Of a DNA stretch of 64,000 nucleotides, positions 1 to 64,000 are shown one piece after another. The DNA comes from Synechococcus sp. AG-670-B23 (GTDB lineage Bacteria > Cyanobacteriota > Cyanobacteriia > PCC-6307 > Cyanobiaceae). Made by a program: the position numbers and the translations under genes. Position 1 is the stretch's first letter. Each line of letters starts with the position of its first letter. The stretch spans positions 19,032 to 83,031 of the forward strand of contig QCSL01000003.1 of NCBI GenBank assembly GCA_003209165.1, given 5' to 3'. The notes below the pieces were generated by a model, which was not told the DNA's origin, searched no databases, and saw only the letters and a list, made by a program, of their open reading frames with translations.

Positions 1-1
1 G

Positions 2-415
2 GCAGTGAGTCTCCATGCGCCCAACCAGCGGCTGCGTGAGGAGCTGATCCCCACAGCCCATGCCTACCCCTATGACGCTCTGCTTGAAGATTGTCGTCAC
101 TACCTGGAAGTGACCGGTCGGCGGGTGAGTTTTGAGTACATCCTTCTTGGTCAATACAACGATCAGCCCGAGCACGCTGCAGAGCTGGCAGATCGCATTG
201 GCGGTTTCCAGAGCCACGTGAACCTGATCGCCTATAACCCGATTGAAGAGGAAGACTTCAAGCGACCGACGCCACAGCGGATCGAAGCGTTTCGTCGCGT
301 TCTGGAACGACGTGGTGTCGCCGTCAGCCTCAGGGCCAGTCGGGGGTTGGATCAAAATGCTGCCTGCGGTCAGCTCCGGCGTCAGCAGATGGCTCCGAAT
401 TCCTCGGGAACCTAA
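2..415 (+). CDS. rlmN: 23S rRNA (adenine2503-C2)-methyltransferase RlmN, C-terminal part (gene starts before the window)
   Basis: [17 protein letters not shown]...[12 protein letters not shown] motifs typical of the RlmN C-terminus; open at the window edge. Confidence 0.93.
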
Positions 416-468
416 GGGTGGGCCGATGCCCTGTTCCTCAGCAGACTGCTGAGGGACAGGGCCTGCGG

Positions 469-2223
469 ATGACAGCAATCGACTGGCTGCTGCTCGCTGC
501 CTACCTCGTTCTCACGCTGGTGCTCGGGTTGTGGTTGGCCCGCCGTAACAACGGCGAGGCGGATTATTTCGTCGCTGGCCGTCGTCTGAATGGTTGGCTG
601 GCCGGCGCCTCGATGGCGGCCACTACCTTCTCCATCGACACGCCGCTCTACGTCGCTGGCCTTGTGGGTGCCCGCGGCCTGGCGGGCAACTGGGAGTGGT
701 GGAGTTTTGGTTTAGCCCATGTGGCCATGGCAGTTGTATTCGCGCCCCTCTGGCGCCGCAGCGGTGTGCTCACTGATGCGGCTTTCACCGAGCTGCGTTA
801 CGGCGGAGCGGCGGCTGCTTGGCTTCGGGGCATCAAGGCTTTCCTGCTGGCCGTGCCGGTGAACTGCATCGGCATCGGTTACGCCTTCCTCGCCCTTCGC
901 AAGGTGGTGGAAGCCCTGGGCCTGGTGTCGGGTCAACCCGCTGCACTGGGTCTGACGGACACGGTCTGGCTGTTGATAGTCGTGGCCTTGCTCGTGATGA
1001 GTTACACCGTGGCCGGTGGTCTTTGGGCCGTCGTTGTCACCGATCTGGTACAGCTCGTGCTGGCGTTGGCGGGTGCCCTGGCCGTGGCCGTGGCTGCCCT
1101 ACATGCCGCCGGTGGAATGACAGCGCTTTTGGAGCAATTACAGGCGCTCCAGCGACCGGAAATGCTTTCACTGATGCCTTGGACCTGGGATGACTCGGGT
1201 TTTCGTTGGTTGCAGGGCAGTGGCATCAGCATCCCGATGTTCACGGCCTACATAGCTGTGCAGTGGTGGAGTTTCCGCCGCAGCGATGGGGGTGGCGAGT
1301 TCATCCAGCGGATGCTGGCCACCCGCGATGAGCAGCAGGCGCGGCTGGCGGGTTGGGTGTTTCTGGTGGTGAATTACCTCGTGCGCAGCTGGCTTTGGAT
1401 CGTGGTCGCTTTGGCGGCTGTGGTGCTGTTGCCGGCCGGCGCTGATATGGAGCTGGGGTATCCCGCCCTCGCCGTGCAACTACTGCCCCCTGTGGCGCTC
1501 GGCCTGGTGGTGATCTCCCTGGTAGCGGCGTTCATGAGCACCGTGAGCACTTCGGTGAACTGGGGCGCCAGCTACCTCACCCATGACCTCTATCAGCGGT
1601 TTGTTCATCCTTCCGCCGGTCCGCGGAAGCTGTTGTTGATGGGACAACTCACCACTGTTCTTCTGCTTGTTCTAGGGGTGATCACCGCCCTGATCAGCGA
1701 CAGCATCGGCGCGGTGTTTCGTCTGGTGATTGCCATCGGGTCCGGCCCCGGTGTGGTTTTGGTGCTGCGCTGGTTCTGGTGGCGGGTCAACGCCGCGGCT
1801 GAACTTTCGGCGATGCTATGCGGTTTTTTTGTGGGCGTGTTCACATCGGTGGTGCCCCTGGTTCGGATTGAGGATTACGGGGTTCGCATCGCGGTGATTA
1901 CCGGCCTTTCCGCTGTGGTCTGGTTAACGGTGATGCTGACTACACCTCCGGAATCGGATGCTGTCTTGGAGCGGTTTGTGCGGACGGTTCGCCCTCCGGG
2001 TCCAGGTTGGTCACGCCTTCGCCAGCGCTTCGGTGTTATTCCCATGGAGTCTTTGTCCGCGATGCTGCGGCGCTACGTGCTGGCCTGTGGTGTGCTTTTC
2101 GGCGGCCTGCTCGGAACGGGAGGCTTCCTGTTGCATCAACAGTGGAGTGGCTGGATCGGTCTATTCGTGATGATCCTCTCGATCTGGCAGCTGCGGCGGC
2201 GTGTCGATGCCGTTCCGTCCTGA
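469..2223 (+). CDS. Sodium:solute symporter family transporter
   Basis: Multi-TM ORF with SSS-family pattern (DYFVAGRRLNGWLAGASMAATTFS); internal ATG at 469 is the likely start. Confidence 0.88.
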   Translation: MTAIDWLLLAAYLVLTLVLGLWLARRNNGEADYFVAGRRLNGWLAGASMAATTFSIDTPLYVAGLVGARGLAGNWEWWSFGLAHVAMAVVFAPLWRRSGVLTDAAFTELRYGGAAAAWLRGIKAFLLAVPVNCIGIGYAFLALRKVVEALGLVSGQPAALGLTDTVWLLIVVALLVMSYTVAGGLWAVVVTDLVQLVLALAGALAVAVAALHAAGGMTALLEQLQALQRPEMLSLMPWTWDDSGFRWLQGSGISIPMFTAYIAVQWWSFRRSDGGGEFIQRMLATRDEQQARLAGWVFLVVNYLVRSWLWIVVALAAVVLLPAGADMELGYPALAVQLLPPVALGLVVISLVAAFMSTVSTSVNWGASYLTHDLYQRFVHPSAGPRKLLLMGQLTTVLLLVLGVITALISDSIGAVFRLVIAIGSGPGVVLVLRWFWWRVNAAAELSAMLCGFFVGVFTSVVPLVRIEDYGVRIAVITGLSAVVWLTVMLTTPPESDAVLERFVRTVRPPGPGWSRLRQRFGVIPMESLSAMLRRYVLACGVLFGGLLGTGGFLLHQQWSGWIGLFVMILSIWQLRRRVDAVPS

Positions 2224-2254
2224 GCAGAATGGCGCACTAATTTGGAGTCTTCCG

Positions 2255-2380
2255 GTGTCGTTTTTTCGTTCCATCCTTCTGCCGGCACTGATTGTTCTTC
2301 TGTTCACCCTGGCGTTGGTGGCCGTGAGTGCCCGCACTTGGCTTCCCGGTGACATGCTGGCTCCAGCTCCCATGGGTTGA
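2255..2380 (+). CDS. Small single-TM protein (41 aa)
   Basis: GTG-started ORF VSFFRSILLPALIVLLFTLALVAVSARTWLPGDMLAPAPMG between two same-strand genes; hydrophobic helix. Confidence 0.5.
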   Translation: MSFFRSILLPALIVLLFTLALVAVSARTWLPGDMLAPAPMG

Positions 2381-2410
2381 GCCCTGGAATGGCTCCCGTA
2401 GCATTCCCCC

Positions 2411-3223
2411 ATGACTGACGATCGCAGCCAACAGAAGGACCGGGGGCTTTTCAACCTTTCCGTGGATCCTGATCTGCTGGCGCGTGAGCTGGCGGCTGAA
2501 GAAGATGTGGATCCGCTTGATGCGATCCAACTCGGCGACGCTGAGCAGGATTCCTCCCTCGAGATCGCTCGTGCTTGTGACCAGGGTCTGGTCTGGTTGA
2601 GTGGCAATCATGGAGAACGGCTGCAGGGTCTGCAGGTGTTCTGTGAACACCGCGATCCCCGGGCGATTGCCCTTTTGCTACCACTCCTGCAGAACTCTTG
2701 TCCGGTGGAGCGGATGAGTGCGGTCTATGCCTTGGGCCGCAACCCATCGCCGCCGGCCGTCGAACCGCTGTTGCAGCTTCTGCAGCTGGATGCCAATGCC
2801 TATGTCCGCAAGGCTGCGGCTTGGAGCCTGGGCAACTTCCCCGATGCTCCAGTGCTCAATCCGTTGATCCGGGCTTTGCAGACTGATGTCGCTGCTGTTC
2901 GCCTGTGGTGTCCAGGTTCGCTGGCTGAGGCCGGTAGCCGTTCACCGGCCAAGGCCGATCCCGCCGCAGGGCAATTGTTGGTGAGTTTGCGCATCGACAG
3001 CGAAGCGGTGGTGCGTAGCAACTGCATCTGGGCGTTAGGCCGTTTGATGGATCAGCTGGTGCAGCCGAGGCAAGCCGAGATCGTTGAGGCGCTGGTGAGT
3101 GCCTTGCTTAATGACGGAGAGATTTCCGTGCGTGATGAGGCCAGAACCGCTCTCGAACAACAGGAGGATCCGCTGGTGCTCGAACGGCTGCAGACGTTGA
3201 TCAACGACGGATTCATCCTGTAA
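2411..3223 (+). CDS. HEAT-repeat protein
   Basis: Repeated VRKAAAWSLGNF / VRSNCIWALGRL / VRDEARTALEQ units. Confidence 0.85.
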   Translation: MTDDRSQQKDRGLFNLSVDPDLLARELAAEEDVDPLDAIQLGDAEQDSSLEIARACDQGLVWLSGNHGERLQGLQVFCEHRDPRAIALLLPLLQNSCPVERMSAVYALGRNPSPPAVEPLLQLLQLDANAYVRKAAAWSLGNFPDAPVLNPLIRALQTDVAAVRLWCPGSLAEAGSRSPAKADPAAGQLLVSLRIDSEAVVRSNCIWALGRLMDQLVQPRQAEIVEALVSALLNDGEISVRDEARTALEQQEDPLVLERLQTLINDGFIL

Positions 3224-3296
3224 CAGGGCTGTGTAACGAGGAAGGCAACATTCAGGGGTGACCCCCACTAGATTGCTGCGAAATTCACGTTTTTCG

Positions 3297-3500
3297 ATGC
3301 ACCAAAAGACCATTCGTTTCACCATCCGGCCGGATGGCCGTGTGGAAGAACGGGTCGAGGGTGTCGTTGGTCAAGCGTGTCAGCAGCTCACTGAAGAAGT
3401 CGAAGCTGCTCTTGGAATGGTTGAACGTCAGGAGTCCACTTCCGAAGCGTTTCTGCACCCTGAGGTCCAATCCCAGTCTCTTCCCGCTCATTTGAACTGA
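3297..3500 (+). CDS. DUF2997-type small protein
   Basis: MHQKTIRFTIRPDGRVEERVEGVVGQACQQLTEEVEAALG; directly upstream of Ycf35. Confidence 0.75.
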   Translation: MHQKTIRFTIRPDGRVEERVEGVVGQACQQLTEEVEAALGMVERQESTSEAFLHPEVQSQSLPAHLN

Positions 3501-3892
3501 TGTCGCATTTCAGCACCGTCAAAACCGAACTGCGTCAGCTGGAACCTTTGGTGAAAGCCCTGGAAGATTTGGGTTATTCCCCTGATCAGGGTGAGCGCCC
3601 CGTCCGCGGCTACCGCGGCCAGACCGTCACGGCTGACCTGGCCATTGCGGTGCATGAAGGAGGTGACATCGGCTTCCGCTGGAACAGCGCATCGGAGTCC
3701 TACGAGCTGGTTACCGACCTCGACCTTTGGAAGCAGCAGATTCCTGTGGAACGCTTTCTCTCCAAACTCACCCAGAGATATGCCTTGAACACAGTCTTGG
3801 TAGCCACCGCCAAAGAGGGTTTTCAGGTCGCCGAACAGATCACTACAGAGGATGGTTCGATTGAACTCCTTGTGACCCGCTGGGACGCTTGA
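3500..3892 (+). CDS. ycf35: Ycf35 / DUF1257 family protein
   Basis: MSHFSTVKTELRQLEPLVKALEDLGY...VRGYRGQ signature; 1-nt overlap with the preceding gene. Confidence 0.85.
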   Translation: MSHFSTVKTELRQLEPLVKALEDLGYSPDQGERPVRGYRGQTVTADLAIAVHEGGDIGFRWNSASESYELVTDLDLWKQQIPVERFLSKLTQRYALNTVLVATAKEGFQVAEQITTEDGSIELLVTRWDA

Positions 3893-3982
3893 AACCTGGC
3901 TGATCCTTCTTCTCACGCCTTTTCCGCCCCCGCCCGCCCGCAGGGGCAGCCCACAGGACTGGAACCCCTGCTCGGAGGAGAC

Positions 3983-4246
3983 TTGCGAGATCAGGCTGTC
4001 TGGGTTGATGAGGCCGTCTGTATCGGCTGCCGCTATTGCGCCCACGTCGCTGCCAACACATTCGTTGTGGAGCCGCATCTGGGACGCTCCAGAGCGATCA
4101 GACAGGACGGCAATTCCACTGAATGCATCCAGGAGGCTATCGACACCTGTCCTGTCGACTGCATTCATTGGGTTCCCTTCGAGTCGTTGCAAACGCTGCG
4201 GCAAAACCTGATTCGCCTGAATCTGCAACCCCGTCCTCAGGGTTGA
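3983..4246 (+). CDS. Ferredoxin-like 4Fe-4S protein (true start uncertain: TTG at 3983, or further upstream in the same frame)
   Basis: CIGCRYCAHVAANTF...CPVDCI Fe-S motifs; TTG preceded by a GGAGGA Shine-Dalgarno; frame stays open upstream to 3893. Confidence 0.85.
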   Translation: MRDQAVWVDEAVCIGCRYCAHVAANTFVVEPHLGRSRAIRQDGNSTECIQEAIDTCPVDCIHWVPFESLQTLRQNLIRLNLQPRPQG

Positions 4247-5445
4247 TGGCGCTGCCCACCCGCCGATTTGGCCGAACGGAGCTTGATATTCCCCTGTTGT
4301 CTCTGGGAGGGATGCGGTTTCAACAGAGCTGGAGCGACCTTCCTGCCGATGAGATCACGTCTGCTTCGCAGACCCAACTCGAAGCGACCTTGAAGCACGC
4401 GGTTGATCTGGGCTTTCATCACGTTGAAACGGCACGCCACTACGGCAGTTCCGAGCGTCAGCTGGGTTGGGCCCTGCCGCGCACACCCGACCCCTCGCGT
4501 CTGCTGCAGAGCAAGGTGCCTCCCCGGCCCGACCCCGACGCCTTCGAAGCGGAACTGGAGCTCAGTTTTGAGCGGCTGGGTTGTGATCGCTTGGATCTGT
4601 TGGCCATCCACGGCATCAACCTGCCGGAGCATCTCGAGCAGACCCTTCAGCCCGGGGGCTGCATGGAGGTGGTGCGCCACTGGCAGGCGGATGGCCGCAT
4701 TGGTCACGTGGGCTTCTCTACCCATGGCCCCACAGCGTTGATCGCGGAGGCCTGCGACTCCGGTGCCTTCGACTACGTCAACCTGCACTGGTATTACATT
4801 CGCCAGGACAACAGCCCCGCGTTGGATGCGGCCCGTCATCAGGACATGGGGGTATTCATCATCAGTCCCACCGATAAAGGTGGCCATCTGCACACGCCGT
4901 CCCAACGGTTGTTGGAGCTGTGTGCACCCCTGCATCCCATTGTCTTCAACGACCTGTTCTGCCTTCAGGATCCGCGGGTGCATACCCTCAGCGTGGGAGC
5001 GGCCGGGCCGGAGGATCTTGAGCTTCACCTGGAGGCGTTGCACTTGCTGCCTTATGCAGCGTCCTTGATTCCTCCCGTGGATCAGCGGCTTCAGCAGGCG
5101 GCCGATGAAGCGCTGGGTCGTGACTGGATGGCCACCTGGTCCGTCGGGCTGCCGCCTTGGCATGCAACCCCTGGGGAGATAAACCTGCCGGTGTTGCTTT
5201 GGCTACACAACCTGCTGGAAGCCTGGGATCTCGAAAGTTATGCCAAGGCCCGATATCGGTTGTTGGGTTCCGGCGGGCACTGGTTCGCCGGTGCTAACGC
5301 CGATGGCTTTGATGGGGAGATCAGTGTCGAAGAGCTGCAGAAAGTGCTGCAGGAGAGCCCATGGCGTCAGCGCATCCCCGAGATTCTGCGCAGCCTCAAG
5401 CACAGGCTCAAGGGTGAATCCCAGATGCGCTTGTCGAGCGTCTGA
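4246..5445 (+). CDS. Aldo/keto reductase family protein
   Basis: MALPTRRFGRTELDIPLLSLGGMRFQ...HHVETARHYGSSERQLG; TGATG overlap with the ferredoxin gene. Confidence 0.85.
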   Translation: MALPTRRFGRTELDIPLLSLGGMRFQQSWSDLPADEITSASQTQLEATLKHAVDLGFHHVETARHYGSSERQLGWALPRTPDPSRLLQSKVPPRPDPDAFEAELELSFERLGCDRLDLLAIHGINLPEHLEQTLQPGGCMEVVRHWQADGRIGHVGFSTHGPTALIAEACDSGAFDYVNLHWYYIRQDNSPALDAARHQDMGVFIISPTDKGGHLHTPSQRLLELCAPLHPIVFNDLFCLQDPRVHTLSVGAAGPEDLELHLEALHLLPYAASLIPPVDQRLQQAADEALGRDWMATWSVGLPPWHATPGEINLPVLLWLHNLLEAWDLESYAKARYRLLGSGGHWFAGANADGFDGEISVEELQKVLQESPWRQRIPEILRSLKHRLKGESQMRLSSV

Positions 5446-5454
5446 GCGTTCGTT

Positions 5455-6186
5455 TTAGCCCCCGAGGGGATCACGGCTGGGCATTCCCACGGCCCTTGGG
5501 TAGTTGAGGGGGCAGGCGCCGTTCGGCTGCACCCGCAGCAGATGGCGTGTGCCGCGATCGTCGGGCAGCTGCTGATGTTGCACCTCCGCAAGACAGGCCT
5601 GCAACAGGTGCAGGGCCCTGTTGAAAGGCAAGGCATCGGTTTCACTCCACTGACCTCGATACAGCAGGGCTTGGCCGTCCGTCTTCAGCAACGGCACGAG
5701 GTATTCGGCTACCACAGGAGCTGCCGCCACGGCCCGGGCTACTGCGCGATCGAAGCTGCCGCGGAAGTTGCCATCTCGGCCTGTGTTTTCGATCCGCTCG
5801 GTGCGGACCCGCACCCTATCGGCCAAACCCAGCTTGCTGGCCATGGCATCCACGGCGGCTGTCTTGCGCCCGACGGAATCAAGCAGGGTCACCCGTGCCT
5901 GGGGCAGGGCAATGGCGATAGCGAGGCCGGGGAAACCTCCCCCTGTTCCCACATCAATCCACTGAAGCGGCTCTTTTGCTGACTGGAGCTCCCCCGTTAG
6001 CGGCCAGAGGCTGTCGAAGACCTGACCCACCCAGAAATCATCACCGTCCACCAGGCGCGTGAGATTGACCCGTTTATTCCAGCCATGTAGCAGGCCCTGA
6101 AGCTCAACCAGCTGGTCGCGCTGCGTTTGCGATGGCTGCCATCCAAGAGCATCCCAGAACGCCGGTTCAGGCGCGGTGGCGGCCAT
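5455..6186 (-). CDS. rsmG: 16S rRNA (guanine527-N7)-methyltransferase RsmG
   Basis: [10 protein letters not shown]...[20 protein letters not shown] motifs. Confidence 0.93.
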
Positions 6187-6208
6187 GGCTGTACCAACAA
6201 CTCTTCTT

Positions 6209-6751
6209 AGGATGAAGGACCGGCCTTCCTCTGTGTCCGAAGCCCACCCCAGCCATCACGAACGGCTTGGCGTGCGCCCTGGAGTCGACGCTGAAACCTT
6301 GCGCCAGGCCTTTCGACGCCAGTCCAAGGCCCTGCATCCCGATACAACGCAACTGCCGCACGAGGAGGCCAGCATTGCCTTTCAGCAGCTCAAGGAGTCC
6401 TACGACTTTCTTCTGCGCCAGAGCCAATCACCCCTCAATCTGGGGGCACAGACGCCGGCATCGCCACTGCCCCTGCAGAGCCCTCCCCGCCCCGATGCCT
6501 GGCAGGGCATCGGTCAACGAAGGCCTCTGTCCGGAGGCGAATGGTTCTCCCTGGTGCTTTTGAGCGTTGCGCTTTTGCTCAGTCTGGTGCTGGGGCTGGG
6601 GGTGGCTCTTGCCCAGGGGCGTGATTGGCAGGTGTCGCCGAGTTGGCTGGCGGATGAGCAGACTCAGGACACATCTGTTCGTTCGCAAACTGATGGCCGC
6701 CCTGCCCCCGGAGAGCACCCCGCTGAATCAGCACTCTCTCCCGGCTCTTGA
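6209..6751 (+). CDS. DnaJ-domain membrane protein
   Basis: [32 protein letters not shown]-domain followed by one TM helix. Confidence 0.8.
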
Positions 6752-6971
6752 GGCCTGGCTTCAGCAGCTGGGTGCCATCCGCATGGATGACAACCGCTGC
6801 CAGTGGATGCTCGATCGTTCCGATTGGAAAGCTCTGTTGCTGTTGGAACGGGAGGACCTAAAAGTGATCTGGCACCCTGGTTCCCTGGAAGAGATGGTCC
6901 AGTGTTCTTTGCCCTATGGCCTGTCCAGAGCTGACGTTGAGGCGGCGATTCAGGCGGGTCCCTGGAGCTAA
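6693..6971 (+). CDS. DUF3143-like cyanobacterial protein
   Basis: [28 protein letters not shown]...WHPGSLEEMVQCSLPYGLSRADVEAAI. Confidence 0.7.
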   Translation: MAALPPESTPLNQHSLPALEAWLQQLGAIRMDDNRCQWMLDRSDWKALLLLEREDLKVIWHPGSLEEMVQCSLPYGLSRADVEAAIQAGPWS

Positions 6972-6974
6972 AGC

Positions 6975-8273
6975 TCAGAGCTGATCGAGGGCCATTTCCA
7001 GCACCGCGTAGCACCGTTCCAGCTGGGCATCGCTGATACAGAGCGGTGGCAAGAGGTAGACCACCTGTCCGAGGGGCCGCAGGAAGACGCCGTTTTCCAT
7101 CGCCAGTCGTTTCAATTTCGGCCCCGCCGGGCTGAGGTAGCCGGAGGTTCCTTCCACGACGAGGTCGAAGCCGGCAACCGTCCCCGTCATCCGTGGGTGT
7201 TGCACCCGTGGATGGCGTGCCAACCGTTTCAGATGCGGACGATGCCGTTGTTCGAACTGTTGAAACGCAGCGGGGTTGCTCTCCAACAGGTTGAGGCTGG
7301 CGTTGGCCGCAGCACAGCCCAGAGGATTGGCCGTGAAGCTGTGGCCGTGCCAGAGGGTTAGGCAGGGGTCGTCACCGACGAAAGCCTCGAACACCGCTTC
7401 ACTGGCCATGGTCACGCCCATAGGCAGACATCCACCCGTCAATCCTTTGGAGAGAGCCATCAGATCCGGCCGGATGCCCGCTCGCCGGCTGGCGAACCAG
7501 TCGCCGCATCGTCCGAAGCCGGTCAGCACTTCATCGGCGATCAGCAGTGCTCCGGCCTGGCGGGTTCGTGCCTCAACCTGTCGCAGAAACTCTGGCCGCA
7601 CCATGGCCATCCCTCCGGCCCCCTGCAGTAGCGGCTCGAGAATCACCGCTGCTGTAGGCGTCTCCAGCACGCGCTCGAGCACCTCCAGTGCTGCCGATTC
7701 CTTGGTGTCCACGGCATCGTCATCCCACCATGTGGCCGGCCAGGGAACCCGGGCGACGGGAAAGAGCTTGTCTTCAAAGGGCGCGCTAAATAAGTTTCGT
7801 TCGCCAACGGCCATCGCTCCGAAGGTGTCGCCGTGGTAGGCCCCGTCGAAGGCGACGATCTGATATCGCGGTTGCCCACGGTTGGCCCACCACTGGCAGG
7901 CGATCTTGAGCGCCACTTCCACCGCGGTGGAGCCATTGTCTGAAAAGAACAGCCGTTGCAGACCACAGAGTCCACTCAGTCGCACGGCCAGCTGCTCTGC
8001 TGGCTCATGGGTGAAGTCGGCAAAAATCACCTGCTCTAGGCGGGCGGCCTGATCGGCGATGGCCTTGGCCAACTCCGGATGGGCATGGCCATGCAGGGTG
8101 ACCCACCAGCTGCTGATGGCATCGATCAGCGGCTCTCCTTGCTCACGGATCAGCAGGGCACCGTCTCCGGAAACCACCCGTTGGGAGTTGGCTGCGCTGG
8201 CGATCTGGGTGAAGGGGGGCCACAAATTCGGATGGCGGATCGACCCCATGGCAGCAGCGGCAGCTTTTGCCAT
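6975..8273 (-). CDS. bioA: Adenosylmethionine-8-amino-7-oxononanoate aminotransferase
   Basis: Class III aminotransferase; LWPPFTQI...GFGRCGDWFASRRAGIRPDLMALSKGLTGG; adjacent to other bio genes. Confidence 0.92.
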   Translation of the reverse strand: MAKAAAAAMGSIRHPNLWPPFTQIASAANSQRVVSGDGALLIREQGEPLIDAISSWWVTLHGHAHPELAKAIADQAARLEQVIFADFTHEPAEQLAVRLSGLCGLQRLFFSDNGSTAVEVALKIACQWWANRGQPRYQIVAFDGAYHGDTFGAMAVGERNLFSAPFEDKLFPVARVPWPATWWDDDAVDTKESAALEVLERVLETPTAAVILEPLLQGAGGMAMVRPEFLRQVEARTRQAGALLIADEVLTGFGRCGDWFASRRAGIRPDLMALSKGLTGGCLPMGVTMASEAVFEAFVGDDPCLTLWHGHSFTANPLGCAAANASLNLLESNPAAFQQFEQRHRPHLKRLARHPRVQHPRMTGTVAGFDLVVEGTSGYLSPAGPKLKRLAMENGVFLRPLGQVVYLLPPLCISDAQLERCYAVLEMALDQL

Positions 8274-8295
8274 ATTGAATCTCTAGCTGTTACTA

Positions 8296-8580
8296 ATGCC
8301 TTGGATGGCTGCCACACGCACCCGTCGTCAGTCCAACCGTTTTGTTCCCCCGAGTCGGCCTGAGCCGTCGGACATGTGTCTCCTCACGTCTCGTCGCCTT
8401 GTTGTTCCGGAGGGCGACTGGCAATCGATTCGTAGTGATCTCGAGCTGCGGGGTTGGTCGTCGTCCCAGCTGGAGGTGATTCAGGCTGAGCTCAGGCAGG
8501 GATGGCCGCTGCGGGTTGCGGTGCGTCATGCCACTATGCGACTAGGAACCTGCCCCACCGGTTCAAAAGCTTTGGGTTGA
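8296..8580 (+). CDS. Hypothetical protein
   Basis: ORF between divergently arranged genes; no family recognised. Confidence 0.45.
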   Translation: MPWMAATRTRRQSNRFVPPSRPEPSDMCLLTSRRLVVPEGDWQSIRSDLELRGWSSSQLEVIQAELRQGWPLRVAVRHATMRLGTCPTGSKALG

Positions 8581-8584
8581 GACT

Positions 8585-8740
8585 TCAGCGGCAGACGTCA
8601 CTGTTCTTTTCTGCCTCTGTGGCGATGGCGCCGCAGTGCACCCAGCGCACTAGCTGCATTTCGATGTCGGTGAACAGCACCAGAATCCCTAAACAAAGCG
8701 CTGAAACAGCGAGGGTCGCCAAGCTTTGACGTGAATTCAC
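8585..8740 (-). CDS. Small membrane protein
   Basis: VNSRQSLATLAVSALCLGILVLFTDIEMQLVRWVHCGAIATEAEKNSDVCR; GTG start overlaps the bioD stop. Confidence 0.5.
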   Translation of the reverse strand: MNSRQSLATLAVSALCLGILVLFTDIEMQLVRWVHCGAIATEAEKNSDVCR

Positions 8741-9396
8741 GGCGTCGATGGTTTCAACACTTTTCGGAATGTAGTGGTGAGATTCTGCTCGTGCCAAAGC
8801 TGCTCCAGACCCTTCGCTGAGAGCGGAGCTTGGGGGGGGAGCTGCGCCAGAACGGGGATTCCACCGAACTGTTCGAGGGTCCTGGGGTTGTCAGCATGGA
8901 GTGGACCGTTGAGGACCACTCCCAACACCATGAGATTGCGGCGTTTCAACGCTTCCAGGCTGAGCAGGGTGTGATTGAGGGTGCCCAGCCCACTGCGGGC
9001 GACCAGAACGATCGGCAACTGCCACTCCACAAGTTGATCGATCTGAAGCCAGCTGCGGGTGAGGGGCACCATCAATCCTCCAGCTGTCTCCACCACCAGA
9101 GACCCGTGATGCCTGGGAATCGTCAGTTGGGCAGGGTCGAGCGCTTTGTTGTCCAGTTCGGCCGCCCAGTGGGGGGAGACCGGCTCTCGGAAGGCATAGG
9201 CCTCGGGCAGCATCCGTTCCGGTGGGAGGTTCAATAGCTGGCTCACCCGTTCGCGGTCACCGCCGCCGTCCAGTCCGCTCTGCACCGGTTTCCAGTAGCT
9301 GGCCCGAAGTCCCTGCACGAGCCATGCACTCACCACGGTTTTGCCGACGTCCGTGTCGGTACCGCACACCACCAGGCGACTGACGCTGCCGTTCAT
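8737..9396 (-). CDS. bioD: Dethiobiotin synthetase
   Basis: MNGSVSRLVVCGTDTDVGKTVVSAWLVQGL (P-loop); bio cluster context. Confidence 0.93.
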   Translation of the reverse strand: MNGSVSRLVVCGTDTDVGKTVVSAWLVQGLRASYWKPVQSGLDGGGDRERVSQLLNLPPERMLPEAYAFREPVSPHWAAELDNKALDPAQLTIPRHHGSLVVETAGGLMVPLTRSWLQIDQLVEWQLPIVLVARSGLGTLNHTLLSLEALKRRNLMVLGVVLNGPLHADNPRTLEQFGGIPVLAQLPPQAPLSAKGLEQLWHEQNLTTTFRKVLKPSTP

Positions 9397-10157
9397 CGCT
9401 TCACCATCAGGACCCACATCCTCCAGGTCAGGGCGAACCCGGTTGATGAGTCGGCTTGGGGCCAAGCCCGGAAGACGGCCTTCCACTGGCCTGGGGAAAG
9501 CCGGCCCCCGTTGGTTACGGAGGCACCAATGCTGCTCAAGGGTCGCAGCAGCCGCAGCGGATTGGCGGCGTGTTGGGTGAAGCTCAGGCATTCGTCTCGT
9601 TCCACCACGCCATCCGGTAGGGCTTCCATCAGTTGCTCTCGCACCGGCATGGTCAAGGCCGTGCAGGCCTGATTTGCTGCGCGGGCGGCTTGCTGCCATT
9701 GCGGAAAACTGCCATCCACCGGCACCGCTACGGCCAGCCAGCCCCCCTCTGGCAATGCATCCACCCAACTCCGGAGCTGCTGCGCTGGATCCGGCAACCA
9801 ATGCAAAACAAAGCTGGAGGCCATCAGCTGCGGGGGCTCAGGCCAGTCCGGCAGCCCGCGGCTCAGGTCATGCTGCAGGGTGGTAGTTCCGCGGGGATGG
9901 ATGTTCAACATGGCGGAACTTCCGTCAAGGCGGATCACCTGCTGCCCGGGGTGAGCGGCTTCCAGTGCTGCCGCCAAATGACCTGTGCCGCAGCCAAGGT
10001 CAGCCCAAAGACCTCGCGGAATGGAGCAGCGTCGGCTCAGTTGGGCCAGGCGCCAGGCCATCGCCTGTTGCAGCGTCGCATGGCCTGCGTAGGTCGGTGC
10101 TGCGCGACTGAACCGCTCTAGCACCTGGTCTGGGCGAATCACAGGCTCCCCAGCCAT
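9393..10157 (-). CDS. bioC: Malonyl-ACP O-methyltransferase (BioC)
   Basis: RPDQVLERFSRAAPTYAGHATLQQAMAWRLA; ADLGCGTGHLA SAM motif; bio cluster. Confidence 0.88.
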   Translation of the reverse strand: MAGEPVIRPDQVLERFSRAAPTYAGHATLQQAMAWRLAQLSRRCSIPRGLWADLGCGTGHLAAALEAAHPGQQVIRLDGSSAMLNIHPRGTTTLQHDLSRGLPDWPEPPQLMASSFVLHWLPDPAQQLRSWVDALPEGGWLAVAVPVDGSFPQWQQAARAANQACTALTMPVREQLMEALPDGVVERDECLSFTQHAANPLRLLRPLSSIGASVTNGGRLSPGQWKAVFRAWPQADSSTGFALTWRMWVLMVKR

Positions 10158-10828
10158 CGCTGCACCACCGAGAGAACCTTTGGTGTGATGAGGGCGTGGC
10201 CCCAATCCGGGTCGCGATGGAGAGTCAGCGGCTGATGACTCAGCTCATCGATGAGCTGTTGCGCCGATGCGGCGTGCACCACGGCATCCCGTTCGCCTTG
10301 CACCACCAGCACAGGTACTGCCTCCGGCCACCCCGTTGGCAGAGTTTTGCAGTGCGCCAGAAGCTCCAGATCCCGTTGCAGCCGCTGGCGCCCGAGGGTC
10401 GTCAGACCTTGCAGTAGAGGGGCTGGGGGCAGGGCGCTGAGGGCATGAGGTGAAGCGGCTTTGTCGAGGAAGCGTTCCAGCATCGGCAGTTCCTGGTCGC
10501 TGCCTAGGGCGGCCTGCATTCCCTGCAGAGCCGCCGCCAGAGCGCGCCCCGCACGACCGTTTGGCACGAAGGCGCTGAAGCTGCCCAGCAGCACTAGCGC
10601 ATCTGCCTGTGCCAGAACAGGTGCCGGCAGCAGATGCAGCCCAAGGGAGTGGGCGATCAACAGGTTGCGTCCCAGGCCGTTGCTCCAGCATGGAGCAACG
10701 GCCTTACCACCGTCGTAACCACGGTCTGCGCTGGTCCATGTCGCTCCCTCGTCTTCGAAGCGTTTACGCCAATGGGACCAAGCGCCGGCCTGGCCTGCCC
10801 AACCATGCATCGCCAGCACCTGCATCAT
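10139..10828 (-). CDS. Alpha/beta hydrolase, probable pimeloyl-ACP methyl ester esterase (BioK/BioH role)
   Basis: MMQVLAMHGWAGQAGAW...LIAHSLG...GERDAVVHAASA; located between bioF and bioC. Confidence 0.75.
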   Translation of the reverse strand: MMQVLAMHGWAGQAGAWSHWRKRFEDEGATWTSADRGYDGGKAVAPCWSNGLGRNLLIAHSLGLHLLPAPVLAQADALVLLGSFSAFVPNGRAGRALAAALQGMQAALGSDQELPMLERFLDKAASPHALSALPPAPLLQGLTTLGRQRLQRDLELLAHCKTLPTGWPEAVPVLVVQGERDAVVHAASAQQLIDELSHQPLTLHRDPDWGHALITPKVLSVVQRWLGSL

Positions 10829-11964
10829 CGAGAGCCGAGGGCTGCGAGCAGTTGCTCCAATGTGCCCCCCGGCAGGTCCCGCCGCAGCACCAGGCGCAAA
10901 CGGGCGGTTCCCTCCGGCACGGTGGGCGGCCGGATCGCCACCGACAGCAGACCCGCTTGTTCCAGCTGTTGCTGAAGGTCGAGCGCGTCTTGGTCTTCAC
11001 CGACCAGCAAGGGGAGCACGGGACCCTGCCCTGTTGGTTTCGTCCAGCCCTGGAGCTCCAGGGCGTTTCTCCAGCGCTCCGAGCGCTGGCTCAGCTCGCT
11101 TCCCCAGGAGGGGTTAGCCTGAATCAACTGGAGGGATGCCCTCGCTCCAGCAACGAGAGGTGGTGCCAGGGCCGTGGTGTAGCGGAAGGCCCCACTGGTT
11201 TGAAGCAGCCGCTCCATCGTGGTGTGATTCCCAGCCAGAAACGCACCTCCGCTGCCGAAGGCTTTCCCGAAGGTGCCGCACACCAAGGCCACGGGCTTTT
11301 GGAGTCCGTGGCAAAGCCCGCGGCCGCCTGGCCCCAGCACCCCTAGACCATGGGCTTCGTCCACCAGCAGCTGTGCACCGTGGTAAGCGCAAAGGTCGGC
11401 CATACCCTTCAGATCGGGGCTGGTGCCTTCCATGCTGAACAGGCTTTCGGTCACCACCACAGAGGGCGTCGTTGCCTGTTTGAGCCGCTGCAGCCGCTGG
11501 TCGAGATCTTGAAGATCGTTGTGGGCAAAGCGCTGCAGCCGCGCTCCACTGGTGCGGACGCCGGCCAGCAGCGAGTGGTGAATCAGCCGGTCCACCAATA
11601 CGGTGGTTTGCCTGTTACTCAGGGCCGTTAAGGCGGCGATGTTGGCTTGAAATCCGCTGGGGAAAAGCAGCACCCGGTCCCGGTTCAGCCAGGTGCCAAG
11701 GGCTGCCTCCAGCTCCAGATGGCGTGGTCGGGTGCCAGTGATCAGCCGAGATCCCCCGGCACCGACGCCATCGGAGGCCATGGCATCTGTCGCCGCGGCG
11801 AGGACATCTGGATGGCGGCTGAGGCCGAGGTAGTCGTTGCTCGCTAGATCGAGCAGCTGGCTTGTGCCGGAGGGATCCTGAAGCTGCCAGGGCTCCTGGC
11901 CGGAGTTCAAGCTCCGCAGGCGGCGGCGGCGAACTGGGTGGATGGGAGAGGCGTGGTCCCGCAT
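10825..11964 (-). CDS. bioF: 8-amino-7-oxononanoate synthase
   Basis: PLP aminotransferase-fold alpha-oxoamine synthase; DLASNDYLGLSRHPDV...VTESLFSMEGTSPDL...DEAHGLGVLGPGGRG. Confidence 0.93.
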   Translation of the reverse strand: MRDHASPIHPVRRRRLRSLNSGQEPWQLQDPSGTSQLLDLASNDYLGLSRHPDVLAAATDAMASDGVGAGGSRLITGTRPRHLELEAALGTWLNRDRVLLFPSGFQANIAALTALSNRQTTVLVDRLIHHSLLAGVRTSGARLQRFAHNDLQDLDQRLQRLKQATTPSVVVTESLFSMEGTSPDLKGMADLCAYHGAQLLVDEAHGLGVLGPGGRGLCHGLQKPVALVCGTFGKAFGSGGAFLAGNHTTMERLLQTSGAFRYTTALAPPLVAGARASLQLIQANPSWGSELSQRSERWRNALELQGWTKPTGQGPVLPLLVGEDQDALDLQQQLEQAGLLSVAIRPPTVPEGTARLRLVLRRDLPGGTLEQLLAALGSR

Positions 11965-12018
11965 CACAACAGTCTGGAATCCGCCCTGATCAAGGATGGC
12001 CGCAGTCCTCTGATCGTC

Positions 12019-12939
12019 ATGACCTGGGAGCGTTTCACTCTGCTGTTTCCTATTTGGACGTTGTTGGGAGCTTTGCTGGCGCTGCTGCATCCTCCGCTGT
12101 TCATTTGGTTCAAGGGGCCACTGATCGCCCTTGGACTCGGCGTGATCATGCTGGGCATGGGCGTCGGGCTGACCCCTGCCGACTTCGTGCGGGTTGGTCG
12201 ACGACCCCGCGCCATGCTGCTGGGGGTGCTGGTGCAGTTCCTGGTGATGCCGGCCCTCGCTGCTGTCATCTCGTCGGCTTTGCACTTGCCTGGGCCGCTT
12301 GCTGTGGGCTTGATTCTTGTCGGCTGCTGCCCGGGCGGCACCGCCAGCAATGTGGTGGCTTTGATCGGCCGTGGCGATGTGGCGCTTTCAGTGGTCATGA
12401 CAACGATCAGCACCTTGGCTGCGGTTGTGTTGACTCCGCGTCTCACGCAGCTGTTGGCCAGCCAGTACGTGCCGGTGGACGGTTGGGCACTGTTCTTGGC
12501 TGTGCTTCAGGTGGTGCTGTTGCCCGTCACCGTTGGGGTGGTGCTCAAGCGTGGTCTGCCCAGAGTGGCCAAGCGGATTGAGCCGGTAATGCCTCCCCTG
12601 GCTGTGATGGCCATTGTGATGATCGTCTCCAGCATCGTGGGCAGCCAGACGGCTGTGTTGCGCCAACAGGGGCCAGTGCTGATCATGGCTTGCCTGCTGC
12701 TTCATGGCGGCGGCTTTCTGCTCGGCTGGCTGCTTCCACGGCTGGCGGGGCAGACCGTGCAGGCCCAGAGGACCATCAGCATCGAGGTGGGCATGCAGAA
12801 CTCGGGTTTGGCGGTGGTGCTCGCCCGTAGTGGAGGCTTCGCCAGTCCTCTCACGGCGCTGCCGGGCGCCATCTCTGCGATGATTCATTGCCTGATCGGC
12901 AGCGCCCTTGCCGCCGTCTGGAGGCGTCAGTCTTCCTAG
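12019..12939 (+). CDS. Bile acid:sodium symporter (BASS) family transporter
   Basis: FIWFKGPLIALGLGVIMLGMGVGLTPADF...LVGCCPGGTASNVVALIGRGDVALSVVMT. Confidence 0.9.
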   Translation: MTWERFTLLFPIWTLLGALLALLHPPLFIWFKGPLIALGLGVIMLGMGVGLTPADFVRVGRRPRAMLLGVLVQFLVMPALAAVISSALHLPGPLAVGLILVGCCPGGTASNVVALIGRGDVALSVVMTTISTLAAVVLTPRLTQLLASQYVPVDGWALFLAVLQVVLLPVTVGVVLKRGLPRVAKRIEPVMPPLAVMAIVMIVSSIVGSQTAVLRQQGPVLIMACLLLHGGGFLLGWLLPRLAGQTVQAQRTISIEVGMQNSGLAVVLARSGGFASPLTALPGAISAMIHCLIGSALAAVWRRQSS

Positions 12940-13166
12940 GGCGATCCCCCATCGTGGAGTTCGAACAGCAGGCGGGCGGCAAGTCCACGGGATATTCGTC
13001 GTGCCGCGAGCAGATCACAGATCCAGGTGAACAGCGGTGGGGCATCGGTTGTGGATGCCAGGCGCTTTTCGAGGGTCTTTAGCTCGTTGACGTCGCTGCA
13101 GCCCCGCAGGGCATCGATCAGGGTGTCTTCAGCTGGCCGCGGCTTGGTGAGCTGAGTGCTGGTCAC
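12936..13166 (-). CDS. Conserved small hypothetical protein
   Basis: VTSTQLTKPRPAEDTLIDALRGCSDVNELKTLEKRLA...; stop overlaps the convergent BASS gene. Confidence 0.55.
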   Translation of the reverse strand: MTSTQLTKPRPAEDTLIDALRGCSDVNELKTLEKRLASTTDAPPLFTWICDLLAARRISRGLAARLLFELHDGGSP

Positions 13167-13244
13167 AGGGAGTGGCGTTCGTTCTTCTCTGTCATGGCAT
13201 CGGCGGCGTGGCTCTGTCACCCTCAGACTTTTGAGGGCAGCCAC

Positions 13245-13273
13245 AAAAAAGCCTTGGTGGACTCACCAAGGCT
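13245..13273 (-). terminator. Rho-independent terminator-like hairpin read on the minus strand
   Basis: Perfect 10-bp stem AGCCTTGGTG-GACT-CACCAAGGCT (13250-13273) flanked by A6 on the + strand (T6 on the minus strand). Confidence 0.65.
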
Positions 13274-13409
13274 CGAAGCATTCTCTTCACTATTTTTCAT
13301 GATTTGCCTTGGTTTCGTCAAAGGGAGTCGGCAGATTTGATTCATGGCATTGGCTTGGCTTATCGCTCGCTGGAAAAGACGGCTCGGCCAGGCTCCTTAA
13401 GATCATTCT

Positions 13410-16184
13410 ATGAACCAATCGACACCGGCCACGCCTCGATCAGAGCCCGATGTCGATCGCAGTGCCCCTCTCAAACCCTCAGAAATCTTTCCTTTTCCGC
13501 TGGATGATTTCCAGTTAGAAGCCATGGATGCCCTCAACCAGGGGCACTCGGTCGTTGTCAGCGCCCCCACTGGATCCGGCAAAACGCTGATCGGTGAATA
13601 TGCCATTCATCGTGCGCTGGCCCACGGCCAGAAAGTTTTCTACACCACACCGCTAAAGGCTCTGTCCAATCAGAAACTGCGCGATTTCCGCGACCAGTTC
13701 GGTGCTGAGGATGTGGGGTTGATGACTGGTGACCTCAGCGTGAATCGCGAGGCTTCCATCGTTGTTATGACCACGGAGATCTTCCGCAACATGCTCTACG
13801 CCGAGGCGGGTGAGCACGATGATCCTCTCGCTGATGTTGAAGCTGTGGTGCTCGATGAGTGTCACTACATGAACGACTCTCAGCGCGGCACGGTGTGGGA
13901 GGAATCGATTATTCACTGCCTGCCGACGGTGCAGCTGGTGGCGCTCTCCGCCACGGTGGCCAATGCCGGCCAGCTCACCGATTGGATCGAGAAGGTCCAT
14001 GGACCGACCACGTTGGTGATGAGTGATCACCGGCCGGTTCCGCTCCAGTTCAGCTTCTGCAGTGCCAAGGGATTGCACCCACTGCTGAACGAAGCCGGCA
14101 CGGGTCTGCATCCCAACTGCACAGTCTGGCGCGCGCCCAAAGGCCACAAGCGCAAAGGGCGTTCCCAGAAGCCGCCGCAACCGGAGCCACCGCCGATCAG
14201 CTTCGTTGTGGCCCAGATGGCTGAGCGGCAAATGCTCCCGGCGATCTATTTCATCTTCAGCCGCCGCGGCTGTGACAAGGCGGTTCGGGATCTGGGGGTG
14301 CAGTGTCTGGTGACACCACAGGAGCAGGCGCGGATCAAGGAGCGCTTGACGGCCTACAGCCATGGCAACCCCGAGGCCGTGCGGGATGGAATCCACGCTG
14401 ACGCGCTGCTGAGGGGCATCGCTGCCCACCATGCCGGTGTTCTTCCCGCCTGGAAGGAGTTGATCGAGGAGCTCTTCCAGCAGGGGCTGGTGAAGGTGGT
14501 CTTCGCGACGGAGACCCTGGCGGCGGGTATCAACATGCCGGCCCGCAGCACGGTGATTGCGGCCCTGTCCAAGCGCACCGAACGGGGGCATCGCCCGCTG
14601 ATGGGTAGTGAGTTCCTGCAGATGGCCGGTCGGGCCGGGCGGCGTGGCCTCGATTCCCAGGGCTACGTCGTGACGGTGCAAAGCCGGTTTGAAGGGGTGC
14701 GTGAAGCGGGTCAGCTGGCGACAAGTCCCGCCGACCCTCTCGTGAGCCAGTTCACCCCCAGCTACGGCATGGTTCTGAACCTGCTGCAGCGCCACGATCT
14801 GGCCAAGGCGAGGGAGCTGGTCGAACGCAGCTTTGGCCGCTATCTGGCGGGGCTTGACCTCGTGGAGGACGAGGAGAATCTCTCCCAACTGCGGCTGCAA
14901 CTCAGCCAGCTGGAGGGCGTCGCCGGCGACATTCCCTGGGAGGACTTCGAGGATTACGAGAAAATGCGTGGGCGGCTCCGCGAGGAGCGGCGCTTGCTCC
15001 GCATTCTTCAGCAGCAAGCCGAGGAAACGCTGGCCAATGAGCTGACGATGGCCCTGCAGTTCGCCAGCACCGGCACCTTGGTCAGCCTCAAATCGCCGCA
15101 GCTTCGGGGGCGTGTCGCGCCCGCGGTGATCGTCGAGAAGGTGAAGGGGCCTGGTCAATTCCCGCTGCTGCTCTGCTTGACCGATGAAAACGTCTGGATT
15201 TTGCTGCCCTGTCAGGCCGTGGTGAGCATCCATGCGGAGCTCAGTTGTCTGCAGGTGGATGGGTTGGAGGCACCAGAGTTGACCCGTTCCGGTGAGTTGC
15301 GCCATGGCGATCAGGCCAGTGGCGGTTTGGCGTTAGCGGTAGCCCACATGGCGCGGCGCCACGACATGACCACCCCGCAATACGACTTGGCTGGGGAGGT
15401 GTTGACCCAGGCCCGGCTGGTGCGGGATCTCGAGCAGGAGCAGGAGCAGCATCCCGCCCATCGCTGGGGAGATCGCAAGCAGCTGAAGAAGCACCGCCGG
15501 CGCATGGAAGATCTGGAACTGGAGATCGCTGAACGGCAGCAGCTGCTGCATCAGCGGGCCAACCGTCACTGGGAGACCTTCCTGGCCTTGATGGAGATCC
15601 TGCAGCATTTCGGATGCCTTGATGAGCTGGATCCCACGGAGATCGGCCGCACAGTTGCTGCACTGCGGGGCGACAACGAACTTTGGCTGGGGCTGGCTCT
15701 GATGAGTGGGCATCTCGATGACCTTTCCCCACCAGACCTGGCGGCTGTGTTCGAGGCGATCAGCACGGAGGTCAACCGCCCCGATCTTTGGAGCGGCTTC
15801 CCGCCGCCAGCGGCAGCTGAGGAAGCCCTGCAGGATCTGTCGGGTCTGCGTCGCGAGCTGCTGCGGGCCCAGGAACGCGCCGGTGTGGTCGTGCCGGCCT
15901 GGTGGGAACCCGAGCTCATGGGTCTTGTGGATGCCTGGGCGCGGGGAACCTCTTGGAGCGATCTGATCGCTAACACGTCTTTAGATGAAGGCGATGTGGT
16001 GCGAATAATGCGCCGCACTGTGGATCTTCTGGCCCAGGTTCCCTACTGCGAGGCCATCAGCGAGCAGTTGCGCAGCCATGCCCGTCAGGCTTTGAAAGCG
16101 ATCAATCGCTTTCCCGTGGCCGAGGCCGAGGATCTGTTGCCGCCCTCCGCTGCGCTCAACCCGGCAACAGAGCGGGCGGCCTGA
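13410..16184 (+). CDS. Ski2/Mtr4-like DEAD/DEAH RNA helicase
   Basis: APTGSGKTLIGEYAIHRAL, DECHYMND, ALSATVAN, QMAGRAGRRGLDSQGY motifs. Confidence 0.93.
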   Translation: MNQSTPATPRSEPDVDRSAPLKPSEIFPFPLDDFQLEAMDALNQGHSVVVSAPTGSGKTLIGEYAIHRALAHGQKVFYTTPLKALSNQKLRDFRDQFGAEDVGLMTGDLSVNREASIVVMTTEIFRNMLYAEAGEHDDPLADVEAVVLDECHYMNDSQRGTVWEESIIHCLPTVQLVALSATVANAGQLTDWIEKVHGPTTLVMSDHRPVPLQFSFCSAKGLHPLLNEAGTGLHPNCTVWRAPKGHKRKGRSQKPPQPEPPPISFVVAQMAERQMLPAIYFIFSRRGCDKAVRDLGVQCLVTPQEQARIKERLTAYSHGNPEAVRDGIHADALLRGIAAHHAGVLPAWKELIEELFQQGLVKVVFATETLAAGINMPARSTVIAALSKRTERGHRPLMGSEFLQMAGRAGRRGLDSQGYVVTVQSRFEGVREAGQLATSPADPLVSQFTPSYGMVLNLLQRHDLAKARELVERSFGRYLAGLDLVEDEENLSQLRLQLSQLEGVAGDIPWEDFEDYEKMRGRLREERRLLRILQQQAEETLANELTMALQFASTGTLVSLKSPQLRGRVAPAVIVEKVKGPGQFPLLLCLTDENVWILLPCQAVVSIHAELSCLQVDGLEAPELTRSGELRHGDQASGGLALAVAHMARRHDMTTPQYDLAGEVLTQARLVRDLEQEQEQHPAHRWGDRKQLKKHRRRMEDLELEIAERQQLLHQRANRHWETFLALMEILQHFGCLDELDPTEIGRTVAALRGDNELWLGLALMSGHLDDLSPPDLAAVFEAISTEVNRPDLWSGFPPPAAAEEALQDLSGLRRELLRAQERAGVVVPAWWEPELMGLVDAWARGTSWSDLIANTSLDEGDVVRIMRRTVDLLAQVPYCEAISEQLRSHARQALKAINRFPVAEAEDLLPPSAALNPATERAA

Positions 16185-16186
16185 GC

Positions 16187-17584
16187 TCAGGCTTCCGGAG
16201 CGGCCATGGCGCAAGGATTCACCTGCTGATTAAAGTCTGCTTCTGTGATGTGGCCGAGCTCCAAGGCCGCCTGCTTCAGCGTCAGCCCCTGGTGGTAGGC
16301 ATGCTGAGCGATGGCACTGGCCTTCTCGTAACCGATGCTCGGGGTCAAGGCGGTAACCAGCATCAAGGAGCCATCAACGAACCGCTGAATCTGCTCCCGA
16401 TCAGGCTTTAAGCCCTCCACTAAGTTCTGGCGGAAGCTAGTCATCGCGTCCTTGAGCATTCGGATCGACTGCAGCAGGTTGAAGCCGATCAAGGGCTTGT
16501 AGACATTCATCTGCAGATGGCCGCCTGCTCCGGCGGCTGCCACGGCGCCATCGAGTCCGATCACCTGGGTGCAGACCATGGCCATGGCCTCGCACTGGGT
16601 GGGATTGATTTTCCCCGGCATGATCGAGCTGCCGGGTTCGTTGGCAGGCAGCAGTAACTCCCCTAGCCCCGCTCGGGGGCCACACCCGAGCAGACGAAGG
16701 TCGTTGGAGATCCGGAGCAAGGCCACCGACAGCAGGCGAAGTTGCCCCATCGCATGGACGAGAGCGTCATGGCCGGCCATTACAGCGAACAGGTTCCCGG
16801 CAGGACGGACCTCGATGCCAGCGACTCTGCTCAGCTCTTCCGCCACGGCATGGCGGAAGCCCGGCGGCGTGTTCAACCCTGTGCCCACTGCGGTGCCCCC
16901 CAGGGGAAGATCGCCAAGGCTTACAAGACAGTCCTCCAGCCAAGCCTGGGCTTGTTTGAGTTGATCCCGCCAAGCGGCGACTTCGTCGCCAAGCCGCAGG
17001 GGCACTGCATCCTGTAGATGGGTGCGCCCAATCTTGACGATTGGCATCCAGGCCTGGGCTTTGGCATCCAAGGCCTGCACCAGGGCCTGAAGCGCCGGCA
17101 GCAGCCCATCCTTCAGTTGCTTGGCCGCGGCGACGTGGATGGCTGCAGGAAACACATCATTGGTCGATTGCGACCGATTGACGTGATCATTCGGATGCAC
17201 CGGGCTGTGACAGCCGAGAGCTGTATCTGAGGCCTTAGACGCCAGATTGCTGATCACCTCGTTGATGTTCATGTTGGTCTGGGTCCCGCTTCCGGTTTGC
17301 CAGACCCGAAGCGGGAACTGATCGTTGTGCTGGCCTGCGGCAATGGCATCGGCCGCCGTGCAGATCAACTCAACTTGTTCAATGCTCAGGAGCTCATGCT
17401 GGCCGTTCACCGTGGCGCAGGAGCGTTTGATCCAGGCCAGGGCCTGGATGATTTCGAGCGGGATGCGTTCATCGCTGATGGCGAAGTTCTGAAGCGACCG
17501 CTGGGTCTGGGCTCCCCAGAGCGCCTCGGACGCCACCTCAATGCCCCCCAGGCTGTCGGTTTCAATCCTGAACGGCTGCGTCAT
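16187..17584 (-). CDS. fumC: Fumarate hydratase class II
   Basis: MTQPFRIETDSLGGIEVASEALWGAQTQRS...GSSIMPGKINPTQCEA signature. Confidence 0.96.
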   Translation of the reverse strand: MTQPFRIETDSLGGIEVASEALWGAQTQRSLQNFAISDERIPLEIIQALAWIKRSCATVNGQHELLSIEQVELICTAADAIAAGQHNDQFPLRVWQTGSGTQTNMNINEVISNLASKASDTALGCHSPVHPNDHVNRSQSTNDVFPAAIHVAAAKQLKDGLLPALQALVQALDAKAQAWMPIVKIGRTHLQDAVPLRLGDEVAAWRDQLKQAQAWLEDCLVSLGDLPLGGTAVGTGLNTPPGFRHAVAEELSRVAGIEVRPAGNLFAVMAGHDALVHAMGQLRLLSVALLRISNDLRLLGCGPRAGLGELLLPANEPGSSIMPGKINPTQCEAMAMVCTQVIGLDGAVAAAGAGGHLQMNVYKPLIGFNLLQSIRMLKDAMTSFRQNLVEGLKPDREQIQRFVDGSLMLVTALTPSIGYEKASAIAQHAYHQGLTLKQAALELGHITEADFNQQVNPCAMAAPEA

Positions 17585-17680
17585 CGGATCTTCGGCGTGA
17601 TCGAGCGTTACTTCGATCATCCGTGATCACCATCCGTTGGTCGTGCCATCGTTCCGCATCAACCGTTTCGGTGGTATCAG

Positions 17681-18196
17681 GTGCAGGTTCAGCGCTCCCA
17701 TGGCATCGCATTGCCGCTGCCCGATACATCCCTGGCTCAGCTGCAGGGCTACCTGTCGCAGCCTGGGCGTCCGCTGAAGGCACTGTTGAATCGCAAAAAG
17801 GTGGAGCGGCTTGAGGATGGCCGATTCTTTTATTCCTCCCGTCCGTATAAATTGCTCAATTTTCAGCTCAAACCAGAGGTGGTGATCCGTTCCAGCTGGG
17901 ATGGCGATCAACTCATCATTGTTTTCGAACACTGCACGATTAATGGCCTCGGTCGTTTGCAGGATCTGGTGAAGTTCCAGTGCCAGGCATGGATCCGTCC
18001 CGAGCAGGAACGGTTGATCGCCACGGCGGATCTCAGTCTTGAACTGTCTCGGAGTGGAGCAGGGGCTCTCTTGCCCAAGCCGCTGATGCAACGTACGGGG
18101 GAACTCGCACTGGGTTTGGTGACGGATCGCTTGGAAAAGCGTTGTCGCACCGGATTGATCAGAGGAGCACTTAATTGGATTGCACGACACCCCTAA
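17681..18196 (+). CDS. DUF1997 family protein
   Basis: LPDTSLAQLQGYLSQPGRPLKALLNRKKVERLEDGRFFYSSRPYKLLNF. Confidence 0.7.
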   Translation: MQVQRSHGIALPLPDTSLAQLQGYLSQPGRPLKALLNRKKVERLEDGRFFYSSRPYKLLNFQLKPEVVIRSSWDGDQLIIVFEHCTINGLGRLQDLVKFQCQAWIRPEQERLIATADLSLELSRSGAGALLPKPLMQRTGELALGLVTDRLEKRCRTGLIRGALNWIARHP

Positions 18197-19058
18197 AGCT
18201 GCTTTATTTCATGGTGGTAGGGTCACTGAATTAAAACCTTCCGCACTTGGTGTTGTGGTAACTGCGGCAGCTTCAGCCAAGTCAGTGTTGAGTTTTCGGA
18301 ACTTCTCTCTTCGTTGCGATAAGTCGGACCCTCAAATTACGTTTGAAACTCCTTGGAATTGGGAGTGTGGTCAAGGTAAAAGGATTGCCGTCATTACGAA
18401 CAACTCATTTTTGAGGTATCAGTTTATTGCTTGCATGTCTGGACTTGTTTCCCCAGTTTCTGGCGAAATTCTTGGTAACAGCGTAATTGGCTGGCCTGTT
18501 GGAGGAGAGGGAGGTTTAGATAGAAAGTTGCGCATTTCCCATTCTGTAAAGTTTCTATCGGCGGTCTACAGCGATTGTCTTGATCAATCTCTCGTCAGCA
18601 TTGATGAGTTTTGGGGAATCTTGTCGGATGTTGGTATTGATCCTGGTTTAGTGATTAAGGAGCTTCCTAAGAATCAGAAGGATTTTTTTGCTTTGGCATT
18701 GTCTGTGCTTTTTTCATTTGATTGTTATTTGATCCCAAAGACAAGATTTTTAATGTCTAAGCCTGCTAAGGCTCTGCGGGAATTGTTATTAAAGCAGCTT
18801 GAAGGAAAGATGCTTTTCACCACTTCGGCCAATGTTCAGTTCCAACGCGAGTTCTGTACAGATGGTATTGTTCTTGGACCCTTAGGTCAGATTCTTTTTG
18901 CGGGTAAGCTTTTAGATGTGATCCAGTGGGCTGACGAAAATCTTGAAGACTTCGGTATGCCAGAATTAGAGGATGATAATTTTGATTTGAATTTGAATTT
19001 GAATTTGAACTTGAAGAATTCTGAATCTGTCGGCGACGGAATTGGTGGTGAATTTTAA
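18180..19058 (+). CDS. Degenerate ABC transporter ATPase-like protein (KpsT-type polysaccharide exporter NBD lacking catalytic motifs)
   Basis: Overall KpsT-like pattern (GKRIAVITNNSFLRYQFIACMSGLVSPVSGEI...ALALSVLFSFDCYLI) followed by a KpsM-like permease and a KpsE-like gene; Walker A/B, signature and H-loop residues not present. Confidence 0.75.
   Translation: MHDTPKAALFHGGRVTELKPSALGVVVTAAASAKSVLSFRNFSLRCDKSDPQITFETPWNWECGQGKRIAVITNNSFLRYQFIACMSGLVSPVSGEILGNSVIGWPVGGEGGLDRKLRISHSVKFLSAVYSDCLDQSLVSIDEFWGILSDVGIDPGLVIKELPKNQKDFFALALSVLFSFDCYLIPKTRFLMSKPAKALRELLLKQLEGKMLFTTSANVQFQREFCTDGIVLGPLGQILFAGKLLDVIQWADENLEDFGMPELEDDNFDLNLNLNLNLKNSESVGDGIGGEF
18981..19014 (+). repeat. In-frame hexanucleotide repeat (TTGAAT)n encoding LNLNLNLN
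   Basis: tttgat ttgaat ttgaat ttgaat ttgaac ttgaag read directly. Confidence 0.9.
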
Positions 19059-19060
19059 AA

Positions 19061-19906
19061 ATGAATGAAGTCGTGAATTTGTTTAAAAGATTTGTGACTG
19101 CAATGTCGCGTCAGATTTCTACAATTCTTGCTATCGCTGCTTATGAGAATGATCGAAGGTCGACGACCAGTTCGGTTGGCGCCTGGGAGAGCTTGATTAG
19201 CCCATTGCAGATCATGCTGTTCTTCATTGGTATCCGCGTCGGATTTCGATTTTTAATGTCCGGCGGATCTAATTTGGCTGGCGGCACGACTGATTTGTAT
19301 TTTAATATCGTAATTTTTATGGCTGCAGGATTCACGATTTATTTCCCTTTTAGGCAGCTCGCTATACAGGCACTCTCCGGCTTGAAGTTAAGGTCTCCAC
19401 TTTATTATAGGCGTATCGAGCCGCTAGACATACTTTTAGCTTTATCGATCAATAACATCAGAGCGTTGTTGACTTTGACGCTTGGCTTGATGGGCTTGAT
19501 TTGGGCCCTCACTTGGGAATTTCGAATGGATAGCCCAGGATTGGCTCTTTGTATTTACCTGTTGACGGTTTTCATGGCGATAGGCTTTGGCATCTGCCTT
19601 GTCTTTCTTGGAAAGTACAATAAATTCATAACAAGGTTGATTAAGCGTATTATCAATCGCATTCTTATTTTCACTTCTGGTCTATTCTTTGCGACCTTCG
19701 AGCTCCCTGAATATACAAGACCATTCGTGACTTGGAATCCTGTTCTACATGCTGTTGAACTTTTCAGGTATTCGTTGAATAATGAGTATCCAATACCAGA
19801 CATTTCTTTGTCTTATTTGACTTGGTGTTCTTTAATACTTATGGGCTTTTCGTTGATTCTCTATCGAACAAATGAGTCGTCCCTCCTCGAGGCCGTGGAT
19901 GACTAA
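19061..19906 (+). CDS. ABC-2 type polysaccharide export permease (KpsM-like)
   Basis: About 280 aa, multi-TM; ELPEYTRPFVTWNPVLHAVELFRYS is typical of capsule/O-antigen permeases. Confidence 0.85.
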   Translation: MNEVVNLFKRFVTAMSRQISTILAIAAYENDRRSTTSSVGAWESLISPLQIMLFFIGIRVGFRFLMSGGSNLAGGTTDLYFNIVIFMAAGFTIYFPFRQLAIQALSGLKLRSPLYYRRIEPLDILLALSINNIRALLTLTLGLMGLIWALTWEFRMDSPGLALCIYLLTVFMAIGFGICLVFLGKYNKFITRLIKRIINRILIFTSGLFFATFELPEYTRPFVTWNPVLHAVELFRYSLNNEYPIPDISLSYLTWCSLILMGFSLILYRTNESSLLEAVDD

Positions 19907-19950
19907 CGCCTGATTATTGTCCAGTCTCTTCCCTTGAGTTAAATTGAGCC

Positions 19951-21159
19951 ATGCCAGACTCAAACCAACCCTCCAGCTCTTTATCTGCTGGGCTTAACAA
20001 GCTGCCATCGTCATTCCGACTGCCTGATTTCTTGGTTGCAGATCAATTGCCCCCTCTTTGGCGAGAGAGGTTAGCCAGAGTCGCAAGGCCTAGGGTTTTG
20101 ATATCGACTTTTCTCGCAACATCAGCCTTCTATTGCTTTGTGATTGGGCGGGACCGCTACACGGCTGTTTCCGAGTTTGTGATTCAACAGCCAGCACCCC
20201 TTGATGGAACATCGGCTTCAGTTTTGGCTGGGGCAGCTGCTGCTCCACAAGTTTTAACATCCCTCGTCGACGGACAATACCTTCAGGTTTATCTCGCATC
20301 CTCAGATATCAAAACCCGTTTGTTCCCTGACGGTAAGAAGCTGGAACTGGCCTACCGCCCCAGGCTTCCGGATCTATGGACTGGATTGTCTGCTAACAGC
20401 TCAGCACCAGCACAACTTGATTTCTACAGAAAACAGTTGTCTGTTGCCCCACAGCCCATGAGCGGTTCAGTCATCTTGACGACCTCTGGATTTACTCCTA
20501 AGCAGGCTTTTGATCTCAACTCTGCGCTGCTGAAGGAGTCACGCCGGTTTGTGAATGAAGTGAATCAATCAATCAATGCTGAGCAGAACAAATTTGCCAG
20601 GAAAGAAGTTCAACTGGCTGAACTAAATCTCAAGGCAGCATCAAGGAAACTCGAGCTTTTCCGTAAAACAAACGGAAATTTAAGTGTTGAATCTGAACAA
20701 GCGGCAACTAGTTCATTTATTTCTGGTCTCGAATCTCAACTGGTTGAGTTGAAGGTTGAAGAAGCAGCCTTGCGCCGTCAATACCGAGACCCCAATGCAC
20801 CTGAGGTCTCATTTGTTGCAGACCAGGTGAAAGAACTTAAGGTGCAGATTCGTCAAGAGAGGGAACGTTCAGTAAGCAAAAACGGTCGCGATCTAAATAC
20901 ACTTGTACTTGAAGAGGCGGGGTTAATTTCAGATGTTGAATTCGCTACCGCAACACTGCAATCGGCCCGGCTTGCATCGGATAACAGTCGCCGTGATAGC
21001 CAGCGTCAGTTGAAATACGTGGTTGTTCTTAGCCAAGCCGAATTACCTGCTGCACCGGATCCAAACTGGCGCTGGCAAGCATTTTTGGCATCAGTCGGAA
21101 TCATTGTTGTGGGCTGGGGTGTTGGTGGATTTATTTTGAATGCAATGCGGAAGAGTTGA
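19951..21159 (+). CDS. Capsule polysaccharide export inner-membrane protein (KpsE/chain-length-determinant-like)
   Basis: N- and C-terminal TM helices around a coiled coil; RDRYTAVSEFVIQ...; C-terminal AELPAAPDPNWRWQAFL. Confidence 0.85.
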   Translation: MPDSNQPSSSLSAGLNKLPSSFRLPDFLVADQLPPLWRERLARVARPRVLISTFLATSAFYCFVIGRDRYTAVSEFVIQQPAPLDGTSASVLAGAAAAPQVLTSLVDGQYLQVYLASSDIKTRLFPDGKKLELAYRPRLPDLWTGLSANSSAPAQLDFYRKQLSVAPQPMSGSVILTTSGFTPKQAFDLNSALLKESRRFVNEVNQSINAEQNKFARKEVQLAELNLKAASRKLELFRKTNGNLSVESEQAATSSFISGLESQLVELKVEEAALRRQYRDPNAPEVSFVADQVKELKVQIRQERERSVSKNGRDLNTLVLEEAGLISDVEFATATLQSARLASDNSRRDSQRQLKYVVVLSQAELPAAPDPNWRWQAFLASVGIIVVGWGVGGFILNAMRKS

Positions 21160-21337
21160 TCTGTATATCAGCACAGGCTTGTTTGAAAGCCTTCATGTAT
21201 GACAGCCTCTCCGCTAATTAGATTTTTACCGTGGATGCATTAAGTGAATTAAACTTGGGATTAATTGTTGTTTTAAATATGCATAAAAATATAAATATAG
21301 TTATTTGTTGGTTAGCTATTCCCGATTTCTCATTAGT

Positions 21338-24300
21338 TTAGGGGCGTATGCCACCATAGCCTTTGGCGGCCAAGTAGTAGCCGCAGGCTCGAGCGAAATG
21401 AAGTCGGCGTCGTTGGAATAGGTCGTCGACGCTGATCTCTGGGTACAATTTTTGAGCATCGAGGTCATTAGCACAAGACTGTTCAACCATTTGCAAAACC
21501 TGCTCTTTTGTTGAAGGCAAACTCTCCCCGAGTAGTTGATTGTAAAAGTGCCATTCCGTGTTGGAGCGCAATATGGTTTCACGAAAACCATATTCGTGGG
21601 AATGGCGAACAACTGCAGTAGGTGCATAGGCTTTTTTATAGCCCTTCCTGAGAATTTCGCGCGCCCACAATTGATCTTCGCCGTAAACGACATCGGGGAG
21701 TGGTAGCGTCTCCCAAACAGTTTTCCTTAGGCAGGAATTGTTGTCTGAGTAGAAACGTTCATGCGTGGTCACAGCGCCATTGGGGGTTTGTCGATCAACA
21801 TCAAGTTCGATTGGTTGTCGATGACTTCTGAAAATCCAACGATTGAAGTGCCGGTCAAGATCATGGGCGGTGAGTTGTCCATGATTGCTATGAGCAATAT
21901 GGCAGCCGAAGACTCCGGCCACATTGGGATCGTTCTGCAGTGGGGCGATCAGATTCATCAGCCACATTCGATTCGCGGGGATGGCGTCCTGCGTGATGAA
22001 AGCGACATACTCCCCCCTCGCTAGCTCTACTCCCAGGTTGCGGGTGCGTCCATGGCCGAAATCCTTTTTGCGAATTCTGTGCAGACGGAGTCGCTCGTCC
22101 TGTGGCAAAGCTTCTATGCACCCATCGTTGGAGGCACTGTCGATCAGCAACACTTCAAATGACTGATCGAAATCTTGCGCGAGACACGACTCGATGACGG
22201 TTTTGAGCATCGTGCCTCCGTTGTATACGGGAATAACGACCGTCACCAATGGAGTCGATGGCTGAACATGTTGTGAGATTGATGGCGCCGATAGGAGTGA
22301 TTCCTGAATGAAGGCTTCAATTACCTTGTTGGAACTATCCCAATTGAGATGTTCGGTGGCGGCGAGTCCAGCCACGGCGGTGCTTTCCCTGAACGACGCA
22401 TCATTCAACAAGCGGCTTAATTCTGAGGCCAGCCCCACTGGTGTTGCTTCGGCCAAGACTGCTGTTTCTGGTTGATAGGAGATCCGAGTGTGTTCGGCAT
22501 CAATGTCAACAACGGGCAGCCCACAGGCCATCATTTCGTTGGGAACCAAGGAGTAATTTGTCCCTGAAAGGACGAATCCAACCGCGCACTGGCAATAAAG
22601 TTTTGATAGTTCAACGGCATCAAGAATTCCTGCATGTTTTACTTTCACAGGAATTCCTAGATCGGGTAAGTCTTTTTCACCGAAGGTAATGATTTCGAAG
22701 TGGTCACCCAGATCAAACAAAGCTCTTAAGGCAAGTAGCCCCAGTTCATAGAGTCGTCTTGGCGTGCTGCGTCTAACGTAGAAGGCAATGGTATGACTGC
22801 TGCGTTTCCGATCGATGTTGGGGTGGTAAACACTGTGGTCGACTGCCAGTGGGAAGGAGATGGCTGAATTTCCAAAGCTTTCCATCTTCTGCTTGAGCCA
22901 AGGGCTGGCACAAATACAGGAAAAGTTGTTTTCAGATGCATACGATTGTTCGGTGAGGATGCTGGAGCTTCCTCGCGCGAAAAAATAGGGCTCATAATCC
23001 TGAACAAAATAAAACCTTTTCTGAAACTTCTTCATGCCAAGCACGGGATAGGTGCTCATGCGGTCCGTGGCGATGATAATGTCGCCGCTCACAAGATCAA
23101 GGTCGTCCTGGTTATTGCCCAGCATGTAGACCTGATCTGTCTGAAGCGGAATGAAGGATTGGTCGATTACACGTTTATGCAGACTGCTAAGGCGACTTGG
23201 TTTGCCATTCCCCTTGAGCTCGGAATGAACCCAAATCGTGCATTGGTGACCGCAGCGTTCCAGATAATCAATGGTTCTGAAAATGGTCATATGGCCACCT
23301 AGGCCAGGTGTAAAATTAGGTATGACCCAGTGGATCTGTAATGATTTGGTATTAATATTATTGTTTATTGACCAGTTCGGATCTAGTTTTTTGGCTTTGA
23401 ATTGAATGACTTTTTCAAAGCCGTCAATTCTTAGCTTGTTGCGATCTTCGATGATTGATTTGTCATGTTGGTGTTGCTTGGAAAGCTGGTAGCCAGAGTA
23501 AGTCGTTACAAGTTTTTGATTGAATATTTCAGTTGTTGTAAGGCCGATAAGACGTTCAATGCTGTGGGCGATGGTTCCATCAATCTGTCCGCCTTCCTCG
23601 TCGAAATCGTTCCAACTGAGATCCCAGTCAAGAAGTGGTTTCAGAAGCTCTGGCTTGCACCAGAACATCGTCCCGGTTGGGAAGCGGAACTGGCTATCTC
23701 GTTTAATGTGGGTGAGATTGAAGTGCTTCAGAAAGGGTTTTGCTTTGGTGTAGTTACCATCCTCATGGCCCCAGCAGGAATCGTGTTTGATCCCAAGGCT
23801 GAGGGCGTAGTTCTCAATCGGATAGACAATCCCTGTCTCAGGTGATTGCAGACTATTGAGATTGGTTGCTGTAATGACATCGTTGCCGATTAGATTGTCA
23901 AGGCAGTGAAAGAACCAGCCGCTGAGTGCATTGCTGTGTGGGCTCTTTTTCGAGTGCAGCTTGAGAATGAGGTCGTAATTAAGAATTTGATCCCTAAATC
24001 CAACGATGAATGGTGCGACGTCTCGTCCGATATTCCTGAAATTTCTAACCTCAACTTTTTTGGCATTCTCAACTCGAGTAAAAACTCTCTGCAACGTCCG
24101 GATTGAATCTTCTTTTGTGGAAATGAAGATGTCGATGCTGCAAGGTATATTCTTAAGATAGGTGGCAATTGTCTCCCCTAGTTCGGGGTAGAAAATGTGC
24201 AGGAAAACACCAACTTTTTTTGCCTTTAGGTCGTCTTTGATTGAATTCAGAGAATTCGGGTCTGGCTTTTTTATGTCAGCCATTTTCCGCATAAAATGGA

Positions 24301-24823
24301 TGTTGTCCATCGAATAACGGTGTTCATTCATGCCGAACTTGAAGCAGTGGACCATCGGGTTGAGTCCACTTTCTTTGACGTCGGGATATTTGCTTAAATA
24401 ATTGTCAGTATCGAATAAATTGCTTGGATCTATTCCTTCCCGGCTGCCTGAGGTGCAGTAGTGAAGAATCACGTCGCCGATGCTTTTAAGTTCTTTCGCT
24501 TCTCCGATCTCTAATTGGGATTTATAATGCTCAGTGTCAAAGACGTAGGCGTAATGGGCTAATTCGCGAAAATCGCGAATAATTCTCTTGCTTATATCTT
24601 TGGTTTGTAGGCCTTTGAGGTACTCCTGTAGTTCGAGGGTTGTTTTTTTGCGCCTATTGTTGGGGGTGTTTGGTTTGGCTTGACTTAGCCGATTCAGCTT
24701 CTTTCGCAGTGCTTTGGGCAAAATTTTCTGCTTGCCGATTACTGAAGCTGAGCGCTTCAGCACCTTGCGGGCCATCTTTGAAAAAGCGGAGAGCGGATGA
24801 CGTTGGTTTGGCATGCCGCTCAT
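21338..24823 (-). CDS. Multidomain glycosyltransferase (RgpF-like + GT4-like + GT2)
   Basis: 1161 aa; VGVFLHIFYPELGETIATYLKNIP (RgpF-like), central GT-B segment, C-terminal VTVVIPVYNGGTMLKTVIESCLAQDF GT2. Confidence 0.85.
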   Translation of the reverse strand: MSGMPNQRHPLSAFSKMARKVLKRSASVIGKQKILPKALRKKLNRLSQAKPNTPNNRRKKTTLELQEYLKGLQTKDISKRIIRDFRELAHYAYVFDTEHYKSQLEIGEAKELKSIGDVILHYCTSGSREGIDPSNLFDTDNYLSKYPDVKESGLNPMVHCFKFGMNEHRYSMDNIHFMRKMADIKKPDPNSLNSIKDDLKAKKVGVFLHIFYPELGETIATYLKNIPCSIDIFISTKEDSIRTLQRVFTRVENAKKVEVRNFRNIGRDVAPFIVGFRDQILNYDLILKLHSKKSPHSNALSGWFFHCLDNLIGNDVITATNLNSLQSPETGIVYPIENYALSLGIKHDSCWGHEDGNYTKAKPFLKHFNLTHIKRDSQFRFPTGTMFWCKPELLKPLLDWDLSWNDFDEEGGQIDGTIAHSIERLIGLTTTEIFNQKLVTTYSGYQLSKQHQHDKSIIEDRNKLRIDGFEKVIQFKAKKLDPNWSINNNINTKSLQIHWVIPNFTPGLGGHMTIFRTIDYLERCGHQCTIWVHSELKGNGKPSRLSSLHKRVIDQSFIPLQTDQVYMLGNNQDDLDLVSGDIIIATDRMSTYPVLGMKKFQKRFYFVQDYEPYFFARGSSSILTEQSYASENNFSCICASPWLKQKMESFGNSAISFPLAVDHSVYHPNIDRKRSSHTIAFYVRRSTPRRLYELGLLALRALFDLGDHFEIITFGEKDLPDLGIPVKVKHAGILDAVELSKLYCQCAVGFVLSGTNYSLVPNEMMACGLPVVDIDAEHTRISYQPETAVLAEATPVGLASELSRLLNDASFRESTAVAGLAATEHLNWDSSNKVIEAFIQESLLSAPSISQHVQPSTPLVTVVIPVYNGGTMLKTVIESCLAQDFDQSFEVLLIDSASNDGCIEALPQDERLRLHRIRKKDFGHGRTRNLGVELARGEYVAFITQDAIPANRMWLMNLIAPLQNDPNVAGVFGCHIAHSNHGQLTAHDLDRHFNRWIFRSHRQPIELDVDRQTPNGAVTTHERFYSDNNSCLRKTVWETLPLPDVVYGEDQLWAREILRKGYKKAYAPTAVVRHSHEYGFRETILRSNTEWHFYNQLLGESLPSTKEQVLQMVEQSCANDLDAQKLYPEISVDDLFQRRRLHFARACGYYLAAKGYGGIRP

Positions 24824-24855
24824 CTGGCAAGTCTAAAAAAGCAGGCTGAAACTTA

Positions 24856-25992
24856 TCACTCGTCTGCTTTGGTTTTTGGCGTTCCAATGCCTAATCTGCT
24901 GCCATCATATCCCGCCCGCTCGCGCACTTTGCTGCACCATTCCTGATGGGCCAAGTACCAGCGTACGGTCTCCGCTAGTCCCTGTTCCACATTGTGACGT
25001 GGGCTCCAGCCCAGCTCGGAACTGATACGGCTTGGGTCAATCGCGTAGCGGCGGTCATGGCCTGGACGGTCGGTGACCTGGCTAATCAAATCGGCGTGGG
25101 GAGCTGATGCGGGGCAGCTCTGATCCAACTGCTGGCAAATGGCGTGAACCACCTGTTTGTTGGTGCGCTCACCGTGGCCGCCCACGCAATAACTGCGGCC
25201 CGATTCACCTTTGCACGCTGCTAAAAGCAGGGCATCGACATGGTCTTCCACATACAACCAATCACGCACATTCAATCCATCCCCATAGAGGGGGATGGAT
25301 TTACCTCCAGCCGCTTTCAAGGTGACCACTGGAATCAGCTTTTCCGGGAACTGCCAAGGTCCGTAGTTGTTCGAGCAGTTGGTCAGCACAACGGGTAGTC
25401 CAAAGGTGTGGTGCCAGGCCTGAACCAAGTGATCGCTGGCTGCCTTGCTGGCTGAATAGGGGCTGCGCGGGTCGTAGGGCGTTGTTTCTGAGAAACGTCC
25501 TTCAGCGCCGAGTGAGCCAAAGACTTCGTCGGTGCTGATGTGGTGCATCCGGAAGGCCTCCCGGCGTTCACCGCTCAAGCCTTCGTAGTGGCCGCGGACC
25601 GCCTGCAGCAGGTTGTAAGTTCCTGTGACATTGCTTTCGATGAATACGCCAGGCCCGGAGATGGATCGATCCACATGGCTTTCCGCTGCCAGGTGCATCA
25701 CCAGATCGGGGTTGGCCTCCTTAACTGCAGCCTCAACGGCTGCTGCATCTGTCAGGTCCACCTGTTGAAGCCTGTGCCGTTCGTTCGCCGCATCCCCCAG
25801 TTTGCTTAGCACTTTCTTAATGGAGGAGAGGTCGCTGGCGTAACCCATCTTGTCGAGATTGAAGACGGTGACAGTGGTCTCCAGCAGCAGCCTGCGGACG
25901 ACGGCGCCACCAATGAAGCCGGCACCTCCGGTCACCAGAACCCTGCGGCGATCTCCCAGCAGGTCGGAGGCGGAAGGCATGGACGAAACCAT
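24856..25992 (-). CDS. rfbB: dTDP-glucose 4,6-dehydratase
   Basis: VTGGAGFIGGAVVRRLL...HLAAESHVDRSISGP...YSASKAASDHLV. Confidence 0.95.
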   Translation of the reverse strand: MVSSMPSASDLLGDRRRVLVTGGAGFIGGAVVRRLLLETTVTVFNLDKMGYASDLSSIKKVLSKLGDAANERHRLQQVDLTDAAAVEAAVKEANPDLVMHLAAESHVDRSISGPGVFIESNVTGTYNLLQAVRGHYEGLSGERREAFRMHHISTDEVFGSLGAEGRFSETTPYDPRSPYSASKAASDHLVQAWHHTFGLPVVLTNCSNNYGPWQFPEKLIPVVTLKAAGGKSIPLYGDGLNVRDWLYVEDHVDALLLAACKGESGRSYCVGGHGERTNKQVVHAICQQLDQSCPASAPHADLISQVTDRPGHDRRYAIDPSRISSELGWSPRHNVEQGLAETVRWYLAHQEWCSKVRERAGYDGSRLGIGTPKTKADE

Positions 25993-26050
25993 TGGTCTGG
26001 GAGTGGGTTGGGGCGTTGTTTGGGGATATGGCGTTGAACTTATTGGCCCT

Positions 26051-26935
26051 TCAAGGCGTTCTGGCCTGCTGCAATACAGCCTTCAGAGCTTGCTGCCAGT
26101 GCTCGCCGTTGAGGTCAAGAGCTGCTCGGGTGGCCGTGCAGTCCAGCAGGGAATAGGCAGGTCGTTCTGCAGGAGTTGGGTAGTCCGCCGTTGTGATCGG
26201 TTGAACGTCTGCGGAGGTCTCGATGAGACCCAATTCAGCACCGATCCTGCCAACGGCCACCGCCACGTCGTACCAGCTGGCGGCGCCCGCATCGCTCCAG
26301 TGCATGACAGTTGGCAACTCGCGAGTACCAGAAATTTGGAGGGTTTGCCAACAGGCTTGAGCGAGGTTGAGGGTGCTGGTGGGACAGCCCACCTGGTCGG
26401 CGACAACACCCAGCTGATCCCTTTCACGGTGGAGCCTGAGCATGGTGAGGGCGAAGTTCTTGCCGACGGGCCCGATCACCCAGCTGGTGCGCAGGATCAG
26501 GCCCCGTCCTCCTGTTCCAAGAACGTCTTGCACCGCTGCCTCTCCAGCAGCTTTGCTGGCGCCGTAAGTGCCGAGTGGGGTACGGCTTTGCTGGGGTTGA
26601 TAGGGCGTGCCCTGGGTCCCGTTGAACACAAAGTCGGTGCTGATCTGAAGCAGGCGTCCCCCTTGTTGATCTAGAGCACGGGCAAAGGCTTCGGGTGCCC
26701 CGGCATTCACGGCGTGGGCCAACTTGGGCTCCGACTCGGCTTTGTCAACTGCTGTGTAAGCACCCGCGTTGAGCACCCAGGCGGGCTGGTGCTGTTCTAC
26801 TGCTGAACGGCAGGCTTCAGGGTCAGCGAGGTCGAGCTCCTGACGGCTGGTGGCCACCAGATCGAAACCCTTGGGGGCAGAGGCGAGCAGAGCTTGTCCC
26901 AACTGTCCGCCAGCTCCGGTAAGCAGCACCTTCAT
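26051..26935 (-). CDS. rfbD: dTDP-4-dehydrorhamnose reductase
   Basis: [17 protein letters not shown]...NAGAYTAVDKAESEP...STDFVFNGTQGTPY. Confidence 0.94.
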   Translation of the reverse strand: MKVLLTGAGGQLGQALLASAPKGFDLVATSRQELDLADPEACRSAVEQHQPAWVLNAGAYTAVDKAESEPKLAHAVNAGAPEAFARALDQQGGRLLQISTDFVFNGTQGTPYQPQQSRTPLGTYGASKAAGEAAVQDVLGTGGRGLILRTSWVIGPVGKNFALTMLRLHRERDQLGVVADQVGCPTSTLNLAQACWQTLQISGTRELPTVMHWSDAGAASWYDVAVAVGRIGAELGLIETSADVQPITTADYPTPAERPAYSLLDCTATRAALDLNGEHWQQALKAVLQQARTP

Positions 26936-27522
26936 GGAAAAACGTCTCCCCCAGCATCAGCAGCCTTGAACCCCGGAGCTTCGGCATCTTTGCCTGAAAG
27001 GCTCACTTCGGCGCCCTCCAAACGATCGATCGGCCAGGCAATGCCCAGATCCGGATCATTCCAGACGATGGCCCGTTCACAGGATTTGTTCCAGAACCCC
27101 CGCGCCTTGTATTGCACCTCCGCAACACTGCTGAGGGTGAGAAAGCCGTGGGCGAAGCCTTCGGGAATCCAAAGCTGGCATTTGTTTTCAGCACTCAGTT
27201 CGGCGCCGACCCAGGCGCCGAAGGTGGGCGAGCCGCGCCGGATGTCAACGGCGACGTCATGGATCCCCCCGACTGTTGCGCGCACAAGCTTGGCCTGGGG
27301 TTCCGGTGCGAGCTGGTAATGCAGCCCCCGAAGCACGCCTCGTATCGAGCGGGAGTGGTTGTCTTGGGAAAACACCACGGTTTCGCCAACAGCCTCATCG
27401 AATGAGCGTCGGTTCCAGCTTTCGTAGAACCAGCCACGGTCATCACCGAAGCATCTGGGAGTCATCAGCAGTGGCCCGTCGATGGTCTGGCCATTGGTGG
27501 TCTTGAGTTGTTCAAACTGCAT
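26932..27522 (-). CDS. rfbC: dTDP-4-dehydrorhamnose 3,5-epimerase
   Basis: [43 protein letters not shown]. Confidence 0.95.
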
Positions 27523-28462
27523 GGCTCACCTCCAGGCTGGTTTGCAAAGCAGCGTGATCGCTCACGCTCTCTTCCAGCATCTGGAGCAGATAGGAGCCAT
27601 AGCCACTCTTCTTTAAGGGTTGCGCCAGTTGATTGAGTTGTTCCGCAGTGATCCAACCTTGGCGCCAGGCCACCTCCTCCGGGCACCCCACCTTTAGCCC
27701 TTGACGATGTTCCAGCGTGCGGATGTAGCTGCCTGCATCGTTGAGGGAGTCGCAGGTGCCAGTGTCGAGCCAGGCCATGCCACGGCCCATCAGTTCCACT
27801 CGCAGCAGCCCTTCGTCTAGATACATCTGATTGAGATCAGTGATCTCCAGCTCGCCACGAGCTGAAGGCTTCACCTCGCGGGCTCGATCTACGACGCTGT
27901 CGTCGTAGAAATACAACCCCGTAACGGCGTAGCGGCTCTTGGGTTGTTGGGGTTTTTCCTCCAGGCTCAGCACGCGACCATCAGAATCGAACTCCGCGAC
28001 GCCGTAACGCTCGGGATCGCTGACGGGGTAAGCAAAGACCGTCGCCCCTAGGGACTGATCGTTGCTGTTCACCAATTGCGGCACCAGATCGTGCCCATGG
28101 AAGAGGTTGTCCCCTAAAACCAACGCAGCTGGGTGGCCCGCCAGGAAGTCGGCACCGATCAGAAACGCCTGGGCCAATCCGTCAGGGCTCGGTTGCACGG
28201 CGTACTCGATCGTCATGCCCCACTGGCTGCCATCGCCTAGCACACGCTGGAAAGCCTTCTTGTCATGCGGAGTGGTGATGATCAGCACCTCACGGATCCC
28301 CGCCAGCATCAGTGTGCTGAGCGGGTAATAGATCATTGGCTTGTCGTAAACCGGCAAGAGCTGTTTGCTGACGGCCTGGGTGATCGGATGCAGCCGCGTG
28401 CCACTTCCGCCAGCCAGGATGATTCCCCGTCGCTTGGATGCGGTGCTCATTGGCTCGATCAC
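27512..28462 (-). CDS. rfbA: Glucose-1-phosphate thymidylyltransferase
   Basis: [40 protein letters not shown]. Confidence 0.96.
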
Positions 28463-28504
28463 CCGCGTGAAGTCGGCGTTATTACAGCACGAGACCCCTT
28501 GCGC

Positions 28505-31462
28505 TCACTCCCGTTCATCCCGCTGCAACCCAGTCAAGAACCGCTGCAACCATGGTTTGGGTCGCAGTTGGCGTTCGATACTGGCCGCCAACTGAGGGTT
28601 GCGTTGGCCGATCACCTCTGGCCAGGTGTCGACCGGTTGTCGCGTCGGGTTGTCCTGCAGCAGGCTCACCTTTAGGAAGGGGAAGCCGCGTTGCTCAATC
28701 AAGTGCTTCCAGTCGTAGTGGAGAACATTCCCGTTCGCATTATGAGTGTAAAGGCTCTCGAGCTTCAGCTCCGCTGCCCGCAGCTGCACCGGCAGGCCCA
28801 CTTCGCATTGTTTGACCAGGTCCCGTTTGCGGGGCCAAATCTGCAGGGCATCCCAGAAGTGGTTAAAGGCTTGGCACTGCAGTGCCTTGGGTTTGTAAGC
28901 AGTGAAGGCTGACGACAGATGGGGTTCGTACATCAGATCGTCCGTCAACCCAATCACGTCCGCTGAGCTCGCGTGCAGGCGTTGGAATAGGTCGTCGAGG
29001 GGAGTGATCGGCCCCCAGAAGCTGTCGTTGGTGAGCACCAGGAACGCTGCTTGATCAATTTCTTGCCGATGCAGGTTGAGTGCTGCTTTCCAGCTGCCGA
29101 AGTCATATCCCTGGTTGCGTCGGATCACGATCGCGGCACAGCGTTGGCGCAGCCGATGCAGTGTTCTTGGGTGCCAGCGCAGCCCCCAAGCCGACGACAC
29201 AACAATCACATCGGCGAAGCGGCGGTACTCGTCAATCAGAGGGAAGAGGTCATCCCGAAACCGGTTGTCCCCTGAGAAGTGCGCCAGCAGAACGATCGGT
29301 CGTTGGCGGCTGGGTTGGAAGTTTGGGTCCCTCCAGTGCATCAGCACAGCATCTGGAACCGGCCCTTTTGAGCGCGGCGCTGCTTCCCTGGGCTGGTAGC
29401 GATTGCTGTGGGGGTGGATCCGTTGGCTGGTGAGGGGGTCGCCTGCGGCAAACAGCCTGGCGTGCTTGGCCCTCAGGTAACCGGATTCCCGTTGATGCCG
29501 AGCCAGCGCTGCGCCTTCCCGATCCTTCCCGCGACTGATCGATTCGTGATGAACTATCTCCACAAAGGGGGTCACGACCACCGAACCACCGCTCTGCCTA
29601 AGGCGCAGGCAGAGATCCACATCGTTAAACGCCACTGCGAGATTTTCATCGAAGCCTTTGATTCGATCGAACTCGTTGCGGCGGATCATTAGGCAGGCCC
29701 CGGTCGCGGCTGTGAACTCCTCCTGCACCAGCAGGGGGGTGAGCGTGGACAGCACAGGGGCACTGTGAAGGTGTTTGCCGGGCTCCACCACACAGCGCCG
29801 TTCCCCCTTCACCAGCACGACCCCTTGATGCTGAATGCTCCCGTCGGGGTATTTCAGCCTGGCCCCCACGGCTTTGGTGCCGCGGTAGGCGAATGGGTCC
29901 AACAGCGCCTGAAGCACCTCGGCTGATCGAAATTCGATGTCGTTGTTCAGCAGCAACAAATGGTTGCCACGGGCATGGCTTCGACCGATGTTGTTGAGCC
30001 GCGAATAGTTGAATGGTGCGTCCACCCGCACCACGCAAACGTCGTCGAGCTGAGCCTGTTCGTCCAGCCAGGCCTGGGTGGCAGATTCCTTGCTGCCATT
30101 GTCGATCATGATTAGCTCATAGGCCACAGCTCCAGCGCAGCGGCGCAGGGATTCGACGCAGCTTTGGGTGAGCTCGACCCGGTCGCGAAACGGGATCAAA
30201 ACCGACACCAAAACATTGGGATCGGCACTGAGCTGAAGCTGATGGCAGGCGCTCAGCGATGTAATGGGAGTTAGCTGTCCGCCGGGCTCTAGAAAGCCTG
30301 GGCTGTGCCTTTGGGTGATCGCTAGTATCTCAGTGCGGAGCTCAGGGGACCAGCAATGGCGGTCGGCCGGCGAGGCCACGTCGGGCACTGTCGGGTTCGC
30401 CCGGATGGATCGCTGAATTAACGCCTCTGAACAGTGGGCGATGGCGTCGCCGCGTCGGCAAACCTGCAGCGCCAAATCCAGCAATAGGGCGTGGAGCGAA
30501 CCGGTGGATGTCGGCAACGTCAGCTGTTGCAGCGTGGACCAGCGGATGGTCACCAGGCCGCCCAGGCATCCCCGGCAGAGGAGGCGAAACGGCGTGATCG
30601 CTGTTCTGTTTTGGCGGTTTCCTGCCGGAACAGAGGGGTCGTCACTCCAGTGCAGCGTTTCGTCGCTGGTGAGAAAGACCGCTGCCGGGTGTTGCGCCGC
30701 ACAGTGGGCCATGCGCAGTGCCGACTCGGGATCCAGCTGATCACTGACATGGCAGAAGCTGACCAGGGTGTCGTCGTCAGGGGGCGGCGCTCCGATCCAT
30801 CCAGACAGATGCTCCAGTGAGGCGTGGCGGATCTGGCTCCAACCCTGCTCTGGCGCCATGGGTTCAGCCTTCGCTTCGTTTTCCGTTGGGTGTAGGACCA
30901 CCAGCATCGAGGTGGCTGAGGAAACGGACTCACTTGGTATTGGCTCCGGGGCGGGGGGCTGGTAGCGATCGAGATCCATGCCCAGGGGCTGTCCCCGCTG
31001 GAAACGTTGACGGCCGATGCCGCCCAGGTGCTCTAGGGCGCTAAGGGAGCCTTCACGGGCCGCTGGTCTCAACCCATCCCGGTAGGCCTGTAGGTGCACC
31101 GGTGGTAGATCCGTGAACAGGCTGCGATGTCCCAGGGCGATCTCGCCCAGGCGGCCGCTGCTCAGCAGTTGCTTGGCGTCCGTCAGGTCCCAGTGGCAGG
31201 CCAACAGATCGATGGGATCTAGTCCGCTTTCTTCAGGGGACCACTGGCTTGGGTCGCGCAACAGGGCGATGGGTAGCAACGACGGATCAAGCAGCTCTCG
31301 CGGGAGCTGGAAAAGCTGCTGGTGGAGCTGTTGCTGCCAACCCTCGATCTCGTCGGCACTGGCGATGCCAGATTGCCAGCGCTGCCAGGCCTGGGCATCA
31401 AGCGTGGTGTTGTCTTTGCCGCTTGCAGGCTCCACGTCCTGATCGTCGGGGCGTCCAGTCAA
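28505..31462 (-). CDS. Multidomain glycosyltransferase (GT2 + RgpF-like)
   Basis: VLVSVLIPFRDRVELTQSCVESLRR...NNDIEF...; C-terminal RPIVLLAHFSGDNRFRDDLFPLIDEYRRF. Confidence 0.85.
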   Translation of the reverse strand: MTGRPDDQDVEPASGKDNTTLDAQAWQRWQSGIASADEIEGWQQQLHQQLFQLPRELLDPSLLPIALLRDPSQWSPEESGLDPIDLLACHWDLTDAKQLLSSGRLGEIALGHRSLFTDLPPVHLQAYRDGLRPAAREGSLSALEHLGGIGRQRFQRGQPLGMDLDRYQPPAPEPIPSESVSSATSMLVVLHPTENEAKAEPMAPEQGWSQIRHASLEHLSGWIGAPPPDDDTLVSFCHVSDQLDPESALRMAHCAAQHPAAVFLTSDETLHWSDDPSVPAGNRQNRTAITPFRLLCRGCLGGLVTIRWSTLQQLTLPTSTGSLHALLLDLALQVCRRGDAIAHCSEALIQRSIRANPTVPDVASPADRHCWSPELRTEILAITQRHSPGFLEPGGQLTPITSLSACHQLQLSADPNVLVSVLIPFRDRVELTQSCVESLRRCAGAVAYELIMIDNGSKESATQAWLDEQAQLDDVCVVRVDAPFNYSRLNNIGRSHARGNHLLLLNNDIEFRSAEVLQALLDPFAYRGTKAVGARLKYPDGSIQHQGVVLVKGERRCVVEPGKHLHSAPVLSTLTPLLVQEEFTAATGACLMIRRNEFDRIKGFDENLAVAFNDVDLCLRLRQSGGSVVVTPFVEIVHHESISRGKDREGAALARHQRESGYLRAKHARLFAAGDPLTSQRIHPHSNRYQPREAAPRSKGPVPDAVLMHWRDPNFQPSRQRPIVLLAHFSGDNRFRDDLFPLIDEYRRFADVIVVSSAWGLRWHPRTLHRLRQRCAAIVIRRNQGYDFGSWKAALNLHRQEIDQAAFLVLTNDSFWGPITPLDDLFQRLHASSADVIGLTDDLMYEPHLSSAFTAYKPKALQCQAFNHFWDALQIWPRKRDLVKQCEVGLPVQLRAAELKLESLYTHNANGNVLHYDWKHLIEQRGFPFLKVSLLQDNPTRQPVDTWPEVIGQRNPQLAASIERQLRPKPWLQRFLTGLQRDERE

Positions 31463-32460
31463 GCCGACGCGGCAAGGGCATCGATCTGCTGATTCAGCAG
31501 GTCCCTGGCTTTGGCGGGTGTGGGGGCCCGCATCAGGTCATGACGCAGTCGCGAGGCTCCAGGAAAACCTGCGCAGGTCCAGCCCATGTGTTTTCGGGCG
31601 ATCAGCAATCCATGCTCGCCGCGATCCTTCACCAGGCCGTCCAGTTGATCTCGGGCCAGCGCAAGCCGTGCTGACGGGTTCGGCGTGGAGGGAATCGCAC
31701 GACCGGCCAGTGCGGCGTCGATCTGTCCCACCAGCCATGGGGCTCCCATGGTGCCGCGGCCCACCATCACGCCTGCTGCACCGGTCTGATTCAGGCAACG
31801 CAGCGCATCTTCGGGGGTATTGATGTCGCCATTCGCGATCAGGGGGATCGTGAGGGCCTCTCGGACTTGAGTAATGGCACTCCAGTCCGCAGCGCCCTTG
31901 AAGCCCTGTTCCCGGGTGCGTCCATGCAGCGTGAGCAGTTGTGCGCCGGCTTGTTCCAGTTGTTGGCACCAGTGCACGGGATCCGCATCACTGCCACACC
32001 ATCCCAGGCGCGTCTTCACGGTGACGGGGACTGCAACGGCACCTGCCACCGCTTCCAAAATCCGTATGGCCAGATCGGGATCACGGATCAACCCGGAACC
32101 GCCCCCTTTGCGTGCAATTTTTCGTACGGGGCATCCCATGTTGATGTCGATCAGGAAGGCTCCACTGGCTTCAGCCCGCCGTGCCGCATCCACCATGGCC
32201 TGAGGGCGATGGTCGAACAGTTGCACGCCGATGGGTCCGGGTTCCTCGGCGAGTGATTCGACCTTGCAGAGCCCGTGCCCCATCTCAAGGCTGGTGGCAT
32301 TCACCATTTCAGTGAACAGCAGGGCGTCGGGCGCCCAGCGTCGAACCAGGCCACGAAACACCCGATCGCTCACCCCCGCCAACGGTGATTGCAGAACTCG
32401 GCACCGCAGCTGACGCGCGGTCCCATGGCCGGGAAGCTGTATAGGGGATAAAGCATTCAT
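31459..32460 (-). CDS. tRNA-dihydrouridine synthase
   Basis: LQSPLAGVSDRVFRGLVRRW...DINMGCPVRKIARKGGGSGLIRDP. Confidence 0.93.
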   Translation of the reverse strand: MNALSPIQLPGHGTARQLRCRVLQSPLAGVSDRVFRGLVRRWAPDALLFTEMVNATSLEMGHGLCKVESLAEEPGPIGVQLFDHRPQAMVDAARRAEASGAFLIDINMGCPVRKIARKGGGSGLIRDPDLAIRILEAVAGAVAVPVTVKTRLGWCGSDADPVHWCQQLEQAGAQLLTLHGRTREQGFKGAADWSAITQVREALTIPLIANGDINTPEDALRCLNQTGAAGVMVGRGTMGAPWLVGQIDAALAGRAIPSTPNPSARLALARDQLDGLVKDRGEHGLLIARKHMGWTCAGFPGASRLRHDLMRAPTPAKARDLLNQQIDALAASA

Positions 32461-32466
32461 AGGCCC

Positions 32467-32934
32467 ATGCTGCACAACGCAATCGACATGACCTGGCCGC
32501 TCAGTCGTTCGTTGCTCTTGCAGATCCTCGAAGACCGCTGCAGCGATCGCTTTGTCTGCGAAAGGATTTGGGAGCGTTTGGGCTATTGGCCTGCCGAACC
32601 TCAATGGTGCGCCGGCCCCGACACGCCGCAGGATTGGGCGGACGCTTTCCCCCAGGCTCCCGAGTTGATTGCTGAGCGACCGGCGTCGGTTCGTTTGACC
32701 CGCTCAATCCCTAAGGAATACAAGCAGCTTCTCAAGCAACAGCTCAACTTCGCGGGGTACCGGATCGGTGAGTTGTATCCCCGCCGCACCCGGCGAGCTA
32801 CAGCTGTTAACTGGTTGCTGGCCTGGCTGTCACAGCAGGGAGAACCCCTGCCGGAGGATGGGCCTTTGGGGCCTGAGCTTCCTGCTCCAGTCGATCCGGT
32901 GCAGGGGCACCCCGGCGATCTGCCGGTGGGCTGA
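32467..32934 (+). CDS. DUF1823-like cyanobacterial protein
   Basis: SDRFVCERIWERLGYWP...IPKEYKQLLKQQLNFAGYRIGELYPRRTRRATAVNWLLAWL. Confidence 0.7.
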   Translation: MLHNAIDMTWPLSRSLLLQILEDRCSDRFVCERIWERLGYWPAEPQWCAGPDTPQDWADAFPQAPELIAERPASVRLTRSIPKEYKQLLKQQLNFAGYRIGELYPRRTRRATAVNWLLAWLSQQGEPLPEDGPLGPELPAPVDPVQGHPGDLPVG

Positions 32935-32963
32935 CTCAAGCCTGAATCCTGATTGGCGTGCCC

Positions 32964-33317
32964 TTAGGGGTGTTTTGAAACAACCAAAGTGCGGTTCATC
33001 GGCATGCGTACAAAGCCATGGCTGCGGGGGACGCCGAAGGGTTACCCGGTTTTCTCCTGCCAGGTGGAGGCATGGAGGCAGATGGCCTCATTGGCACTGA
33101 AGCACATCGTGAACGGCACCCCTGGAACGGTGTATGTGCATCCGTCCATCGTGGTGGAGCAGTACTTCGTATAAACCTTGCTGTTGTAGATCGGTGTCGG
33201 CGTTGAGGCCTTGCCGGTGCTGACCGGAATCACACGGACCAAATCTTGTTGGCTGTCGTAAACGGGCAGGCGTTGGCTTGAGAGGTCGACCACGAGACTG
33301 GCGACGAGCTCGAGCAT
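32964..33317 (-). pseudogene. L,D-transpeptidase (YkuD) remnant with in-frame stop and altered catalytic motif
   Basis: LVVDLSSQRLPVYDSQQDLVRVIPVSTGKASTPTP...TAA stop (33042-33044 complement)...PFGVPRSHGFVRMP; the expected SHGCVRM reads SHGFVRM. Confidence 0.82.
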
Positions 33318-33445
33318 GGCAAGTGAAAAGACTGACCCCCCACAGTGGTCTCAAGCGAGACTCGCCTGTCTCGCTGTGAAAGAATTTCAGTTCCGCAAAG
33401 GTTTGTGGTGTCTCTGTAGGGTGAAAGATTGGCCTGAGCAAATCC

Positions 33446-34813
33446 TTGGCGCGTCCCGTCGTCGCAATCATCGGACGCCCCAATGTCGGTAAGTCGACCT
33501 TGGTGAATCGGTTGTGCCGCAGCCGCGAAGCCATCGTCCACGATCAGCCTGGTGTGACGCGTGATCGCACCTACCAGGATGGTTATTGGGGCGATCGGGA
33601 ATTCAAGGTCGTCGATACCGGTGGGTTGGTGTTCGATGACGACAGTGAGTTCCTGCCAGAGATCCGGGAGCAGGCGGCTCTCGCGCTAGAGGAAGCCAGT
33701 GTGGCTCTGGTGATCGTGGACGGTCAGCAGGGGCTCACGGCCGCTGATGAATCCATCGCTGAATTTCTGCGCAGTCATCGCTGTCCCACGCTTCTTGCGG
33801 TGAACAAGTGCGAGTCTCCGGAGCAGGGCCTCGCTATGGCTGGTGAATTCTGGATTCTTGGCTTAGGTGAGCCCCATCCGATCTCGGCCATCCACGGGGC
33901 CGGCACCGGAGAACTGCTGGATCAAGTGCTCACCTTTTTGCCCCCGAAGGATCAAGAGGGCGATGAGGAGGAGCCGATTCAGATGGCCATCATCGGACGG
34001 CCGAATGTCGGAAAATCCAGTCTTCTGAATACCATCTGCGGTGAGCAAAGGGCGATTGTCAGCCCTATCCGCGGCACAACCCGCGACACGATTGACACCA
34101 GCATTATTCGTGAAAATCGTCCCTGGCGCCTGGTGGACACGGCGGGTATCCGCCGGCGTCGCAGCGTCAACTACGGTCCGGAATTCTTCGGCATCAACCG
34201 CAGTTTCAAGGCGATCGAACGCAGTGATGTCTGTGTGCTTGTCATTGATGCCCTCGATGGGGTGACCGAGCAGGATCAGCGCCTGGCGGGCCGCATCGAG
34301 GAGGACGGCCGTGCCTGCGTGGTGGTCGTCAACAAGTGGGACGCCGTGGAAAAAGACAGCCACACCATGACGGCGATGGAAAAGGAGCTGCGTTCCAAGC
34401 TCTATTTCCTCGATTGGGCACCGATGCTTTTTACCTCGGCGCTAACGGGCCAGCGGGTGGAGAGCATTTTTGGCCTAGCCGCCTTGGCGGTTGAGCAGCA
34501 CCGACGCCGCGTCAGCACGTCTGTAGTAAACGAGGTGCTCAAGGAAGCGCTGAGTTGGCGCAGTCCTCCAACCACCCGGGGTGGCCGCCAAGGAAAGCTG
34601 TATTACGGCACCCAGGTGGCCAGCCGGCCTCCTAGCTTCACTCTGTTTGTCAACGACCCAAAACTGTTCGGAGAGACGTACCGCCGCTATGTCGAGCGCC
34701 AGATCCGCGAGGGTCTTGGCTTCGATGGCAGCCCGCTGCGCTTGTTCTGGCGTGGCAAGCAACAACGTGATGCCGAGCGCGACCTTGCCCGTCAACAGAG
34801 TCGCAAAAGCTGA
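33446..34813 (+). CDS. der: Ribosome biogenesis GTPase Der (TTG start)
   Basis: Two G domains: [16 protein letters not shown] and [16 protein letters not shown]. Confidence 0.96.
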
Positions 34814-34816
34814 GCC

Positions 34817-35725
34817 ATGGACTGGTTGCGCCAGGTCCCCATGGGGCAATACGTTGATGGCTCCACCGGTTGGCTTCGGTTCTTGGACCCACGGCTGAAG
34901 CTGGCCTGGTCCCTTGTCTTTCTGCTCACGCCTGTTCTGGCGGGGCCTCTTTGGCGCATTGGCCTGGTGGTGGCTCTGGTGCTGATCACACTCGGCAGTG
35001 GTCTGTCCCGGTCACTGTGGTGGCGGTCTGTTCTGCTCTTGACGGCCTTGGCGACTGTAGTGGGCCTGTTGTCGATGTTGTTACCGGCTGTGGATCCCCC
35101 TGCGGCTTTCCCGCTGCGCAATCCGGCAGAGCTTCCTGGGCTAGAGACGGAAGGACCCACCTGGGATTTGCTGCGCCTCGGCCCCCTGCAGCTGGGCGCT
35201 TTCCAGTTGGGACCTCTGGTGGTGGATCGGGCCTCGGCGGTGCTGGGGCTGCGAACGTCGACCTTGATCTTCACCGTGATTCACAGTGTCAATCTGATGC
35301 TGATCACAACTCCACCTGAGGATCTGGTCTGGGCTCTCAGTTGGTGCCTGGCTCCAATGAAGTGGCTGGGGTTTCCTGTGGAGCGGCTGGGGTTTCAACT
35401 TCTGCTGGCGCTTCGTTTTTTGCCTCTCGTGCAGGAGGAGCTCCAGAATCTGCTCCGCTCCCTCGCCAGTCGTGCCGTCAACCTGCGCCAGTTGGGCTTC
35501 AAGGCCAGTTTCGGCTTGGTGTTGGCCGTCGGAGAGCGGCTGCTGGCCAACATTCTTCTCAGAGCTGAGCAGGGAGCCGATGCTCTGGTCGCCCGTGGCG
35601 GCCGAATCCTCGACCCGTCGTACTTCCGTATACCTCCCGATCGTCCTACTCCCCTGCTGAATGGCCTGGCGATGGTTGCTCTTGTGTTGGTGATCGGGCT
35701 TCGGGGTCAGTACGGTACCCAATGA
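34817..35725 (+). CDS. CbiQ/EcfT-type transmembrane protein
   Basis: LRFLDPRLKLAWSLVFLL...ERLGFQLLLALRFLPLVQEELQNLLRSLASRAV. Confidence 0.85.
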   Translation: MDWLRQVPMGQYVDGSTGWLRFLDPRLKLAWSLVFLLTPVLAGPLWRIGLVVALVLITLGSGLSRSLWWRSVLLLTALATVVGLLSMLLPAVDPPAAFPLRNPAELPGLETEGPTWDLLRLGPLQLGAFQLGPLVVDRASAVLGLRTSTLIFTVIHSVNLMLITTPPEDLVWALSWCLAPMKWLGFPVERLGFQLLLALRFLPLVQEELQNLLRSLASRAVNLRQLGFKASFGLVLAVGERLLANILLRAEQGADALVARGGRILDPSYFRIPPDRPTPLLNGLAMVALVLVIGLRGQYGTQ

Positions 35726-36006
35726 CCTTCGATTACGGCATGGCGTCCGAGCGATATCTGAATCACCCCACCTTCGGGATGCTCTACAGGGTGGCTCCGG
35801 CTGGTGAGGGCCGTGACGTCTACGCCACGCTGTACGCCCAGCGCATGTTCTTCCTGGTAACCCTGCAGCCTCGTGGCGCCCAGTTCGAAGTGATTCCCTA
35901 CGGGGACGCGCGTCATCACGCCGAGGTGCATCTGGGTCGTTGCCGGCGGGATGGCTCGGAAGATCTTGACTCCTGGAGTCAGCTTTTCGATCAGACGTTC
36001 ATCTGA
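35722..36006 (+). CDS. pipX: PipX, NtcA co-activator / PII partner
   Basis: MASERYLNHPTFGMLYRV...TLYAQRMFFLVT matches the PipX pattern; followed by pipY. Confidence 0.92.
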   Translation: MTFDYGMASERYLNHPTFGMLYRVAPAGEGRDVYATLYAQRMFFLVTLQPRGAQFEVIPYGDARHHAEVHLGRCRRDGSEDLDSWSQLFDQTFI

Positions 36007-36010
36007 ACCC

Positions 36011-36673
36011 TTGACCAATTCGTTCGCTGCGCGTTGGCAGGCTCTCCATGTTGACCGCCCTGCCTCATCAAGGCTTCTGGCCATCAGCAAGGGGCACCCG
36101 GCAGCGTCAGTACGTTGCGTTGCAGACCTTGGTCAATGTGATTTCGGGGAAAGCCGCGTCCAGGAGGCTCTACCTAAGCAAAAGGAATTAGTCGATCTGA
36201 AGTTGCGCTGGCATTTCATCGGGCGCCTGCAGAGCAACAAAGTGCGGCCCGTAGTGAAGGCCTTCGATGTTATTCACTCGGTGGATTCCTTTGCCCTGGC
36301 TGAACGGGTGTCGCGCATCGCCGTGGAGGAGTCCCGTCAGCCTGAAGTGCTGCTCCAGGTGAAACTCCGCCCCGACCCCAGCAAAGGGGGGTTGTCGGCC
36401 GATGAGCTCGGCGCCATCTGGCCAGACCTGCAGGCTCTGCCCGGGTTGCGGATTTCGGGTCTGATGACCATGGCACCGCTCGACATGGCAGCCCAGCAGC
36501 GCAAGGCGTTGTTTTCTGACTGCCGTGCCCTGGCGGATCGGCTCGCCTTGGCGGAGTGCTCGATGGGAATGAGCACCGACTGGAGGGAGGCTGCAGAAGC
36601 CGGCAGCACGTGGCTCAGGATCGGCTCGGCACTGTTCGGCCCGAGGTTGGTGTCAACAGACTCTGGGAATTGA
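36011..36673 (+). CDS. pipY: PipY/YggS family PLP-binding protein (TTG start)
   Basis: LLAISKGHPAASVRC...FGESRVQEALPK...WHFIGRLQSNKVRPV. Confidence 0.93.
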   Translation: MTNSFAARWQALHVDRPASSRLLAISKGHPAASVRCVADLGQCDFGESRVQEALPKQKELVDLKLRWHFIGRLQSNKVRPVVKAFDVIHSVDSFALAERVSRIAVEESRQPEVLLQVKLRPDPSKGGLSADELGAIWPDLQALPGLRISGLMTMAPLDMAAQQRKALFSDCRALADRLALAECSMGMSTDWREAAEAGSTWLRIGSALFGPRLVSTDSGN

Positions 36674-36748
36674 CTTGCCCCGCCGCAGCGAAAACGGTAT
36701 CCAGGGACATGGTTTTCTAACCACATCCAGACCGAGAGGAATCCCAAG

Positions 36749-37315
36749 GTGTCGCTGATCTCCCGTCTCCGTGCCGTCGTCGCTGGCGATGACTATCTCG
36801 ATGGCGAATTGGATGACTTCGCCTACGACGACGAGCAAGATGATCAGGACCAGCGGGCCATGCAGGCAGATGGTGGTGCGTTGGCAACCATCGGTGACTC
36901 CAACCCGTTTGATCTCGGTGGTGATCTGCCTGGATCTAACGTGATCGGCATGCCCGGCATCAGCCAAGCTGCGTCCGAGGTGAATGTGATGGAACCCCGC
37001 AGCTTCGATGAAATGCCTCGGGCCATTCAGGCTCTGAGGGAGCGCAAGACCGTCATCCTCAATCTCACGATGATGGAGCCTGACCAGGCACAACGTGCAG
37101 TTGACTTCGTCGCTGGTGGCACCTTCGCGATTGATGGTCACCAGGAGCGCGTCGGCGAGAGCATCTTCCTGTTCGCCCCCAGCTGCGTCACCGTCACCAA
37201 TATGGGTCAAGACGAAGCATCAGCTCCAACGGTGGTAAGCCGTGAGGTCGATGTAGCGGACGTCGACGAATCCTCCAGTGCACCGTCGCCTGCCTGGGGA
37301 GCCGCCGCTCTCTGA
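36749..37315 (+). CDS. sepF: Cell division protein SepF
   Basis: [68 protein letters not shown]. Confidence 0.94.
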
Positions 37316-37323
37316 ACGTCTCC

Positions 37324-38136
37324 GTGCAGCCCGCTTTCGGTGTGATCGGCCTGGGCCGCATGGCTCAAGCCCTTGTGATCCCTCTCTTGGAGAGTGGGCG
37401 GATTCGGGCCGACCAGCTGTTAGCTGTTGTTGGAGGTTCCGGCTCCCTCGGGCAACGTCGTCAGGCCTTACCAGCTGGTATCAGCTTGGTGGCCGCAGAC
37501 GATCCTTCAGCCCAACGGGTCTGGACGGCGCCGGTGCAGCTGCTTGCGGTGAAGCCGCAGCAATTGGACGCCGTTGCTGCAGCTGCTGGACCAATTATTG
37601 GTCAACCGCTGCTGATCTCTGTGTTGGCGGGGGTGTCTCTAGCGCGCTTGCAGTATTTGTTTCCCGGTCATCGCTGTGTGCGGGCGGTGCCCAACACCCC
37701 TGCGCTGGTGGGAGCTGGTTTGACGGCTCTGGCCTGGGGCGAATGGATCGAGCAAGGGCAAAGGGACCAGGTGCGTCAGCTGTTCTCCGAGGTGGGGGAA
37801 GTTCTGGAGCTGGCTGAAGCCAAGCTAGATGCCTTTTTAGCTCTCACCTCTTCAGGTCCTGCCTTTGTGGCCCTGGTGGCAGAAGCCATGGCCGATGGAG
37901 CTGTTGCAGCCGGTTTGCCTAGGGATCTGGCCTTGCGGCTTAGTCACCGCACCCTTGCTGGAACGGCTGAGCTGCTGGACCGTTGCGATTTGCATCCTGC
38001 TCAGCTCAAAGACATGGTCACCTCACCAGGGGGGACCACGATCGCCGGTGTCCGTGCCTTGGAACGCATTGGTCTGCGCTCCGCCTTGATTGAGGCGGTT
38101 GTCGCGGCTGCAGAACGCAGTCGAGAGCTGGCTTAG
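37324..38136 (+). CDS. proC: Pyrroline-5-carboxylate reductase (GTG start)
   Basis: FGVIGLGRMAQAL...VRAVPNTPALVGAGLTAL...KDMVTSPGGTTIAGVRALE. Confidence 0.95.
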   Translation: MQPAFGVIGLGRMAQALVIPLLESGRIRADQLLAVVGGSGSLGQRRQALPAGISLVAADDPSAQRVWTAPVQLLAVKPQQLDAVAAAAGPIIGQPLLISVLAGVSLARLQYLFPGHRCVRAVPNTPALVGAGLTALAWGEWIEQGQRDQVRQLFSEVGEVLELAEAKLDAFLALTSSGPAFVALVAEAMADGAVAAGLPRDLALRLSHRTLAGTAELLDRCDLHPAQLKDMVTSPGGTTIAGVRALERIGLRSALIEAVVAAAERSRELA

Positions 38137-38843
38137 GGCAACACCTCCGGCCATCCCTGACGGATAAGTAGCAGGGAGAAGTAGGGGCGGGGTTCGGCCT
38201 CAACAGCATCCGCAGGACAGATCTGCTGGTCGGGCCAGCCGACCCGTTCGGCGAACAGCGCTTGATCCAGCAAGCGGCGCTGCTTCAGTAGCGGTTGCAC
38301 CCAACTCCAGCGTCGACCCAGCTTCAGCAGGGCTAGAACCTGCCCCGCTGCCGCAGCGGTGTCCAGCACCTGCTCCAGTTCCTCAGGAGTGTCGGGACAG
38401 GGGCGTAACAGCAGTTGGTCTTGCTGCAGGGCGAGGGGCCAGAGGCCGGCAGCGGCAGCTGCTGAGCAGGAGGTGATGCCGGGAATCACGCTGATGGGAC
38501 AGTCGGGCCAGGCCTGACGAAGGGCCAGCAGCACGTAGCTGCAGCTCGCAAACAAAGATGCATCTCCTTCGCAGAGCAGCGCCACCTGATGGCCGGAACG
38601 GATGGCCTGTTGCAGCTCTTGCGCCGCTGTTTCCCAGGCGGCCCGACGCGGTTCGGAGGCTTCAACCATTGGGAATGACAGCGGCAGCCGCTGATGGTCG
38701 CTGCGGATCCAGGCGGTGGCGATTTTGGCGGCCATGCTGTTGCCCCCCGTATGTCCGACGGGGTAAGCCACCACCTCCGCGCGGCGGATGGCTTCAACGG
38801 CGGCCAGGGTGAGCAGGGAAGGATCGCCGGGGCCGACTCCCAC
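38133..38843 (-). CDS. cobI: Precorrin-2 C20-methyltransferase (start may lie upstream)
   Basis: VGVGPGDPSLLTLAAVEAIRRAEVVAYP...LCEGDASLFASCSYV...VIPGITSCSAAAA. Confidence 0.88.
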   Translation of the reverse strand: MGVGPGDPSLLTLAAVEAIRRAEVVAYPVGHTGGNSMAAKIATAWIRSDHQRLPLSFPMVEASEPRRAAWETAAQELQQAIRSGHQVALLCEGDASLFASCSYVLLALRQAWPDCPISVIPGITSCSAAAAAGLWPLALQQDQLLLRPCPDTPEELEQVLDTAAAAGQVLALLKLGRRWSWVQPLLKQRRLLDQALFAERVGWPDQQICPADAVEAEPRPYFSLLLIRQGWPEVLP

Positions 38844-38911
38844 CAGCGTGAGACCCCCAGTCGTGGTGGGATCGATGATGGTCAGCAGTCGATGCGCCCG
38901 GGGTCCAGACG

Positions 38912-39472
38912 ATGAGTCGTCTCAGCATCTTTCCAGACGAAACCGCAACCAATACCCCGGACGGGCTTGTGCTCCAGCTGGACAGCCGCGATCCAGCGGT
39001 GATTCAGGCGGAGCTCAGCCGTCGGGGCATCGGATTTGAACATTGGCCAGCGGAGCAGGGCCTGCCAGAGGGTGCCGATCAGGCCAGCATCCTTGAGGCC
39101 TATGCCGGCGCAATTGCTCGGGTTCAATGCGATGGCGGCTACGCCACGGTCGATGCGATTCGGATGACCCCGGATCATCACGATCGTGAGCTCCTGCGCC
39201 GCAAGTTCCTGGAGGAGCACACCCATGCCGAAGACGAAGTTCGCTTCTTTGTGGAAGGGAGCGGCTTGTTTGTGCTGCACATTGGTTCCGAGGTGCTCAG
39301 CGTTCTGTGCGAAAGGGGGGATTTGATGCGGGTCCCTGCGGGGACCCGGCACTGGTTTGATATGGGCCCGCAGCCCCTGTTTTGTGCTGTGCGTTGGTTC
39401 AATAACCCCGAGGGCTGGGTCGCGCGGTACACCGGAAGCAGCATCGCTCAGCGTTTTCCAAGGCTTGACTGA
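38912..39472 (+). CDS. mtnD: Acireductone dioxygenase
   Basis: EEHTHAEDEVRFFVEGSGLFVLHIG...VPAGTRHWFDMG cupin motifs. Confidence 0.92.
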   Translation: MSRLSIFPDETATNTPDGLVLQLDSRDPAVIQAELSRRGIGFEHWPAEQGLPEGADQASILEAYAGAIARVQCDGGYATVDAIRMTPDHHDRELLRRKFLEEHTHAEDEVRFFVEGSGLFVLHIGSEVLSVLCERGDLMRVPAGTRHWFDMGPQPLFCAVRWFNNPEGWVARYTGSSIAQRFPRLD

Positions 39473-39492
39473 GGGGCTCTCAGGGCATCTTG

Positions 39493-39846
39493 ATGCGCTT
39501 CCACCGCTTCTTTGTTGCGCTGCTGCCTGGTCTGTTCCTGGCAGCACCCATCGCTTTTGCTGCCGAGGATGTTCCCTTGGCACCCGAGGCTCAACGGCGG
39601 GTTGCCGTGGTGGTGCTGGCCCGCAGAATTCGCGGATATTCCGCTATGGCCAAGGCCAGCAGCGACTGTCAGGTCGAGAGGGGTCGTCTTTCGCGCGGCT
39701 AGGCCAAGCAATCCCTGGCCATCGCGCTAGAAGAGTTGGGCATCAGTCGGGGCGTGCTGGGGAATCCCCTGGTGGTCGCCGTCAGCCCTCGCCTTCAGCG
39801 CCTGCTGGATGACAGGTGTGTTCTGGATCCCATGAAGGAGGCTTAA
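39493..39846 (+). pseudogene. Secreted small protein interrupted by an in-frame TAG at 39700-39702
   Basis: MRFHRFFVALLPGLFLAAPIAFAAEDVPLAPEAQRR...RLSRG*AKQSLAIALEELGISRGVLGNPLVVAVSPRLQRLLDDRCVLDPMKEA*; frame stays open after the stop. Confidence 0.65.
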
Positions 39847-39973
39847 GCGCTGCAGCTTGCTGAAAACGAACTCTGAGGCTTTTCTCGAGTTGGGTCTCAA
39901 AGGGTCACGGTGAGAGCGCTAGTTTCTATTTTCTCAGTGAATAAAACCGCCCATAGGGTTCCAGCCTTTTGGT

Positions 39974-40520
39974 TTGGCTTATGTGGTAGTTCGGTCTTGT
40001 CTCGCGCTGAAGCTGCTGGCGCTGTTGGCAGTGCCCTGTTCTGCGGCTGAGATGGATCTGGCCTCTGCATCCACCTCTCAATCGACGGATGAGTCGGTCT
40101 TGGTGCTGAACCTCACCACGCGATCACTCCCGCGCACAGGCGATCCCATCTGGAGTCTGCGTCTTGAAACTCCGGGCAAGCCTGTGCAGCACTTCGATGC
40201 CGTTAGTGGTCGGGCCTACCTTCAGAACGCCGGTCGCCATCGTTCCGGCACCCGTGTGCCGCTTCCTGCCGGTCGCTCAGCCTTGGACCTGTGGAGCCCC
40301 TGGGTCCTGCTGATCCGAGTGATCTCGGGCCGATCTGTATCGGGATTTCACCGCAGTTCCCCACTTGTCGAGGCCATTTTGGCATTCATCTCGACCCCAG
40401 TGCTAACCGCAATGCCAAAAGTGACAAGCTGGGCTGTGTTGGCTTGATTCGCTGGGACCATATGCAGGCTCTGGCGGGTCTTGTGCAGCGCCTTAATGTC
40501 CAAAGATTGGTGATGAGGGG
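39974..40520 (+). pseudogene. Exported protein with probable -1 frameshift near 40286
   Basis: Frame A: signal peptide...VPLPAGRSAL; frame B continues GPVEPLGPADPSDLGPICIGISPQFPT...GHFGIHLDPSANRNAKSDKLGCVGLIRWDHMQAL. Restoring one G in ttggacctg joins the two. Confidence 0.65.
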
Positions 40521-40523
40521 GAT

Positions 40524-41042
40524 ATGTTCTCAGATTGGGGCTTCAGTTGGGGCGGCTGGTTGGACAACCGTCGGGGTGAGTGGTGGCTGCTGGTCCAGCT
40601 ACTGCTGATCACGGCCCATCTGCTGCCGGTCTGGCCCGCTCCGGCAAGCTTCGGGGTCTCGATGTGGCCCCAGCCCTTATTTGGGTTGGGCTTGCTGCTG
40701 CTGGCTTTTGGCCTGTTTCGGGCAATCGAGGCATTTCGTTGCCTTGGGGCCAGCCTTTCGCCGCTGCCGGCGCCCAAGCCGTCGAATCAGCTGATCGCCA
40801 CGGGCGCATATGCCATCTGCCGACATCCCTTATACCGGGCTGTTTTGCAGTGTTCTGCAGGAGTGGTACTAACCACAGGCAGCTTGCTGCATCTGTTGCT
40901 GTTGTTCAGCCTTGCTGTGGTGCTGCGGGGCAAAGCCCGCTTAGAGGAGCAGGGTTTAAGGGCGGTGCATCCGGATTACGGCCAATACGCCACTGACACT
41001 CCGGCGATTGTGGGCTGGGTTCCTGGGTTGGATTGGCGCTGA
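40524..41042 (+). CDS. Isoprenylcysteine/phospholipid methyltransferase-like membrane protein
   Basis: LIATGAYAICRHPLYRAVLQCSAG...EEQGLRAVHPDYGQYATDTP. Confidence 0.82.
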   Translation: MFSDWGFSWGGWLDNRRGEWWLLVQLLLITAHLLPVWPAPASFGVSMWPQPLFGLGLLLLAFGLFRAIEAFRCLGASLSPLPAPKPSNQLIATGAYAICRHPLYRAVLQCSAGVVLTTGSLLHLLLLFSLAVVLRGKARLEEQGLRAVHPDYGQYATDTPAIVGWVPGLDWR

Positions 41043-41052
41043 GGGGCAGGGT

Positions 41053-42222
41053 TCAGGCAGCAACCCTGCTTGTCAGCATCAGGTCAGCGTAGAGCTGTTC
41101 TAAGGCATCGATGTTGCTTGAAATCGTGTAGCGCTCCAAGGCACGGATGCGGGCTGCGCGGCCTAATTCCTTCGTCAGCACAGGCTGGTCTCTGAGCACC
41201 GGCAGCAGCGTTCGCAACTGGGTGGTGACGCCCTGGGTGCTCAGCACGATCCCCGCCCCCTGCTCCAGCACTTCGCCATCTGCACCGGCATCTGTGGCCA
41301 CGCATGCTGTTCCGGTGGCCATCGCCTCCAGTAAGGCCAGCGAGAGGCCCTCCACGAGGCTCGGCAGGATGAACACTTCAGCGCACTGAAGCAGGGCAAC
41401 CCGGGTGTCCAAGTCCGGCTCATGGCCCCACCAGAGGATCCGATCGTCGTTGAACTGGTTCATCAGGCTGTTGCGCAGCGGGCCGTCGCCGACGATCACC
41501 AACCGACAGCCCTCCGGTGAGACAAGGCGCCAGGCCCTCAGAAGGGCCTCGACGTTCTTTTCCGTCGCCAGGCGCCCCATGTAGAGGACGATCCGTTCCC
41601 GGCCCAGTCGTTGGCGCACCTGTTGATGCATTAGCGAAAGGGTGCCGGGAGGTGTGGGGCACCAGCGGTCGGTATCCACACCATTGGGAATCACCGTCAG
41701 ACGGTCGTCAGGAACGCCGAGGCGCTCGAGAAAATCCGCCTGGAGCTGTGAAAACACGATCACACGGTCGTAGCGGGCCAGGGCTGGTGCATACAGCTGG
41801 TATGTGAGCTGCTGGGTTCCTGCCGTGAGGTTGCGTAGCCCTGCATCGAAGGGGGGGTGAAAGGTGGCCACCAGGGGGACGCCTAGCTGCTGACAGAGTT
41901 CCGGCAGGCGGAAGTCCAGGGGGGAAAGGGTGAGGCTGGCGTGCACCAGGTCTGGCTGCAGCCGCTCGAGGGATTCCCTCAACTCCCGTTGCGCCCCAGG
42001 GGAGGGGATTGTGTAAACCTGCGATTTGACCAGATAGGGCAGGCTGACATCGGGATCGTTTGCCAGTAGTGAGGTGTTGTCGCGCTCGGGGCTGCGCGGG
42101 TTATCGAAATGGATGAAGTGCACCTGGTGCCCGCGTTTGCGCAGCGCTTCTGTGGTGCTGATCCCGTAGGACACATTCCCGCAGAAGGGGGACTTCTTGC
42201 CGAGCCACGCAATCTGCGCCAA
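41053..42222 (-). CDS. Glycosyltransferase family 4
   Basis: VIPNGVDTDRW...LYMGRLATEKNVEALLRAW...EVFILPSLVEGLSLALLEAMATGT. Confidence 0.92.
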   Translation of the reverse strand: MAQIAWLGKKSPFCGNVSYGISTTEALRKRGHQVHFIHFDNPRSPERDNTSLLANDPDVSLPYLVKSQVYTIPSPGAQRELRESLERLQPDLVHASLTLSPLDFRLPELCQQLGVPLVATFHPPFDAGLRNLTAGTQQLTYQLYAPALARYDRVIVFSQLQADFLERLGVPDDRLTVIPNGVDTDRWCPTPPGTLSLMHQQVRQRLGRERIVLYMGRLATEKNVEALLRAWRLVSPEGCRLVIVGDGPLRNSLMNQFNDDRILWWGHEPDLDTRVALLQCAEVFILPSLVEGLSLALLEAMATGTACVATDAGADGEVLEQGAGIVLSTQGVTTQLRTLLPVLRDQPVLTKELGRAARIRALERYTISSNIDALEQLYADLMLTSRVAA

Positions 42223-42254
42223 GGGTGTTGGGCCTCCTCAGGCGAACCGGCAAA

Positions 42255-43634
42255 TTAGCAGCGTTGCCACGGCCGTTCGATCAACGCCGCCCCCAACGCC
42301 AATCCAGCCAGCAGCAAAAGCACAGGTTGAAGGCCGATGCTGCTCACCAAGGTGCCCGCCAGTACTAGCGGCAGACTCAGGGCGATGTTGATCAGGTTGT
42401 TCTGGAGTCCGAACACCTTGCCGCGCTCGGTTTCGGGTGTTTCCTCTTGAATCGTGGTCTGCGCTGGAATCGCCACCAGAGCTGCCCCGATGCCGAGGAT
42501 CCCGCAGAGGCTCAGGGTGAAGACAAGGGATCCCCTCAGTTGGCTGAGGAGTACTAAGGTCCAGGTAATGGTGCCTAGGCCTGTCGCCGTGAGTCTGCGG
42601 CGGCTGAACCGATGGCCCAGCTGGGCCATCACCACAGCTCCTGTCGCCATGCCCATACCGCTCATGGCCAGCAGGGCGCCAAATCCTGAGGGCCCTAGGT
42701 TGTCGATGAGTGCAGCCAGCTGGAGCGCCAACACGTAGAGCGCCGCCAACAGGCTGTAGAGCAGCACCAGATGAATCATGGCGCCCCGGACCGATGGGAC
42801 CCGGCGCAGCACCTGCAGTCCTTCACCGATCTCCGTCCACACCGAGGTGTTGGAGGCGGGCTTGGGGGCTTCCTGGAGCTTCAGGCGCGACAGGCTGAGG
42901 GCCGCGAGGCCGTAACAGAGCGGAAGCAGCACAAATTCGCCGCCATCGATGCCGAGGGTCGCCAGGCTGCTGTGCAGGCCGCGAAGAATCGGTTCCCCCA
43001 GCGCGAAGCCAAGGATCGTGGCTCCCATGCTGGTGGCCTGATAGAGGGAATTGGCTGCCAGGAGGTGTTCACCCGGCACCACCACAGGAATGGTGGCCTG
43101 TTCCGATGGGGCGAAAAACTGGGTCAGGATCGACTCCATGAAGGTCATTCCAACCAGGCCCCAATAGCCCCAGGGGAGACCTAGCCAGATGGGCCCTGGC
43201 AGCAGACAAAGCGGCGCAAATACCACCAGTAGGGCACGGATGGCATTGCTGGCGACCATAACCCGACGCTTGGGCCAGCGGTCAGCCCAAACCCCAGCGA
43301 CAGTTCCCAGCAGCATGGCCGGGATGGTGTTGGCCACAAAGATCCCTGTGGCCAGCAGGGTAATTACTTGTGTGCGTGTGCTGATGTCCAGGCCGTAATC
43401 CGACGCCATCTCCGCAAGTACGCCACTCCCTTGACCCTTCAGCAGCAAGTTCTGATCGATCAGGAAGACCATCAGCACGATGTAGAACTTGTCCGCCAGC
43501 TGGGAGAAGATCTGGCCCAGCCATAGCTTGCGGAAATCGTCTAGTCGCAGCACGGCTTCTAGGCCGCGCTTCCCATCGGGATTACTGCCGGTGGGCAGTG
43601 CGGGTTCAGGGGTGGTGAGGCTGGGTCCGCTCAA
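42255..43634 (-). CDS. MFS transporter
   Basis: 12-TM-like ORF; LGTVAGVWADRWPKRRVMVASN motif. Confidence 0.88.
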   Translation of the reverse strand: MSGPSLTTPEPALPTGSNPDGKRGLEAVLRLDDFRKLWLGQIFSQLADKFYIVLMVFLIDQNLLLKGQGSGVLAEMASDYGLDISTRTQVITLLATGIFVANTIPAMLLGTVAGVWADRWPKRRVMVASNAIRALLVVFAPLCLLPGPIWLGLPWGYWGLVGMTFMESILTQFFAPSEQATIPVVVPGEHLLAANSLYQATSMGATILGFALGEPILRGLHSSLATLGIDGGEFVLLPLCYGLAALSLSRLKLQEAPKPASNTSVWTEIGEGLQVLRRVPSVRGAMIHLVLLYSLLAALYVLALQLAALIDNLGPSGFGALLAMSGMGMATGAVVMAQLGHRFSRRRLTATGLGTITWTLVLLSQLRGSLVFTLSLCGILGIGAALVAIPAQTTIQEETPETERGKVFGLQNNLINIALSLPLVLAGTLVSSIGLQPVLLLLAGLALGAALIERPWQRC

Positions 43635-43662
43635 GGGGAAGTTGCATCGCGGCCATGATGGC

Positions 43663-44436
43663 TTACGCCCCTGCCAGCAGCGTCTCTCGCAGCATGGCCA
43701 GGGCTTTGCTGGGTCGGTTCAGATGCGTTCGGCTCCAGATCTCGATGACCCGGAGCAGCCGGCGCCATACGGTGGGGGGACCCATCAGCTCACCGTCCTG
43801 GCGACGAGGCAGTTCGGCACGGGTCAGCCGTTGGAGCAGGGCCAGTTCGGATGCATTCAGCTGGATTGCTGCCCCAGGTTGCTCGTCGATTGCGAAGCCG
43901 TCCTGTGGCAGCAGGCTGCAGCGCCAGTCCCATTGACCCAGCGGCGGGTCCAGGGCATCGCCGCTCAGGCAGCAGGTCTGCAACGGCAGTCCATAACCGC
44001 CCAGGGTGAGCAGATGGATGCAGGCTTGGACTGTTCCGGCCAGCACCAGTTCCGGATGAGCTCGGTGTGCCTCCAGACGTTCGAGGTGCAGTTGCATGGT
44101 GGCCAGCAATCCCTCTACGGGGTCTTGGGCCGCCAGTTGAAGGCATAGGTCACAGAGAGCCTGCGCCGCAGCCAGGGTTTCCAGCTGCTCTCCGAGCCCG
44201 GAGAAACTACGCAGCACCCGCAGTTGTCGCACCCTGGCCAGACGACTGCGTCCTCCCACCTGCAGTTCCAACAGGGTGAGGGGGGCCGCGGCGGCCAGGC
44301 TGCTCTTGGGTCTGCGCGCTCCAGGAACGGCGAAGCGACTGACGCCTTCTGCATCACTGAGCAGGCTCAGTAGTCGGTCGTGCTCGCCGAGGGGCCCCAC
44401 CTTGAGGGCGAGTCCGGTGAGGCGTCGTTCTGCCAT
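43663..44436 (-). CDS. recO: DNA repair protein RecO
   Basis: LTGLALKVGPLGEHDRLLSLLSDAEGVSRFAVPGARRPKSSLAA. Confidence 0.9.
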   Translation of the reverse strand: MAERRLTGLALKVGPLGEHDRLLSLLSDAEGVSRFAVPGARRPKSSLAAAAPLTLLELQVGGRSRLARVRQLRVLRSFSGLGEQLETLAAAQALCDLCLQLAAQDPVEGLLATMQLHLERLEAHRAHPELVLAGTVQACIHLLTLGGYGLPLQTCCLSGDALDPPLGQWDWRCSLLPQDGFAIDEQPGAAIQLNASELALLQRLTRAELPRRQDGELMGPPTVWRRLLRVIEIWSRTHLNRPSKALAMLRETLLAGA

Positions 44437-45117
44437 CTAGGACGAGGGGCGACGCTGGGCCTGCAGCAGAGCCGGGGCGCTACTGGTGCCCAGTAGATCC
44501 GCCCCCGCCAACAGCAGCTCCCCTGCATGGCTGAGGCTATGGATGCCACCGGCCGCCTTGATTGCGCAGCGTTTGCGGATCAACTGTTTCAACTCACGGA
44601 TCTGATCGGTATGACAAGCCGGGCCAAAGCCGTTGCCGGTCTGCAATCCTGCAGCGCCAGCATCAATGGCGGCCTCCACGGCCAGCTCCAGTTGCTCGGT
44701 CTCCAGACGTGCCATGTCCAGGATGGCTCGCACGGGAAGCCCCAGGTCGCAGAGGGAGGAGAGTTCCTCTGCAAACGCGCCTGAATCGCCATTCGCCAAG
44801 GCATTGAAATCGGGAACAACATCGAGCTCCTGGGCTCCATGGCCGGCACACCACTCCGCTTCCGCCAGCTTGAGCTCTGCGGGAATCGCACCGAAGGGAA
44901 AGCCGATGGCCGCTAGCAGGCGGGGACCTGCGTCGGTCCCCCCGATGCGTTCCCGCAGAAGCGGCAACTGCCGCGGTGTGGTGCAAATGGCCCGCACGCC
45001 CTCCTGAATTCCGGAGTCGCAGAGGGCCTGAAGCTGGTCTTGGGTCATCAAGGGGTCGAGGATCGCCTGATCAAGCCGTGGCGGTAGGTCGGGAAACTCT
45101 TGGGCTGGATCAGCCAT
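44437..45117 (-). CDS. deoC: Deoxyribose-phosphate aldolase
   Basis: DQAILDPLMT...IGFPFGAIPAELKLAEAEWCAGHGAQELDVV...AGLQTGNGFGP...IKAAGGI. Confidence 0.9.
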   Translation of the reverse strand: MADPAQEFPDLPPRLDQAILDPLMTQDQLQALCDSGIQEGVRAICTTPRQLPLLRERIGGTDAGPRLLAAIGFPFGAIPAELKLAEAEWCAGHGAQELDVVPDFNALANGDSGAFAEELSSLCDLGLPVRAILDMARLETEQLELAVEAAIDAGAAGLQTGNGFGPACHTDQIRELKQLIRKRCAIKAAGGIHSLSHAGELLLAGADLLGTSSAPALLQAQRRPSS

Positions 45118-45131
45118 GGCAGGCCAGGGGG

Positions 45132-45719
45132 TCAGTCACGAGCCTGAATCACGCCATACCCTCCGTGGTTGCGTCGGTAGATCACCTGCAGTTGATCGCT
45201 TTCCTTCTCCCGAAATAGGTAAAAGTCGTGGTCGATCAGATCCAATTGTCGGAGAGCCTCATCCAAGCCCATGGGGGGCATGGCGAAGTATTTGCGTCGC
45301 ACACCTGGGTTCGGCAGTTCCGCTTCACGCCCCTGCAGCAGGGACTCCTCAACGGGGGATTCATTGTTGAGCACATCCGTGCTGGGGGTGTGGCTGGCGC
45401 TGTGGCCGTGGCTGTGGTGGTGATCGCTGTGGCGTTCCTTCCAGCGGCGCAGTTGGCGGGCCAGTTTTCCTGCGGCCAGATCGATGCTGGCGTAAAGGTT
45501 TTCACTGCATTCTTGGGCCCGGATCACCGTGCCTTTGGCAAAGACCGTCACTTCGGCGGTCTGCTGCGGCACACGGGGATTGCGGGCCACCGAGAGATGG
45601 ACGTCCGCTTCGCGAACAGCATCACTGAAGTGCGCTGTGACCCGCTCCAATTTGGTTTGGGTGTAATCCCGCAAAGCCGGCGTGATCTCTAGGTTGCGAC
45701 CATGGATCAGCAACTTCAT
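45132..45719 (-). CDS. hpf: Ribosome hibernation promoting factor, long form (LrtA-like)
   Basis: [32 protein letters not shown]-terminal [42 protein letters not shown]. Confidence 0.94.
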
Positions 45720-45730
45720 GCCTCGCTCCT

Positions 45731-46429
45731 GTGCCGGTTGTTATCGGCAAGCTAGATACGCCGCACGATTCGGCCCACCCCCAGCGTGCATTTCTTTTCG
45801 AGCCGTGTGATCCGGTTCGATTCGATTCTGCCTGGTCAGCGCAACAGCGCTGGCAGAGCAAACTGCTGGCTGATCCGTCGGCTCCGGAGGCGGTCTGGAT
45901 CCTTCAGCACCAGACCTGCTACACCCTCGGCCGCGGTGCGAGCGAGGAGCACCTGCATTTCGACCCCGCCGATCCACCTGCACCCCTGCACCGGATTGAT
46001 CGCGGCGGGGACGTGACCCATCACCTGCCAGGCCAACTTGTGGCCTACCCCGTGTTGGACCTTCGGCGGCGCACTCCTGATTTGCACTGGTATCTGCGCC
46101 AGTTGGAACAAGTTGTGCTCGATGTTCTGTCCGAGTTGGGTTTGGAGGGTCAGCGTCTGCCGGGATTGACCGGCCTCTGGTTGGACAACCGCAAGGTCGC
46201 CGCCATTGGTGTGGGCTGCCGCCGCTGGATCACTCAGCACGGTCTGGCTCTGAACGTTGACTGCTCGATGCAGGGGTTTGAGCAGGTCACCCCTTGTGGT
46301 CTTGCTGGTCGTTCGGTTGGGCGGCTGGCGGACTGGTTGCCAGGGTTGACGGCCGCAGAAGTGCAGCCGCTGCTGCGGCAGGCCCTGGCCCATCGTTTTG
46401 GTCTGGTGTGGGAGGACAAAGCGAGATAG
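45731..46429 (+). CDS. lipB: Octanoyltransferase LipB
   Basis: [18 protein letters not shown]...[22 protein letters not shown]...[22 protein letters not shown]. Confidence 0.95.
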
Positions 46430-46457
46430 ACCTGAGCTGTTTGAACACCTGCCTCGG

Positions 46458-48371
46458 ATGACGGCCAGCTGGAGCCCGACAGCCCGCGAAAACGACGCTC
46501 TTCAGCGTCATGCCTATGTTCAGAATTTGCTGAGGGTTGATGCGGTGTGGCCTTGGCTAGCCGACCGCCACGGGGCGATTGCCGCGCTGGATGCGCCCCA
46601 TGCGGCTCATCCCGAACGCTTCAATTTCGGTGAACTGGCTGAGCGCATCGCCACCGCTGCAGCTGCCTTTCGGCGCAATGGCGTGAACGAAGGCGATGTG
46701 GTGGCTCTTTTTGCCGAGAACAGCCCCCGCTGGCTTGTGGCAGATCAGGGTCTGATGCGTGCCGGTGCCGCAGATGCAGTGCGCGGCGCTTCAGCTCCTG
46801 TGGAGGAGCTCCGCTACATCCTCATGGATTGCCGGGCAACGGCCCTGGTGGTGCAGAACGCTGAGGTGTGGCGGCGTGTAGCCCTTGCCCCAGACCAAAG
46901 GGCGAAGCTGCGCTTTGTGCTTCAGCTGGAGGGTGAGCCTGCCGAGGGCGCCATCGGTTGGGAGACATTTCTGGCGTCAGGGGCAGGCCTCGATCCCGTC
47001 CGCCCCGCCAGGGGGCGAGACGCCGTGGCCACCGTTTTGTACACCTCGGGCACGACTGGGCAGCCCAAAGGGGTCCCGTTGACCCACGCCAACCTGCTGC
47101 ATCAGATGAGCTCGCTGGCCTGTGTTGCTTATCCCGAGCCCGGTGCTCCGGTGCTGAGTGTGCTGCCCATCTGGCATGCCTACGAGCGCAGTGCCAGCTA
47201 CTACTTTTTGTCTTGTGGCTGCACTCAGACCTACACAACCATTAAGCAACTGAAGAAGGATCTGCCGCTGGTCAAGCCGATTGCCATGGCCACCGTGCCG
47301 CGGCTGTGGGAGGCGGTTCAGGCAGGATTTGAGGATGTGCTCAAAACCTTCCCCCCGTCCAGGCAGCGCCTTCTGCGGGCGGCTTTGGCCAACAGTGCTG
47401 CCCAACGCAAAGACGTGCGAAAGGCGCGCAACCTTCTGCTGGATCCGGTGTCAGCCCCCGGCCGGCTGCGTGCCTTCGGCTCTGCTGCGCTGCGCTGGCC
47501 CCTGCATGCCCTGGCGTCGACCTTGATTTGGCCAAAGCTGCGGCGCCAGCTCAGCGGTGGTCAGCTCGCATATCCCATCAGCGGTGGAGGTGCCATCGCG
47601 CCTCACATCGATGCCTTCTTTGAAGCCGTGGGGATTGAATTGCTGGTGGGCTACGGCCTCACGGAAACCAGCCCTGTGGTGAGCTGCCGGAGGCCCTGGC
47701 GCAACATTCGCGGCAGTTCCGGGCTGCCCATGCCCCAGACCGAATTCCGGATCGTCGATTCCGACAACGGCCAGCCCTTGGGCTTCCGGCAACGGGGGCG
47801 GGTGATGGTGCGGGGCCCCCAGGTGATGGCGGGGTACCTCGGCAAACCCGAGGCCAGCGCCACGGTTCTCGATGCCGCGGGGTGGTTTGACACCGGCGAT
47901 CTCGGCATGCTCCTGCCGGATGGCTCCGTGGCCCTCACCGGCCGGGCCAAAGACACGATTGTGTTGAGCAGTGGTGAGAACATCGAGCCCGGCCCCCTGG
48001 AAGAAGCCCTTGTGGCTAGCCCATTGATCGAGCAGGTGATGCTGGTGGGTCAGGACGAACGCCAGCTCGGTGGCTTGATCGTGCCTCGTGCGGAGGCGAT
48101 CGTGGCCTGGGCGGCTGAAGCCTCCTTGAGCGTGGCTCAAGATCTGGGCGGTCAACCTGGAGAGCCGGCCTTACTCCTCTTGCTGATGCGCGAATGCAAC
48201 CGATTGCTCAAGCAGAGGCCTGGTTCCCGTGGTGATGAGCGGCTGGCCGGAGTGGTGCTGGTGGATCCCTTCAGTATTGAGAACGGACTCCTGACCCAGA
48301 CCCTGAAGCAGCGCCGCGATCGCATTACCAGCCGCGATCAGCACTTGATCGATGCCCTTTACGGGCGTTGA
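46458..48371 (+). CDS. Long-chain acyl-CoA/acyl-ACP synthetase (AMP-binding)
   Basis: LYTSGTTGQPKGVPLTHANLLHQ...GYGLTETSPVVSCR...TGRAKDTIVLSSGENIEP. Confidence 0.92.
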   Translation: MTASWSPTARENDALQRHAYVQNLLRVDAVWPWLADRHGAIAALDAPHAAHPERFNFGELAERIATAAAAFRRNGVNEGDVVALFAENSPRWLVADQGLMRAGAADAVRGASAPVEELRYILMDCRATALVVQNAEVWRRVALAPDQRAKLRFVLQLEGEPAEGAIGWETFLASGAGLDPVRPARGRDAVATVLYTSGTTGQPKGVPLTHANLLHQMSSLACVAYPEPGAPVLSVLPIWHAYERSASYYFLSCGCTQTYTTIKQLKKDLPLVKPIAMATVPRLWEAVQAGFEDVLKTFPPSRQRLLRAALANSAAQRKDVRKARNLLLDPVSAPGRLRAFGSAALRWPLHALASTLIWPKLRRQLSGGQLAYPISGGGAIAPHIDAFFEAVGIELLVGYGLTETSPVVSCRRPWRNIRGSSGLPMPQTEFRIVDSDNGQPLGFRQRGRVMVRGPQVMAGYLGKPEASATVLDAAGWFDTGDLGMLLPDGSVALTGRAKDTIVLSSGENIEPGPLEEALVASPLIEQVMLVGQDERQLGGLIVPRAEAIVAWAAEASLSVAQDLGGQPGEPALLLLLMRECNRLLKQRPGSRGDERLAGVVLVDPFSIENGLLTQTLKQRRDRITSRDQHLIDALYGR

Positions 48372-48463
48372 ACTCGGCTGAAGAGGCTTGGGGGGCGGTC
48401 GGTTTACCGGTGATTGACCCCATGCGGAAGGGCTGACACGCTTTGGCCGTCTCTCAAGAATCC

Positions 48464-48907
48464 ATGTCTGACGGCACCTCCTTGACGATCAAGCGTCCGA
48501 TCACCGTCCGCGCCGTGGTGACGCCCACCTGGAAAGAGGAGGCAGAGCGAGAGCTCAGCAATGGCATCGCCACTGCTGACCAACAGCTGGCCCAGCTGGA
48601 GCAGGAATGTCAGGACGTGGTGGATCAGGTGCGTCGTCAGAGTGCCAATCCCCTCGATCCCCGGGTGCAGGATCAGGTGGCGCAGATCCAACAGCAAGTG
48701 GCGGCCAAACGTGCCGAGCTGGAGGAGCAGAAGCGCAATCTGCTTCAGCAGCAGGCCCAGGTGCGTGACCTGGAGATGGATCAGATCGTTGAGCAGGGAC
48801 AACTGGAGAGCACTTGTGAGCTGAAGGTCGGCGACAACCTGGTGCAGAAGATGCAAGTGGCCATCGTTGTGAAGGACGGCGTTGTTCAGTCGATTGAGGA
48901 AGCCTGA
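48464..48907 (+). CDS. YlqD family protein
   Basis: SLTIKRPITVRAVVTPTWKEEAERELSNGIATADQQLAQLEQE...VGDNLVQKMQVAIVVKDGVVQSI. Confidence 0.78.
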   Translation: MSDGTSLTIKRPITVRAVVTPTWKEEAERELSNGIATADQQLAQLEQECQDVVDQVRRQSANPLDPRVQDQVAQIQQQVAAKRAELEEQKRNLLQQQAQVRDLEMDQIVEQGQLESTCELKVGDNLVQKMQVAIVVKDGVVQSIEEA

Positions 48908-48963
48908 TCGGCTTGCTTCTGCTGACTCGTAAACTCCCCTGATCTGCCCTCCCGGAGACGGTT

Positions 48964-50295
48964 TTGGCGACCACAGACATCTTCATGCCTGCCCTCAGCT
49001 CGACCATGACGGAGGGGAAGATCGTCGAGTGGCTGAAACAGCCCGGCGACAAGGTGGCACGAGGGGAGTCAGTCCTAGTCGTTGAGTCCGACAAAGCGGA
49101 CATGGACGTTGAGTCGTTCCAGGACGGCTACCTCGCCGCGGTCTTGATGCCTGCCGGCAGCACGGCACCGGTGGGCGAAACCATTGGCCTGATTGTAGAA
49201 ACCGAAGCTGAGATCGGCGATGCGCAGGCCAAGGCCCCAAGCGCTCCCGCTGCCGCGCCCGCCCCTGCACCAGTACCGGCTCCTGCTTCTACGCCACCAG
49301 CTACGGTCCAGGCCACTCCTGCGCCGGCTCCGGCTCCTGTAGCGGCTGCTGCACCTTCGGCACCGGTAGTGAACGACGGCCGCATCGTGGCGAGCCCTCG
49401 GGCCAAAAAACTGGCTTCTCAGATGGGAGTGGACCTGGCCACGGTGCGCGGCAGCGGCCCCCATGGCCGTATTCAGGCGGAAGACGTTGAGCAATCCCTC
49501 GGGCAACCCATTTCTGTGCCCCGCGTGGCGGAAGGAACAGCCCCCGCAGCTTCCGCGAACGGCGCTGCAGCTGCTGTTGTAGCTGCCCCAGCTGCTCCGG
49601 CAGGCAACAGCTTCGGTCGGCCGGGTGAGACCGTGGCCTTCAACACCCTCCAGGGTGCGGTGAACAAAAACATGGAGGCGAGCCTGGTGGTTCCCTGCTT
49701 CCGTGTCGGCTACACCATCACCACTGACAAGCTGGATTCCTTCTACAAACAGGTGAAGCCGAAGGGCGTCACGATGACGGCGCTGCTGGCCAAGGCGGTG
49801 GCCATTACTCTGGCGCGTCACCCCCAGGTGAATGCCGCCACCACAGCATCTGGCATGGCCTACCCCGCCGACGTGAACGTGGCTGTCGCTGTGGCGATGG
49901 AAGACGGTGGCTTGATCACACCGGTGCTGCGCAATGCCGATCGCACCGACCTCTATGAGATGTCGCGTCAGTGGGGTGATTTGGTCAAGCGGTCCCGCAG
50001 CAAGCAGCTGCTGCCGGAGGAATATTCCACGGGCACCTTCACTCTCTCCAACCTCGGCATGTTCGGGGTTGACCGCTTCGACGCCATCCTTCCGCCAGGC
50101 ACTGGGGCCATCCTTGCCGTCGCGGCATCACGCTCCACGGTGGTGGCGGGCAAAGATGGGTCCATCGCCGTAAAGCGCCAGATGCAGGTGAACCTGACGG
50201 CGGATCACCGGGTGATTTACGGAGCCGACGGCGCTGCTTTCCTGAAAGATCTCGCCGAGCTGATCGAGAACCGTCCGGAAGGCCTGGCGCTCTGA
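48964..50295 (+). CDS. pdhC: Pyruvate dehydrogenase E2 (dihydrolipoamide acetyltransferase)
   Basis: Lipoyl domain [20 protein letters not shown]; Ala/Pro linker; peripheral subunit-binding domain; C-terminal [29 protein letters not shown]. Confidence 0.95.
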
Positions 50296-50308
50296 TCCGT
50301 CGCCGAGC

Positions 50309-51406
50309 GTGCCTGATCCAAGGGACCATCAACTCAGCAGCTACGACTACCCGCTGCCGCCCGAGCGCATCGCCCAGGCACCGGTCGAGCCCCGACACAG
50401 CGCTCGGTTGTTGATGGTTCCCCCCCAGGGGAAGCCACCAATGAAAGCGGTTCATGGCCAGGTGTGGGATCTGCTCGAGCAGCTGCAGCCCGGTGATCTG
50501 CTGGTGGTGAACGACACCCGGGTGCTGAAGGCACGCCTGGCGGTGCGCCGTTTCGGGGGCGGGCTGTCTGAGTTGCTGGTGCTGGAGCCGCGGGGGGAGG
50601 GCCGCTGGCTGTGTCTCGCCCGTCCTGCCAAGCGCATGCGACCGGACGACAACCTGACTATTGATGGCACCTCGATCAGCCTGAAGGTGCTCGCGGAAGA
50701 CCCCGCCAGTGGTGGACGGGTGGTGCAGTTCCCACGTGATTGCAGGGATGCCGAAACCATTGAGGGCTTACTCAATGATGTTGGCGAGGTGCCTTTACCG
50801 CCTTACATCGAACGTCACGATCCCAGCGACAGCCAGCGTTATCAGACCCGCTATGCCAATCGCCCTGGTGCAGTGGCTGCCCCGACGGCGGGGCTGCACT
50901 TCAGCGATGAACTGCTGGCGGCCTTGCAGCAAAAAGGGGTGGACCTTGCCCGGATCACCCTGCATGTGGGCCTCGGCACCTTTCGTCCCGTTGAAACGGA
51001 AGACCTCACCGCATTGGAGTTGCATAGTGAATGGGTCGATGTCAGCTCCGCTGTAGTAAGGGCGGTGCAGGGGTGTCGAGGCCGGGTGATTGCGGTGGGC
51101 ACCACTAGTGTTCGTGCCCTGGAGGGAGCCGCTCAAGCCCATGGCGGTGTTCTGATGCCCTACACGGGGCCGGTGGATCTGGTGATTCAGCCGGGCTATC
51201 GCTTTGCGGTGGTGGAGGGCCTGCTCACAAACTTTCACCTGCCCAAAAGTTCTCTGTTGCTGTTGGTAAGTGCTTTGATCGGGAGAGAGAAACTGCTGGC
51301 GTTGTATCGCGAGGCAATCGAACGGCACTATCGCTTTTTTTCTTATGGCGATGCCATGTGGATCGCCCCTGAGGTTGTTCTGCCAGAGGTTCAGCCGCGT
51401 CCATAA
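50309..51406 (+). CDS. queA: S-adenosylmethionine:tRNA ribosyltransferase-isomerase
   Basis: [24 protein letters not shown]...[14 protein letters not shown]...[11 protein letters not shown]-like motif. Confidence 0.96.
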
Positions 51407-52050
51407 AGCGGAGGCAACCAGGAGATGGCAAGAGGATCGATATGAAGAAAGGCTGGTTGAACCATCAACCTTTTGTTCTGGACAGCATCCAGGATCGGGG
51501 CACTGGTGTTCATCAACGAGGTTGCGGTGATGCTGGCGTGGCGCAAACAGGCATCGTTGTAGCTGCTGAGGTCATCGGTGCTAATGCCATGATTGGTTAG
51601 GCCTGTCTTTATGTCAGTAACAAGTTCGGTAAGCGATGCCGAGAAGCTTTTCTCCTTGAGATAAGCCGCCTTGACAGCCCCACAGCCTTGATGGCTCATA
51701 ACGACCAGGACACGAACATTGAGGTCAAGCACGGCGTACTCGATGGAACCGGCTGACCCGAACGTATTGGTGTTACCGGCGTTTCGGATCACAAAAAGAT
51801 CCCCAAAGCCGGCATCGAAGATCACCTCAACGGGAACCCGTGAGTCAGAGCAGGCCAGGAGTGCAACTTGAGGATGTTGACCGCCTGCCAGCTGATGTCG
51901 CCTTGCTTCTGAGGCATGCGGGTGGGCGGATTGACCTTCGAGAAACCGTTGGAACCCGGCCTTGAGCTCCTCGACGATTGCGCTCGGATTATTCAGACCC
52001 CGTCCCGAATCGACGTAGGAGTCTTCTTTTGCATCCATTTTTACAATCAC
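51391..52050 (-). CDS. Beta-class carbonic anhydrase
   Basis: [28 protein letters not shown]...[14 protein letters not shown] Zn-binding pattern. Confidence 0.93.
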
Positions 52051-52087
52051 TCAAATTGGTGAGTCAACCATGAGCCGAGGATCAGGC

Positions 52088-52135
52088 CATGATTTAAAAA
52101 ATCATGAAATCCTCATAAATATAATGAGGATTTCA
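52088..52135. promoter_or_regulatory. Two adjoining palindromes in a divergent intergenic region
   Basis: catgattt-aaa-aaatcatg (52088-52106) and tgaaatcctcat-aaatata-atgaggatttca (52105-52135; 12-bp perfect arms) between the carbonic anhydrase and antiporter genes. Confidence 0.6.
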
Positions 52136-52166
52136 CCTTACACCATAGGGTCTATTTATATTCGCC

Positions 52167-53585
52167 ATGGCTATGGCCTTACAGTTAATCTTGGCTTCAC
52201 TCGATGCAGAGGGTGGTGAATCCCATCTATCAAGACCCGAGACTTCAGGGAGTTTGATTGAAGAGATAATATCTTTTCATTTCACTTTTGAATCTGCGCT
52301 TCTTTGCTTGTCTCTGCTGATCATTTTCAGCATTGTATTTGATAAGTTGGGAGCAAAGCTTGGAATGCCGGGTTCAATTTTGTTATTTTTTAGTGGGCTC
52401 TTCTTTCACGTATCTGGATACGATTTCGACGAGTTTCCACTTGAAGAACTTCATGTTATCGCCTTGAGTATTTTGCTTTTTTTTAGCGGTCTATCTTTTG
52501 AAAGCAGCTTGCTTCGGAAAAACAAGTTTCTTCCCAATTCGATTTACTTAGCTATTTTTGGAACCTTTATAAGCATGGTGTTTTGGTTCTTTTACTTCGG
52601 CCTTGGCTTCTCCTTTTTCCAGAGTAATTTTGGTTATCTGAAGGGTGTTCCCTCCAGCATTGTCTGGTTGGCGGCAGTGTCAGCTGTCTTTTCTTTGGCA
52701 GTTCAGGATTGGAATTCCTTTGTCTTTGTATCGAAAAAAATAGAAGACTTCAGATTTGTTATATCCAACATTTTTAAGGTTGAGACGGCGGTATCGGCTG
52801 CGATTTCTGTTGCAGTAGCTGAAATACTTTTCCTGATTTGGATTGCTTCGAATCCTGAGTATGCAAATATTGCAAATCTTAGCCTTTTGATCTCTATTTT
52901 TAGAGGCTTCTTTATCGGCTCGGTGAGTGGTTTGATACTCGGCATATTGTTGACTTATACCATTCGATTCTTTTTGACGTCAAAAGCTCAATTAATTCTT
53001 GCTGCCGTTTCGTTTGCTTTTATTGGTTACAGTGTTTCTGCCTTGGCCGTTGAGCAAGGAGGATACCTTTGTGTCCTAATTATGGGTATCACGACTTCTT
53101 TGTCCTACCGTAATTATTCAACTGAAGATGAAATTGAATTTCTTTCAGAACAGCTTGAATCTCTCAATATTGCTTGCGAAGCAATTCTGTTTTTCGCGAT
53201 TGGCTTAGGTTTGAGTCCTGTTCTCTTCTTTGCTCATTTGCCGGTTGCTTTCTATGCATGGATAGGAATTATTCTTATCAGACCTGTTACTGTTTCTTTA
53301 TTTTTTCGGAGCGATTCAGTCAGCATTGAAGAGAAAAAGCTTTTAGCCTCTTGGAGTCCAAAAGGTGCTATATCAATGGCTTTAATTGTAACGGCTCCTC
53401 TACTTTTAGAAGATACGTTTGGAATTAAAGTTTCTGAAATTCTTCCCGAAACCTCTACCACTTTTATGTCTGACGTTGTATGTGGAGCTGTGCTGATATC
53501 CCTAGCTTCCAAGGCTTTCGTAGTTCCACGACTTCATAAAAGTCTTTTTTCAAAACTTAAGTCATCCCAAATAGATGTACTTTGA
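52167..53585 (+). CDS. CPA1-family Na+/H+ (cation/proton) antiporter
   Basis: DKLGAKLGMPGSILLFFSGLFFH...LFFSGLSFESSLLRKN...SWSPKGAISMALIVTAPLL. Confidence 0.85.
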   Translation: MAMALQLILASLDAEGGESHLSRPETSGSLIEEIISFHFTFESALLCLSLLIIFSIVFDKLGAKLGMPGSILLFFSGLFFHVSGYDFDEFPLEELHVIALSILLFFSGLSFESSLLRKNKFLPNSIYLAIFGTFISMVFWFFYFGLGFSFFQSNFGYLKGVPSSIVWLAAVSAVFSLAVQDWNSFVFVSKKIEDFRFVISNIFKVETAVSAAISVAVAEILFLIWIASNPEYANIANLSLLISIFRGFFIGSVSGLILGILLTYTIRFFLTSKAQLILAAVSFAFIGYSVSALAVEQGGYLCVLIMGITTSLSYRNYSTEDEIEFLSEQLESLNIACEAILFFAIGLGLSPVLFFAHLPVAFYAWIGIILIRPVTVSLFFRSDSVSIEEKKLLASWSPKGAISMALIVTAPLLLEDTFGIKVSEILPETSTTFMSDVVCGAVLISLASKAFVVPRLHKSLFSKLKSSQIDVL

Positions 53586-53588
53586 CCC

Positions 53589-54251
53589 ATGCGATTACGT
53601 TATTTATCCGATAGCTATCGTCTTTCACGCTCCTTTCTAGTCGGAACTGTTTCAACTGTCGTATTCTTGCCACTTCTTTCCTTCAGGGAAACCCTAACGT
53701 TCGGAATAACCCTGGCTTTGGCTTGGGATTTGATTGTCTTTTTTCGTAGAACATGGCTACTTGGTAATGTCCATACCAGAGAAATTCTTTCTTGCTCTAA
53801 GGCCAGAGAGTCATTGGTCGCAGAGAGAACCATTGCATTTGTTTTTCTCAGTCTTGGATTGTTGAGCTTTTGCCTTACAGAGCTTCATTCGTCCCAGGGT
53901 GCCCTACCAAAACATTTCCATGTTTTTACTGCTTTTTTGGCTTTGTTCTTAATGTGGTTGGAGCTGCACAATGGATTTGCTCTTTATTATGCCAAAAGGT
54001 ATTACGAAATGAATCCTTATCCGCTAGCCACTGATGATACGCAACACGGATTCATTATCGAAGGTAAGGAGCCATCATTTAGTGATTTCTTGTACATAGC
54101 TTATTCGATTGGTTTGACATATTCGATGACTGATTGTGGTTTAGAAGATGCATCTGTACGTCGCATTGTCCTTATTCATTGTCTTTCGTCGTTCCTATTT
54201 GCATCGACAATCTTTTCAATTATTTTGTCTCTTGTTACACAGGTTACCTAA
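53589..54251 (+). CDS. DUF1345 family membrane protein
   Basis: FALYYAKRYYE...PSFSDFLYIAYSIGLTYSMTDCGLEDASVRRIVLIHCLSSFLFASTIFSIILSLV. Confidence 0.75.
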   Translation: MRLRYLSDSYRLSRSFLVGTVSTVVFLPLLSFRETLTFGITLALAWDLIVFFRRTWLLGNVHTREILSCSKARESLVAERTIAFVFLSLGLLSFCLTELHSSQGALPKHFHVFTAFLALFLMWLELHNGFALYYAKRYYEMNPYPLATDDTQHGFIIEGKEPSFSDFLYIAYSIGLTYSMTDCGLEDASVRRIVLIHCLSSFLFASTIFSIILSLVTQVT

Positions 54252-54310
54252 AGGCGTGTGGTTTGGCTCAGTCCGTTTCGTTATCTTGTGTTGAAATCCA
54301 CGTCAAAGGC

Positions 54311-54332
54311 AAGTCAAGGTGATGCTTGACTT
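54311..54332. promoter_or_regulatory. Inverted repeat upstream of the first PacL-like gene
   Basis: aagtcaag-gtgatg-cttgactt, perfect 8-bp arms. Confidence 0.4.
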
Positions 54333-54368
54333 CACAACAAACATATTTTTGCCTACCATTAAGGAGTA

Positions 54369-54692
54369 ATGATTTTTAGTGGCATGTTCGAATTAGAATA
54401 CCTGGTTGCATTCGCTTTGGGGGCTAGTTTGGTAGCCATCACACCCATTGCCGCATCTATGACAGGTCGTGAGAGCAAATTGACCAAAGCAATTTCAGGA
54501 GCAGGGCGAGGCATTACAAAGCAAGGTTTAAAAGTTGGGATCGTGGTCGGATCCAAGGCATCTGGTCTTTTGACAGGTGTGAAGTCTGGTTTGAGCGAAG
54601 TTGGTGAAAGCTTCGGAGATATCCTTGCAGAAGCTAAGGCTGATCTGGCTGAGACCAAATCATCGAAAGCTTCCGGAACTACCAAGGCTTGA
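54369..54692 (+). CDS. PacL/DUF5132-like small membrane-anchored protein A (start at 54369 or 54384)
   Basis: MFELEYLVAFALGASLVAITPIAAS...KQGLKVGIVVGSKASGLLTGVKSGLSEVGESFGDILAEAKADLAE; same pattern as the ORF at 56235. Confidence 0.75.
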   Translation: MIFSGMFELEYLVAFALGASLVAITPIAASMTGRESKLTKAISGAGRGITKQGLKVGIVVGSKASGLLTGVKSGLSEVGESFGDILAEAKADLAETKSSKASGTTKA

Positions 54693-55138
54693 AGGTTTCG
54701 ATTAAACACGCCACAAAAGCGCGAGTAAGATTCAAATTTCCGAGAACTCTGTCGCCTCAAGAATTTAATTTACTGCATGCGACAATACAGTATAGATATT
54801 CAGGTCTGGAAATATTTCCATCATCGTGTCGATCAGGATGTGTTGTTCGTAGAGCAACCGACAAACAAATTGATTCCGAAGTACTCTTAGATGAGTTAGA
54901 CGGCTTTTTTCAAGAATGTTTTCCTTTCGGTCCCGCACTGCCACCTACCCGTTTTGAATCTTTTCGTCTGCAGGCTGTAAACGTCAGTATTCAAGGATCA
55001 CTTATTTTGGCAGTATTAGGTTGGATTTTGCCGATCCTTCCTGGCACTCCTTTTTTCCTTGTTGCATGGTGGTTGGGGTGGAGACCATCCTCGGATTCCT
55101 CTAAAAATGTTAATGTTAACCAGCACGATTTTATTTGA
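54689..55138 (+). CDS. HMA2-like domain protein with LPxxPG hydrophobic hairpin
   Basis: IKHATKARVRFKFPRTL...YSGLEIFPSSCRSGCVVRRAT followed by ILAVLGWILPILPGTPFFLVAWWLGW; TTG start overlapping the previous stop (TTGA). Confidence 0.65.
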   Translation: MKVSIKHATKARVRFKFPRTLSPQEFNLLHATIQYRYSGLEIFPSSCRSGCVVRRATDKQIDSEVLLDELDGFFQECFPFGPALPPTRFESFRLQAVNVSIQGSLILAVLGWILPILPGTPFFLVAWWLGWRPSSDSSKNVNVNQHDFI

Positions 55139-56142
55139 GCACGTTCACATCGCATCCTCTTCCACGCCTCAGGGATTTCTATTGATCGGTGATTACCCTG
55201 ATAAATGAGATGAATATTTTCGAGAGTTTGTTTGATTTTTAGAAAGTTTTTTTGGACCCCAGGCATAAAGATATGGATGGATATATCTTCTTTGTTGATG
55301 AATATTGTCTGTCGACTAGAGGGGGTTTGCACTAGCATTTGTGCGATATTTTGCTGTTTCTCTTCATGCCATTCAATAACTGTGAATGGGCTATCGGAGC
55401 AGTTAATTTTAATTTGCTCTACGATCAGCTTTTCTGCATCTTGAATAACGAGATGTGTTGGGAATGTGCCATGTAGTGCAAAGGTGCTGAATCGGTGCTG
55501 CAGTTGATCAAGGTTTCTCGATTCCTGGTCGATGAAACAAATAAAATTGTGCTGATTCCTCTGTGAAGTAATTCTCTGTAGTGTTTCAAGCTTTTTCTTC
55601 CACGCATCTTCTAATCGTAATTTATTTGAGGAGGGTAGATTGAGTCGAAACATTTTTTCTACGGTTGATAAAGACTTGCGTGTCTTATCCCACCAATTCA
55701 ATAGGGGGTCGACAAGTTGTTCAACAAGATCGGGTCCTTTTTGTGCCATCTGCAGAAGCTTGATGGCGTGCAGAGGGTGAGGAAGGATCACCATTAGAAC
55801 GTTAAAGTCTTTGTGTTCATCAATGACTTGTGCAAGTTTGATGATACGTGTCAGGTCTTCGATCCCAGGTAGGAAAGGCAATTCCAAGGAATCTTTGTCT
55901 TCAAGGCCTAAGAGTTTCCACCATTCCAAAGCGTGTGGGCTTAACATCATCCAAACATTTTCGACCATTTGACTATGATCGAAGTATGAGATTGTTGAGT
56001 TTTTGGTATCTAATAATAGGTTTAATCTCTCTCCAGACATGTCGACAACCATTAATTTTCTTCCGTTTTTTAAATGAGTTGCAGTCGAGGTAACAACTTT
56101 CTGTAATGCTTGATACCTATCAGCGCTGGCAAAGATGATCAA
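54991..56142 (-). CDS. ArsA/Get3-like ATPase homologue with degenerate P-loop and C-terminal HSP20-like domain (TTG start)
   Basis: IIFASADRYQALQKVVTSTATHLKNGRKLMVVDMSGERLNLLLD resembles ArsA beta1/P-loop region without GKGGVGKT; ELPFLPGIEDLTRIIKLAQVI; C-terminal DISIHIFMPGV...RSIEIPEAWKR...SCWLTLTFLEE. Confidence 0.65.
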   Translation of the reverse strand: MIIFASADRYQALQKVVTSTATHLKNGRKLMVVDMSGERLNLLLDTKNSTISYFDHSQMVENVWMMLSPHALEWWKLLGLEDKDSLELPFLPGIEDLTRIIKLAQVIDEHKDFNVLMVILPHPLHAIKLLQMAQKGPDLVEQLVDPLLNWWDKTRKSLSTVEKMFRLNLPSSNKLRLEDAWKKKLETLQRITSQRNQHNFICFIDQESRNLDQLQHRFSTFALHGTFPTHLVIQDAEKLIVEQIKINCSDSPFTVIEWHEEKQQNIAQMLVQTPSSRQTIFINKEDISIHIFMPGVQKNFLKIKQTLENIHLIYQGNHRSIEIPEAWKRMRCERAQIKSCWLTLTFLEESEDGLHPNHHATRKKGVPGRIGKIQPNTAKISDP

Positions 56143-56193
56143 TGAGGCCTTGATGGAATCACTTATGAGTATATCGGCATTTGAAAAATCCTT

Positions 56194-56208
56194 TCATGAA
56201 AAACATGA
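56194..56208. promoter_or_regulatory. Short palindrome upstream of the second PacL-like gene
   Basis: tcatg-aaaaa-catga in the 56143-56234 divergent spacer. Confidence 0.35.
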
Positions 56209-56234
56209 TAATGTAATTGAGATTTTAAGAGCTT

Positions 56235-56576
56235 ATGTTCGAGCTTGAAACGATTGCAGCCTTTGGAGCTGGTGCTGCACTTATGGCAATGGCGCCTGTT
56301 GTTCGAAAGTTAGGCAATCAAGAGCTCGGGGATTCGATGGGACAAGCTGGTCGGACAATGGCGAAGAGTGGTGTGAAAATTGGTCTTGTAGCTGTCGGTA
56401 CAGCAGAAAAAGTTGCCAAAGGTGTAGCCAAAAGCGCTGCGGAAGCGGCTGAAACATTTGTCGATTTGGTTGAAGAGGCGAAATCTGAAAACTCCAGTAC
56501 CGAGGATGTTGCAGTATCAAAGATCACAAAAAATGAATCAGCAGCTCCCACCATCACTGACGTTACTTTGGAATAA
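56235..56576 (+). CDS. PacL/DUF5132-like small membrane-anchored protein B
   Basis: MFELETIAAFGAGAALMAMAPVVRKLGNQELGDSMGQAGRTMAKSGVKIGLVAVGTAEKVAKGVAKSAAEAAETFVDLVEEAK; directly upstream of the P-ATPase gene. Confidence 0.78.
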   Translation: MFELETIAAFGAGAALMAMAPVVRKLGNQELGDSMGQAGRTMAKSGVKIGLVAVGTAEKVAKGVAKSAAEAAETFVDLVEEAKSENSSTEDVAVSKITKNESAAPTITDVTLE

Positions 56577-56626
56577 AGTCCGGATGTCTTTGATTCCAAT
56601 AGTTCAGATTCTTCTCTTCATTTCCA

Positions 56627-59134
56627 ATGGCTACTTCCTACCAATTGCCTTCTGATTTTGAAGTATTCGATGGAGGAGTACCGGCTTCGAATGGTCATCC
56701 GAAGAGGGGTTTGCCGCGTTTCGTTGACAGAGTTCTTCATGCATCGAAGCATCGATTGAGATTTAGCGTTGAATCCGATTTTGGAGACTTTGATAATTTC
56801 GAGCGTCATCTGCATTCTCTTCCTAGCGTTCTTCGCGTACGCTCAAACAAGTGGGCTTGTTGTTACGTCATTGTTTTTAAAGAGGATTCAGCAACTGACC
56901 CACTTCAGTGGTTGCTTGCTTTGCCTCAGCTTAAGAGCGACATCCCTGTTGTGTCTGAAGCTAATGGGTCGTCTTCGTCTTCGTCTTCGTCTTCATCTTC
57001 TATCGAAGGAATTGGTGAGGATGATGAGGAAAAATTTGTTCCGACGCGCATCATTTTGCCCGTCTGCTCCTTAGGTTTGGCCATTCTGGCTGGACCTCTT
57101 TCGCTTCCTCCTTTGGCGATAGGCATTTTTATCATCGGTTCGGCGCATCTCAGCTTCAGGCGTGCCTGGTCTGGTCTCAAACATGAAAAGAAAATCAACG
57201 TAGATTTTCTCGATGCATTGGCTGTTCTTCTGCACAGCCTCGAGGGATTCCTTCTCGGGCCAGCGATGATGATAACGATGATTGAGGGCGGTGAGGCAGT
57301 TCGTGATGCGACCCAGCGAATTGCTCATTCCTCCAACACTGATCTTGTCTCCAGTCTCCAGTCGGATGTCCGTTTGATTACTGACGAAGGTGAAGTGATT
57401 GTTTCCAGCTTTGACCTGTCTCCAGGAGATCGAGTGTCATTCCTCCCCGGCGACAAGATTCCCATTGATGGTGTGATCATGTCTGGTGAAGCATCACTTG
57501 ATGTTGTCAAACTGACTGGTGAGTCTGTTCCGAGAATCTCGGGTCCTGGAGATGAGATTCTTGCTGGTTTTATAGTTCTTGAAGGGAATTTGGTTGTCAC
57601 GACAACGGCTGTTGGCGATGACACAAGGGTTGGTCAAATCACAAAGATGATTGAATCGGCGCCTGTGTTCGACACACGCGTCGGCAATTTTGCTGCCAAC
57701 ATCGCTAACCGCTTTGTATTGCCAACACTTGCTCTCGCTGGAGTCTCGTTGCTCTTAAGTGCAGGCAATATCGCTCAGGCTGCATCACTTCTAATGTTTG
57801 ACCTTGGTACCGGGCTTCGTGTTTCTGTGCCAACTGCAATCATGGCTGCTTTGGCCCGTGCAGGTAGCCAGGGTCTTTTAATTCGGAGTGGTCGCGCCCT
57901 CGAGCAATTGGTTGACGTCGATGTGGTGGTCTTCGACAAGACTGGAACTCTCACGGAAGGACACCCTTCTGTAGTTCACTTCGCCATCTTTGATACTAAG
58001 GGCCGTCCCATCGAGACCGTCTCCGATGCTCGCCGCAAGGAACTCTTGCAACTTTCAACCTCTTTGGAGCAAGGGCTCAATCATCCAATTGCCAAGGCGA
58101 TTCGTGATTCTGCAGAGCATGAGAAGATCGATGTCATCCCCTGTGACGTTTGGGACTACAGGGTTGGCCGTGGTGTCGTTGCCAGTATCAATGGAAAACA
58201 AGCATTGCTTGGGAATTCCAAACTTCTTTTTGAGGAAGGAGTTGAAATCCCTTCAATCGAAGAGCACACCGATCTTGCTGTGGCGACACCGATCTACCTG
58301 GCCCTGGATGGGGTACTGGTAGGTATCCACTACGCTCTCGATCGTGTTAGGCCTGATACTCCAGATTTGATTGCGGAGCTTCATCGCCGCGGCATGGAGG
58401 CCCATATGCTTACCGGTGACATCGGCCCAGTGGCACATGCTGTGGCTGCAGAAATCGGGCTGAAGCCTGAAGAAGTGCATTCGGATGCACTTCCTGATCA
58501 GAAGGCTGAATTGGTCCAGCACTTCACCTCTCAAGGGAAGAAGGTTGTTTTCGTTGGAGATGGCATCAACGATTCCGCTGCACTGGCCTATGCAGATGTG
58601 TCAGTGTCCTTTGCCTCTGGAAGTGACTTAGCCAGGGAAACCGCCGATGTTGTTCTAACCAACGATCGCGTGTCCGATCTGATTGTGGCTCAGGATCTTG
58701 CCCGTCATACTTTTGCTCTCGTAAAGCAGAACATCGGGATTGTCGGTGTCCCGAACTTGTCTGCACTGGTCATTGGAACCTTCCTCCCTGTCAGCCCAAT
58801 CGCAGCCGTATTCCTTAACAACGGTTCTTGTTTGGTGGCCGCCGGCAATGCCATCAGAGCCCTGGGCTTTAAGGCCAAGGCACTACCGTCTGCAAACCCT
58901 TCCACGTGTAAAGATCTCGTTAATGTCGTGGCCTCTGATTTGGATCCCGATTCTCAGCCAATCCGTGATCTTGACCTCTCTGGGTTGGCAAAACGCGTTG
59001 GTCTGAGTTATCAGAAGATTTCGGCCCGAAGACGACGTTCTGATTTTAGCGATTGGATAGCTAAGCACGATCCAGACGGCCATGCTTGGGAATACTGTTC
59101 AAAGCGAAAATCTTTCTCGGTGATTGCAGCCTGA
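56627..59134 (+). CDS. CtpC-like heavy-metal P-type ATPase with HMA2-like N-terminus
   Basis: TGES, DKTGTLT, NHPIAKAI (HP locus), MLTGD, GDGINDSAAL motifs; N-terminal HASKHRLRFSV...; TM4 reads MFDLGTGLRVSVPTA. Confidence 0.93.
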   Translation: MATSYQLPSDFEVFDGGVPASNGHPKRGLPRFVDRVLHASKHRLRFSVESDFGDFDNFERHLHSLPSVLRVRSNKWACCYVIVFKEDSATDPLQWLLALPQLKSDIPVVSEANGSSSSSSSSSSSIEGIGEDDEEKFVPTRIILPVCSLGLAILAGPLSLPPLAIGIFIIGSAHLSFRRAWSGLKHEKKINVDFLDALAVLLHSLEGFLLGPAMMITMIEGGEAVRDATQRIAHSSNTDLVSSLQSDVRLITDEGEVIVSSFDLSPGDRVSFLPGDKIPIDGVIMSGEASLDVVKLTGESVPRISGPGDEILAGFIVLEGNLVVTTTAVGDDTRVGQITKMIESAPVFDTRVGNFAANIANRFVLPTLALAGVSLLLSAGNIAQAASLLMFDLGTGLRVSVPTAIMAALARAGSQGLLIRSGRALEQLVDVDVVVFDKTGTLTEGHPSVVHFAIFDTKGRPIETVSDARRKELLQLSTSLEQGLNHPIAKAIRDSAEHEKIDVIPCDVWDYRVGRGVVASINGKQALLGNSKLLFEEGVEIPSIEEHTDLAVATPIYLALDGVLVGIHYALDRVRPDTPDLIAELHRRGMEAHMLTGDIGPVAHAVAAEIGLKPEEVHSDALPDQKAELVQHFTSQGKKVVFVGDGINDSAALAYADVSVSFASGSDLARETADVVLTNDRVSDLIVAQDLARHTFALVKQNIGIVGVPNLSALVIGTFLPVSPIAAVFLNNGSCLVAAGNAIRALGFKAKALPSANPSTCKDLVNVVASDLDPDSQPIRDLDLSGLAKRVGLSYQKISARRRRSDFSDWIAKHDPDGHAWEYCSKRKSFSVIAA
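56969..57002 (+). repeat. In-frame (TCGTCT)n repeat encoding an 11-Ser linker in the P-ATPase
   Basis: tcgtct x4, tcatct, tct read directly. Confidence 0.92.
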
Positions 59135-59136
59135 TC

Positions 59137-59661
59137 ATGACCTCAAGGTTGGTTCTGAAGCACCAAACCCCAACACGCTGGCGCTTTTGTGTTGACTCCT
59201 CTGTTCCACTGAACTGGGCGCTGTTGCAACTGGATTTAGAGGATGCCTTCCCATCCCACCAGTGGTGTCTTCGGCTTAACCAATCCAAATGCCTGATTGT
59301 GATCAGCTCTAGATCATCTTTATCTATTAATCCAGACTATTCATTTGAGTTTGTCTACTCTGCGCTCGTCGATCAACTTAACCATCAAGGGTGCCAGTTG
59401 TCTACGATTCCACTGAGCAAGGTAGAGGTGCTCAAACCGTCTCCGAACCGCGTTTGGTTGAAGGTTCGGTCATTTCTCTATCCCGTTGTGAACGCATTCT
59501 CGGCTTCATTGTCCTTGGGATGTCTTCTATTGGCTTCTGTGGCATTTGCTCTTGGGCTGGTTGGCCTCTATCTCCCCCTGTTTCCAGGTCTGTTGATCAT
59601 GCTGCTCTCCACTTTTTTATTTGAAACTGCCCTGGACTTGCGTCGCCCCTTCGTTGCTTGA
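59137..59661 (+). CDS. HMA2-like domain protein with LPxxPG hydrophobic hairpin (second copy)
   Basis: LVLKHQTPTRWRFCVDSSVPLNWALLQLDLEDAFPSHQWCLRLNQSKCLIVIS; C-terminal GLVGLYLPLFPGLLIMLLSTFLFE; 2 nt after the P-ATPase stop. Confidence 0.65.
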   Translation: MTSRLVLKHQTPTRWRFCVDSSVPLNWALLQLDLEDAFPSHQWCLRLNQSKCLIVISSRSSLSINPDYSFEFVYSALVDQLNHQGCQLSTIPLSKVEVLKPSPNRVWLKVRSFLYPVVNAFSASLSLGCLLLASVAFALGLVGLYLPLFPGLLIMLLSTFLFETALDLRRPFVA

Positions 59662-59670
59662 AGTGATCCC

Positions 59671-61779
59671 ATGACGACTTCGATACTTGCTGATAACCCT
59701 TGGCAGATTCGCAGTGATTTGTATGGACGTCTCAGGATTTTTCATCCCGGTCTTTCAGACTCTCCCGGGTTACGTCGCCATTGCTCCGGTGTGCTTCATC
59801 GTACCCACTGGTTACTGAGCCACCGCATCAATGGCCTCTCTGGAACGCTTGTGCTTCGCTTTCCTGCCAACGAGCAAAACAAGATCGATCTATTGCTCAG
59901 GCGATGTTTTGTAGATCCTTTTGCAGATTCGAGCTTTGAGAGTCTGCTCTCAGCCGAATCGTCAACCACAGATATTGTCAGGAGTTCTCCTTTCCTATCG
60001 GCCTTAAAAACAGGTGCCACTTGTAGCTCGATTCTGCTGATTAACTCACTGGTGCCCTTTCCTCCTTTGGCATTGGGACTTGCGGCCACAATATTCTGTT
60101 TTCCTTTGTTGCGGGAGTTCTGGTCGCAGATGCGTGATCGCTGGTTGTCCAGCGGAAATGCTGTCGCTTCCTATCTGTTGCCATCCTCGTCTGTGGAAGT
60201 GGCTTTGTCGGCGACCCTGATCTCATCGGGCCTGGCTCAGGAGCTTCTGGTTGATAATCTACTTGGCAGCACGACGTCTGCTCTTCAGTCGTTGTCTAAG
60301 AACACCGATGGTTCCAGTCTCGAGTTCTTTGATTTTCTGGAGCGTTTCAAAACCTCGGTTTTTCTGTCGTGCGAGTCCCAAGAACAAAACGAGCCCCAGC
60401 TTGTTCCCATTGGTGATGTTCAGGTTGGTCAACGCTATGAAATCAACAATAAATGCCACATTTATTTAACATCGAAACTCGTTGAAGGTGAATTGGTTGT
60501 TTTGAATAATCTTGCTGATGGATCAAAGTTGCCATTCCGTGCTTGCCCTGGGTATCATCTTCCTTTCGGGGCTACTGTCCTACACGGAAGCGCCATCGCA
60601 GAAGTGACGACGGCTTTCGTTGATATTCCAGTATTTAAAATCCAAAACACCTTGTTTGAGGAGGAGTCTCTCACCGAATATCAGCAATCTGTGTCCTCTC
60701 TATATCGGTTATTTGTCCCTCCTATTCAGTTGGGATTAGCAGCTTGGTCATTGTTCAGTGGCTTCACAGAACGTGCGATTGGTGTTCTTGCTTTTAACCC
60801 TGCACAAGATTCCGAGCGCTCCCGAATGTCCTCGGCTGAAACCGCTCTAATTGATATGCGTCTCAATAGTGTGCATATATCCGATATTCGAGCACTGAAA
60901 ACCCTTTCCGATTTGAATACTCTTTTGATAAGTATTGATGCTCTTCAATATTTCGGAAATTATAGCTATTCAGAAATTCTTCCCTCTGTCACTTCAGCAC
61001 AGCCAGGCGACATGCTTCGTATGCTGAGTTCCGTTGCTGACTATTTGAGGGCAGACCCAACAACTGTTTTTTGGGGAGTTCTTGGAGCGCAGTCGGTGGA
61101 GGCTTGGCCTGTTGACCATTTGGAGATTACATCTGATCAACCTGAATGCTGTGCGTATAACGTTGATTTCAGCAATGGTAAATCTGTTCGGATTCAATTT
61201 TCGAACGATAGTGATGACGTGATAATTCGATTTGAAGGTCAAGCTGAGACATTGGGCTCTCTTCTTATTCGTTGGATTCCAGATCCTGATTACGATCAAA
61301 TGGTAAATGATCTGGCTTTTCTCGGTGTCTCTGTTCAAGTGGTTGGAACTCACGCCGCTCGCCTGCGAGAACCAAATAATCGCCTGTTGTCCGTCTCCAA
61401 GCGTCGTCAAGCAGGCGAAAAGGTGGCTTACCTCGGGAATGTCATTGATGACATTTCAGCCATGGCTGCTGCAGAAGTAGCAATCGGCTTTGAGGAGGAT
61501 CCCGATGGTTTTATTTCAAAAACGGTATGTGATGTCATTCTTGCAAGCGATCTTAATTGGCTGCCGCGTTTAATCGCTCTGGGCCGTAATTATGAGCGAT
61601 CAGTGCAGGTGAATACGAATCTTATCGTTAGTTCGTCTATCATTCTGACTCTCGCCGCTTTTGTGTTCACTTTGAATCCACTACAATTGATTTTTTTGTT
61701 TAATGCACCTGGTGTAATCGCTGAGTTGAATACGCTGAGATCGTTGTCTCCAAATTGCTCTCGTTTGAGATCTATTTAG
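59671..61779 (+). CDS. Catalytically degenerate P-type ATPase paralogue (pseudo-ATPase)
   Basis: Colinear with the upstream P-ATPase (RALKTLSDLNTLLISIDALQYFGN against RALEQLVDVDVVVFDKTGTLTEG; VAYLGNVIDDISAMAAAEVAIGF against VVFVGDGINDSAALAYADVSVSF), intact 702-codon frame. Confidence 0.85.
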   Translation: MTTSILADNPWQIRSDLYGRLRIFHPGLSDSPGLRRHCSGVLHRTHWLLSHRINGLSGTLVLRFPANEQNKIDLLLRRCFVDPFADSSFESLLSAESSTTDIVRSSPFLSALKTGATCSSILLINSLVPFPPLALGLAATIFCFPLLREFWSQMRDRWLSSGNAVASYLLPSSSVEVALSATLISSGLAQELLVDNLLGSTTSALQSLSKNTDGSSLEFFDFLERFKTSVFLSCESQEQNEPQLVPIGDVQVGQRYEINNKCHIYLTSKLVEGELVVLNNLADGSKLPFRACPGYHLPFGATVLHGSAIAEVTTAFVDIPVFKIQNTLFEEESLTEYQQSVSSLYRLFVPPIQLGLAAWSLFSGFTERAIGVLAFNPAQDSERSRMSSAETALIDMRLNSVHISDIRALKTLSDLNTLLISIDALQYFGNYSYSEILPSVTSAQPGDMLRMLSSVADYLRADPTTVFWGVLGAQSVEAWPVDHLEITSDQPECCAYNVDFSNGKSVRIQFSNDSDDVIIRFEGQAETLGSLLIRWIPDPDYDQMVNDLAFLGVSVQVVGTHAARLREPNNRLLSVSKRRQAGEKVAYLGNVIDDISAMAAAEVAIGFEEDPDGFISKTVCDVILASDLNWLPRLIALGRNYERSVQVNTNLIVSSSIILTLAAFVFTLNPLQLIFLFNAPGVIAELNTLRSLSPNCSRLRSI

Positions 61780-61800
61780 GGGGATTATCCAACCTTCTCT

Positions 61801-62403
61801 TTATGTTGCAAGAATTTTGACGCCTAGCGCGATAAAAAGAATGCCGCTACAAAAAGACAATTTCTTGTAGCTTAGGTGGTTCCTCAAGAGTTTTCCTGAT
61901 GAAACAGCTGCAATGGCGAGCAATATATTGGCTGCAACGGCCCCAGAAAAAATGCTTGAGGCAGAAATGTTTGGGCCTGCCGCTAGGGCTAATAGGGCTA
62001 GCTGAGTGCGATCCCCGAATTCAGCCAAGAAGGTTGTTGTAAATGAGTCACGAATGACAATTTCAGCCCCTTGGTCTCCCGCGTCGCACATTAATTTCTC
62101 CGATGTTAGTTTCGCGTCTATCTCAGGGTTTGAATGACATTGGTAGACCTGATTCAGCGCGAGTGCACCAAATGCTAAAAATGTAATTCCAGATACAAAT
62201 TTGACTGTATCTGTTGAGACCAAGGTGTTTAGCCATGCACCCATCCCGATCCAAAGTCCGGCTCCGATTGTGAGTGCAGACACGCTTCCAACAAAAACCC
62301 AACGGGCCTTGTGGCGTGCTGCTAAGGCTAGAGCGGTTAAAAATGATTTATCTCCGATGCCTGCCAGGGCTACGGTCGCAAAAGCAGTCGTAAACCCAGT
62401 CAC
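61801..62403 (-). CDS. UPF0016 (GDT1/Mnx-like) cation transporter (GTG start)
   Basis: Two repeat motifs: AGIGDKSFLTALALAARH and AEFGDRTQLALLALAA. Confidence 0.88.
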   Translation of the reverse strand: MTGFTTAFATVALAGIGDKSFLTALALAARHKARWVFVGSVSALTIGAGLWIGMGAWLNTLVSTDTVKFVSGITFLAFGALALNQVYQCHSNPEIDAKLTSEKLMCDAGDQGAEIVIRDSFTTTFLAEFGDRTQLALLALAAGPNISASSIFSGAVAANILLAIAAVSSGKLLRNHLSYKKLSFCSGILFIALGVKILAT

Positions 62404-62484
62404 TTGTACTGTTACATATATTTTTAAACTAAGGGGTTTTTCTTAATGGCAGCAGGTTAGTCAGGAACCTTGCATATTTTGATA

Positions 62485-63006
62485 TCAGCTCGCCTGTCGC
62501 GCTTTCCAGCTCAGGCGCTGCCCTGGTCGTGAAACCTTTTCAAATTCAAGTCCCATGCGCCTGAAGCCGACGGCTCCGTCGTCTAATGGTTCCAGTGATG
62601 GCAGTCGTTTGAGCTCCAGTAGCGAGCAAATTTCATGACTTGTCAGCTCGATTTCCGTCGATCGAAGTAGGTCAAGGACTTCAATTCTCTCTCTTAGTAA
62701 CCGTAGCTTCGAATACTTTTTGAACTCTTCGTCCACAGTTCCACCACCCTGATTACTTGTCACCATCAACTCATTGTTGGGAGTGGATGGTTCAACGGTG
62801 ACCACTTCAGCAACCAAGGGCTCTTGGGGATCGCTTCTGCCCAGGTGCTGATAGATGAGGCCAGTTTCCTCTTGTTTGATCCAGGTCCTCATCCCTTTGC
62901 GAACGGGCTGAATTCCCAATTCCCGGATTACCAGAAGCAGATCAACCCGTGATAGTCCAAGTGACGCCTCCAGGCTTCCTAGGCTGATCACAGCTTGCTG
63001 TTCCAT
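62485..63006 (-). CDS. Hypothetical protein, possibly DNA-binding
   Basis: SLGSLEASLGLSRVDLLLVIRELGIQPVRKGMRTWI resembles an HTH/MerR-like start; 173 aa intact frame. Confidence 0.5.
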   Translation of the reverse strand: MEQQAVISLGSLEASLGLSRVDLLLVIRELGIQPVRKGMRTWIKQEETGLIYQHLGRSDPQEPLVAEVVTVEPSTPNNELMVTSNQGGGTVDEEFKKYSKLRLLRERIEVLDLLRSTEIELTSHEICSLLELKRLPSLEPLDDGAVGFRRMGLEFEKVSRPGQRLSWKARQAS

Positions 63007-63073
63007 GACGATGCCTCACCAGGCATCTTGTAACACGTGTTTTGAGTTTTGCCTCTTGCTTGTTTCCGCCTCC

Positions 63074-63105
63074 AAAAAAGGCCTGAACCCATCTAGGTCC
63101 AGACC
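63074..63105 (-). terminator. Rho-independent terminator downstream of cysK
   Basis: Minus strand: GGTCTGGACC-TAGATG-GGTTCAGGCC followed by T6. Confidence 0.8.
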
Positions 63106-63145
63106 TGCCGCGATTGGATTGGCTTTTTGCTGAGGCCTTTGTCCT

Positions 63146-64000
63146 TCAGACAGCCACTGGCTGCTCGATAATGCCGGTCGGCACTTCAGCGAACATCACC
63201 GAGGAGAGGTAACGCTCAGCCAGGTCAGGCAGCACCACCACGATGGTTTTGCCGGCGTACTCATCTTTCTCAGCCAGGCGAATGGCGGCGGCAGCGGCGG
63301 CACCGCAGGAGATGCCCACCAGCAGGCCTTCCTCCTGGGCCAGGCGCAAGGCCATGGCTACGGACTCCTCGTTAGTCACCTGCTCCACCTTGTCGACCAC
63401 GGAAAGGTCGAGGTTTTTGGGGATGAAGCCGGCACCGATGCCCTGAATCTTGTGGGGACCGGGCTTGACGGCCTCACCTTTCATGGTCTGGGTGATCACT
63501 GGGCTGTTGGTGGGTTCAACGGCCACTGATTCGATCGCTTTGCCGGCCTCATTTTTGATGTAACGGGAGACGCCGGTGATAGTGCCGCCGGTGCCGACCC
63601 CGGCCACAAGCACATCAATGGTGCCATCACAGTCGTTCCAAATTTCAGGACCAGTGGTCTTGAAGTGGATCTCGGGATTGGCGGGATTGTCGAACTGTCC
63701 AGGCATGAAGTATTTCGCCGGATCGCTCTCGGCAATTTCCTTGGCCTTGGCGATCGCACCGGGCATGCCCTTGGCGGCCTCGGTGAGGATCAGTTCAGCA
63801 CCGAGCACAGCCATCACCCGACGCCGCTCGATCGACATCGACTCAGGCATCGTCAGGATCAGCTTGTAACCGCGGGCGGCGGCAGTGAAAGCTAGGGCAA
63901 TGCCGGTGTTGCCGGAGGTGGGCTCAACAATCACCTTGCCTTTGGTGAGCTTTCCGCTTTTTTCAGCGTCCCAAATCATGTTGGCGCCGATCCGGCACTT
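63146..64000 (-). CDS. cysK: Cysteine synthase A (N-terminus beyond the window)
   Basis: [20 protein letters not shown]...[18 protein letters not shown]...[11 protein letters not shown]; open at the window edge ([21 protein letters not shown]). Confidence 0.94.

Follow-up and report, generated by a model that had tools for sequence, protein, structure and literature searches.

P-type ATPases are generally regarded as catalytic chains sufficient in themselves, and the pseudoenzyme concept is known from kinases and proteases. A search of the open-access literature returned nothing on pseudoenzyme P-type ATPases, on DUF5132 or on the family described herein, and no description of a P-type ATPase pseudoenzyme that is conserved, full-length and under selection was found within it. 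Amongst the closest described systems are bacterial efflux platforms; in those of mycobacteria, PacL proteins, which are single-span and carry E/A repeats, cluster P1B ATPases via their N-terminal domains (PMC9374683, PMC13043812). Both CtpC/CtpG with PacL (DUF1490) and a P1B6-ATPase with DUF6110 pair a P1B ATPase with a small, single-span, E/A-tailed protein, as part of a platform of several ATPases; passages of the same two sources that deal with these platforms contain no dead ATPase-like member. Closer to the cyanobacteria considered here, a cyanobacterial module, exemplified by that on the Gloeothece verrucosa plasmid NC_014533, combines a P1B ATPase with DUF1345, DUF5132 and HMA2-domain companions.

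The window, a stretch of 64,000 nt from the 2.27 Mb genome of Synechococcus sp. AG-670-B23, harbours a cassette with the same pairing of a P1B ATPase and small single-span proteins with E/A tails. It differs from the PacL and DUF6110 platforms in that the small proteins are DUF5132 members and in that one ATPase-like component is predicted to be catalytically dead. The companions of the plasmid module are likewise present, but the picocyanobacterial cassette adds to them a degenerate B-type ATPase, as well as an ArsA-like protein devoid of a Walker A loop.

Gene content and order

The cassette begins at its edge with a conserved DUF1345 membrane protein (53589–54251, forward strand), followed on the same strand by DUF5132 small protein a (54369–54692), a paralogue of the second DUF5132 protein, and by a DUF454-like membrane protein of 149 aa (54689–55138). 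An ArsA/Get3-like protein is encoded on the reverse strand (54991–56142). Neither it nor any relative inspected possesses a Walker A loop; it displays an omega of 0.167 and is, to judge from its sequence, a second degenerate NTPase of the cassette under selection. Thereafter come, all on the forward strand, DUF5132-like small protein b (56235–56576), with one hydrophobic segment, an E/A-rich tail and a PacL-like layout, the active A-type P1B ATPase (56627–59134), p191 (59137–59661) and, last in the row, the pseudo-P-type ATPase (59671–61779). The p191 product is DUF454-like, with a soluble N-terminus and then a hydrophobic stretch; its ORF was listed from a TTG at 59086, with the ATG at 59137 being the likelier start. 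In almost every picocyanobacterial cassette this gene separates the active from the pseudo gene; in the window, the pseudo gene starts 9 bases beyond it. A GDT1-family cation/proton antiporter gene (61801–62403, reverse strand) follows 21 bases downstream of the pseudo gene, with the two being convergent in the marine clade, and beyond this lies p173 (62485–63006, reverse strand), which has no Pfam or PHROG match and is a possible regulator. The order from DUF1345 to the pseudo gene is kept in six of the seven genomes of the genus that possess the cassette, and recurs slightly modified in other genera. In the seventh, a fragmented MAG (G022), the cassette is without the pseudo gene, which is found on another contig.

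The active A-type ATPase, of 835 aa, has intact TGES, DKTGTLT, HP, TGD and GDGIND motifs, and is itself unusual in its TM4, FDLGTGLRVSVP, where LGTGLRVSVP occupies the position at which a CPC motif would be expected. With no CPC present, its metal specificity is not readable from sequence; its AlphaFold model has a pLDDT of 43.

Erosion of the catalytic motifs

The pseudo-ATPase ORF encodes 702 aa without an internal stop, just as the sequence-only reading of this DNA had described. To follow the fate of its motifs, 44 A-type sequences were aligned with 26 main-clade and five further pseudo-ATPases. All 44 A-type controls retain the phosphorylated Asp, TGE, HP, the TM4 Pro and both Asp residues of GDGxND. 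The phosphorylated Asp of DKTGT is absent from all 31 pseudo-ATPases, being replaced by Ser in 24 and Thr in seven, and the Lys that follows it, the HP His of P1B ATP binding and the TM4 Pro are missing from every one of the 31. The TM4 region is now charged, reading FNPxxDxExS. The TGES Glu is gone from all but two of the pseudo-ATPases, with ADGS in its place in the window, as had been read. The first Asp of GDGxND is lost from 21/31, whilst the last (D594) is kept in 31/31. For this motif the change from GDGIND to GNVIDD holds for the window, but the five more distant of seven close orthologues read GDVxxD, and motif IV is therefore less eroded there. The proposed equivalence of DKTGTLT with DALQYFG was, by contrast, two residues off: D437, the phosphorylated Asp of the active ATPase, pairs with S421, invariant across the seven close orthologues, and not with D423. 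The latter is Asn in three of these seven and was rejected as a remnant of the phosphorylated Asp.

From these losses the pseudo-ATPase is predicted to possess no working catalytic motif. One might still suppose that catalysis persists through unorthodox residues, such as a displaced Asp or the conserved Ser/Thr, given that D594 is universal and that the phosphorylated Asp is always exchanged for Ser or Thr. The inconstancy of D423, the complete loss of the DKT Lys, HP motif and TM4 Pro, and the near-complete loss of the TGES Glu together with that of the first GDG Asp in most members make this very improbable.

Ancestry and predicted fold

The pseudo-ATPase comprises an HMA2-like N-terminus (residues 10–80), a degenerate A domain (239–363), P and N domains (about 400–645) and C-terminal membrane helices (646–692). 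Against the window protein, PF00122 (A domain) scores 4.5e-5, which is under its curated cut-off; across the family it is found at E ≤ 0.001 in 18/23 members, with a best value of 1.6e-9. TIGR01512 matches residues 567–692, corresponding to the C-terminal P domain plus M5/M6, at 2e-9. Amongst solved structures, a search with the family profile matches ATP7B (3e-19) and CopA (3e-17). The nearest folds to an AlphaFold2 model are likewise P1B ATPases (ATP7B, E 1.5e-22; ZntA, E 3e-22), in keeping with the P-ATPase fold anticipated for this protein, although the model is modest, and its pLDDT of 62 and whole-chain TM-scores of 0.3–0.4 against P1B structures support the fold family only and not the domain arrangement. 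Profiles, solved structures and this low-confidence model agree in identifying the pseudo-ATPase as a divergent homologue of P1B-type ATPases, and its ancestry is significant by several routes. In domain layout, in PF00122 and TIGR01512 similarity and in predicted fold it resembles CopA/ATP7B and ZntA; unlike these, it has no phosphorylated Asp, TGE, HP or TM4 Pro, its GDG is eroded, and it should be incapable of the P-type cycle. Its description as a paralogue of the adjacent ATPase is correct as regards homology, but at ~24 % identity over the C-terminal 135 aa the relationship is a distant one.

Selection on the pseudo-ATPase

Loss of every catalytic motif, together with fast divergence (orthologues share about 46–52 % identity, against 74–78 % for the active partner), is what might be expected of a decaying pseudogene that has stayed open by chance. 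The evolutionary record speaks strongly against this. Codon maximum likelihood across seven orthologues yields an omega of 0.107 for the pseudo-ATPase, with omega=1 costing 701 log-likelihood units and neutrality strongly rejected; for the active ATPase omega is 0.037, and fixing it at 1 costs 1745 units. Pairwise dN/dS for close pairs from four genera is 0.12–0.25, and a second, more divergent pseudo type in genus g34 displays 0.05 (L085 versus L086). All 26 main-clade copies found, across genera, are full-length and open, none of the orthologues is frameshifted, and invariant residues include D594, C620–D621, W630 and R633. Simple decay, to which virtually no credence can be given, is ruled out by omega and the intact frames. 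With its catalytic motifs lost and its frame intact under purifying selection, the protein is a conserved P-type ATPase pseudoenzyme with a predicted loss of activity, and the earlier suggestion of a retained non-catalytic function is strongly supported.

An old partner lineage

Many cyanobacteria, across the class, encode both an A-type ATPase (LDxGTG[IL]R[VI]S) and a B-type one, in some cases side by side, and the gene order DUF5132-A-B recurs in distant families (L124, L128). B-type sequences occur in several states: with intact GDGIND, with GEGxND, with a D-to-A exchange giving FAKTGTLT or FARTGNLT (L129, L128), and in the fully degenerate picocyanobacterial form. Pseudo, D-to-A and B-type sequences all fall on one side of a branch with support of 99/95.7, which places the pseudo-ATPase, as far as the tree can tell, in an old partner (B-type) lineage. 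The sequence-only reading had implied that the pseudo gene arose by copying of its active neighbour and later degenerated; this separate and older lineage speaks otherwise, and recent duplication of the neighbour is ruled out by the tree and the ~24 % identity. Long branches leave the details of the tree uncertain, and as a single clade of all Asp-less sequences is not rejected (p-AU 0.318), independent losses of the Asp are not claimed.

Two B-type sequences (L128:3309-5552 and L129:2911-5157) appear as half-way forms, having Ala for the phosphorylated Asp whilst a good deal of the DKTGT and TGE surroundings is retained. In larger cyanobacteria, FGE-sulfatase-domain proteins are encoded beside B-type ATPases (L120:2408-3649, L121:5742-7946, L122:7521-8780).

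Distribution and co-occurrence

Profile searches detected the pseudo-ATPase and the active A-type ATPase in an identical set of 22 of 251 family genomes, a count in which shared ancestry reduces the number of independent events; in two of these, G157 and G181, it is the more divergent pseudo type that accompanies the active ATPase. DUF5132b and p173 are restricted to the same seven of 34 genus genomes, all cassette-bearing. The cassette occurs in six genera, with a patchy distribution inside the genus of the window, and the co-occurrence of its genes indicates that it is gained or lost as a unit. As the pseudo-ATPase occurs solely in genomes that also have the working pump, and is under selection, it probably helps that pump, and co-occurrence along with gene linkage strongly implies a partner role with the active ATPase.

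Public records place the pseudo gene in relatives belonging to Vulcanococcus, Cyanobium and Synechococcus, which suggests a picocyanobacterial host near to marine Synechococcus. A pseudo-ATPase alignment matched 15 loci in genome contigs, whilst a single protein query matched none; amongst the plasmids searched, none carries a pseudo-ATPase. The divergent second pseudo type is located at L085:5041-7167, L086:5347-7473, L087:12589-14811, L088:8564-10813 and L089:1-2239. Two contigs assigned to MAGs of Deltaproteobacteria and Rhodopirellula (L139 and L148) contain a pseudo gene at 53 % and 46 % identity, respectively, and are probably mis-binned Synechococcus sequence.

Extra pseudo copies outside of the cassette exist in three genomes of genus g9 (L070:8029-11572, L072:8477-14233, L077:8965-12408), next to a gene of 383–384 aa that belongs to the Na/Ca-exchanger family in L070 and L072. 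Together with the relocation in G022, these copies indicate that the pseudo-ATPase need not be tied to the A-type pump. Relocation, the extra copies (two of them beside an exchanger) and a conserved N-terminal H-C...H-W motif would all suit a protein that no longer uses ATP and works on its own, apart from the active ATPase, as a metal sensor, receptor or passive conduit. Such independence is nonetheless unlikely, as the pseudo-ATPase never occurs without an A-type ATPase in the 251 family genomes, and the charged TM4 region, which forms the ion path of P-ATPases, is unsuited to a conduit.

Inverted conservation and a putative adaptor role

Conservation is inverted between the two partners. 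In A-type proteins the membrane and catalytic core are the most conserved (regional identity 0.7–0.9), followed by the N domain (0.55) and lastly the N-terminus (0.33), whereas in the pseudo-ATPases identity is highest at the N-terminus (0.48) and lowest in the nucleotide-binding domain (0.28). Invariant N-terminal residues of the pseudo-ATPases are R20, R22, H37, W47 and R52-I53-N54, with C38 and H46 near-invariant. That this region is the best conserved points to binding or docking, with the remainder serving as a membrane frame. DUF5132 proteins, for their part, have a single hydrophobic segment rich in Gly, and their acidic/Ala tail is conserved, with an AEAxESFxDLVAEAK layout. The layout and gene linkage of a PacL-type platform are seen here, though a DUF1490 or DUF6110 protein is not; the cassette small proteins match DUF5132 only, and as this has no detectable sequence relation to either of those families, the PacL parallel is one of layout only.

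Inverted conservation and the PacL-like layout of DUF5132 favour a non-catalytic adaptor within an efflux platform. The best explanation, and a rather probable one, is that the pseudo-ATPase serves the active pump as an adaptor or regulatory subunit on a PacL-like scaffolded metal platform. For its biochemical role, and for the metal, we infer the following arrangement. Keeping its P1B layout, the pseudo-ATPase should neither form a phospho-enzyme nor bind ATP in the usual way, and should also fail at dephosphorylation and at ion gating through TM4. It would be a non-catalytic membrane subunit alongside the active pump, its HMA2-like N-terminus docking or handing over metal, whilst the single-span DUF5132 proteins would serve as PacL-like scaffolds that keep the active ATPase and the pseudo-ATPase together within a single efflux platform. 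More tentatively, and with rather less confidence than is accorded to the adaptor role, the pseudo-ATPase could be a required, catalytically inert component of a heteromeric P-type pump, derived from an ancient P1B pair of which one half gave up catalysis, with the cyanobacterial stages being intact, weakened, D-to-A and fully degenerate.

Should the pseudo-ATPase partner the active pump, the pseudoenzyme concept would be extended to the P-type ATPase superfamily. If true, related cyanobacteria would also constitute a natural experiment, in that they hold the partner at successive stages of catalytic loss. For the organisms themselves, an uncharacterised cassette of metal type sets apart closely related Synechococcus-like genomes.
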